Positions 1 through 32,443 of a DNA stretch of 32,443 bases are shown in pieces (within the stretch, counting starts at the first letter, position 1; the number at the start of each line of letters is the position of its first letter). The position numbers and the translations under genes were made by a program. Origin of the DNA: an uncultured bacterium (GTDB taxonomy: Bacteria; Patescibacteriota; Minisyncoccia; Phycocordibacterales; GWA1-40-21). The stretch lies in NCBI GenBank assembly GCA_903850545.1, contig CAINLW010000048.1, positions 1 to 32,443 on the forward strand, given 5' to 3'. Under the pieces are notes generated by a model. It saw only the letters and a list, made by a program, of their open reading frames with translations. It had not been told where the DNA came from and made no database searches.

Positions 1-277
1 GGCAACAGAGAAAGAATTGGGTCGAACCCTTGCGGAGTTTCGTTTTGTCCTTGAAACAAGCGGCCGATTTAGAAAAAACTTCCAATCATTTAGAATGGAA
101 GAAGTTTTTTCAGAAAATCGGCTCTAACCCTGAAATCAAGAACAAAACGGTTTCCATACGCTGGGGGGAATTATGGGATTTCGCTATGTCCGCCAAGGGC
201 GGACAAATTTCCGACTATTTTTGTATCGCTTCGCGATACTCTTTTGACCCGACCATTTTTGCCGATGTCTCTACCTG
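1..277 (-). other. Structured non-coding segment downstream of tRNA-Leu(UAG)
   Basis: No convincing gene; the open frame on the plus strand runs into the tRNA and is an accident. Read on the minus strand (3' of the tRNA), the DNA is full of stems: 222-240 (GTATCGC/GCGATAC), 188-204 (GTCCGCC/GGCGGAC, 3-nt loop), a long hairpin 63-122 whose arms begin GCCGATTT and end AAATCGGC, and an outer stem pairing 41-54 with 136-149. The motif TAGCGAAAT, shared with the tRNA-linked elements further on, occurs around 177-186 (minus). No antisense copy of this tRNA is visible, so it is at most a diverged relative of those elements. It is cut by the window edge. Confidence 0.45.
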
Positions 278-358
278 TGCACGGGAGAGGACTTGAACCT
301 CCATGCCTTGCGGCACTAGCTCCTAAGGCTAGCGTGTCTGCCATTTCACCACCCGTGC
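278..358 (-). tRNA. tRNA-Leu (anticodon UAG)
   Basis: On the minus strand a complete type II tRNA folds: acceptor GCACGGG/CCCGTGC with discriminator A, D arm, anticodon stem CTAGC/GCTAG with loop CTTAGGA (anticodon TAG), a variable arm GCCGCAAGGC and a T-arm with GGTTCAAGTCC. The long variable arm and the anticodon fix the identity as leucine, reading CUA and other CUN codons. CCA is not encoded. It lies 11 nt after tRNA-Lys on the same strand, so the two are probably co-transcribed. Confidence 0.96.
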
Positions 359-369
359 AATAAAACCAA

Positions 370-444
370 GTGCGTCCAGTTGGAGTCGAACCAACGACCT
401 TATCCTTAAGAGGGATTTGCTCTACCAGCTGAGCTATGGACGCA
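370..444 (-). tRNA. tRNA-Lys (anticodon CUU)
   Basis: Minus-strand cloverleaf with acceptor TGCGTCC/GGACGCA, D arm GCTCAGCTGGTAGAGC, anticodon loop CTCTTAA (anticodon CTT, lysine AAG) and T-arm containing GGTTCGACTCC. CCA is not encoded, and the discriminator appears to be C, which is unusual. It is upstream of tRNA-Leu(UAG) on the same strand with a spacer of about a dozen bases. Confidence 0.95.
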
Positions 445-582
445 GTTATGTTCTAAACGCAACATACACTAAAGTAACAGAAAAAATGATAAAAATCAAT
501 GTTAATCTGTCTATTTAATTAAAAATGATAATAGTGTATATTCAATTTAGAGGTAAGTACACTTTGAGGAGGTTTATATTAT

Positions 583-1050
583 ATGCAGACAAATAGATCT
601 TTGTTTTTATTTGTACGACACGTATTCTGGTATTTAATGTATCTTGTTAAATACTTTGAGTATGAGCTGTGGATTATGTATTTGCTTACACATGCTCCAG
701 TTTTGGTTGCTGTCTATCTTGGACAAATAGACCGTATTAAATGGGTGAATCAATTTGGAAGGAGTGCCAGAGACGCGTCAGATAGATTTTCTGATGGTTT
801 AAGTAACAACATATTCTTCGAGAAGCGATTAAAAAAACTTCTTGTAAATATCGTCGCGTATGCTAGTGTCCATGGTCTGTTAGGCAAAAATGGTAAGAAA
901 ATTGAAGAATTAGCGGTTGACTTAAAGGAGGGGGCCATCGAAGCAATTGGATTGTCAATTATTATATATCCAATATATAACATGACTCTAGGTTTTGCGA
1001 TATATAATATAGCGAAGAGATTGATTGCATGGTTCGTTGGTCAGTTTTAA
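583..1050 (+). CDS. Hypothetical small membrane protein (155 aa)
   Basis: I do not recognise this protein. The start is supported by AGGAGG at 567-572, about 10 nt before the ATG. The N-terminus (residues about 7-50) is aromatic and hydrophobic, suggesting one or two membrane segments. The middle (about 55-115) is charged (FGRSARDASDRF, FFEKRLKKLL), and residues about 118-150 (EAIGLSIIIYPIYNMTLGFA) are again hydrophobic. A hairpin with a T-run follows at 1051-1091. The gene stands alone between tRNA genes on the other strand, with its own ribosome site and terminator. Its function is unknown; a role in the membrane is inferred only from hydrophobicity. Confidence 0.7.
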   Translation: MQTNRSLFLFVRHVFWYLMYLVKYFEYELWIMYLLTHAPVLVAVYLGQIDRIKWVNQFGRSARDASDRFSDGLSNNIFFEKRLKKLLVNIVAYASVHGLLGKNGKKIEELAVDLKEGAIEAIGLSIIIYPIYNMTLGFAIYNIAKRLIAWFVGQF

Positions 1051-1091
1051 GGGGTCCTGAGTGGAATATAATTCTGCACAGGATCCTTTTT
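1051..1091 (+). terminator. Intrinsic terminator after the 155-aa gene
   Basis: GGGTCCTG (1052-1059) pairs with CAGGATCC (1079-1086) including one G-T wobble, followed by TTTTT. It starts right after the stop codon. Confidence 0.75.
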
Positions 1092-1097
1092 AATTGG

Positions 1098-1266
1098 TGC
1101 CTGGGGTGGGAAGTTCGACCCTTACAGGGTCAGTATCCCCATTGGATATTTTGTTTCGCTATGCTCGCAAAATATACACAATGGGGCTTCGATTTCCACA
1201 CGAAAGTGCTCCCAGCACTTTCTCCCAGGCACAATAAAAAAACCGCTTTGTGCGGATTTTTTAGTG
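1098..1266 (-). repeat. tRNA-linked foldback element after tRNA-Leu(UAA) (type B)
   Basis: Read on the minus strand from the tRNA 3' end: a loop with a short stem; an antisense copy of the acceptor (plus strand CCCAGGCAC at 1224-1232); an inserted hairpin with arms GAAAGTGCT/AGCACTTTC; an antisense copy of the T-arm (plus 1188-1201); then a core. The core has an outer stem (plus CCCCATT 1137-1143 with AATGGGG 1180-1186), an inner stem ATATTTTG/CAAAATAT, and the hairpin GACCC-TGTAA-GGGTC (plus 1117-1131). It ends with a second sense copy of the tRNA 3' end: plus 1098-1112 is identical over 15 nt to 1267-1281 in the tRNA. The core covaries with those at 1485-1649 and 24111-24397. Function unknown. 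Confidence 0.8.
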
Positions 1267-1350
1267 TGCCTGGGGTGGGAATCGAACCCACATGATGTTG
1301 CCACCGAGAGATTTTAAGTCTCTAGCGTCTACCAATTTCGCCACCCAGGC
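1267..1350 (-). tRNA. tRNA-Leu (anticodon UAA)
   Basis: Minus-strand type II tRNA with acceptor GCCTGGG/CCCAGGC, discriminator A, anticodon stem AGAGA/TCTCT with loop CTTAAAA (anticodon TAA), a long variable arm and the T-loop TTCGATT. No intron is present, although tRNA-Leu(UAA) is a classic group I intron host in other bacteria. CCA is not encoded. A foldback element carrying copies of its 3' end follows directly. Confidence 0.96.
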
Positions 1351-1371
1351 AGGATAATAATGCGTATTAAA

Positions 1372-1649
1372 ATTTGGGTCCCACCCCAAATCTTAATTAG
1401 GAGAAACGTGATTACGCTTTCGGTCACGAATAATTTGTTCGCCGTCGCTCACAAATTTTCGCTACCCCGACTCGCACCCGATTTTTGCTTAAATCGGACT
1501 TCGTGACTCTTACAGAGTCTGTACACCTGTTCTGTTTTATATTTTGCTATCGCTTATATAAAACTATCACAGGTCTTGCGTTTGGGTCCCAACCCAATCT
1601 CACTCCGTCTTTCGATTCTCCCCGAAACTCACTTCCAGTGAGTTTCTTG
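1372..1649 (-). repeat. tRNA-linked foldback element after tRNA-Cys (type B) with extra stems
   Basis: On the minus strand, directly after tRNA-Cys: a hairpin GAAACTCACT/AGTGAGTTTC, then GGGGAGAATCGAA, which is antisense to the tRNA-Cys T-arm (plus about 1608-1620), then AAGACGGAGT and a stem GGGT..ACCC also found after tRNA-Phe. Core stems are ACCTGT/ACAGGT (plus 1525-1530 with 1569-1574), an inner TTTTATAT/ATATAAAA and the hairpin GACTC-TGTAA-GAGTC (plus 1505-1519). The antisense acceptor seen in other copies is missing. Further stems lie between 1372 and 1490, and the GGGT-CCCA-CCC stem is repeated at 1372-1394. No clear second sense copy of the tRNA-Cys end was found, so this copy may be damaged. 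Confidence 0.7.
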
Positions 1650-1721
1650 AGGCCTGGGGGAGAATCGAACTCCCGCATATTCCTTTTGCAGAGGAATGCT
1701 TTACCACTTAGCAACCAGGCC
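1650..1721 (-). tRNA. tRNA-Cys (anticodon GCA)
   Basis: Minus-strand cloverleaf with acceptor GGCCTGG/CCAGGCC, anticodon stem TTCCT/AGGAA with loop CTGCAAA (anticodon GCA), and a T-arm containing GTTCGATTC. The discriminator is U, as expected for tRNA-Cys. CCA is not encoded. Confidence 0.96.
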
Positions 1722-1739
1722 ATTTGTTATTTAATTAAA

Positions 1740-1790
1740 ATTTTCGTGGGATTTCGTTAATATTCGTAGTTCCTATTTTCGCATATTCAA
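1740..1790 (+). repeat. Possible degenerate copy of the 40-nt TTCGTA repeat
   Basis: The segment after rbfA contains TTTTCGTGGG, ATTTCGTTAAT, ATTCGTAGTTCC and TTTTCGCATATTC, spaced about 10-13 nt. This resembles the internal sub-repeats of the 40-nt element at 2144-2183, 6145-6184 and 22591-22630, but is too diverged to align cleanly. Confidence 0.4.
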
Positions 1791-2114
1791 TTAATTTAAA
1801 GGAATAGTATCTATTTTTTGTCTATGTTTTTCACCCAGATCAATTTGAAAATCAAAAGTGGGGATTCTACCTAATTTTGTATGATTTTTAATATATTGTC
1901 TAAATTCCGACCTCATTCTCTTGGCGAATTCAAGAGCTGCAGCCTCCTTGTCTTCAGGTAGAACTGTAAAAAGAATATTAACATATTTTTCATCATTTGA
2001 AAGTCTAACATCAGTAATCGTGATGAGAGAAGCGCCGTTTGATTCTTTTTGCATAAATTCTGCGGCTGCAGTTTTAACTATTCTCATTATTCTTTCAGAT
2101 CTATTTTCAGACAT
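1791..2114 (-). CDS. rbfA: Ribosome-binding factor A
   Basis: RbfA is a single KH-like-domain protein that binds the 30S subunit and helps mature the 5' end of 16S rRNA. The 107-aa product has the family's usual length and pattern: N-terminal RIMRIVKTAAAEFM, the central DVRLSNDEKYVNILFTV block, a helix ending in FRQYI, then a strand with PTFDFQIDLGEKHRQKID. It is downstream of infB on the same strand, a classical partnership. The 72-nt gap to infB is mostly taken up by the 40-nt repeat at 2144-2183. The ATG has no obvious Shine-Dalgarno site. Confidence 0.93.
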   Translation of the reverse strand: MSENRSERIMRIVKTAAAEFMQKESNGASLITITDVRLSNDEKYVNILFTVLPEDKEAAALEFAKRMRSEFRQYIKNHTKLGRIPTFDFQIDLGEKHRQKIDTIPLN

Positions 2115-2143
2115 GTTTTTTTGTATTGTTTATTGTTTGTGTT

Positions 2144-2183
2144 TATTCGTAGCCATTCGTAACATTCGCATAATTTTCGTATC
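2144..2183 (+). repeat. 40-nt intergenic repeat, copy A
   Basis: It starts TATTCGTAGCCATTCGT and ends AATTTTCGTATC. It differs by one base from copy B (6145-6184) and by two from the reverse complement of copy C (22591-22630). Internally it is four diverged units of about 10 nt built on ATTCGTA. This copy sits in the infB-rbfA spacer, so it would be transcribed with the operon. Confidence 0.9.
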
Positions 2184-2186
2184 TTA

Positions 2187-3731
2187 TTATTTTTCCATTA
2201 CTTTATAAACTTGAATCTTATCTCCAGGTAAGGGTATAATTTCTGATTGAAACTGACAACCAAATTCAACACCTTCACGCACTTCGCCAACTTTGTTTTT
2301 GTCTTTTTGTAAATCTCTAATTTTGCCTCTGCCTATTTCAACATCCTTACGTATTATTTTAGCTTCTTCTCCAACAAAAACAGTTCCTTTTTCTACTCGA
2401 GCTCCAAGAACATGTTTATCTTTTGTTGTACTAAAGTTTTTTAACACTTTTATTTCGGAAGTAACTTCCTCAACCATAATTTTGGGTGTTCTTTTTTCAA
2501 CTTCTTCAGCTAGCCACTCTGCAATCTTATAAATTATATCAAAGGTTTTTATTTCTATTCCAGAACGTTCGGCCAAGTCCTTTGCGGAAGCGTCCACTTT
2601 AACATCGAAACCAAGTATGATGGCTGGATTTCTTCCGAATGCTTGTTTAACATCATTTTCTGAAATATTACCTGTACCAGCTCCAACAATTTTGATAGTT
2701 ATTTTTTCTTTATTTAATTTGTCAATTTCGTGTTCAACTGCATGTATAGATCCTGCGGCCTCAGTTTTTATCATAATTCTAATAATATTTAAGTCAGCCT
2801 CATCATTTGTAACTTCAGCACTATAATTTTTAATTGGAATTTTTTTCTCTTTCTCCTTTTCTTCTAAAATATATTCTTCGGCATCTTTTTTATTATCAAA
2901 TGTTACGAAGTATCCACCAGCTTTTGGAAGTTTATCAAAGCCAATAATTCTGATGGGGGATGAGAAAACCGCCTCAGTTATTTTTTTACCCAAAAAACTT
3001 TCCATCATTCTTGTTGGTGCGATTCTGTCTCCACAAACCACGTACATCCCAGTTCCGATGTGACCGTCTTTTATTACCAGCACCGCAGTCATCCCTTTTT
3101 GTTTATCAAGGTGAGCTTCTATAACAATACCCTCAGCAAGTTTTTTTGTATCTCCTGTAAGTTCCTCCATTTCGGCTACTAGAAGTATCATGTCCATAAG
3201 TTCTGGCACGCCTTGCCCGGTTTTTGCAGAGATAGGTATATATGGTATTGATCCACCGTAACCTTCAATATAGATCCCATTTTCTACCAAACTATTTTTA
3301 GTTTTTTCTACATTTGCGCCAGGTCGGTCAATTTTATTTATTGCAATAATATATGGAATTCTGCTGTCGACAATACATTTCAAGGCTTCAAGCGTTTGTT
3401 TTTTTACTCCTTCTTCTGCGGAAACGACAAGTACTGCAACATCAGCGATTTTTGTTCCGCAAGTTCTCATAAATCCAAAAGCCTCATGTCCTGGAGTATC
3501 AAGAAAAGTAATTCTCTCATCTTTTCCTTCAGGCGTTTTGTGTACAACTTCATATGCAGAAATTCTTTGGGTAATTCCTCCAGCCTCTGTGTCAACAATG
3601 TTAGTTTTCCTAATATAGTCTAAAAGAGTTGATTTTCCATGGTCAATATGCCCCATTATACAAACAATGGGTGAACGCTTTATTATTGAGTTTTCAGAAA
3701 GTTTTTTAGGCATAGGTTGACAGTTTAGCAT
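2187..3731 (-). CDS. infB: Translation initiation factor IF-2 (short form)
   Basis: IF-2 is the GTPase that brings initiator tRNA to the 30S subunit and promotes subunit joining. G1 GHIDHGKS is at about residues 27-34, G3 DTPGHEAF near 78 and G4 NKID near 132; the effector region has GGITQRISAY. Domains II, III and IV follow, ending in LPGDKIQVYKV, close to the usual IF-2 C-terminus. At about 514 aa it lacks the long N-terminal extension of E. coli IF-2 and keeps just the G domain to C2 core. The start is either the first ATG (3731) or the ATG six codons later (3713); neither has a clear Shine-Dalgarno site. rbfA follows on the same strand. Confidence 0.96.
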   Translation of the reverse strand: MLNCQPMPKKLSENSIIKRSPIVCIMGHIDHGKSTLLDYIRKTNIVDTEAGGITQRISAYEVVHKTPEGKDERITFLDTPGHEAFGFMRTCGTKIADVAVLVVSAEEGVKKQTLEALKCIVDSRIPYIIAINKIDRPGANVEKTKNSLVENGIYIEGYGGSIPYIPISAKTGQGVPELMDMILLVAEMEELTGDTKKLAEGIVIEAHLDKQKGMTAVLVIKDGHIGTGMYVVCGDRIAPTRMMESFLGKKITEAVFSSPIRIIGFDKLPKAGGYFVTFDNKKDAEEYILEEKEKEKKIPIKNYSAEVTNDEADLNIIRIMIKTEAAGSIHAVEHEIDKLNKEKITIKIVGAGTGNISENDVKQAFGRNPAIILGFDVKVDASAKDLAERSGIEIKTFDIIYKIAEWLAEEVEKRTPKIMVEEVTSEIKVLKNFSTTKDKHVLGARVEKGTVFVGEEAKIIRKDVEIGRGKIRDLQKDKNKVGEVREGVEFGCQFQSEIIPLPGDKIQVYKVMEK

Positions 3732-3769
3732 TTTAACGTGGTTTTTGCCAGCTAAATTAGCTGTAAGCT

Positions 3770-3850
3770 GTTAGAAAATACAAATTTTAAAAGGATTTTT
3801 CGCTTTGCGAAAACCCCTTTTAAAATTTGTATTTTTGTGTATTTTCTAAC
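3770..3850. repeat. Long inverted repeat / foldback upstream of infB
   Basis: The arm starting GTTAGAAAATACAAATTTTA (3770) pairs with the arm ending in TTTTCTAAC (3850). The tip is TTTTCGC-TTT-GCGAAAA around 3796-3812. Just outside are AGCT-rich words (AGCTGTAAGCT, AGCTAGTAGCTGATAGCT). The same TTTCGCTTTGCGAAA tip occurs in the hairpin after clpB (10541-10577), suggesting a repeated foldback sequence. It could also act as a terminator for the DUF4446 gene. Confidence 0.7.
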
Positions 3851-3873
3851 ACCTAAAAGCTAGTAGCTGATAG

Positions 3874-4338
3874 CTATTCTAAGATGTTTTCTTTAGCTTT
3901 TTGCAATGCCGTTTTTTCTTCAGAAGTTAGCTCATATTCAGACGACATGTCTTTAATTGGCTTAGAAAACACACTTAAATGATCTCTAGAATATATACTA
4001 GATATTACAACTCCATCTCCTTCGCTATTTATAAGAGCGGTGGCAAAACTTTGATTACTTCCTGAACCATTTCCTTTGAAAGGGTTAAATCTAACAGTTT
4101 CGTTTCCGGAAACTGTCTTTTTTAGTTTTTTGTCTACAATATCTAATTTCTCAGTGGTTTTTTCTGCATATTTTTTAAGTATATCCGTATCTTTTCGTAG
4201 AATACTTATTGCGTCATCTATAGAACCATTTCTGCTTCCAAGAAGTTTTCTTAATTTTATTTCAAGTCTAATAATCCAAGTTAAGAGTAGTAAAATTATA
4301 ATTGCAACTCCAATAATCATATATGTTTCAAAAGTCAT
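3874..4338 (-). CDS. DUF4446 family membrane-anchored protein
   Basis: The family has no known function; members are small proteins with one N-terminal membrane helix, a coiled region and a short conserved C-terminal domain. Here the helix is at about residues 5-24 (MIIGVAIIILLLLTWII) and a coiled coil at about 30-70. The conserved part includes RFNPF, SFATALINSEGDGVVISSIY, SRDH and a C-terminal LTSEEKTALQKAKE. The frame stays open further upstream but runs through the terminator of the next gene. I chose the ATG at 4338 because TATAAT (minus, 4351-4346) lies 7 nt before it, which suggests a leaderless message. The product is about 154 aa. Confidence 0.82.
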   Translation of the reverse strand: MTFETYMIIGVAIIILLLLTWIIRLEIKLRKLLGSRNGSIDDAISILRKDTDILKKYAEKTTEKLDIVDKKLKKTVSGNETVRFNPFKGNGSGSNQSFATALINSEGDGVVISSIYSRDHLSVFSKPIKDMSSEYELTSEEKTALQKAKENILE

Positions 4339-4345
4339 AGTGTGA

Positions 4346-4351
4346 ATTATA
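4346..4351 (-). promoter_or_regulatory. -10 box of a probable leaderless promoter (DUF4446 gene)
   Basis: A perfect TATAAT on the minus strand ends 7 nt before the ATG at 4338, so transcription should begin at or next to the start codon. No Shine-Dalgarno site is present. I see no clear -35 box. Confidence 0.5.
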
Positions 4352-4384
4352 TATTTATTTATATCAATTTGCAATTTTTTATAA

Positions 4385-4436
4385 AAGAAAAAGCCCGCCA
4401 AACGATGGAGAGCTTCTCCTTGTTTGTGCGGGCTTA
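4385..4436 (-). terminator. Strong intrinsic terminator overlapping the stop of the 116-aa gene
   Basis: On the minus strand AAGCCCGC and GCGGGCTT (4435-4428 with 4398-4391) enclose further stems CAAAC/GTTTG and GGAGA/TCTCC, followed by a T-rich tail. The TAA stop codon forms part of the outer stem, so the gene ends inside its own terminator. Confidence 0.9.
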
Positions 4437-4784
4437 CTGAAAAACTCGGAGCCAGAATCTGTCTGGAAAGAAACGACTTATCTGAACTTTGGTTGGTATG
4501 TGGTCTCCAACTTCCATACAGTCGCAAACTGACTTGGAAACATAGACCCACTGTGTTCCTTTTGATGTGGATATTGCGAGCATATCATTTACTCCAAACC
4601 AGCTATTTAACCCGACATCGAGCCGGGGATATACGCGGAACCATATCTTTTCTATTTTGCCGCGTTCCATCATCTGCGGCTGTCCGATGAAATCGAGATC
4701 GAATATCTCGCACAGCCATCGGAACAATGTTTTTATATCCTTCTTTAACATTGTTGCACCACTATCCTTCATAATTTTTTCCAT
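4434..4784 (-). CDS. Lone small protein of unknown function (116 aa)
   Basis: I do not recognise this protein. It is soluble-looking, rich in W, F, C and D (LFRWLCEIFDLDFIG, CDCMEVGDHIP), and ends KVQISRFFPDRFWLRVF. It could be one alpha/beta domain. The start is set by GGAGGG (minus, 4794-4789) 4 nt before the ATG; a second in-frame ATG lies 4 codons in. The gene has a perfect promoter, a leader of about 40 nt and a terminator fused to its stop codon, so it is a self-contained unit. Its base composition is visibly richer in G+C than neighbouring DUF4446 and iscS. It resembles the other orphan cassettes at 16544, 17377, 26022, 30333, 31153 and 31838 in organisation, not in sequence. Confidence 0.75.
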   Translation of the reverse strand: MEKIMKDSGATMLKKDIKTLFRWLCEIFDLDFIGQPQMMERGKIEKIWFRVYPRLDVGLNSWFGVNDMLAISTSKGTQWVYVSKSVCDCMEVGDHIPTKVQISRFFPDRFWLRVFQ

Positions 4785-4831
4785 ATTTCCCTCCGTCCGA
4801 AGATTTTTTTTGTATTTGTGCTGCTTGTCTA

Positions 4832-4860
4832 ATTATAGTATAATAGAACGGATTTGTCAA
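4832..4860 (-). promoter_or_regulatory. Consensus sigma70 promoter of the 116-aa gene
   Basis: On the minus strand: TTGACA (4860-4855), a spacer of exactly 17 nt, TATAAT (4837-4832). Both hexamers are perfect. Expected start about 4825, giving a leader of about 40 nt before the ATG at 4784. Confidence 0.9.
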
Positions 4861-4899
4861 ATTGTAAAAAACCATCAAATTGTTATGCTTTATAAACAA

Positions 4900-6111
4900 A
4901 TGCAAAAAATATATTTAGACAACTCTGCCACAACACCAGTAGATAAAGAAGTTTTGAAAACAATGGCCAAATATTGGTCAAGCAATTTTGCAAATCCAAG
5001 TTCAATACATTCAATGGGTGTTACGGCAAAAATTGCGCTTCAAAAATCTAGAAAGATAATTGCGGATTTAATAAACGGACATGATAGAGAAATAATTTTT
5101 ACTTCAGGTGGAACTGAAGCAAACAACTTGGCAATTTTTGGTTTAATAAATGACGTAAGAAAATCAAACAGGAAATATTCAGAAATTCATATTATTACTA
5201 CCGAAATCGAACACAGTTCTATTCTTGAATGTTTAAAGGAAATTGAATCTAGGGGTGGAAAAATAGATTATTTGAAAGTGGACGAATTTGGACTAATAAA
5301 TCCAAAAGATTTGCGAGAAATGATTAAGCCCGAAACGTTGCTTGTTTCGATCGGTTATGCAAATGGAGAAATTGGAGTTGTTCAATCTATTAAAGAAATA
5401 GCAAAAGAAATCAGAAACAAAAGAAGAGAATACAGCGGTAGCAGGTTTGGTCAGCCGTATTTGCATATAGATGCGTCAGCCGGTGGACTTTATCTAAACA
5501 TAAATGTGGAAGAACTAGGGGTTGATCTTATGACACTCGATGCACAAAAAATATACGGTCCAAAAGGAGTTGGTGCGCTTTTTGTTCGCGATGGAATAAA
5601 AATAAGCCCAATGATTTTTGGTGGAGGACAAGAAAGAGGAATTAGAAGTGGAACAGAAAATATTCCGCTGATTGTTGGCTTTGCAAAAGCTTTTGAAATC
5701 GCAAGAAAAATGAAAGACAAGGAAAGTTTAAGATTAATAAAGATAAGAGATGAATTTTTTAAATTAGTTAAAAGATTCGTTCCAAATGTTGTAATTAATG
5801 GTAGTTTGGATGCTCGACTTCCAAGTAATATTAATATTTCTGTCCCTGATCAAGATGGGGAAATGTTAGTTTTTAGATTAGATGAAGCTGGAATAATATG
5901 TTCTTCTTCAAGTGCCTGTGCTTCTGGAAGCGGGGAATCGGTAGTAGTAAGAAAACTTGCTGAAAAAACTGGCGCAAGTAAAGAAGAAATAGACTCCCGT
6001 GCCAAATCAACCCTTAGGTTTTCATTGGGGAAAGCCACAAAAATGAATAATATTAAAAAGTTGTTAAAAGTTTTAAAGAAATTGACTGGTGATTCGAAAG
6101 TTTGTTTTTAA
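4900..6111 (+). CDS. iscS: Cysteine desulfurase (NifS/IscS family)
   Basis: A PLP enzyme that takes sulfur from cysteine as an enzyme-bound persulfide for Fe-S clusters and tRNA thiolation. Visible landmarks: IYLDNSATTP at the N-terminus, TSGGTEANN (PLP phosphate), EIEHSS (the active-site His), HIDASAGG, the PLP lysine in LDAQKIYGPKG (about residue 216; most homologues have a His before this Lys, here Gln), RSGTENIP, and the sulfur-carrying Cys in SSSACASG (about residue 340). The product is 403 aa from the ATG at 4900; another in-frame ATG is at 4885. TATAAA lies just before the later ATG, so the message may be leaderless. No IscU or thiolase partner is in the window. Confidence 0.94.
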   Translation: MQKIYLDNSATTPVDKEVLKTMAKYWSSNFANPSSIHSMGVTAKIALQKSRKIIADLINGHDREIIFTSGGTEANNLAIFGLINDVRKSNRKYSEIHIITTEIEHSSILECLKEIESRGGKIDYLKVDEFGLINPKDLREMIKPETLLVSIGYANGEIGVVQSIKEIAKEIRNKRREYSGSRFGQPYLHIDASAGGLYLNINVEELGVDLMTLDAQKIYGPKGVGALFVRDGIKISPMIFGGGQERGIRSGTENIPLIVGFAKAFEIARKMKDKESLRLIKIRDEFFKLVKRFVPNVVINGSLDARLPSNINISVPDQDGEMLVFRLDEAGIICSSSSACASGSGESVVVRKLAEKTGASKEEIDSRAKSTLRFSLGKATKMNNIKKLLKVLKKLTGDSKVCF

Positions 6112-6144
6112 GGTAACATTGTATTATAATATTTATTAGTTAAT

Positions 6145-6184
6145 TATTCGTAGCCATTCGTAAAATTCGCATAATTTTCGTATC
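6145..6184 (+). repeat. 40-nt intergenic repeat, copy B
   Basis: One base different from copy A (2144-2183) and one base from the reverse complement of copy C (22591-22630). Its end is only 3 nt from the ATG of the HtrA-like gene at 6188, so it forms or replaces that gene's ribosome-binding region; no Shine-Dalgarno site is present. Confidence 0.9.
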
Positions 6185-6187
6185 CTA

Positions 6188-7048
6188 ATGGAACACCTTA
6201 CTAAACAACAAATAATACTACTTACACTTTTGGTTAGTTTTGTCACGTCTATTGCGACGGGGATTGTTACAGTTGCCCTTATGAACCAGGCTCCTGTGGG
6301 AGTTGTTCAAACAATAAATAAAGTTGTTGAAAGAACCATTGAAACTGTTTCTGCTCCAACAAAAGAGACTCAAACAATAGTTAAGGAAACAGTGGTTGTT
6401 AGTACTGATGACCAAATTGTTAGCGCAATAGAGAAAAATTCAAAAAATGTAATAAGAATTTATAGGACAAATACTGATCCAACTGCGGACTCAAATCAAA
6501 TGGTATTTGTTGGTTTAGGAGCGCTCATTTCAAGTGAAGGAATGATTGCAACTGACAATAATATAATTTCTGATGGCGGAAAGTATTTTGCAACTCCTGC
6601 AGATAAGTTACTTGAATTAACCGTTGTGAGATCAGTTGGCGGAGAAAAGATTGCTTTGCTGAAAATAAAAAATGATGAAAAAAATCCAGTAACTTTTCCA
6701 AGTGTTGTTATTTCAAAGAGTGATTTAAAATTGGGACAGGCTGTAATTTATATTGGGGGAGAAACAAAAGACTCGGTTTTTAACGGAATAATTTCTAGTT
6801 TATCTGCAAAAGAAATAAAACCTACCGATAATGCTACATCTACTTTAGTTACAACAAAAATATCATCAATTGAAACATCAATACCAAACAACTTTATTTC
6901 AGGTGGTTTGTTACTCAATCTTTCAGGAGAACTTGTGGGAATAAAAACTGTTTTTGTAGATAGTTCAAAAACCGATTTATTTACTTCAAGTACCGATATT
7001 CAAACAGCACTTTCTGCAGTTTCAAATTCTCAGAAAAAAGCTCAATAA
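6188..7048 (+). CDS. Trypsin-like (HtrA/DegP-type) membrane-anchored protein, probably not catalytic
   Basis: An N-terminal signal anchor (about residues 8-32), a V/T/E-rich linker to about residue 75, then a chymotrypsin-fold-like domain recognisable by order: VGLGALISSEGMIATDNNII, GGEKIALLKIK, LKLGQAVIYIGG, NGIISSL, and NFISGGLLLNLSGELVGIKT. Comparison with the usual motifs TNxHV, DLAVLKI and GNSGGP suggests that the catalytic His is replaced by Asn, the Asp by a non-acidic residue, and only the Ser-Gly-Gly remains. This looks like a pseudoprotease kept for binding, perhaps in envelope quality control. There is no PDZ domain. Family assignment is by motif order alone and is moderately sure. 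Confidence 0.72.
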   Translation: MEHLTKQQIILLTLLVSFVTSIATGIVTVALMNQAPVGVVQTINKVVERTIETVSAPTKETQTIVKETVVVSTDDQIVSAIEKNSKNVIRIYRTNTDPTADSNQMVFVGLGALISSEGMIATDNNIISDGGKYFATPADKLLELTVVRSVGGEKIALLKIKNDEKNPVTFPSVVISKSDLKLGQAVIYIGGETKDSVFNGIISSLSAKEIKPTDNATSTLVTTKISSIETSIPNNFISGGLLLNLSGELVGIKTVFVDSSKTDLFTSSTDIQTALSAVSNSQKKAQ

Positions 7049-7092
7049 TTTTATTGATAAAAAGTCAGATTACTATTTAATATAAATTTATT

Positions 7093-7722
7093 ATGGAAAA
7101 TGAACAAAAAAATTCAGGAAATTTGGTGAACAAAAACGAAATAGTATCTGATAAAATAAAAGAAACGAATGGATTTGATATAGAAAAATTAAAAATGAAA
7201 TTAAACGTTCTAGTAATGAAGATTTTATCAGAATGGAACGGTGAAAAAAGTGCAAAAAAAGCTAATATATCTGGAGAAACCGTAAATTTATCAAAATTAG
7301 ATCTCAGTCCTTATCAAAAAGATGATAGTGAATTATTTGGTAGTTACACAATAAATCTAGAATCAATAGGGGTGAATTATTTAAAAAAAGAAATTATAAT
7401 AAAAATATTAGACGTTAAAGACCTTGGACATTTCAACGGCAGATCAAGATCTGAATTAGTAAAGTATGTTGTTAAAACATATGGCGAAAAGTATTATATT
7501 CCAGGACTTGAATATGAAAATTATTTAGTTGAAAATCCAGACATGATCCCGGAAGAAATTAAAGATGGTAATAGATACAATTTTATTGGTTCATTTGTGC
7601 GTGGTGTAGATGGTGAGTGTGGTATTCCATTTGTTAAATTTGGTGCCAAATTTCATCACGGTTTAACTGAGCTTAATGGTAATTATGGTAATGAAAATCG
7701 TGTTGTTCTCATTGAGAAATGA
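7093..7722 (+). CDS. Hypothetical protein (209 aa)
   Basis: I do not recognise this protein. It has a Lys/Glu/Asn-rich N-terminus (to about residue 45), then a mixed alpha/beta-looking region with SYTINLESIGVNYLKKEIII, RSRSELVKYVVKTYGEKYYI and GVDGECGIPFVKFG. No signal peptide or membrane segment is seen. It starts 45 nt after the HtrA-like gene on the same strand, with TATAAA upstream but no Shine-Dalgarno site. AT-rich codon use matches its neighbours, so it is a resident gene. Some aromatic/GD-rich stretches suggest a small ligand-binding or structural domain, but this is a guess. Confidence 0.65.
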   Translation: MENEQKNSGNLVNKNEIVSDKIKETNGFDIEKLKMKLNVLVMKILSEWNGEKSAKKANISGETVNLSKLDLSPYQKDDSELFGSYTINLESIGVNYLKKEIIIKILDVKDLGHFNGRSRSELVKYVVKTYGEKYYIPGLEYENYLVENPDMIPEEIKDGNRYNFIGSFVRGVDGECGIPFVKFGAKFHHGLTELNGNYGNENRVVLIEK

Positions 7723-7785
7723 TTACTAGTTTAATCCCCAATGTTATTTCTTTGACTTTTTGTGATTTTAATATAAACTTTATTT

Positions 7786-7830
7786 TGAAAGTGTTTTTTA
7801 CTTTCAACTTTATAACTTTTAACTTTTGAC
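7786..7830 (+). repeat. Intergenic repeat of the AACTTTTGAC type upstream of clpB
   Basis: The spacer before clpB contains GAAAGTG-TTTTTT-ACTTTC and then ACTTTATAACTTTTAACTTTTGAC, a string of near-copies of a 9-10 nt unit. A similar string occurs in frame inside valS (28614-28650). It overlaps the region where the clpB start and promoter should lie. Confidence 0.55.
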
Positions 7831-10513
7831 TATCTTGCCTCCATTTAATAATTTTACAACAAAAGCAAAGGAAGTAATAAGAAGGGCTCATGAGCTTGCT
7901 ATTGAACGTGGACAAAATCACGTCAATCCAATGCATCTTTTGGCTGCATTAGTTCTTCAAGAAGAAAGCGTCGTGTCATCTATTTTGGACAGATTAGAAA
8001 TTGATATTATTTTATTTACAGATACTATATTAGAGGCGATAGAATCCACAACTTCATCAACTACACTTTCTCCAGCAAATCAAATATATTTAACTCCTGA
8101 TTTGGCGCAAGTTTTGGATTTGTCCGGAAAAGAAGCCAAAGAATTAAAAGACGAATTTATTTCTACTGAACATTTATTTTTAGCAGTTCTTGACACACCG
8201 TGCTCCGCTCGAGATATTTTGCAAAAATTTAAAATTGATAAGACAACCATAATAAAAATTCTTTTGGAGTTAAAAACTTTGAAAGGTGATGAAGTAAATC
8301 AACCAAAAAAATATAGAGCGATTTTGAAATATACAAGAAATCTTACAAAACTTGCAAAGGATAATAAACTCGACCCAGTCATAGGACGCGATAATGAAAT
8401 TTCCAGAATCATTCAAATTCTTTCAAGAAGAACAAAAAATAATCCGATTTTGATAGGAGAAGCAGGGGTAGGAAAGACCGCTATTGTGGAAGGTTTGGCT
8501 ATAAGAATTGCAACAAATGATGTTCCTGAATCCTTAAAAGACAAAGAACTTGTTTCTCTTGATCTTGGACTTTTAATAGCAGGAACAAAATACAGAGGTG
8601 AATTTGAAGAAAGATTAAAAGGAATAATTAAGGAAATAGAAAAATCTGATGGGAAAATAATTCTTTTTATAGACGAGATACATACTATTGTTGGTGCCGG
8701 TTCTGCTGAAGGTTCGATGGATGCCTCAAATATGTTGAAGCCAGCTTTATCGAGAGGAGAACTTAGGACTATTGGTGCAACCACCCTGAAGGAATATCAA
8801 AAAATAGAAAAAGACCCTGCCCTTACTAGACGTTTCCAATCTGTTATTGTTGCCGAACCATCAATAGAAGACGCCATTGCAATTTTGAGAGGCCTTAAAG
8901 AAAAGTACGAACTTTATCATGGAGTAAGAATTACTGATGACGCTATTTTGTCTGCAGTAAATTTAAGTAGCAGATATATTACAGATAGATTTTTACCTGA
9001 TAAGGCGGTTGATTTAATAGACGAGGCTTCATCGATGCTTAAAATTTCTCTAGAAAATATGCCACCTATTCTTGAAGAAACCAGAAGAAAAGTTATGAGA
9101 CTTGAAATAGAAAAAGAATCTCTCAAACCCTCAACTACGCTCGGGTCAGGAAAAAAAGCTGAGGTGTCTAACAGAATTAAAGTTATAGAAAAGGAGATTG
9201 CTGATTTAAAAGAAAAAACTTCAGATATAGAATTAAGATGGACAACTGAAAAAGATATTCTTAGTGGAATTAAAGCTCTAAAGAAACAATTAGAACTTTT
9301 AAGAATTGAAGCCGAAAATGCAGAAATCAAAGCCGATTTATCTTTGGCTGCTGAAATAAGATATGGAAAAATTCCTGAAGCAGAAAAAGAATTAGATATT
9401 AAATTAAAAAAATTAAAAAAACTTCAAACATCAAGAAGGGTACTTAAGGAAGAAATTACAGAAGAAGATATTGCAACCGTTGTTTCAAAATGGACAGGAG
9501 TTCCAGTTTCAAGGATGTTGGAAAGCGAAGCTCATAAACTCGTAAGAATGGAACAAGAGCTTGAGAAGAGAATAGTTGGACAAAATGAAGCTGTTAGGAA
9601 AATTTCTGACACAATAAAAAGATCTCGCACAGGAATTTCAGACCCAAACAGACCGATAGGCTCATTTATTTTTCTTGGTCCTACAGGAGTTGGAAAAACA
9701 GAGCTTACAAAAGCGCTAGCCGAATTTTTATTTGATGATGAAAAAGCTCTTATTAGAGTGGATATGTCCGAGTTTATGGAAAAACATTCCACGTCTAAAC
9801 TCATTGGTTCTCCACCAGGGTATGTCGGATATGAAGAGGGAGGTTCGCTTACTGAAACAATAAGACACAGGCCTTATTCTGTGGTTTTGTTTGATGAAAT
9901 TGAAAAAGCTCATCCCGAGGTTTTTAATTTATTGTTACAGGTTCTTGATGGAGGTAGACTTACTGATTCAAAGGGTAGAGTTGTAAACTTTAAAAATACT
10001 GTGATAATAATGACATCAAATATCGGTGCTCAGTTTATAGACAAAATGGAACAAATAGGATTTACGGCAAAAGATGAAAAAGGAAATGAATATAATTTAG
10101 TTAAAGAAAAGATTTTTTCTAGTTTAAAAGATTTCTTTAGACCTGAATTTATGAACCGACTTGACGATGTGATTGTTTTTGATATCTTGAGCAAAGAAGC
10201 TATAAGAAAGATAGTTGATATACAAATTAATTTAGTTAAAGACAGATTACAAACAAAAGAAATTGTTTTGCAGATATCTGAAAAAGCTTTGGACTATCTT
10301 GCAAAAGAAGGATATAACCCTCAATATGGTGCAAGACCACTCAAGAGACTGATTCAAGACAAAATTCTAAATCATGTAGCATCACTAATTATTTCTCAAG
10401 AAATATTGAAAGGGGGCACTGTGATAATTGATATGAAAAATAACGAATTAATTTTTGATATTAAGAAGGGTAGAAGGGGAATGATACTTCAGTCACAACT
10501 TGTAGCTTCTTAG
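7826..10513 (+). CDS. clpB: Chaperone ClpB (protein disaggregase)
   Basis: A hexameric AAA+ ATPase that threads aggregated proteins through its pore, normally together with DnaK. Order seen: Clp-N repeats (about 1-145), AAA-1 with Walker A GEAGVGKT (about 210) and Walker B LFIDEIH (about 279), a coiled M-domain with LAAEIRYGKIPEAEKEL (about 505, typical of ClpB rather than ClpC), AAA-2 with GPTGVGKT (about 618) and LFDEIEKAHPEVF (about 686), and a ClpB-like C-terminal domain. No ClpP-docking IGF loop was noticed. The reading frame has no ATG before residue 36, so translation probably starts at TTG 7826 or 7835. A repeat-derived insertion (LKPSTTLGSG) lies near residues 432-442. Confidence 0.95.
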   Translation: MTILPPFNNFTTKAKEVIRRAHELAIERGQNHVNPMHLLAALVLQEESVVSSILDRLEIDIILFTDTILEAIESTTSSTTLSPANQIYLTPDLAQVLDLSGKEAKELKDEFISTEHLFLAVLDTPCSARDILQKFKIDKTTIIKILLELKTLKGDEVNQPKKYRAILKYTRNLTKLAKDNKLDPVIGRDNEISRIIQILSRRTKNNPILIGEAGVGKTAIVEGLAIRIATNDVPESLKDKELVSLDLGLLIAGTKYRGEFEERLKGIIKEIEKSDGKIILFIDEIHTIVGAGSAEGSMDASNMLKPALSRGELRTIGATTLKEYQKIEKDPALTRRFQSVIVAEPSIEDAIAILRGLKEKYELYHGVRITDDAILSAVNLSSRYITDRFLPDKAVDLIDEASSMLKISLENMPPILEETRRKVMRLEIEKESLKPSTTLGSGKKAEVSNRIKVIEKEIADLKEKTSDIELRWTTEKDILSGIKALKKQLELLRIEAENAEIKADLSLAAEIRYGKIPEAEKELDIKLKKLKKLQTSRRVLKEEITEEDIATVVSKWTGVPVSRMLESEAHKLVRMEQELEKRIVGQNEAVRKISDTIKRSRTGISDPNRPIGSFIFLGPTGVGKTELTKALAEFLFDDEKALIRVDMSEFMEKHSTSKLIGSPPGYVGYEEGGSLTETIRHRPYSVVLFDEIEKAHPEVFNLLLQVLDGGRLTDSKGRVVNFKNTVIIMTSNIGAQFIDKMEQIGFTAKDEKGNEYNLVKEKIFSSLKDFFRPEFMNRLDDVIVFDILSKEAIRKIVDIQINLVKDRLQTKEIVLQISEKALDYLAKEGYNPQYGARPLKRLIQDKILNHVASLIISQEILKGGTVIIDMKNNELIFDIKKGRRGMILQSQLVAS
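9119..9150 (+). repeat. In-frame repeat-like insertion within clpB
   Basis: CTCTCAAACCCTCAACTACG followed by CTCGGGTCAGG encodes LKPSTTLGSG at the start of the M-domain coiled coil. The DNA resembles the widespread bacterial repeat around TTCGACTACGCTCAGG (from memory). It is in frame and sits in a surface linker, so it should be tolerated. Confidence 0.5.
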
Positions 10514-10540
10514 AACTATAGCTTATTGTATAATTCAAAT

Positions 10541-10577
10541 CACAAAAGGAGTTTCGCTTTGCGAAACTCCTTTTGTG
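10541..10577. terminator. Perfect hairpin after clpB (terminator or foldback repeat)
   Basis: CACAAAAGGAGTTTCGC and its exact complement are separated by TTT. The arms contain AAAAGG/CCTTTT, so the hairpin can end transcription from either side. Its tip matches that of the inverted repeat at 3770-3850. Confidence 0.75.
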
Positions 10578-10597
10578 AATACTGAATATAAAATTTC

Positions 10598-10621
10598 CGC
10601 ACTCTCGTTAACGAGAGTGCG
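10598..10621. terminator. 24-bp perfect palindrome between clpB and tRNA-Tyr
   Basis: CGCACTCTCGTT joined to AACGAGAGTGCG gives a fully self-complementary site, with T-runs a few bases beyond (TTAGTTTTTTTG). It could be a second terminator or a protein site; the sequence alone does not decide. Confidence 0.55.
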
Positions 10622-10755
10622 TAAAACTTAGTTTTTTTGTGTGGGGAAAATGACAGGAGAAGGTGAATCCTCAGTTTTTAGAGATAGAATCTGTTTATCT
10701 CAAATAGTTTTGTGTTTGAAATATTACATAATAAATGATACTATGTTTTTTACAT

Positions 10756-10837
10756 GCGCCGGTCGTATAGTGGCAATTACACGAGACTGTAAATCTTGCG
10801 GCTTCGGCCTTCGGGGGTTCGAGTCCCTCCCGGCGCA
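10756..10837 (+). tRNA. tRNA-Tyr (anticodon GUA)
   Basis: Type II tRNA with acceptor GCGCCGG/CCGGCGC, discriminator A, anticodon loop CTGTAAA (anticodon GTA), a variable arm around GCGGCTTCGGCCTTC, and a T-arm with GGTTCGAGTCC. CCA is not encoded. No foldback element follows this tRNA. Confidence 0.96.
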
Positions 10838-10989
10838 CAAAATATTTAATCTTAAAAAACAAGGTTATTTTTTTAATGCAAGTTTTTAGTGGATATTAGC
10901 GTTTGGATAAAACTTGGAATTATCTTATCATTTTTTAGACATGATATAATATGGTATAATTAGTTTTATAAAAATAATTAATTATAAAT

Positions 10990-13221
10990 ATGGACAATCA
11001 AAATTTTAATCAACAGTTTCCAGATAGTTTTCAGTCGATCATGCCGAAACCCAAAAAAACTAAATTATTTGTCACTCTCGGTACCGTAGTGTTAGTGGTC
11101 GTAGCAGTAACAGTCTATTTTGTTATTCCAAAATCAAGTCAAGATATTATTAAAAAAACTGCAGAAGATATTTATAAACCAGCCGTTGCGTTTGCTTCTA
11201 AATTTGCAATGTATGAAGAAGTACCAGTAAACATAACACCGAAAGTACCGGCTTATTCTGTGAACCAAGATTTAAGCAATATATCTAATGCAAGTGATTT
11301 CGCTTTTCTTACTGGCTCTACGAATGCAAAAAATTTGCTTGTTAAAAATGCTTTTGTAGTTAAGAAATCTTATAACAATGAATTTTATCCGCTTTATGAA
11401 GCAAACCGATATGATTACACACCGAGTTTCATTACCACCGACTCAATGCTCCACAATTATCACTTGATGTTTGATTTTTTGCTTAAGCAATTGGAGGAAC
11501 AAAAACTTGCAACGGAATTAAAAAATCTTAATGCAAATATGCTTTCTGAAGCGGTGAGTCAATATAATGATTTGAAAGGAACTGAATGGGAAAATGCAGC
11601 CAAGAGAAATGTTGGATTTTTTGCAGTTGGTAGCAAACTTTTAGATCCATCAGTGAGTGTACCATCTGTAGTCCAAAACGAAGTTGAACAGGAACTGACG
11701 CTAATTGACGCACATCAAGGTATTACTCTTTCTCCACTCATGAATATTGGTAGTGAACCCAGTGTTCTTGAAGGTTTAAAAGAAGACTATTCGCAATATA
11801 TTCCAAGAGGACATTACGACAAAACAGATCAGCTCAAGGCCTATTTCAAATCAATGATGTGGTATGGTAGATTAACTTTCCGTTTGAAAAATGATGATGA
11901 AATAAAATCTGGAATATTGATCACCCTGGCTTTAAACAAGGACGCCAATCAAACTAGCTGGAATAAAATATACGAACCGATAAATTTTTTTGTTGGCAAA
12001 AGTGATGATATCACTTACTACCAATTCAAAGATTTGGTTCAGCAAGTTTATGGCGACAACGTCACATATCAAATTGTTTCAACCGACAAAAACAAATTTG
12101 CTATTTTTGTTGATGCCACAAAGACACTTGAACCACCACAGTTAAATTCAATGCCGATTTTTAATTCGGATATACAGCCAGACCGAGAAAAAGAAATAAA
12201 AGGCTTCAGATTTATGGGACAACGATTTACAATAGATGCTTCCATTTTCCAAAGACTTATTGATAGAGAAACTCCAGACAGAATGTTACCAAAAGGACTG
12301 GATATTCCAGCGGCACTGGGGTCAAAAGAGGCGTTGAATATTTTGACACAGATGGGAGAAACAAATTATTCTAATTATTCAGAAAATATGTCTAAGATGC
12401 AAATATATTTAGTTGGCCTGCCTACTGAAAACTGGACACAGAATTTATATTGGGGTTGGCTATACCAGCTTATTCCTCTCACCACTGTCAAATCGGCTGG
12501 TTACCCTACATTCATGCAGAATGATTCCTGGGTCAGAAAAGATCTAAATACATTTTTAGGTAGCTGGAGTGAATTAAAACATGACACCATTCTTTATGCT
12601 AAACAGGTTTATGCTGAGATGGGTGGTGGTGAATCGGATCAAAAAGATGATCGTGGATATGTTGAACCGAATGTATATGTATATGCTCGTCTTGCCTCTC
12701 TCCTTAAAATGACGTCTGATGGGCTAGACGAACGCGGACTATTAACGGCAACAATGAAGGACGACCTATCCAAGATGGAGCAATTAGCAACGTCACTAAA
12801 AACAATATCGGAGAAAGAACTCAACAACGAAAGTTTGACGGACGCAGACTATGAGCTTATACGTTCATATGGTGGTCAATTAGAACATTTCTGGCTTGAA
12901 GTTAACAAAGACGATCCGGCATTCAAAGCATCGACGGGTCAGAGAGATTACTTGAATGAAAATCCTGCTGCTATTGTTGCGGATGTTGCAACCGATCCCA
13001 ATGGTCAAGTTTTGGAAGAAGGTACAGGTAAAATTTATGAGATTTATGTCGTGGTTCCAATTGACGGTAAGTTGAGGATTGCTAAAGGTGGTGTCTATTC
13101 ATACTACGAATTCCCATGGCCATTATCGGATAGATTAACTGATAAAAAGTGGCGAGACATGCTAAATACCAGCCCAACACCAAAATTACCTGATTGGACG
13201 AGCGCGTTTGTGGCACAATAA
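10990..13221 (+). CDS. DUF3160 family exported protein
   Basis: DUF3160 proteins are large extracytoplasmic proteins of unknown function found across bacteria and archaea. The 743-aa product has a cytoplasmic N-terminus, one membrane anchor (about residues 25-47, LFVTLGTVVLVVVAVTVYFV) and a large outside domain. Family landmarks: FITTDSMLHNYHLMFDF, YSQYIPRGHYDKTDQLKAYF, MMWYGRLTFRL, FRFMGQRFTIDASIFQRL, and a C-terminal acidic stretch with YVEPNVYVYARL. It starts after TATAAA with no Shine-Dalgarno site. The CapA-like gene begins 6 nt after its stop, so the two form an operon, probably acting at the cell surface. The function is not known. Confidence 0.85.
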   Translation: MDNQNFNQQFPDSFQSIMPKPKKTKLFVTLGTVVLVVVAVTVYFVIPKSSQDIIKKTAEDIYKPAVAFASKFAMYEEVPVNITPKVPAYSVNQDLSNISNASDFAFLTGSTNAKNLLVKNAFVVKKSYNNEFYPLYEANRYDYTPSFITTDSMLHNYHLMFDFLLKQLEEQKLATELKNLNANMLSEAVSQYNDLKGTEWENAAKRNVGFFAVGSKLLDPSVSVPSVVQNEVEQELTLIDAHQGITLSPLMNIGSEPSVLEGLKEDYSQYIPRGHYDKTDQLKAYFKSMMWYGRLTFRLKNDDEIKSGILITLALNKDANQTSWNKIYEPINFFVGKSDDITYYQFKDLVQQVYGDNVTYQIVSTDKNKFAIFVDATKTLEPPQLNSMPIFNSDIQPDREKEIKGFRFMGQRFTIDASIFQRLIDRETPDRMLPKGLDIPAALGSKEALNILTQMGETNYSNYSENMSKMQIYLVGLPTENWTQNLYWGWLYQLIPLTTVKSAGYPTFMQNDSWVRKDLNTFLGSWSELKHDTILYAKQVYAEMGGGESDQKDDRGYVEPNVYVYARLASLLKMTSDGLDERGLLTATMKDDLSKMEQLATSLKTISEKELNNESLTDADYELIRSYGGQLEHFWLEVNKDDPAFKASTGQRDYLNENPAAIVADVATDPNGQVLEEGTGKIYEIYVVVPIDGKLRIAKGGVYSYYEFPWPLSDRLTDKKWRDMLNTSPTPKLPDWTSAFVAQ

Positions 13222-13227
13222 AATTTA

Positions 13228-14964
13228 ATGCAAAGAAGAATCACGTGGACGATATTACTTTTAATTGTTAGTTTTGCCGTAGCTATTCTAGCCGGTAGTT
13301 ATTATTTTCGTTTTACTACCAGCAAAAAGATCCCGAATAATCAGCAACAAGTCAAAAAAGATTTTTTGGATTTTTCGATACAGAAAAAGAAACTTCCTCT
13401 GATAAATAAGGAGGTTTCTTTTATTGCTGTTGGTGATATTTCTTATTCACGAGCGGTAGGAAGAAAGGTTCAAAAACAAAAAGATATCAACTACCCATTT
13501 TTGAAGATTCAGGATTATTTGAAAAGCGCAGATTTGGTTTTTGGTAATTTGGAAACACCAATTACTCAAGGAAGAGAAATTTCTGATTTTGAGATGGTTT
13601 TTAGATCGGACCCAGGCACTGAGCAAGCATTAAAAAATGCCGGCTTTTCTATTTTATCATTAGCTAATAATCACACGCCAAATTTTGGTGAACAAGGGTT
13701 AATGGATACTTTCAAATATCTTGAGAATGCTAATATTAAGTATGTCGGGGCAGGAAAAGATAAACAGCAAACTAATCAGCCAGTCTATATAGATGTAAAA
13801 GGTATAAAATTTGCTTTTCTTGCTTATAATGATCCAGATGTTGCACCCCCTTCATATGAGGCAAGTGATATTCGTGCAGGGACTGCGTTTATGAGAATTG
13901 ATAAAATGACCGAAGCGGTAAAAACAGCAAAAGAAAAAGCTGATTTTGTTATTGTTTCCATGCATTCTGGAATTGAATATGTGGATAAGCCGGATGATTC
14001 ACAAGTAAATATTGCCCACAATGCAATTGATGCTGGAGCAGATTTAATTATCGGACATCACTCACACGTAGTGCAAACAATGGAACAATACAAAGGGAAA
14101 TACATATTTTACAGTTTAGGAAACTTTGTTTTTGATCAGCCACAATCACAAGAAACAAAAGATGGATTAACAATTAAAGTCTATTTTACGAAAGATAAAA
14201 TTAATAAAATTTATATTTTACCGATAGTAATGGAAAGTTTTGCTCAACCGAAAATGGCAGAAGAAGGTGAAGCTGATAAGATTTTGCAGAGGCTAAAATT
14301 TTCATTGGCAAGAAATGACGCATATTTTTGGAACGATAGTATCGATAGTTTTGACAAAACTTCTATGGTTGCACTATATGATGGGTCTCAGATTGATGGG
14401 GGACTTGTTTCGAAAATCGAAAAAAAAGATATAGATGGGGATTTAATTGAAGAAACCTATGCTTTAGAAAATGGTCAATTAACGATTACTAGAAATTTAA
14501 AAATACTTTGGCAATCACAATCTGATTGGTGGATAGATGATTTTGTTATTGCCGATTCTAATAATGATGGAGTTCCCGATATAAATTTATCCGTATGGAG
14601 ACCAGGTAATTTTGGTACTTCAAAACCATTTTGGATTAAGGAAAATGATATGAGTATAAAAAATCATTTTTTTGTCTTTGACCTCGTTGGTGACAAAATG
14701 AAACCAATCTGGCAATCATCAAATCTTGGAGTACCAAATTGTGGATTTACTTTTGCAGACATTGATGGTGACGGAAATAATGATTTAGTAACAATTGAAG
14801 GAGATTATTTGCAGATGCCTGAATGCAAAGGGAATTATTTTGCAGTTTGGAAATGGAATGGTTGGGGGTTTTCAAATGAATGGCGAAGTGGTTTAGGAAA
14901 GTTTTCCAATCTTGAAATTGAAAAAATTGATAGAAGAAATTATATTGTCGCTGATTCTCTTTAG
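13228..14964 (+). CDS. CapA-family (PGA_cap) protein fused to an FG-GAP/VCBS-like repeat domain
   Basis: CapA proteins have a metallophosphoesterase-like fold and are linked to poly-gamma-glutamate or other surface polymers. A signal anchor spans about residues 8-26. The PGA_cap domain (about 60-330) shows FIAVGDISYSR, DLVFGNLETPIT, ILSLANNHTPNFGEQG, MHSGIEY and IIGHHSHVVQ, with the metal-ligand Asp, Asn and His residues in place. The C-terminal third (about 395-575) carries D-x-D-G-D repeats (DIDGDLIEE, DSNNDGVPDI, DIDGDGNND) typical of calcium-binding FG-GAP/VCBS blades. It follows the DUF3160 gene by 6 nt, so both are probably exported together. The substrate is unknown. Confidence 0.85.
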   Translation: MQRRITWTILLLIVSFAVAILAGSYYFRFTTSKKIPNNQQQVKKDFLDFSIQKKKLPLINKEVSFIAVGDISYSRAVGRKVQKQKDINYPFLKIQDYLKSADLVFGNLETPITQGREISDFEMVFRSDPGTEQALKNAGFSILSLANNHTPNFGEQGLMDTFKYLENANIKYVGAGKDKQQTNQPVYIDVKGIKFAFLAYNDPDVAPPSYEASDIRAGTAFMRIDKMTEAVKTAKEKADFVIVSMHSGIEYVDKPDDSQVNIAHNAIDAGADLIIGHHSHVVQTMEQYKGKYIFYSLGNFVFDQPQSQETKDGLTIKVYFTKDKINKIYILPIVMESFAQPKMAEEGEADKILQRLKFSLARNDAYFWNDSIDSFDKTSMVALYDGSQIDGGLVSKIEKKDIDGDLIEETYALENGQLTITRNLKILWQSQSDWWIDDFVIADSNNDGVPDINLSVWRPGNFGTSKPFWIKENDMSIKNHFFVFDLVGDKMKPIWQSSNLGVPNCGFTFADIDGDGNNDLVTIEGDYLQMPECKGNYFAVWKWNGWGFSNEWRSGLGKFSNLEIEKIDRRNYIVADSL

Positions 14965-15259
14965 TATATATTATCTTGAGGTGTAGAGTAAAATCACATT
15001 ACTAAACAAGCGTGTTTTGAAATGTTTGGTATATAGGAAATGACTGTAGACTCCATAAGATAGGTTCTAAAATTATCCAATACTACACACATAGAAGGAT
15101 GTTCGAAAGATTATTATAGAGGAAAGTAAAACAAAGGTTCTTGACGTCTCTTTCTCAAAAAGGAACAACTGAGAAGTTTTTGTCGATGGATTTCTCCCAG
15201 CACATTAATAATCTTTTTGTAAAAAAACTAGTTTTATGTTTAAATGTAAATATATATTT
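14965..15259 (+). other. Non-coding spacer between capA-like gene and alr
   Basis: About 290 nt without a convincing gene on either strand. It contains a hairpin TTCTCA-N12-TGAGAA near 15152-15176, and GAGGTGTAGAG and GAGGAAAG words, but no terminator with a T-run after the capA-like gene. It may hold a small RNA or the alr leader; I cannot say more. Confidence 0.4.
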
Positions 15260-16417
15260 ATGAACAAATTATTACGCAAAGGTTTAAGGACTTGGATAGA
15301 AATTGATAAAAAGGCGGTGGCTCACAACTATCGTATTTTTCGTAATTTTATTGGCGGTAATGCTCTGAACAGCAAAGGTGTCGGGCAAGTCAAAATGCTT
15401 TCGGTAGTAAAATCAAATGCTTATGGACACAATTTTATTGAATTTGCGAAAGAACAAGAAAAGCTTGGAATTGATTTTTTAGGAGTTGATTCTGTGCTCG
15501 AAGCATTGGCACTTAGAAGGGAAGGAATAAAAGTTCCAATTTTAGTTCTAGGCTATACGCTTCCTGAAATGATAAAAAAAGCTTCTGAAAAAAATATTAG
15601 TATTACAATTTCCAACTTCGAATCTCTTTCAGCAGTAATACAAATTGGAAAGAAAATAAAAGTTCATATAAAAGCAGACACAGGATTTAATCGACATGGA
15701 TTTTTAGAAAGTGATATTTCAAAGGTTATAGAGAAATTAAAAAAGAATAGAAATATTATTGTTGAAGGACTCTTTACTCATTTTTCTATGTCAAAAGATC
15801 CATATTATTTAACTTATACAAAGACTCAAATAAATAGGTTTAATAAATGGCAAGAATCTTTTAGAAAAGCTGGTTTTAGTCCGATTTGTCATGCTTCTGC
15901 CACATCAGGAACTTTACTTTATAAAGAAGCACATTTGGATATGGTTAGGGTTGGAATAGGTTTGTATGGTATTTGGCCATCGGATGAAGCAAAACATTTT
16001 TTTGGAGATAAATTATCTCTAGTCCCCGTTTTATCATGGAAAACGATTATTGTTGAAACAAAAATAATACCAAAAGGATCAAAAGTTGGATATGACGGTA
16101 CCATAATAGTTAAAAGAGATTCTGTAATAGCAATTTGTCCAATTGGTTATTGGCACGGATATCCCAGAGCTCTCTCAAATATCGGTTACGTTTTGATAAA
16201 TGGAAAAGAGGCGAGAATTCTTGGTAGAGTTTGCATGGACATTATTATGATTGATATTACTGATATAAAAAATGTAAAAGTTGGAGATGAAGTTGTTCTT
16301 ATTGGCAAATCAAAAAATGCTGAAATTTCTGCGGATGAAATTGCAAAACTTTTAAGCGCTTCCACGTATGAACTTTTGACTAGAATAAATCCGCTGATAA
16401 AGAGGTTTTATATTTAA
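15260..16417 (+). CDS. alr: Alanine racemase
   Basis: A PLP enzyme converting L- to D-alanine for peptidoglycan. N-terminal TIM barrel with the PLP lysine in SVVKSNAYGH (about residue 51), HIKADTGFNRHGF, GLFTHFSMS, HASATSG and the GIGLYG segment. The C-terminal beta domain has the catalytic Tyr in VGYDGT (about residue 278), CPIGYWHGYPRAL and GRVCMDIIMID. Length (385 aa) is normal. I prefer the ATG at 15260 because alignment to the family starts there; an in-frame ATG at 15236 would add 8 residues. Upstream is AT-rich with no Shine-Dalgarno site. Its presence implies the cell makes peptidoglycan. Confidence 0.95.
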   Translation: MNKLLRKGLRTWIEIDKKAVAHNYRIFRNFIGGNALNSKGVGQVKMLSVVKSNAYGHNFIEFAKEQEKLGIDFLGVDSVLEALALRREGIKVPILVLGYTLPEMIKKASEKNISITISNFESLSAVIQIGKKIKVHIKADTGFNRHGFLESDISKVIEKLKKNRNIIVEGLFTHFSMSKDPYYLTYTKTQINRFNKWQESFRKAGFSPICHASATSGTLLYKEAHLDMVRVGIGLYGIWPSDEAKHFFGDKLSLVPVLSWKTIIVETKIIPKGSKVGYDGTIIVKRDSVIAICPIGYWHGYPRALSNIGYVLINGKEARILGRVCMDIIMIDITDIKNVKVGDEVVLIGKSKNAEISADEIAKLLSASTYELLTRINPLIKRFYI

Positions 16418-16448
16418 AATACGGATATAAATTTTAGTGCTTCGATAT

Positions 16449-16477
16449 TTGACAAAACAACTGTATTTATATATCTT
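16449..16477 (+). promoter_or_regulatory. Sigma70-type promoter of the 188-aa gene
   Basis: TTGACA (16449-16454), 17-nt spacer, TATCTT (16472-16477), giving a leader of about 60 nt before the ATG at 16544. Confidence 0.75.
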
Positions 16478-16543
16478 ATTGTGGAGTGTTCTTAGCTATT
16501 AAAGTAATCGTAGTTTATATTTTAGATTTCTAAAGGAGATAAT

Positions 16544-17110
16544 ATGATATATTCGAAGAAAACTCGAGTAATGGTTGACGCAATGATTGACAGACTCGGA
16601 GGATTAGAAGGAGTAAAACGTTATTTAGATGGTGAGATAACGATGGTGGAAGTCTACAAAAAAGTTTCCAATTTCATCAGCAGTACTTTTAAAGTTATAA
16701 TTTATGAAAAATTAACTTTAGAAGAACTTGCTAAAAAAGGCAAGTTTGGATGGATCACTGGTAATTTTGATGATCGCTACTTTTCAGAAGTAATAAAGGC
16801 GAAGCAGAAGCACAAAAAGAAAATTGCAATCTTTCATTTCAACAAAAAAATGCTTTCCCCAGCTATTATTGCTGAGATGAACAGGGTTGGTTTTCGTCCA
16901 GCAACACCAAGAGAGCTTCTGTGTTTGGCAATTACAAAGCCTGATTTACACAGGTTGTTTCCGGTTGTTGCATTGGGTTACATTTGTAATATTCGTCGTA
17001 TTCAACTTGTTGTTTGTATATGTGAAAGATTTGGCCGTAGCAATCTTTCCTTTCGCCATTATATTCGTTGTTGGCCTGTAGGTTATAGGTTTGCAGCCGT
17101 GCAAATATAG
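16544..17110 (+). CDS. CPR-type hypothetical protein (188 aa), lone cassette
   Basis: I know no function. The start is fixed by AAAGGAG (16532-16538) before the ATG. It has an N-terminal helical part (VMVDAMIDRLGGLEGVKRYLDGE), a middle part FGWITGNFDDRYF, and a C-terminal half with FRPATPRELLCLAITKPDL, FPVVALG and a final RFAAV. From memory, small CPR proteins with an ATxxELL..P.L..P.VALG pattern and a closing RF.AV are common and uncharacterised; this looks like one. The last third is Cys/Arg/Trp-rich, as in a small beta sheet. It has its own promoter and terminator. Confidence 0.75.
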   Translation: MIYSKKTRVMVDAMIDRLGGLEGVKRYLDGEITMVEVYKKVSNFISSTFKVIIYEKLTLEELAKKGKFGWITGNFDDRYFSEVIKAKQKHKKKIAIFHFNKKMLSPAIIAEMNRVGFRPATPRELLCLAITKPDLHRLFPVVALGYICNIRRIQLVVCICERFGRSNLSFRHYIRCWPVGYRFAAVQI

Positions 17111-17162
17111 TTAAAATTATTTATTGTTCACCAATAGGAGGATTGGTAAATTGATAAATCAA

Positions 17163-17197
17163 GGCCTCACCTGGATAAATCTGGGTGGGGCTTTCGA
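17163..17197 (+). terminator. Terminator after the 188-aa gene
   Basis: GCCTCACC and GGTGGGGC (one G-T wobble) flank a loop of about 13 nt, followed by a short T-run. It lies about 55 nt after the stop codon. Confidence 0.65.
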
Positions 17198-17292
17198 CTT
17201 TATATTTTAAGTTTTCTATTTCCCTCTTTTTTCTGCTAGCCTGCCAGATTTTTGTGTTTGGAATTAAAAAAATATTAATTATTACTAATTTA

Positions 17293-17321
17293 TTGAATTA
17301 TAAAAAAATATATGCTTTACT
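17293..17321 (+). promoter_or_regulatory. Possible promoter for the 59-aa gene
   Basis: TTGAAT (17293-17298), 17-nt spacer, TTTACT (17316-17321). The hexamers are imperfect, but the spacing is ideal and the next gene starts 56 nt downstream. Confidence 0.45.
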
Positions 17322-17376
17322 TAATATCGGAGCAGAAAGATTTGTAAAAAATTATAGGCTGAAAAAGGAACAAGAA

Positions 17377-17556
17377 ATGAAAAAAGTGAAAGACGGACAC
17401 CCAGAAAGAGATATTCGGGGGAAAGGTCGCATCACTCTCGTGGGGGTGCGAGCATTACCCGAAAGGAAGAGAGGCGCTTTTTATCATCATCGCATAAAGG
17501 TGTGCCAAAAGCCGTGTGGCTCAAAGAGCTTAACAGTAAAAAAGGGTAGCTGGTGA
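17377..17556 (+). CDS. Lone small basic protein (59 aa)
   Basis: I do not recognise it. The start is chosen at the ATG preceded by AAGGA (about 7 nt); the frame is open further upstream, but that part is AT-rich and hydrophobic and lacks a ribosome site. The product is very basic (MKKVKDGHPERDIRGKGR, PERKRG, VCQKPCGSKS), with two Cys, so nucleic-acid binding is possible. Base use is much richer in G+C than neighbouring genes. A strong terminator follows at 17599. It may be coding or an RNA gene with a chance frame; the ribosome site favours coding. Confidence 0.55.
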   Translation: MKKVKDGHPERDIRGKGRITLVGVRALPERKRGAFYHHRIKVCQKPCGSKSLTVKKGSW

Positions 17557-17598
17557 GCTCCATATTCAAGTCGTCTTTAATGCGATTCATGTCATGTC

Positions 17599-17640
17599 CC
17601 CGCCAGAGATTTTCGGATCTCTGGCGGGTTTTTATTTTTC
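17599..17640 (+). terminator. Strong intrinsic terminator before lepA
   Basis: CCCGCCAGAGAT and ATCTCTGGCGGG (12-bp perfect stem, loop TTTCGG) followed by TTTTTATTTTT. It ends the 59-aa cassette and isolates lepA. Confidence 0.93.
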
Positions 17641-17677
17641 TCATTTTTCTGCTAGTATAAGAAACAACCAACAATAT

Positions 17678-19489
17678 ATGAATATTAGAAATTTTAGTAT
17701 AATAGCTCACATTGATCATGGTAAATCCACGTTGGCTGATCGTATGCTTGAGATTACAAACACGATAGAAAAGCGTAAAATGATGGACCAGGTTCTGGAT
17801 AGTATGGAGCTTGAAAGAGAGCGCGGTATTACCATTAAAATGCAGCCAGTTCGCATGAAATGGCACCTAAATGATGAGGAATATGTGATGAACCTTATTG
17901 ATACTCCTGGGCATATAGACTTCTCCTACGAGGTTTCTAGGGCTTTGAAAGCCGTTGAAGGTTCTATACTTTTAGTTGATGCTACTCAGGGTGTTCAAGC
18001 TCAAACTTTGACTACTTTAAATATGGCACGAGAATCAAATCTCATTATTATTCCTGTTGTTAGTAAAATAGATTCGCCTCTTGCAAGAACTGCCGAAGTT
18101 AAAGAAGAAATTTCAGAACTTTTAAATATAGATATAAGCGAAATTTTGGAAGTATCCGGAAAAACTGGTGATGGTGTTGCTGAACTTTTAAATGAAGTTA
18201 TAAAAAAAATTCCTGCACCAAGAGGGGAATCAGGGGAAGACAATTATCAGTTGCAAATTGATGAAAAATCTTTTAGGGCGTTAGTTTTCGATTTTAAATA
18301 TTCCAACCATAGTGGTGTTACGGTCTTCGTCAGAGTTTTTAATGGCGAGGCAAAAAGAAATACTCCGTTAACTTTTAAAGTTTCAGGAAAGTCATTTACA
18401 GCCACAGAGGTTGGAATTTTTTCTCCATCAGAAGTACCCACTGATACTTTGTCAGCTGGAGAAATTGGTTACATTGTTACGGGAATAAAAGAATCAGATA
18501 TTGCCTCTGTTGGAGACACCATTTCTCACATTAAGGATCCTTTGCCACCACTTCACGGCTATTTTAGACCATCACCAGTAGTTTGGGCATCAATATATCC
18601 AGAAGGTGCTGATGATTTTGCTATGCTTAAATTGGCGCTCGGAAAACTTAGACTTTCTGATTCATCTTTTACATATGACGAAGAAACTTCTGGAACTTTG
18701 GGTAGAGGATTTCGTTGCGGATTTTTAGGAATGCTTCATTTGGAAATCATCGTTGAAAGATTAAAAAGAGAATATACTTTGCAACTTATTGTTACAACTC
18801 CAAGTGTGAATTACGAAATAACTTTTAATAATGGAAAGAAGGAAATGATTTTTTCTCCGTCACTTTTTCCTGAGGATCATATGGTTACAAAAATAATGGA
18901 GCCTTGGGTAAGAGTTAGAATTATTACTCCCGGTCAATATATTGGAGCGATTATGCAACAACTTTATGAGCATGAAGCAGTGATAGGAGATTCTGAAAGC
19001 TTTGGGGACAATAGAACCTCGCTCACACTCGAGATGCCTTTAAGAGAACTTATGAGAAATTTTTTCAATGAACTCAAAAGTATGACATCGGGTTACGCAT
19101 CAATTTCATATGAGGCAATGCCGATGAAAGAAGCTGATGTTGTAAAAATGGATGTTTTGGTGGCAGATGAGCCGGTAGCTGCATTTTGTAAAATTGTTGC
19201 TAGAAGAAGAATGCAGGAGGAGGCGGATTTGACCGTGGAAAAACTTCACGGAGCTATAGAAAGAACAATGTTTAATTTTAAAATTCAAGCAAAGGCAACA
19301 GGAAGGATTCTTGCCTCCAGGTCTGTCTCGGGAATGAAAAAGGACGTTACTGATTATTTGTACGGAGGTGATATTACAAGAAAAATGAAACTCAGAGAAG
19401 CACAGAAAAAAGGAAAAAAGAGAATGAAAGAAAGAGGAAAGGTAAATATTACTCAAGATGTTTTCTTGAAGATGATGAAGTCGGAATAA
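17678..19489 (+). CDS. lepA: Elongation factor 4 (LepA)
   Basis: A ribosome-bound GTPase related to EF-G, thought to aid 30S assembly and recover stalled ribosomes. Landmarks: RNFSIIAHIDHGKSTLADR with the P-loop at about residues 10-18, MELERERGITIK (switch I), LIDTPGHIDFSYEV, SKIDSP, then domains II, III and V and the LepA C-terminal domain (ASRSVSGMKKDVTDYLYGGDITRKMKL). Length is 603 aa, normal. The ATG at 17678 is chosen since the family begins MNIRNFS; upstream in-frame codons run through the terminator. TAGTATAAG just upstream is a possible -10 region. Confidence 0.96.
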   Translation: MNIRNFSIIAHIDHGKSTLADRMLEITNTIEKRKMMDQVLDSMELERERGITIKMQPVRMKWHLNDEEYVMNLIDTPGHIDFSYEVSRALKAVEGSILLVDATQGVQAQTLTTLNMARESNLIIIPVVSKIDSPLARTAEVKEEISELLNIDISEILEVSGKTGDGVAELLNEVIKKIPAPRGESGEDNYQLQIDEKSFRALVFDFKYSNHSGVTVFVRVFNGEAKRNTPLTFKVSGKSFTATEVGIFSPSEVPTDTLSAGEIGYIVTGIKESDIASVGDTISHIKDPLPPLHGYFRPSPVVWASIYPEGADDFAMLKLALGKLRLSDSSFTYDEETSGTLGRGFRCGFLGMLHLEIIVERLKREYTLQLIVTTPSVNYEITFNNGKKEMIFSPSLFPEDHMVTKIMEPWVRVRIITPGQYIGAIMQQLYEHEAVIGDSESFGDNRTSLTLEMPLRELMRNFFNELKSMTSGYASISYEAMPMKEADVVKMDVLVADEPVAAFCKIVARRRMQEEADLTVEKLHGAIERTMFNFKIQAKATGRILASRSVSGMKKDVTDYLYGGDITRKMKLREAQKKGKKRMKERGKVNITQDVFLKMMKSE

Positions 19490-19600
19490 ACGCGGACTTC
19501 ACGCAGACTAGACCCCAGTACCATAACTTTGACAAAGGGCAAAGTTAGCTACGGGGCACGGCGCGGACTAGATGCGGAAAAATACAAAATACAATGTGAT
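19488..19600 (+). repeat. GC-rich repeat-like segment after lepA
   Basis: Right after the stop are ACGCGGACTTCACGCAGACTAG and, about 70 nt on, GCGCGGACTAGATGCGG, a pair of related words. Between them AACTTTG and CAAAGTT form a hairpin. The ACGCGGA/ACGCAGA words resemble the ATCTGCGT string within valS (27760-27800) read on the other strand. No gene is supported here. Confidence 0.45.
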
Positions 19601-19644
19601 TACTTCGCAGGTGTATTGTTTTTTGTGTGTCGTATGTTAATATC

Positions 19645-19790
19645 CTGTACAACTATACTGGTCGGTGTGGTCGCAAACCATCCGGTTTCCCTCTCGGGGA
19701 ACTCGCCGGCCAGTATAGCCTTATAAACACAGGAAGACTAATAATTTAGTCTCACACTGTTAGACCCTCCAACCAAGGGTCTTTTTTAAT
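19645..19790 (+). ncRNA. Candidate structured small RNA 1 with terminator
   Basis: A long closing stem joins CTATACTGGTCGG (about 19652-19664) to CCGGCCAGTATAG (about 19706-19719), enclosing smaller stems (GGTCGCAAACC; TTCCCTCTCGGGGAA). Then come a hairpin GACTAATAATTTAGTC and a terminator AGACCCT-CCAACC-AAGGGTCT with a T-run at about 19762-19787. A weak promoter TTGTTT-16-TAATAT precedes it. A 30-codon open frame overlaps but has no ribosome site. The layout (closing stem, short hairpin, terminator) matches the element at 30040-30210. It is not recognisable as 6S RNA, tmRNA, SRP RNA or RNase P. Confidence 0.6.
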
Positions 19791-19856
19791 GTAATTATAT
19801 AGAAATACAAATATTTGATAAATATTGCCTTGTCATAATTTTTAAACTAGTTTAAT

Positions 19857-19877
19857 CTTGTCAAGAGTCTTGACAAG
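19857..19877. promoter_or_regulatory. 21-bp palindrome containing a -35-like TTGACA
   Basis: CTTGTCAAGA-G-TCTTGACAAG is a perfect 10+1+10 palindrome. It may be a protein-binding site upstream of the ArsR cassette, with TTGACA (19870-19875) as a possible -35 element, but no good -10 follows at the right spacing. Confidence 0.45.
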
Positions 19878-19892
19878 AAACTTCAACACACA

Positions 19893-19932
19893 AATAACAT
19901 ACTAACAAACTGGAGTTTGTTAGTATGTTATT
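19893..19932. terminator. Perfect 19-bp-stem hairpin upstream of arsR-like gene
   Basis: Left arm starts AATAACATACTAACAAACT, loop GG, perfectly complementary right arm, then TTT. It could be a terminator insulating the cassette or an additional operator. Confidence 0.6.
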
Positions 19933-19938
19933 TTTAAC

Positions 19939-19984
19939 TTGCACATTTTTTTGCAAATGATAGTATATCAATACTCATTGATAT
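19939..19984 (+). promoter_or_regulatory. Promoter and palindromic operator of the ArsR cassette
   Basis: TTGCAC (19939-19944), 16-nt spacer, TAGTAT (19961-19966) forms the promoter. ATATCAAT-ACTC-ATTGATAT (19965-19984) is a perfect 8+4+8 palindrome overlapping the -10 and ending on the base before the ATG. ArsR/SmtB proteins bind such AT-rich palindromes in their own promoters and release them on metal binding; autorepression is therefore likely. Confidence 0.7.
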
Positions 19985-20266
19985 ATGAAAAAGAAAAGTC
20001 TTGTGAATCTTCCACAATATCTAAAAGCGATAAGTGATAGTAACCGTTTATCTATTCTTAATGCTCTTAAAAAACGACCTCTGTGTGTTTGTGAGATTTT
20101 TTTATTGCTCAATTTGTCTCAAAATCTAGTCTCACATCATTTAAAGGTTTTGAAGGATATTGAACTAATCAAGAATAAAAGAGATGGTGTAAATATAATT
20201 TATTTTCGGGATGAGAAAAAAATTAATAGGTATCAGACATTATTAAATAATATAATAAAACAATGA
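19985..20266 (+). CDS. ArsR/SmtB family transcriptional regulator
   Basis: A 93-aa winged-helix repressor. The recognition part reads CEIFLLLNLSQNLVSHHLKVLKDIELI, with LCVC (Cys 34 and Cys 36) in helix alpha3, the position of the alpha3 thiolate site that senses As(III), Cd or Pb in ArsR-type proteins. The C-terminal wing is DGVNIIYF. Its stop overlaps the start of the thioredoxin-like gene (ATGA), so the two are translationally coupled. A palindromic operator lies just before its ATG. I infer that it represses the thioredoxin-permease cassette until a thiophilic metal or metalloid appears. Confidence 0.9.
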   Translation: MKKKSLVNLPQYLKAISDSNRLSILNALKKRPLCVCEIFLLLNLSQNLVSHHLKVLKDIELIKNKRDGVNIIYFRDEKKINRYQTLLNNIIKQ

Positions 20267-20544
20267 AAATACAGGTTTTGGGTTCTGGATGCAAAAAGTG
20301 TAAAGAATTATACGAGCGTACTCAAAAAGCAGTTGAGTCTATTGGCCTGGATACTCAGGTAGAATATATAACTGATGTTCAGAAAATTGTAGAAATGGGT
20401 GTAATGTCTAGTCCGGCTTTAGCGATTGATGGAAAACCTATTATTGTAGGCACGCTTCCAGAAATAGAAAAAATTAAACAGGTAATTTCAGATCATATTT
20501 CTGGTAGCGATACTAAAATAGATGGCAAAAAATGTAGTTGTTGA
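20263..20544 (+). CDS. Small thioredoxin-like protein (CxxC)
   Basis: A 93-aa thioredoxin-fold protein of the kind encoded beside YraQ/ArsP-type permeases. It has GSGCKKCKE with the redox pair at residues 10 and 13, and the cis-proline loop in MSSPALAIDGKPIIVG. It carries an extra C-terminal KKCSC that could bind metal. It starts 4 nt inside the ArsR gene. It may keep a metal or metalloid reduced, or deliver it to the permease; that is inferred from neighbourhood. Confidence 0.88.
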   Translation: MKIQVLGSGCKKCKELYERTQKAVESIGLDTQVEYITDVQKIVEMGVMSSPALAIDGKPIIVGTLPEIEKIKQVISDHISGSDTKIDGKKCSC

Positions 20545-20550
20545 TCCAAT

Positions 20551-20633
20551 TGTCATCCTCGCGGATGCGGGGATCCAGGTTAATTAAATTGAAATGCAAC
20601 GCAACTTGGATCCCCGTGTTCACGAGGATGACA
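20551..20633. repeat. Long inverted repeat (palindromic element) inside the ArsR operon
   Basis: The left arm (20551-20579, TGTCATCCTCG...GGGGATCCAGG) pairs with the right arm (20605-20633, CTTGGATCCCCG...CGAGGATGACA) around a 25-nt AT-rich centre. The GTCATCC...GGATCC pattern is like palindromic repeats scattered in many bacterial genomes (GTCATTCCCGC...GGGAATCCAG type, from memory). It sits between the thioredoxin and permease genes and may affect their relative expression. Confidence 0.88.
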
Positions 20634-20670
20634 GAAAAGGGAATTTCGTAATTCAAAGTAATAAAATAAT

Positions 20671-21636
20671 ATGAATATTTTTTATCCTATACAATTATTG
20701 GCCGATTGGCTTACATATACTGTTTTTAATATTGAATCAGAAACACTTTTGGCAAACGCAGTCAATTTTTTTATATTTGATACCATTAAAGTACTCGTTC
20801 TTTTATCAGTGATCATTTTTGTCGTTTCTATTATTCGCTCATATCTACCTCCAGAAAAAATACGCGCAATTTTGTCACATAAAAATAAATATGTTGGAAA
20901 TATTTTAGCTTCACTTTTGGGAATTATTACACCTTTTTGTTCCTGCTCCGCTATTCCTTTATTTTTAGGTTTTATTCAAGCAGGTGTTCCACTCGGAACA
21001 ACATTTTCTTTCCTAGTTGCTTCACCAATGATTAACGAAGTGGCGTTGGTTTTACTTTTGGGACTATTTGGTTGGAAAATTGCTCTTATGTATATAGTGA
21101 GTGGACTTATCATTTCTATTTTCTCTGGAATAATTATCGGTAAGATGAAAGTAGAAAGTTTGGTAGAGTCATTTGTTTACCAAAGTACAATTAAAGGAAA
21201 TATTGATTTACCAAAAATGTCTCAAAAAGAAAGAATTATATATGCTAGAGATTACACATTAGATATCTTGGATAAAGTTTGGATTTATGTATTGTTTGGT
21301 ATAGGAGTCGGAGCTTGGATACACGGTTATGTCCCAGCTGACTTTTTGGCTCAATACGCAAGTGCTGATAAATGGTATGCTGTGCCACTCGCAGTTCTTA
21401 TTGGTATTCCTCTTTATTCAAATGCTACAGGAATTATTCCGCTAGTATCAGCTCTGACTGAAAAAGGGGTTTCTATTGGAACAACACTGGCTTTCATGAT
21501 GTCTGTCACAGCCCTTTCCTTGCCTGAATTTATGATTTTGAAAAAAGTTATGAAAATTAAACTGATCTTGATTTTTGCAGGAATTGTGGGAATAGGGATT
21601 ATTTTTACAGGATATCTATTTAATATGTTTCTTTAG
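20671..21636 (+). CDS. YraQ/ArsP-type permease (DUF318)
   Basis: A 321-aa membrane protein with about eight hydrophobic segments in two halves. The family hallmark ITPFCSCSAIPLFLG lies near residue 90, followed by GVPLGTTFSFLVASPMINEVAL; the second half has GIPLYSNATGIIPLVSAL and LAFMMSVTALSLPEFMIL. Relatives include ArsP (organoarsenical efflux) and other metal-linked permeases. The Cys pair in FCSCS probably handles thiophilic substrates. Together with the ArsR-like repressor and the CxxC protein, this is probably an inducible export cassette for arsenic compounds or a soft metal. Which substrate cannot be told. Confidence 0.9.
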   Translation: MNIFYPIQLLADWLTYTVFNIESETLLANAVNFFIFDTIKVLVLLSVIIFVVSIIRSYLPPEKIRAILSHKNKYVGNILASLLGIITPFCSCSAIPLFLGFIQAGVPLGTTFSFLVASPMINEVALVLLLGLFGWKIALMYIVSGLIISIFSGIIIGKMKVESLVESFVYQSTIKGNIDLPKMSQKERIIYARDYTLDILDKVWIYVLFGIGVGAWIHGYVPADFLAQYASADKWYAVPLAVLIGIPLYSNATGIIPLVSALTEKGVSIGTTLAFMMSVTALSLPEFMILKKVMKIKLILIFAGIVGIGIIFTGYLFNMFL

Positions 21637-21661
21637 GTTAGGGTGGTGTGGAGATGAAGTG

Positions 21662-21718
21662 AATAACAAAACACAAAAAAAGACGATTTTTGGTCGTCTT
21701 TTTTTGTGTTTTGTTATT
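21662..21718. terminator. Bidirectional terminator between permease and 70-aa gene
   Basis: AATAACAAAACACAAAAAAA followed by GACGA pairs with TCGTC and its exact mirror, with a TTTTGG-type loop. The A-rich left arm and T-rich right arm let it work for both converging transcription units. It overlaps the stop codon of the minus-strand gene. Confidence 0.92.
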
Positions 21719-21926
21719 TTGAGTTTGGAGTTGGAGATTTATTAAAATCCTCCTCATCCTTTTCATTTCCCCTTACTTCATCAGCAGCTTTTATTCGTGC
21801 TTCCGCAAGACTCATCTTTGGATTTTCAATAGAAATTTGGTAGGTAAGTGCCTCAATATTAAATTCTCTTATTTCTGCTGGGCTTGCCTTAGGTTCAATA
21901 GATTCTGTTTTTTTAAAATCAACCAT
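21714..21926 (-). CDS. Small hypothetical protein (70 aa)
   Basis: I do not recognise it. The product is hydrophilic and acidic (MVDFKKTESIEPKASPAEIR, MSLAEARIKAADEVRGNEKDEEDF), mostly helical by appearance, with no membrane segment. TATAAT lies about 11 nt upstream of the ATG with no Shine-Dalgarno site. Its stop codon lies inside the bidirectional terminator, which supports it as a real unit. Other small CPR proteins of this type are found next to membrane proteins, but no role is known. Confidence 0.6.
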   Translation of the reverse strand: MVDFKKTESIEPKASPAEIREFNIEALTYQISIENPKMSLAEARIKAADEVRGNEKDEEDFNKSPTPNSK

Positions 21927-21978
21927 ATAGATAATATATTATAATTAATTAGTAAAACCACTCCATTTATTATTTCAA

Positions 21979-22089
21979 TCACTTCCAAAGTGATGGAGAA
22001 AAAGCCAAAATCATACTAATAATTAGGAGGAAGCCTACCACCGCCCATGTATATTTAATTACTTTTTTTGTTCTTTTATCGAAAAGCAT
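21979..22089 (-). CDS. Very small membrane protein (36 aa)
   Basis: MLFDKRTKKVIKYTWAVVGF begins a 36-residue protein with a basic N-terminus and a single membrane helix (about residues 14-30), ending FSPSLWK. This shape, a short basic head followed by one helix and FSP near the end, is what I recall for tiny conserved proteins in Parcubacteria; the coding potential is otherwise hard to prove at this length. TATAAA lies about 15 nt before the ATG. It lies in tandem with the 70-aa gene on the minus strand and is probably co-transcribed with it. Confidence 0.65.
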   Translation of the reverse strand: MLFDKRTKKVIKYTWAVVGFLLIISMILAFSPSLWK

Positions 22090-22212
22090 TTTAATGTGTA
22101 GAGTTTTATAGCTGTTAAAGTTTATGGTAATATATGTATGTCTAAGAATAATAAATTAATTTATTTTATACTTATACTAATTCCTTATACTACTTTATAA
22201 CTATACACCAAA

Positions 22213-22590
22213 ATGATAGATTTTCAACAAAAAAGAAAAGTAAACAAATTTATTTATTCAAAACTTACTTTTGTTGTATTATTGGTTCTGGTTATTTTTC
22301 TGGGTAGAGCAACATATAATATATATCTAAAATCAAGATTCAGTTATGATAATTATATTTCAGTAAAAAAAGATTATGACAATTTAAATTCTAGGAAAAA
22401 TATGCTAGAGTCTGAAATCGGGAGATTGAAAACAGATTCGGGTACAGAGGAAGAAATCAGGAGTAAGTTTGATGTTGCGAAGCCGGGAGAAACCGTGGTA
22501 ATTGTAATAAACGGAAGCAGTAGTAGCTCCACGGATATATATAGTAAAGGAGGAGGTTTTTGGTCTAGGGTGTGGGGAATGTTTCAATAA
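22213..22590 (+). CDS. FtsB/DivIC-like septum formation protein
   Basis: Short bitopic membrane proteins of this family join FtsL and FtsQ in the division complex. The 125-aa product has a basic N-terminus, one membrane helix (about 19-36, LTFVVLLVLVIFLG), then a coiled coil (YDNLNSRKNMLESEIGRLKT) and the small domain EEEIRSKFDVAKPGETVVIV, where the family typically has the phrase arxxyxxvkpgE. The C-terminus adds a Ser/Gly-rich tail. No Shine-Dalgarno site is visible. The 40-nt repeat copy C begins at the base after the stop codon. Confidence 0.88.
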   Translation: MIDFQQKRKVNKFIYSKLTFVVLLVLVIFLGRATYNIYLKSRFSYDNYISVKKDYDNLNSRKNMLESEIGRLKTDSGTEEEIRSKFDVAKPGETVVIVINGSSSSSTDIYSKGGGFWSRVWGMFQ

Positions 22591-22630
22591 GATACGAAAA
22601 TTATACGAATTTTACGAATGGCTACGAATA
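22591..22630 (-). repeat. 40-nt intergenic repeat, copy C
   Basis: The reverse complement matches copy B (6145-6184) with one mismatch and copy A (2144-2183) with two. It sits exactly between the ftsB-like stop codon and tRNA-Gly, starting at the base after the stop. Confidence 0.9.
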
Positions 22631-22640
22631 AATTAAATAA

Positions 22641-22711
22641 GCGAGTGTAGTTTAGTGGTAGAACTGGTGCTTCCCAAGCATCGGGCGAGGGTCCGATTCC
22701 CTCCACTCGCA
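22641..22711 (+). tRNA. tRNA-Gly (anticodon CCC)
   Basis: Cloverleaf with acceptor GCGAGTG/CACTCGC, discriminator A, anticodon stem GGTGC/GCATC with loop TTCCCAA (anticodon CCC, codon GGG), and T-arm GGTCCGATTCC. CCA is not encoded. No foldback element follows. Confidence 0.95.
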
Positions 22712-22795
22712 CAAAAAATTATATATTGCTTTTTATGACCCGTGATATATAATTTAGTTATTAGTAAAATTAATTTAAACCTAAAACATTTTAAC

Positions 22796-22824
22796 CCTAT
22801 AACAAATATTAATTTGTTCGGGCA
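22796..22824 (+). repeat. Short palindromic motif CCCTA..AACA..TGTTCGGG, copy 1
   Basis: CCCTATAACA and TTTGTTCGGG flank a short AT-rich loop, followed by CAAA. A second copy is at 23789-23820 (CCCTAAAACA..TGTTCGGGCAAA). Both lie shortly upstream of a gene (glutaredoxin; tRNA-Phe). Role unknown. Confidence 0.5.
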
Positions 22825-22851
22825 AAGCAAAATGTTCGGTGAACAAATAAA

Positions 22852-23100
22852 ATGAAAAAAGTAATAATGTATTCAACGCCAACTTGTCACTATTGTAATT
22901 TAGCAAAAGATTTTTTTAATGATTACAATATTCCATTTGAGGTTTATAATGTGCAATCAGACTTGGTAAAAAGAAAAGAAATGGTTGAAAAAAGTGGGCA
23001 AATGGGTGTGCCAGTAATATTTGTAGATGACGAAATGATCGCGGGTTTTGACGAAGAAAAATTAAGAGAACTCTTAGATATTCCAGAACCAGAGATTTAA
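22852..23100 (+). CDS. Glutaredoxin family protein
   Basis: An 82-aa thioredoxin-fold redox protein with the active site TCHYC (Cys 12 and Cys 15) after the first strand, MGVPVIFVDDEMIAGFDEEK (cis-Pro and glutathione-binding-like GF) and a C-terminal helix. The CHYC pair differs from the classic CPYC, and such NrdH/glutaredoxin-like proteins in CPR may be reduced by thioredoxin reductase; the partner cannot be told. It begins in an AT-rich leader without a Shine-Dalgarno site and ends at a clear terminator. Confidence 0.9.
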   Translation: MKKVIMYSTPTCHYCNLAKDFFNDYNIPFEVYNVQSDLVKRKEMVEKSGQMGVPVIFVDDEMIAGFDEEKLRELLDIPEPEI

Positions 23101-23111
23101 AAAAAAGAGAT

Positions 23112-23141
23112 AAAAAACAGGTTATAGAAACCTGTTTTTTT
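23112..23141 (+). terminator. Terminator after the glutaredoxin gene
   Basis: AAAAAACAGGTT-ATAG-AACCTG (stem 23118-23134, extended by A/T pairs) followed by TTTTTTT. Confidence 0.92.
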
Positions 23142-23179
23142 ATTGTATTTTTGTGTTATATTTGAGAAGTTGTTCATTT

Positions 23180-23251
23180 GCCTTCGTAGTTCAATGGATA
23201 GAACGATTCCGTCCTAAGGAATTGATGTCGGTTCGATTCCGGCCGAGGGCA
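23180..23251 (+). tRNA. tRNA-Arg (anticodon CCU)
   Basis: Cloverleaf with acceptor GCCTTCG/CGAGGGC (one G-T wobble), discriminator A, anticodon stem ATTCC/GGAAT with loop GTCCTAA (anticodon CCT, codon AGG), and T-arm GGTTCGATTCC. CCA is not encoded. A foldback element begins at its 3' end. Confidence 0.95.
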
Positions 23252-23450
23252 CTATTTTAAAAACACCGTTAAGGTGTTTTTTAAAATAGTGCCCGAGAGT
23301 AAGCAAACTTCTTTGCTTACGCGCCGGAATCGAACAGCGGAATGATGTTCCACAAGCTTGTGGAACGAATGAGCTGGTGCCCAGACAAAGCTGAGTGTCG
23401 ACGAAGCTTTAGTTGAGGGAGAATGCGAAGCGCGTCCGGCCGAGGGTACA
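23252..23450 (+). repeat. tRNA-linked foldback element after tRNA-Arg (type A)
   Basis: The tRNA end GGGCACTATTTTAAAAACACC pairs with the following GGTGTTTTTTAAAATAGTGCC, forming a long hairpin that includes the acceptor 3' strand. Then comes antisense acceptor (GTGCCCGAG), an inserted hairpin GTAAGCAAA/TTTGCTTAC, and antisense T-arm (GCCGGAATCGAAC). The core 23332-23381 is 49/50 identical to 24001-24050 after tRNA-Phe and holds the stem GTTCCACAAG/CTTGTGGAAC. GAGTGTCGACGA is also shared. It closes with a second sense copy, TCCGGCCGAGGGTACA (23435-23450), matching the tRNA 3' end with one mismatch. The tRNA itself is intact. Confidence 0.85.
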
Positions 23451-23453
23451 GAA

Positions 23454-23483
23454 TTGTTATTTTATTAAGATTTTTGATATAAT
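23454..23483 (+). promoter_or_regulatory. Promoter of a probable leaderless gene (87-aa protein)
   Basis: TTGTTA (23454-23459), 18-nt spacer, TATAAT (23478-23483), then 6 nt to the ATG at 23490. Transcription should therefore begin at about the start codon. Confidence 0.7.
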
Positions 23484-23489
23484 ATTCCT

Positions 23490-23753
23490 ATGAATCCAAA
23501 TGAAAACGATTTGTTAAAAAAAACATACGAATTAGCAGAAGAGAACAACCATATTCTCAAGGGTGTTCGAAGTTCAAATAGATGGTCAATGTTTTTTCTA
23601 ATAACAAAATGGGTAGTAATTATTGGTGTCGCGGTTGGAGCGTTTTATTATATTCAACCTTATGTAGATCCATTTTTTAAGGCCTATCAAGATATACAAA
23701 ATAGTTTTGGTAGAGTAAAATCTGTCGTAAATTCTATACCAAAAAACAACTAG
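23490..23753 (+). CDS. Small membrane protein (87 aa)
   Basis: The product has a helical N-terminus (LLKKTYELAEENNHILKGVR), one membrane helix (about residues 33-55, MFFLITKWVVIIGVAVGAFYYI) and a short outside tail with YVDPFFKAYQDIQNSF. I recall similar short proteins in Parcubacteria near division or transport genes, without a known role. The start is set by the promoter whose -10 box lies 6 nt before the ATG. It lies in a spacer between two tRNA-linked repeat arrays. Confidence 0.7.
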   Translation: MNPNENDLLKKTYELAEENNHILKGVRSSNRWSMFFLITKWVVIIGVAVGAFYYIQPYVDPFFKAYQDIQNSFGRVKSVVNSIPKNN

Positions 23754-23788
23754 AATTTTTTTAATAAATAGTGTAATATCTCCTATGT

Positions 23789-23820
23789 GCCCTAAAACAT
23801 TGAATACAGTGTTCGGGCAA
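23789..23820 (+). repeat. Short palindromic motif CCCTA..AACA..TGTTCGGG, copy 2
   Basis: CCCTAAAACA and TGTTCGGG form a stem with a loop of about 10 nt, followed by CAAA. It corresponds to copy 1 at 22796-22824. Confidence 0.5.
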
Positions 23821-23843
23821 ACAATTTTAATAAAATTGTTTAA

Positions 23844-23916
23844 GCCAAGGTAGCTCAGTTGGTAGAGCATATCCCTGAAGAGGATGTGGTCGTGGGTTCA
23901 AGTCCCACCCTTGGCA
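23844..23916 (+). tRNA. tRNA-Phe (anticodon GAA)
   Basis: Cloverleaf with acceptor GCCAAGG/CCTTGGC, discriminator A, D arm GCTCAGTTGGTAGAGC, anticodon loop CTGAAGA (anticodon GAA) and T-arm GGGTTCAAGTCCC. CCA is not encoded. Two foldback elements follow in tandem. Confidence 0.96.
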
Positions 23917-24110
23917 CATATTTAAAATCACCCATTTATATGAGTGATTTTAAATATGTGCCAAGGGAACGAGCTGACTGCTCAGCTCGTGTTGGGACTT
24001 GAACAGCGGAATGATGTTCCACAAGCTTGTGGAACAAATGAGCTGGTGCCTAACCCGAAGCGAGTGTCGACGAGCTGAGAGGTGAAGGAAAGATTCCCAC
24101 CCTTGGCACA
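23917..24110 (+). repeat. tRNA-linked foldback element after tRNA-Phe, first unit (type A)
   Basis: A hairpin joins the tRNA 3' end to antisense acceptor GTGCCAAGGG; an inserted hairpin ACGAGCTGA/CTCAGCTCGT follows, then antisense T-arm GTTGGGACTTGAAC. The core 24001-24050 differs at one base from that after tRNA-Arg. The unit ends with TCCCACCCTTGGCACA (24095-24110), identical over 16 nt to the tRNA 3' end (23903-23918). The interruption falls exactly between T-stem and acceptor. Confidence 0.85.
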
Positions 24111-24397
24111 AAAATAAAACCCCGAACAGGGTGTTTTGTTTTTGTGCCAAGGGAGGAAGCAAATTTCTTTGCTTCTGTTGGGACTTGAAAGACGGAGTAT
24201 GTCGCAAAGCGACTACGAGTCGGGTTGAGGATTGGGTGGGGACCCAACCGAAAGACCTTTTGAGATATTTTATGAGTGTAGCGAAATAAAATATCCAAAA
24301 TGGTGTACTGACCATGTAATGGTCGAGAGTACTTTGGCTTTTGCGAATACTTGAAGCAAAAGACTTAGTAACTCATGACCTAGCCACCCTTGACACA
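24111..24397 (+). repeat. tRNA-linked foldback element after tRNA-Phe, second unit (type B)
   Basis: This begins from the second sense copy of the tRNA end: a new hairpin, antisense acceptor GTGCCAAGGGA, an inserted hairpin GAAGCAAA/TTTGCTTC, antisense T-arm GTTGGGACTTGAA, then AGACGGAGTATG and the type B core. The core has outer ACC..TTTT/AAAATGGT, inner ATATTTTA/TAAAATAT and GACCA-TGTAA-TGGTC (24310-24324). A further hairpin CTTTTGC/GCAAAAG follows. It ends with CCACCCTTGACACA (24384-24397), a third copy of the tRNA end with one change. Confidence 0.85.
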
Positions 24398-24487
24398 AAT
24401 GATTTGGCGGTGTTATACTTGATATAATTATAAGAGGTCCAGTCGGCTTTTTGTAAAAATAATATACAAAATTTTAATATAAAATAT

Positions 24488-25219
24488 ATGATAAATCCAG
24501 GAGGTTATTTGGAAACGATGGTTAAGCGCGGAGAGGCCAGATCTAACGAACGGGTTATCGATCCAGAAGATGCTCGATCTGCAGCTTTATCAGAACAACC
24601 GTTTAGAGATGAGGCAGCAAAAGCTAATGAAGACTTTGATAACAATCCCGAAAATTCAGATGCGTTGATAAAGAAATTTGACCTTACAAAGGAAGCTGTA
24701 TCAGCTGGTGAGAGAACGCTCGCTAATATTAGAATTGCAAAAGAAACTGAGAAAGGCCGTATCAACAATATAGAGGTAGCTCGAGAAGGTGTTGTGTATG
24801 AAGAAACTGCTAGAAATTTAGGAATAGCTCCTGAACTAGCGAAGGCTGTGTATGAAGAAGTATTAAAAAATTTAAAAAAGGTTGGATTAGCAGGAGAAAA
24901 TGCAATTGCTATGGAAGCAATTGCTGTTGAGAAAGGCCGTATTTATAACCCAGATATAGCGCGAATGGGAGCTAAGTATGAAAATTTGGCGAGAAATTTG
25001 GAAATGAATCCCGAACAAGTGAAATCGGTGGGAGAAAAAGCAATTAGGGTAGAAGAAAAAGAAATTCAAAAAGGCCGTATTCTTGACTCAGAGTTGGCCC
25101 AAGTTGGCGCAATACATGAAAATAAGGCTAGAGATTCAGGAGAGACTCCCGACCTAGCGGATTACATAGGAGAAAAGGCAATTGAAAGAGAAAAAAAAGA
25201 GAGAGGTATTACTGAATAA
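24488..25219 (+). CDS. Repeat protein of unknown function (243 aa)
   Basis: I do not recognise it. It is a highly charged, probably all-helical soluble protein. From about residue 85 it carries about two and a half diverged repeats of 60-odd residues: KGRI-N-x-x-(I/L)A-x-x-G-x-x-(Y/H)E-x-x-AR-(N/D)-x-G/E-x-x-P-x-(L/Q)-A/V, each ending in EKAI or similar. The N-terminal part (DARSAALSEQPFRDEAAKAN) is unlike the repeats. No signal peptide is seen. The start follows TATAAA by a few bases; no Shine-Dalgarno site. The repeats suggest a helical-hairpin array such as binds proteins, but this is inference. Confidence 0.7.
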   Translation: MINPGGYLETMVKRGEARSNERVIDPEDARSAALSEQPFRDEAAKANEDFDNNPENSDALIKKFDLTKEAVSAGERTLANIRIAKETEKGRINNIEVAREGVVYEETARNLGIAPELAKAVYEEVLKNLKKVGLAGENAIAMEAIAVEKGRIYNPDIARMGAKYENLARNLEMNPEQVKSVGEKAIRVEEKEIQKGRILDSELAQVGAIHENKARDSGETPDLADYIGEKAIEREKKERGITE

Positions 25220-25382
25220 ATCATTAATTTTCTACTAGCAAAACAAAAAATTTTTATAAATGGAAAATTGCCAATAGTTTAGAGTACTGTAACTTTACTA
25301 GCGTTTGAACTACAAACCATTATTAACAATTGTTTTTTTGTGTCTATCTTTAATAATAACGATAAATTATCAATAAATTAAC

Positions 25383-25835
25383 ATGAGTATAAATACAAAT
25401 AATACAATTCAAAACGATAATCATAATTTGGCAGATTACTCTAAAAAGGAAGAAGAGTTAAAAAAACTGGTAGAAATAAATGATAAACTAGGAGAGGAAA
25501 CCACAGATATTATAGACAAATCTCCTTTAAATTCAGTAAGATTAACAGAGATAGAAAAAGAAATTTCAGAGAACTTAAGAAAAATTGAAAAATTAGGTAA
25601 AGAGATAGAAATAGAAAAAGAGATAAAAAGGATAAAATTAAAAGAAGAGAGTATTATAAATAAAATTAATAAACTTAAAGAGGAAAACAGATTGATTTAC
25701 GAAAACAGGTTAGATTTAAAAATGAGGGTAGATATCCCCGACGAAAGGACAGAAAGCAACAATAAGGTTATAAAAGAGTTGGAGATAGAAAATATAAAAA
25801 ATTTAGAATACCTAAAAAAATTACAGGTCATGTAA
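25383..25835 (+). CDS. Coiled-coil hypothetical protein (150 aa)
   Basis: After an Asn-rich start (MSINTNNTIQNDNHNLAD) nearly the whole chain is charged heptad-like sequence (KIEKLGKEIEIEKEIKRIK, EESIINKINKLKEENRLIYE), so a long coiled coil is expected. It has no membrane segment. No Shine-Dalgarno site precedes the ATG. A terminator follows at about 25908. Strong A-richness of the codons matches the resident genes. The function is unknown; it could be a structural partner of the neighbouring repeat protein. Confidence 0.62.
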   Translation: MSINTNNTIQNDNHNLADYSKKEEELKKLVEINDKLGEETTDIIDKSPLNSVRLTEIEKEISENLRKIEKLGKEIEIEKEIKRIKLKEESIINKINKLKEENRLIYENRLDLKMRVDIPDERTESNNKVIKELEIENIKNLEYLKKLQVM

Positions 25836-25907
25836 TATCATAAATATAGTTGAGAATTTTGTTAATGAAAAAATGAAGGAGGTAAGGATATCTCAGGAAA
25901 AGTAGTT

Positions 25908-25933
25908 AAAAACCGCCAAAAGGCAGTTTTTTG
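25908..25933 (+). terminator. Terminator after the coiled-coil gene
   Basis: AAACCGCC-AAAA-GGCAGTTT (one mismatched pair) followed by TTTT. Confidence 0.75.
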
Positions 25934-25934
25934 T

Positions 25935-25963
25935 TTGAATTAAAATATTCACTATGTTATAAA
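25935..25963 (+). promoter_or_regulatory. Sigma70-type promoter of the 98-aa gene
   Basis: TTGAAT (25935-25940), 17-nt spacer, TATAAA (25958-25963), giving a leader of about 50 nt. Confidence 0.72.
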
Positions 25964-26021
25964 TTATGTGGAATTCTAAACTTGTGTTTAGAATAAAGAT
26001 CTTTTGGTAAGGGAGAGTGAT

Positions 26022-26318
26022 ATGAATAAAATTTTGGCTATTGGAAATACAGAGTTTCTTCGACTTGTTATTGAATATAGCGCCAAATATCCAAACAATG
26101 TTTCGTTTGTTTTAAAAAGAGAAGTTGAGCCTGTGTTTAGCGAAGAGTTTATTCAAAAACTCATCGTTATGGAGGAACGTAAGTATCCGCAAACTAAACC
26201 AAATAAACACGGTGTTTTTTTTGGCCGATTTAGTAAACTTTGTAATATTAGGCCAAATACAAAGATCAGCTGGTCAAAAAAACGTTTCAGGATAAGAAGA
26301 CAAATAGTCACACGGTAA
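26022..26318 (+). CDS. Lone small basic protein (98 aa)
   Basis: I do not recognise it. The start is the ATG at 26022, since GGGAG lies about 6 nt upstream; the frame's earlier TTG has none. The N-terminal half looks helical (MNKILAIGNTEFLRLVIEYS, FSEEFIQKLIVMEERKYP) and the C-terminal half is strongly basic (RFSKLCNIRPNTKISWSKKR, FRIRRQIVTR), suggesting RNA or DNA binding. It has its own promoter and a strong terminator shared with hsp20 on the other strand. It belongs to the set of orphan cassettes. Confidence 0.72.
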   Translation: MNKILAIGNTEFLRLVIEYSAKYPNNVSFVLKREVEPVFSEEFIQKLIVMEERKYPQTKPNKHGVFFGRFSKLCNIRPNTKISWSKKRFRIRRQIVTR

Positions 26319-26320
26319 TA

Positions 26321-26350
26321 AAAACCCCGAGTCGCAGACTCGGGGTTTTT
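26321..26350. terminator. Bidirectional terminator between the 98-aa gene and hsp20
   Basis: AAAAACCCCGAGTC-GCA-GACTCGGGGTTTTT: a 9-bp GC stem flanked by A-run and T-run, so it serves the plus-strand gene and the minus-strand hsp20 alike. Confidence 0.95.
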
Positions 26351-26353
26351 CTA

Positions 26354-26812
26354 TTAAACACTCTTTATTTTCAACTTAGCTTGTCTATGTTTATCTATTT
26401 TAGGCATTCTTATTGTAAGTAAACCATTTTTGTTCAGTGCTTCTGATTCGTCAACGTTAATTTCTTGTGGAAGAAGAACCGTTCTTGAAAATGATCCCCA
26501 ATATAATTCCTTGTGAAAATAATCGTTACCCGCAGTGCTGTTTAATTCATCTCTTCTGCCTTTAATAATTACCATATCTCTGGTAATAGACACATCCAAA
26601 TCTTCTTGTTTAACACCAGCTATCATTGTTTTTATCACTATTTCAGATGGGGTTTGATACATATCAATTGCGAGCTGACCCTCAGTCTCCATCTCTTCAG
26701 TTTCTTCCTCAACTTCTAATTCTACCTGATCATCATTTGATTCTTGATCATTATTTTCATCATCAACTCTTACAATTCCTGTAAGTTTTTCAAAAAAAGA
26801 TTTTTTCTTCAT
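26354..26812 (-). CDS. Small heat-shock protein (Hsp20/alpha-crystallin)
   Basis: An ATP-independent holdase. The 152-aa product has an acidic N-terminal arm (NDQESNDDQVELEVEEETEE), then the alpha-crystallin domain (about 45-140): LAIDMYQTPSEIVIKTMIAG, VKQEDLDVSI, IKGRRDE, YWGSFSRTVLLPQEINVDE, and ALNKNGLLTIRMPK, where the family typically has A-x-x-x-n-GvL-x-I. A basic end replaces the usual IxI tail. It follows prsW by only 14 nt on the same strand, so it may be co-transcribed with prsW and perhaps valS. With ClpB elsewhere in the window it fits a stress-handling role. Confidence 0.92.
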   Translation of the reverse strand: MKKKSFFEKLTGIVRVDDENNDQESNDDQVELEVEEETEEMETEGQLAIDMYQTPSEIVIKTMIAGVKQEDLDVSITRDMVIIKGRRDELNSTAGNDYFHKELYWGSFSRTVLLPQEINVDESEALNKNGLLTIRMPKIDKHRQAKLKIKSV

Positions 26813-26826
26813 TTAAATTTAAATAA

Positions 26827-27672
26827 TTATGCTAATAAAATTTGTTCCTTTCTTATTTTCTTAATTTTTTCAAAAGCTAATAGTATGATTATAACAATAA
26901 CCCAAATAAATTCCAATGCCAAAATAGAATTTTGACTATTTCCAATCATCATATAATTAAATGTTCCGTGAACAATAATTGCAGAAATTATACCAGCTAT
27001 AATATACAAATCTTTTTTAATTTTACTGTAAAAGAAATGAAAACTAATAAACATAGCTATTATTGCTGATGAGGTTGTGTGTACTAAGGTTGCACCTATA
27101 AACCTCATATTTCCTGTGAATAATGTTGCAAGGTAATCTTGCTTGCTAAATGGTCCAATTAAAAAAAGCATATTTTCTATAGCAGCAAAACCAAGTGCCG
27201 TTGAAATCAAATAAATCATCGGATCTATCGGTTTGTTATCAAACTTGGATGAAAGTACCAGCACATAAGACATTACAAATTTTGAGACTTCTTCTATAAA
27301 AGGTGCGAACATTGTAACAAGTAAAAGATTGTCTAGAGTGACAAACTGTTGTTTACTTGCACCTATCGGTAGTAATTTGTTGGCAACCGCTATTGAAGCG
27401 TTTATATTTTTTAAAATTGTTTCAAACCAAGGTACTATGTGGCTCAATAAGCAAGATTCTAATACATGTTTTAAACCTAAATTGTAAAAATACTTTTCTA
27501 AAATTAAAGAAATAACAACTGCAACCATTCCTCCAATAAAAGATAGCGCGACTATGCTTTTTGGCTCCGGATCTTTTCCAGCTTCTCTTGTCCAAAAATA
27601 GAGCCAAATAAGAGTGGGAATAAGACCACCTAAAAAAGCATAAAATATGGGAACTAATGATTGTATATCCAA
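26827..27672 (-). CDS. prsW: PrsW family intramembrane protease
   Basis: PrsW proteases (CPBP superfamily) cut membrane anti-sigma factors in some bacteria. The 281-aa product has about eight membrane segments and the conserved blocks EEVSKF (about residue 125, the Glu pair), GFAAIEN (about 162), VHTTSSAI (about 197) and HGTFNYM (about 235), which carry the expected Glu and His metal ligands. There is no ATG at the start; TTG at 27672 is the likeliest start and upstream in-frame codons lack any ATG. The gene lies between valS and hsp20, all on the minus strand. No target is evident nearby. Confidence 0.88.
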   Translation of the reverse strand: MDIQSLVPIFYAFLGGLIPTLIWLYFWTREAGKDPEPKSIVALSFIGGMVAVVISLILEKYFYNLGLKHVLESCLLSHIVPWFETILKNINASIAVANKLLPIGASKQQFVTLDNLLLVTMFAPFIEEVSKFVMSYVLVLSSKFDNKPIDPMIYLISTALGFAAIENMLFLIGPFSKQDYLATLFTGNMRFIGATLVHTTSSAIIAMFISFHFFYSKIKKDLYIIAGIISAIIVHGTFNYMMIGNSQNSILALEFIWVIVIIILLAFEKIKKIRKEQILLA

Positions 27673-27718
27673 ATTAATTAAGTTGTTTAATTGTTCAAAT
27701 CTATTTCCTCTTTATATT

Positions 27719-29974
27719 TTAACCTATTATTGGCCATTTTTCTATCATTAACATATGTTTATCTGCGTTTATCTGCGTATTATCTGCGTCATCAGCGTTT
27801 AGTAGTGACTGCCAGATTTCTTCTGTAACGAAAGGCATAAAGGGGTGGAGAATTACTACAATTTTTCTAAGTGTATGAAGCAGAAATTGTTTTCTGGATT
27901 CTTTTTCCTCCTCGTTGCCTTCAGAAAATATTTTTTTACTTTCCTCAAGTAAAATATCAGCCAAAGTATGCCAAGTGTAATGATATATTTTTTCTCCTGC
28001 CATATAAAATCTGTACTCTTCCATATCTTTTGTTACACCAACAATCATCTCGTGTCTTTCTTTGGCTAGTTCTTGATCTCTTTTTGAATATTTTTCAAAT
28101 ATTTCCTCCATAAGTTTTGTTCCTTCGGTATTTTCTAAAATAAATCTTGTAATATTCCAAATTTTATTTGCAAAGTTTTTGTAACCTTTAATTTTATCTT
28201 CCGATATTGCAGTATCTGTACCCGGAGTGTTGCCTATAACAAGTGCCATTCTTCCGGCGTCCGCCCCGAATTTTTCTGTGACGTTTAATGGGTCAATACC
28301 GTTATTTTTTGATTTTGACATTTTTCCACCTTTAGCATCACGAACCATTCCGTGAAGATACACAGTTTTAAATGGAATAGTTCCTAAAACATAGCCTGTC
28401 ATGAGAACCATTTTTATTACCCAAATAGGCAAAATATCATAACCTGTTTCAAGAACATCTGTAGGATGATATAGTTCCAAATCTTTTGTTTTTTCTGGCC
28501 ATCCAAGTGTCGAGAAAGTCCACATAGCACTCGAAAACCAAGTATCTAATGTATCCTCGTCTTGAATCCAACCTTCTCCTCCAGGTGGATTTGTTCCGCA
28601 ATATATTTCGGTATTTACTTTTGACTTTTCGCTTTCGACTTTTGACTCGTTTTTGTACCAAACTGGAATTCTATGACCATACCAAATCTGTCTTGAAATA
28701 CACCAATCTCGAAGGTTATCTATCCAATGAAAATAAGTTTTGCTAAAATATTCCGGAATAATATTTATTTGCCCTTTTTCTACTGCATTTTTCATTATTT
28801 CTTTTAATGTAGTTTCCTGACCAGTTTTAATGCCGTTTATTTCCGAGTGTTGAATTTTAAAAGGTTTATTTACTGCAATAAACCACTGAAGTTTTGGTAA
28901 TGGTTCAACGATGCCACCAGTTCTCTCTGATGTGGAAACATTCTGTTTAATATTTTCTTCTTTTTCCAAAAGCTCTTCGGATTTTAGCCATTCAACAATC
29001 ACTTCTCTTGCCTCCGTAACTTTTTTGCCAAAGATTTTTTCATCTCCGACTGTCATTTTTGATCTCTCATCTATAACAACTTTATCTTTTGGAAGATCGT
29101 GTCGTTCAGCCATTTCCCAGTCAATCATCGAATGAGCTGGGGTTACGCCAAGCGCACCTGTACCAAATTCTTTATCAACTTCTTTGTCAGCAATGATCTT
29201 GATGTGAATTTTTACACCACAAAAAATAGCGTCATATTCTTTACCCACATACTGTTGATATCTAGTGTCATCTGGATGTACTGCTACTGCAACATCTCCA
29301 ACTTTTGTTTCAGGTCTGGTTGTTGATATTGAAATAGGGAAGTCTTTTGAATATTTAAAGGTATAAAATTTTGCGTCTCTTTCCTCATAAACTATTTCAT
29401 CATCAGAAATTGTTGTTTGTCCTTTTGGGTCCCAATTTACAATTCTATTTCCTCTGTATATAAGCCCGTCATCATACATTTTTTTAAAAACTGTTCGGAC
29501 AGCAAGATTTCTTTTTTCATCTAGCGTAAAAGCTTCACGAGACCAGTCACAAGAAGCACCAAAAGTTCGTAGTTGGGAAGTTATAGTGTCATGACTTTGC
29601 TTTGCAAAAGCATCTATTCTTTTTAACAATTCTTCTCTTCCTAAATCATATCTAGATTTATTTTCTTCCTTTTTAATTATTTTTTCAACTTTAGATTGAG
29701 TTGCAATAGCAGCATGATCTGTTCCTGGAAGCCAAAGTGTTTTTTTACCCCTCATTCTTTGGTAGCGAATCATAATATCTTCAATAGTAAGCGTAAGAGC
29801 GTGTCCCATATGAAGAGTACCCGTAACATTTGCAGGTGGAAACATTATTGAATATTTTTCCTTATGTCTTTCAGGAAGGTTGTCTGGATTGAAAAATCCT
29901 GAATCTTCCCACTTTTTATATATTCTTGGTTCAGTTTCTTGAGGATTGTATGGTTTTAAAAATTTATCGTTCAT
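27719..29974 (-). CDS. valS: Valyl-tRNA synthetase (short form)
   Basis: Charges tRNA-Val. Visible are PPANVTGTLHMGHAL with the HIGH-type motif (about residue 55), the editing-domain motif TTRPETKVGD (about 220), WFIAVNKPF, WCISRQIWYGHRIPVWY, the long insert around 440-455, GGKMSKSKNNGIDP with KMSKS (about 550), and an anticodon-binding domain ending PFVTEEIWQSL. At 751 aa it lacks the C-terminal coiled-coil arm of E. coli ValS. Two stretches look repeat-derived: ESKVESEKSKVNTE (28614-28650) and NADDADNTQINADK near the C-terminus. TATAAT lies 4 nt before the ATG, so the message is probably leaderless. Confidence 0.95.
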   Translation of the reverse strand: MNDKFLKPYNPQETEPRIYKKWEDSGFFNPDNLPERHKEKYSIMFPPANVTGTLHMGHALTLTIEDIMIRYQRMRGKKTLWLPGTDHAAIATQSKVEKIIKKEENKSRYDLGREELLKRIDAFAKQSHDTITSQLRTFGASCDWSREAFTLDEKRNLAVRTVFKKMYDDGLIYRGNRIVNWDPKGQTTISDDEIVYEERDAKFYTFKYSKDFPISISTTRPETKVGDVAVAVHPDDTRYQQYVGKEYDAIFCGVKIHIKIIADKEVDKEFGTGALGVTPAHSMIDWEMAERHDLPKDKVVIDERSKMTVGDEKIFGKKVTEAREVIVEWLKSEELLEKEENIKQNVSTSERTGGIVEPLPKLQWFIAVNKPFKIQHSEINGIKTGQETTLKEIMKNAVEKGQINIIPEYFSKTYFHWIDNLRDWCISRQIWYGHRIPVWYKNESKVESEKSKVNTEIYCGTNPPGGEGWIQDEDTLDTWFSSAMWTFSTLGWPEKTKDLELYHPTDVLETGYDILPIWVIKMVLMTGYVLGTIPFKTVYLHGMVRDAKGGKMSKSKNNGIDPLNVTEKFGADAGRMALVIGNTPGTDTAISEDKIKGYKNFANKIWNITRFILENTEGTKLMEEIFEKYSKRDQELAKERHEMIVGVTKDMEEYRFYMAGEKIYHYTWHTLADILLEESKKIFSEGNEEEKESRKQFLLHTLRKIVVILHPFMPFVTEEIWQSLLNADDADNTQINADKHMLMIEKWPIIG
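27760..27800 (-). repeat. In-frame ATCTGCGT repeat near the valS 3' end
   Basis: On the plus strand ATCTGCGTTT-ATCTGCGTAT-TATCTGCGTC-ATCAGCG, four diverged units of about 10 nt; on the coding strand they give NADDADNTQINADK, about 12 residues before the stop. Such CTGCGT strings are widespread intergenic repeats in bacteria (from memory). The related words ACGCGGA/ACGCAGA occur at 19488. Confidence 0.7.
28614..28650 (-). repeat. In-frame TTTTGACTTTCGA repeat in the middle of valS
   Basis: Plus strand TACTTTTGAC-TTTTCGC-TTTCGAC-TTTTGACTCG, encoding ESKVESEKSKVNTE on the minus strand. It closely resembles the repeat upstream of clpB (7786-7830). It lies between the WYGHRIPVWY motif and the TNPPGGEGW segment, probably in a surface loop. 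Confidence 0.7.
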
Positions 29975-29978
29975 TGTG

Positions 29979-29989
29979 ATTATATAATA
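29979..29989 (-). promoter_or_regulatory. -10 region adjoining the valS start codon
   Basis: On the minus strand TATTAT/TATAAT (29989-29979) ends 4 nt before the ATG at 29974. With either hexamer, transcription starts within a few bases of the start codon. No Shine-Dalgarno site is seen. Confidence 0.6.
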
Positions 29990-30034
29990 GCAAAAACCTG
30001 CTTAACTGAACAGTGCTGATTGTATTAATTAGTA

Positions 30035-30215
30035 GTTAAAAAAGGAAGGGCCCGTCACGCAATATTTTCTGCAAATAAGTGACGGGCCCGATATTTGGAG
30101 ATCGCGAAGATCTCAAAAAGAACTGGTGTGTCGGCCGGCGGGTACTCCTGTTTTCTTTTACTGCGCGCGCCCGCTAAAAGACGCGTCTGCATTGGCCGGC
30201 CGACACATGTACTAT
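30035..30215 (-). ncRNA. Candidate structured small RNA 2 with terminator
   Basis: Read on the minus strand: a 13-bp closing stem TGTGTCGGCCGGC..GCCGGCCGACACA (about 30207 down to 30126) encloses a GC-rich interior with AGACGCGTCT and GCGCGCGC; then a hairpin GAGATC-TTCGC-GATCTC (about 30114-30098); then a strong terminator, GGGCCCGTCAC (30089-30079) with GTGACGGGCCC (30058-30048), followed by TTCCTTTTTTT. A promoter-like TTGACT..TATAGT lies upstream but with 19-nt spacing. The order (closing stem, short hairpin, terminator) is the same as at 19645-19790. The terminator lies about 65 nt before valS, so attenuation of valS is possible, but I see no T-box motif. Confidence 0.65.
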
Positions 30216-30262
30216 ATTAATTATAAATAGAAAAAAGTCAAACATTTTTAAATTAATAAAAA

Positions 30263-30299
30263 TACCGTGCACACCATAATACTACTGGTGTGCACGGTA
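30263..30299 (-). terminator. Terminator of the 146-aa gene
   Basis: On the minus strand ACCGTGCACACCA and TGGTGTGCACGGT (13-bp stem, 9-nt loop) are followed by ATTTTTATT. A smaller stem (AACCA/TGGTT) lies between it and the stop codon. Confidence 0.92.
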
Positions 30300-30332
30300 C
30301 CAACCAAACGATGGTCTGGTTGTTAGTTTAGC

Positions 30333-30773
30333 TTAGTGGCAGCCAGCGAACTCGCGCCTTCTGCTTCCGCGGTGGCCCTGCCGTGAGGCCTGGTTGTTGC
30401 GGGGATTTTTCTTTTTGCTCGGCAGAGGCTCGTTGAAGTCCTCTCCCGTCCATCCCTGGTTGTGGCCGAAATTGACCAGTACCGAGAAACGCTTTTTTGT
30501 GCGCTCGACTTCTTCGATGGTTTTTTGACTTACCTGAGTTTTCAAGAAATGCGAGGTTTCGCCATTCTTGTCCAGGTCGGTGATCATGTTGGCGAGAAAG
30601 CCGGGCGTTTTAAGCTCGGCATCGGTAACCGGCAGGTCGTGAATCTGTTCCGACGTTATACCATACCTTTTGCAGATAGCAGAAGCCATTGCTCCGGGTA
30701 TTTTCCGTGTCATTCCCGGTATCCCGATTCTGATCAGGTTAACGCAGGTAACTTTGTTATTGCTATGGTTCAT
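30333..30773 (-). CDS. Lone protein of unknown function (146 aa)
   Basis: I do not recognise it. The start is set by AAGGAGA about 4 nt before the ATG. The N-terminal two thirds look like a small folded domain (VNLIRIGIPGMTRKIPGAMA, ICKRYGITSEQIHDLPVTDAE, LANMITDLDKNG); the C-terminal 35 residues are basic and Gly/Arg/Asn-rich (KKKNPRNNQASRQGHRGSRR), as in disordered RNA-binding tails. The gene is clearly richer in G+C than valS. It has a near-consensus promoter (30904-30931), a leader of about 125 nt with a large hairpin, and a strong terminator. Confidence 0.75.
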   Translation of the reverse strand: MNHSNNKVTCVNLIRIGIPGMTRKIPGAMASAICKRYGITSEQIHDLPVTDAELKTPGFLANMITDLDKNGETSHFLKTQVSQKTIEEVERTKKRFSVLVNFGHNQGWTGEDFNEPLPSKKKNPRNNQASRQGHRGSRRREFAGCH

Positions 30774-30903
30774 TTTCTCTCCTTACCGTTTTTTCAACTA
30801 AGCTTCGATAGTTATCGACAGCGCTTTATCAACCAAAATTGATTAACAAAACGCTATCGATAAAATTTGTAAAGAACAATCTGTTTTTTAAACAGAAAGA
30901 AAA
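30774..30903 (-). promoter_or_regulatory. Structured leader of the 146-aa gene
   Basis: About 125 nt between the predicted start (near 30897) and the ATG. It contains an inverted repeat 30812-30863 (TTATCGACAGCG..CGCTATCGATAA, with TTGATT/AATCAA-like inner pairs) and a smaller TCGATA-G-TTATCGA stem at 30804-30818. The Shine-Dalgarno AAGGAGA lies outside the big stem. Alternative pairings of the two ATCGATA words could make a switch, but this is a guess. Confidence 0.45.
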
Positions 30904-30931
30904 AGTATATATTATTTTAAATTCTTGTCAA
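30904..30931 (-). promoter_or_regulatory. Sigma70-type promoter of the 146-aa gene
   Basis: On the minus strand TTGACA (30931-30926), 16-nt spacer, TATACT (30909-30904). Confidence 0.8.
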
Positions 30932-31060
30932 ATTTTTTTATAATAAAAAAACCGCTACTTCGTTTTTTTAGACGTCATAGCAGTTGTTAACAATTCCGTA
31001 GAATTGACCTACTTGGTCACAAATGTGACTAAAATAGGATTTGATTATCACTGAAATTGG

Positions 31061-31099
31061 TGGAGCCCTGCAAAAGCCCGTTGAATTTGCAGGGCTCCA
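31061..31099 (-). terminator. 13-bp hairpin downstream of the 110-aa gene
   Basis: GGAGCCCTGCAAA (31062-31074) and TTTGCAGGGCTCC (31086-31098) form a perfect stem. The T-run is weak on either strand, so termination is probable but less efficient; it could also be Rho-dependent or protect the 3' end. The stretch 30932-31060 upstream of it holds only an A-run/T-run hairpin around 30948-30972 and no gene. Confidence 0.6.
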
Positions 31100-31152
31100 T
31101 AATTCATGTAAACCTCCAGTTGCGTATTATATACGCCATTGCAACCAGCAGA

Positions 31153-31485
31153 TTATCTGCCGGGAGCGCTCACTGTATCGCCGTTTGCATAGTACGCCAT
31201 AAGTACGCTATGGTTGTTGAAAATGACACCGAAACGACGCCCTGTGGCCCACGCATTTTTTAAACCCTCCTCTGACATCTGAATTTTCATGACATATATT
31301 AACTCTTTGTTGGTGGGGTTGTTTAGCCAATCTGTAAGTCCTTCATCAGTGTTGAGAATACTCAGTGATTCCTTATCGTTTACTATAACCACTTTTTCGC
31401 CGGGGTGACTACTTTTAATAAGTTCTTCGGCCCCTTTTGTATTGACTCCAATTTCTTTTTTAATGGCAAGGTACACCTTATTCAT
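31153..31485 (-). CDS. Lone protein of unknown function (110 aa)
   Basis: I do not recognise it. AAGGAG lies about 7 nt before the ATG at 31485. The sequence reads as an alternating helix/strand domain: MNKVYLAIKKEIGVNTKGAE, HPGEKVVIVNDKESLSIL, ELIYVMKIQMSEEGLKNAW, RRFGVIFNNHSVLMAYY. No membrane segment or Cys pair. Promoter TTTACA-16-TATTAT at 31582-31555. It has the same set-up as the genes on either side (own promoter, leader of about 60 nt, own hairpin), but no sequence similarity that I can see. Confidence 0.72.
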   Translation of the reverse strand: MNKVYLAIKKEIGVNTKGAEELIKSSHPGEKVVIVNDKESLSILNTDEGLTDWLNNPTNKELIYVMKIQMSEEGLKNAWATGRRFGVIFNNHSVLMAYYANGDTVSAPGR

Positions 31486-31554
31486 TTCTCAGCTCCTTGT
31501 TTTCTTCCATTGGTTTTTCCCAAAAAACTCAACACTAAAAAACTCGGAATCGGC

Positions 31555-31582
31555 ATAATAGCATAAATATAAAAAATGTAAA
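31555..31582 (-). promoter_or_regulatory. Promoter of the 110-aa gene
   Basis: On the minus strand TTTACA (31582-31577), 16-nt spacer, TATTAT (31560-31555). Confidence 0.65.
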
Positions 31583-31692
31583 CCCTGTCATTAATTTTTA
31601 CTAAAATTTGGTTGTTGGATAAATTTACAAATTTAAAATATAAAAACACGAATAACTCAAAATATATAAAAAATTATTTGAAGTAAAATAAA

Positions 31693-31731
31693 ACACCGCG
31701 CTTTGTCGTAATAGACATCGCGCGGCGTACA
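31693..31731 (-). terminator. Terminator downstream of the 112-aa gene
   Basis: On the minus strand GCGCGG-type arms (31727-31720 with 31701-31694, one mismatch) enclose TGTC/GACA, followed by TTTTATTTTA. It lies about 105 nt after the stop. Between the two lies T/A-rich DNA without a gene. Confidence 0.75.
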
Positions 31732-31837
31732 TCAATACAGGGTTTTATCCTTTTACTACCTGATTTTTACTACAAAACGTTTATTTTCTCCTTACTGTAG
31801 TTTTTGCAGCAAAACAAAGATTTTCCTTTGGATGAAT

Positions 31838-32176
31838 TTAGTTAAACAGTGAAGTAAACCTTTGTGAAGAGGAATGGATGATTTCTCTTTCACCGGTCTC
31901 GGTATTTGTTACTATGGCAAAAAACTTTTTGCCACTCCGTGAAGCTATTTTTGCTTCAGAAAACAACCCCGTGCCTTTCTTGGTAATGTCTACGCAGATA
32001 TCGAATGCGTTCCCGGCTGAATCGATCAGCTGATGAAGCCTGCCTTTTTTCTCCAGTGATGTTCCGTTTATTTTTCCTTCCGGTTTTAAAACGTCCTTCA
32101 CTTTTGCAAGCAGTTCAGCGGTCGGACTCTCCGAGACAACGATAACGCATTTGATTTTGCATTCGGTCACAGCCAT
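31838..32176 (-). CDS. Lone protein of unknown function (112 aa)
   Basis: I do not recognise it. GAGGT precedes the ATG by about 8 nt. The sequence looks like a compact alpha/beta domain: CKIKCVIVVSESPTAELLAK, VKDVLKPEGKINGTSLEKKG, NAFDICVDITKKGTGLFSEA, RSGKKFFAIVTNTETGEREI. It has no membrane segment. Promoter TTGACT-16-TATTAT at 32293-32266, leader of about 85 nt. Third in a row of separate minus-strand cassettes; their tandem placement suggests accumulation in one accessory spot next to an insertion sequence. Confidence 0.74.
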   Translation of the reverse strand: MAVTECKIKCVIVVSESPTAELLAKVKDVLKPEGKINGTSLEKKGRLHQLIDSAGNAFDICVDITKKGTGLFSEAKIASRSGKKFFAIVTNTETGEREIIHSSSQRFTSLFN

Positions 32177-32265
32177 TTGTTATTACCTCTTTGTTTATTT
32201 ATTTCCGCTAGTTTCTTTCGAAACTATCGGATACTGATTTCTGACAGAACTCCAAACAAGCGACT

Positions 32266-32293
32266 ATAATACCATAGGCATAAATAAAGTCAA
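32266..32293 (-). promoter_or_regulatory. Promoter of the 112-aa gene
   Basis: On the minus strand TTGACT (32293-32288), 16-nt spacer, TATTAT (32271-32266). Confidence 0.75.
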
Positions 32294-32349
32294 GAAAAAT
32301 ACATCTGAGTTCAAGAAATAATCGCAACTAAAGTGTAAGATTAATAATT

Positions 32350-32443
32350 ATGGCGAAAACAATAACAAGGAACAAAAACAAAGTAAAATCATTTAAAAGA
32401 TTGAGTTTCCAAGAAAGAGTCATCATTGAAACAAGATACTGTA
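32350..32443 (+). mobile_element. IS30-type transposase, N-terminal fragment cut by the window end
   Basis: The first 31 codons of an open gene are present. After a basic start (MAKTITRNKNKVKSF), the segment KRLSFQERVIIETRYC matches the beginning of the IS30-family helix-turn-helix, where proteins read about K-x-L-T-x-E-E-R-x-x-I-E. The DDE catalytic part lies beyond the window. Upstream TCGCAACTAAAGTGTAAG (about 32323-32340) may belong to the element's left terminal inverted repeat, but the partner end is not visible. Confidence 0.7.

Follow-up and report, generated by a model that had tools for sequence, protein, structure and literature searches.

Three short repeats in this stretch each follow a tRNA gene and carry the same TGTAA loop on a stem whose bases differ from copy to copy, which raises the question of whether selection maintains a fold here and, if so, what kind of element is being folded. 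The window (the whole stretch of DNA analysed, 32,443 nucleotides) is contig 48 of a 985-kb genome. The original prediction had described the three copies, under the name type B, within positions 1098–1649 and had read their paired base changes as selection on an RNA or single-stranded DNA fold. All three copies were present, and the stem strings quoted for them were exact when read 5' to 3' on each element's own strand (Table 1). Only two of them lie inside that interval, however, the third being the copy in the second unit after tRNA-Phe. An internal TAGCgAAA was said to be kept; in the Cys copy it reads TAGCAAAA. Both the Leu and Cys copies read on the strand of their tRNA. For five single type B copies, folding z-scores relative to dinucleotide shuffles ranged from −3.5 to −5.5; the entire Leu unit reached −6.9 as RNA and −8.0 as DNA.

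Table 1. Features of the window and of the units discussed in the text, with scores from covariance models R1 (type B) and R2 (type A).
Feature	Position	Strand	Details
Empty insertion site	1..109	-	GAAACTCCGCAAGGG^TTCGACCC, point between 27 and 26
Direct copy of tRNA-Leu 3' end	1097..1112	-	TTCCCACCCCAGGCAC; 16-nt exact repeat of 1266-1281; closes outer stem with 1224-1232
Type B after tRNA-Leu(UAA)	1117..1227	-	Hairpin 1202-1222; HP2 1137-1186, with CCCCATT/AATGGGG 1186-1180/1143-1137 and ATATTTTG/CAAAATAT 1175-1168/1153-1146; HP3 1117-1131, GACCC-TGTAA-GGGTC (1131-1117); R1 51.8 bits, E 2e-10 (outside training set)
Inverted tRNA-Leu 3' end	1188..1232	-	Acceptor GTGCCTGGG 1224-1232 and T-stem/T-loop TGTGGAAATCGAA 1188-1200, split by hairpin 1202-1222; sequence and inverted-copy search
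Terminator-like hairpin with T-run, between tRNA-Leu and unit	1236..1261	-	Sequence
tRNA-Leu(UAA), source of flanking copies	1266..1350	-	ARAGORN
Type B after tRNA-Cys	1505..1604	-	HP1 1582-1597 (loop TTGGGA); HP2 1525-1574, with ACCTGT/ACAGGT 1574-1569/1530-1525 and TTTTATAT/ATATAAAA between these arms; HP3 1505-1519, GACTC-TGTAA-GAGTC (1519-1505); R1 94.4 bits, E 2.5e-20 (training member)
tRNA-Cys(GCA)	1649..1721	-	ARAGORN
Type A core after tRNA-Arg(CCU)	23335..23421	+	R2 107.5 bits (training member)
tRNA-Phe(GAA)	23844..23917	+	ARAGORN
Type A core, first unit after tRNA-Phe	24004..24090	+	R2 101 bits (training member)
Inverted tRNA-Phe 3' end, second Phe unit	24144..24189	+	GTGCCAAGGG, hairpin, TTGGGACTTGAA; sequence
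Type B, second unit after tRNA-Phe	24225..24324	+	HP1 ~24229-24249; HP2 ~24255-24302, stems ACC.TTTT/AAAA.GGT and ATATTTTA/TAAAATAT; HP3 24310-24324, GACCA-TGTAA-TGGTC; R1 101.6 bits, E 5e-22 (training member as L038)

The claim of covariation was to be given up if it disappeared once more copies were aligned; instead, it held decisively. Model R1 was built from 14 copies, and two of the three window copies are among its training sequences. In an enlarged set of 104 distinct type B copies, 21 of 22 pairs changed on both sides around the constant loop, and 92.5% of cells were standard pairs, compared to 36–53% when partners were slid by 1–3 columns. Two-sided cells, which count sequences and not events, numbered 381, versus 77 ± 7 expected by shuffling and 38–86 in the slid-partner controls. 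The covariation score (our own, not that of R-scape, on rows fitted to the covariance model and from copies that share ancestry) was 0.488, versus 0.138 ± 0.007 in shuffles and 0.05–0.08 with slid partners; none of 500 shuffles reached the observed value. Fitting of the alignment to a model and the counting of sequences would leave room for an artefact, either of the fitting or of a few related copies, but the slid-partner control keeps the relatedness and does not reproduce the signal. Most pairs, moreover, showed four or five standard pair types. The independent type A core, whose model was built from six copies, gave the same result (27 of 29 pairs with two-sided changes, 97.2% of cells paired) and covaries as strongly as type B. 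An artefact was thus tested and not supported, and we regard it as extremely improbable. Selection on the fold, as originally interpreted, is supported.

The type B core is about 85–100 nt long (median 98 nt) and consists of three stem-loops with the consensus (T/G)TGA-HP1(loop UGGGA)-GMAAGACC-HP2-GGUGUACWG-HP3(UGUAA). The two loops and the two joints are the unchanging parts, and the four helices were all 71–99% paired. HP2 holds a fixed purine internal loop, and its conserved foot flips from CC/GG to GG/CC in some copies. In strong pairs G-U cells exceeded A-C cells by 47 to 21, indicating that the folding strand is the one stated in Table 1. The single strand that folds may be RNA or single-stranded DNA, as either fits the data. 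In many copies (L024 1434–1533, for example) HP2 is topped by GAG-NNA-GCGAA-type loops with tandem G-A pairs, and GCGAAGC itself was present in 8 of the 104 copies. The GCGAAGC mini-hairpin is unusually stable as DNA.

In the host's order, 147 of 297 genomes had matches to the type B model (E ≤ 1e-3), spanning 94 of its 165 genera and often numbering ten or more copies per genome; many genomes of the order had no copy. Named records with the core include Nomura-, Zambryski-, Taylor- and Kaiserbacteria. Other orders of the class contributed eight genomes with sporadic matches, 1–2 copies each, and a sample of the phylum outside the order gave no type B match at E ≤ 1e-4. Type A occurred in 114 of the 297 genomes, and the two types co-occurred across genomes (OR 3.6). 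A third module, type C, has the form AGACGGAGC..GAGTCGGGGTCG-hairpin-GTGACC (window ~1420–1500, minus strand; L011 1501–1563; L014 1501–1553) and combines with type B in several units.

We then considered the surroundings of the cores. Among 69 type B loci chosen by model score alone, 32 were within 300 bp of a tRNA, and 30 of these 32 were on its strand; by our estimate such neighbourhoods account for just a few per cent of a genome of this kind. About half of the type B copies were away from tRNAs and appeared dispersed. Type A was more regular: 28 of 33 copies had a tRNA within 300 bp, always on their own strand, and nearly all of them lay downstream of it, at 50–130 nt and behind tRNAs of many isotypes. 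Its outer stems repeat the 3' end of that tRNA in inverted and in direct orientation, and copies of at least 9 nt matched the tRNA beside them in 81% of type A units, whereas matches to other tRNAs came to 19% and 2%. Of the 41 tRNAs scanned in the host genome, 18 had a downstream inverted copy of their own 3' end (at least 9 nt, within 130 nt of the tRNA), compared to 81 of 1640 cross comparisons. The inverted copy is followed by the core and then by the direct copy, so that a unit reads tRNA 3' end, hairpin (often terminator-like), acceptor', small hairpin, T-stem'/T-loop', core, T-stem, acceptor. The outer stems thus derive their sequence from the tRNA gene next to them, a relationship that the original prediction had missed. 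The direct and inverted copies might stem from fold-back copying or from local gene conversion that occurred repeatedly.

These arrangements also suit a host-beneficial structured RNA, in which the units would be transcribed, the outer stem would be seen by RNase P or RNase Z, and the released core would have a role in tRNA biology or serve as a regulatory leader, for instance ahead of metG. The fixed spacing and strand of type A behind many isotypes, the match of each copy to its own tRNA, the very strong covariation of both cores, and a type B copy that is identical before metG in two species (described below) are all as such a function would have them. Several tRNAs, however, are separated from their unit by a terminator-like hairpin, which implies that transcription driven by the tRNA is not needed for the unit. 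The dispersed half of the type B copies and the many genomes of the order lacking one fit poorly with a host function, as does the inverted copy, which continues into the gene's own trailer bases rather than the mature CCA end. We consider a host RNA unlikely as the overall explanation. The same trailer bases argue against mature tRNA as the template, and a reading of the inverted copy as a tRNA-primer site, similar to a retroviral primer-binding site, was dropped on these grounds.

Some loci hold more extensive tRNA remnants. Upstream of tRNA-Glu in several genera, a degenerate tRNA-Glu bears the core in its anticodon arm (L097, L113, L125, L145, L154 and L004), just upstream of the intact genes; either the genera share one old locus or it was targeted repeatedly. 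In L108 and L141 the similarity of the interrupted tRNA copies to the intact gene begins exactly at tRNA position 1 and ends in the T arm, as though the template had been a tRNA whose 5' end was mature. Genome G051 (L132, L117, L256) has cores between a truncated duplicate gene start and the intact start, pairs that parallel those of truncated and intact tRNAs.

Comparison of filled and empty sites revealed a second property that had been missed, namely that the type B core is a precisely inserting, dispersed cassette. Empty sites were found by joining the flanks of filled loci. Nine distinct insertions compared with ten empty sites all gave a net shift of 0, with no target-site duplication or loss, provided that the element is delimited as T(T)GA...TGTAAGG behind (A)GG. 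Insertion occurs exactly 3' of a target (A)GG or (A)AGG, and the element ends in its own TGTAAGG. Immediately to the right of the element, 1–3 bases usually depart from the target sequence and pair with the HP3 arm, which means that part of the HP3 covariation recruits target-derived bases. One of the empty sites is in the window itself (Table 1), and genome G122 (L240) holds a type B copy exactly at that point. With slashes for junctions and E for the element, the filled site reads GCAAGGG/E(..TGTAAGG)/TTCGACCC, and a Nomurabacteria record (L168) is empty with GCAAGGG/TTCGA; the counterpart of the filled site in the window and in the Nomurabacteria record is GCAAGGGTTCGA.

A second site, identified by synteny upstream of metG, carries type B in G119 and G041 and is empty in the congener G168; a short stretch of additional sequence lies to the right of this insertion. 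The copies just before metG (L222 358–442 in G119, and L229 in G041) were identical at 85 of 85 positions, and the upstream coding flanks differed at about 10 of 75 positions between the two species. Regulatory co-option of these copies is possible. In L132 the core is surrounded by a 67-nt direct repeat at the apparent start of an msrA-like gene, and this is not a clean insertion.

Dispersal was evident from near-identical type B cores at unrelated loci within G021, G150, G187 and G073, and from nesting of type B in tRNA copies, 5S-derived copies, palindromic repeats (e.g. CTGTCATTCCCGCG) and a type A core. Inverted repeats flanked 9% of copies beyond the 99% null (direct repeats, 15%), mostly tRNA copies, and were dropped as a rule. 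GC skew at 34 loci away from tRNAs averaged −0.045 (p = 0.03); this is weak for a replication-strand bias, which we did not use. The 5' arm of HP3 (NNCC) is exactly complementary to the target GGNN in L240 and L132; most other empty sites do not match, and a guide-target pairing remains a lead.

The best reading of these data, to which we give a probability of roughly 60%, is that type B is a non-autonomous, orientation-specific mobile cassette that folds as a single strand. Its folded strand would be the substrate for excision and insertion, and this could be the reason for the covariation. The strand is most likely single-stranded DNA on which a single-strand nuclease acts, of the HUH/Y1 type or another. 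AAGG, present both at the end of the element and in its target, would take the role that C_L and C_R have in IS200/IS605 elements. Hairpin loops and highly transcribed tRNA and 5S genes would be favoured as places that expose single strands, and at tRNAs the cassette forms the apex of a tRNA-like outer stem made from the inverted and direct 3'-end copies.

Movement could instead take place at the RNA level: a small ribozyme or retro-element would reverse-splice 3' of AAGG in loops of RNAs, tRNAs among them, and reverse transcription would follow. Exact insertion without duplication, the tRNA sense-strand bias (30 of 32), sites in the T-, anticodon- and variable-loop regions of tRNA copies, the tandem G-A pairs and the tolerance of G-U are each in line with this idea. 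Copies in antisense 5S-derived sequence (L022, L098 and L124) are not. A search of the window and eight element loci against Rfam 15 at a permissive threshold gave tRNA above the gathering score and otherwise weak chance matches, with no match to group I or II introns or a known ribozyme. Neither do reverse transcriptases track the core: RVT_1 occurred in 67 of 147 type B-positive and 66 of 150 type B-negative genomes (OR 1.07). We thus consider RNA-level mobility quite improbable, and reverse transcriptase was rejected as the mobiliser. The host genome's single RVT_1 match adjoins genes with diversity-generating-retroelement-like repeats. In contig 26 of G000 (L090, ~6030–7030), roughly 0.3 kb separates a type B copy from an RVT_1 gene upstream of it, and this gene adjoins others with diversity-generating-retroelement-like GGSHRVP.. 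repeats.

Returning to the single-strand cassette, Y1 transposase (Y1_Tnp, PF01797) was mildly associated with it (105 of 147 type B-positive versus 77 of 150 type B-negative genomes, OR 2.4). It was nevertheless missing from 14 of 46 type B-rich genomes, and none of the 32 Y1 loci examined carries a type B core, so Y1 was rejected as a necessary partner. Twelve type B-rich genomes lacked both Y1 and RVT_1; G020, G048 and G153 are examples. Neither enzyme is therefore required for the cassette. Several observations count against a mobile cassette: no fitting enzyme is found between the two that were tested; the fixed place and strand of type A at tRNAs resemble a functional unit more closely than they do random insertion; the identity of the metG copies despite a diverged flank could reflect host selection; and the repeat in L132 and the extra sequence at metG depart from clean insertion.

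A wider picture, which we hold only tentatively and rate well below even odds, would unite A, B and probably C as modular cassettes. The 3' ends of tRNAs would be copied both ways, giving a tRNA-like stem around a mobile, structure-selected core that spreads under the direction of AAGG through a possibly host-encoded enzyme. Such a system would represent a novel kind of tRNA-parasitic nucleic acid, confined almost wholly to one order of Patescibacteria. These genomes are tiny, yet at least 18 of 41 host tRNAs have units and half of the order's genomes have type B, a load on tRNA loci that is hidden from tRNA finders and RNA databases. Covarying stems, insertion exact to one base and tRNA-specific stems together offer a testable system for folded single strands that move between structured genes.

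Searches of phage, plasmid and IMG/VR sequences gave no match to the core, and the literature searched on Patescibacteria, tRNAs and repeats yielded no description of the cassette. We compared type B with known systems. Like IS200/IS605 elements, it is orientation-specific, has subterminal hairpins under selection (covariation, with G-U exceeding A-C), inserts 3' of a short motif without target duplication, and carries AAGG at its own end. Unlike them, it has no transposase inside or flanking the cassette and is taken up almost entirely by its three hairpins; no Y1 gene is detectable in 30% of the copy-rich genomes, and no transposase-encoding copy shares its ends (0 of 32 Y1 loci with a core). 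tRNA-targeting integrative elements likewise use the tRNA 3' end and leave a direct copy, whereas the type B cassette is very short, has no integrase gene, and comes with an inverted 3'-end copy that is different for each tRNA.

Two families of folded elements are similar in other respects. REP, BIME and REPIN sequences with RAYT (TnpA-REP) are also short, dispersed, folded, intergenic and mosaic in their module combinations. REPs are 20–50 nt palindromes preceded by GTAG (PMC8266576). Type B, in contrast, is 85–100 nt long with three hairpins, has tRNA copies as its outer stem and lacks a GTAG foot: GTAG outside the HP3 loop occurred in 18 of 104 copies, and the median length exceeds that of a simple REP palindrome. 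Integron attC sites are 57–142 nt, are recognised as folded single strands, and keep their structure while their sequence diverges (PMC2727003). Type B is of similar size and also keeps its structure as its sequence diverges, but it has no cassette gene and inserts at (A)GG, and the attC boxes R' (GTTRRRY) and R'' (RYYYAAC) were both present in 3 of 104 copies. We accordingly file type B with the dispersed structured repeats and non-autonomous hairpin elements, as a so far undescribed member.
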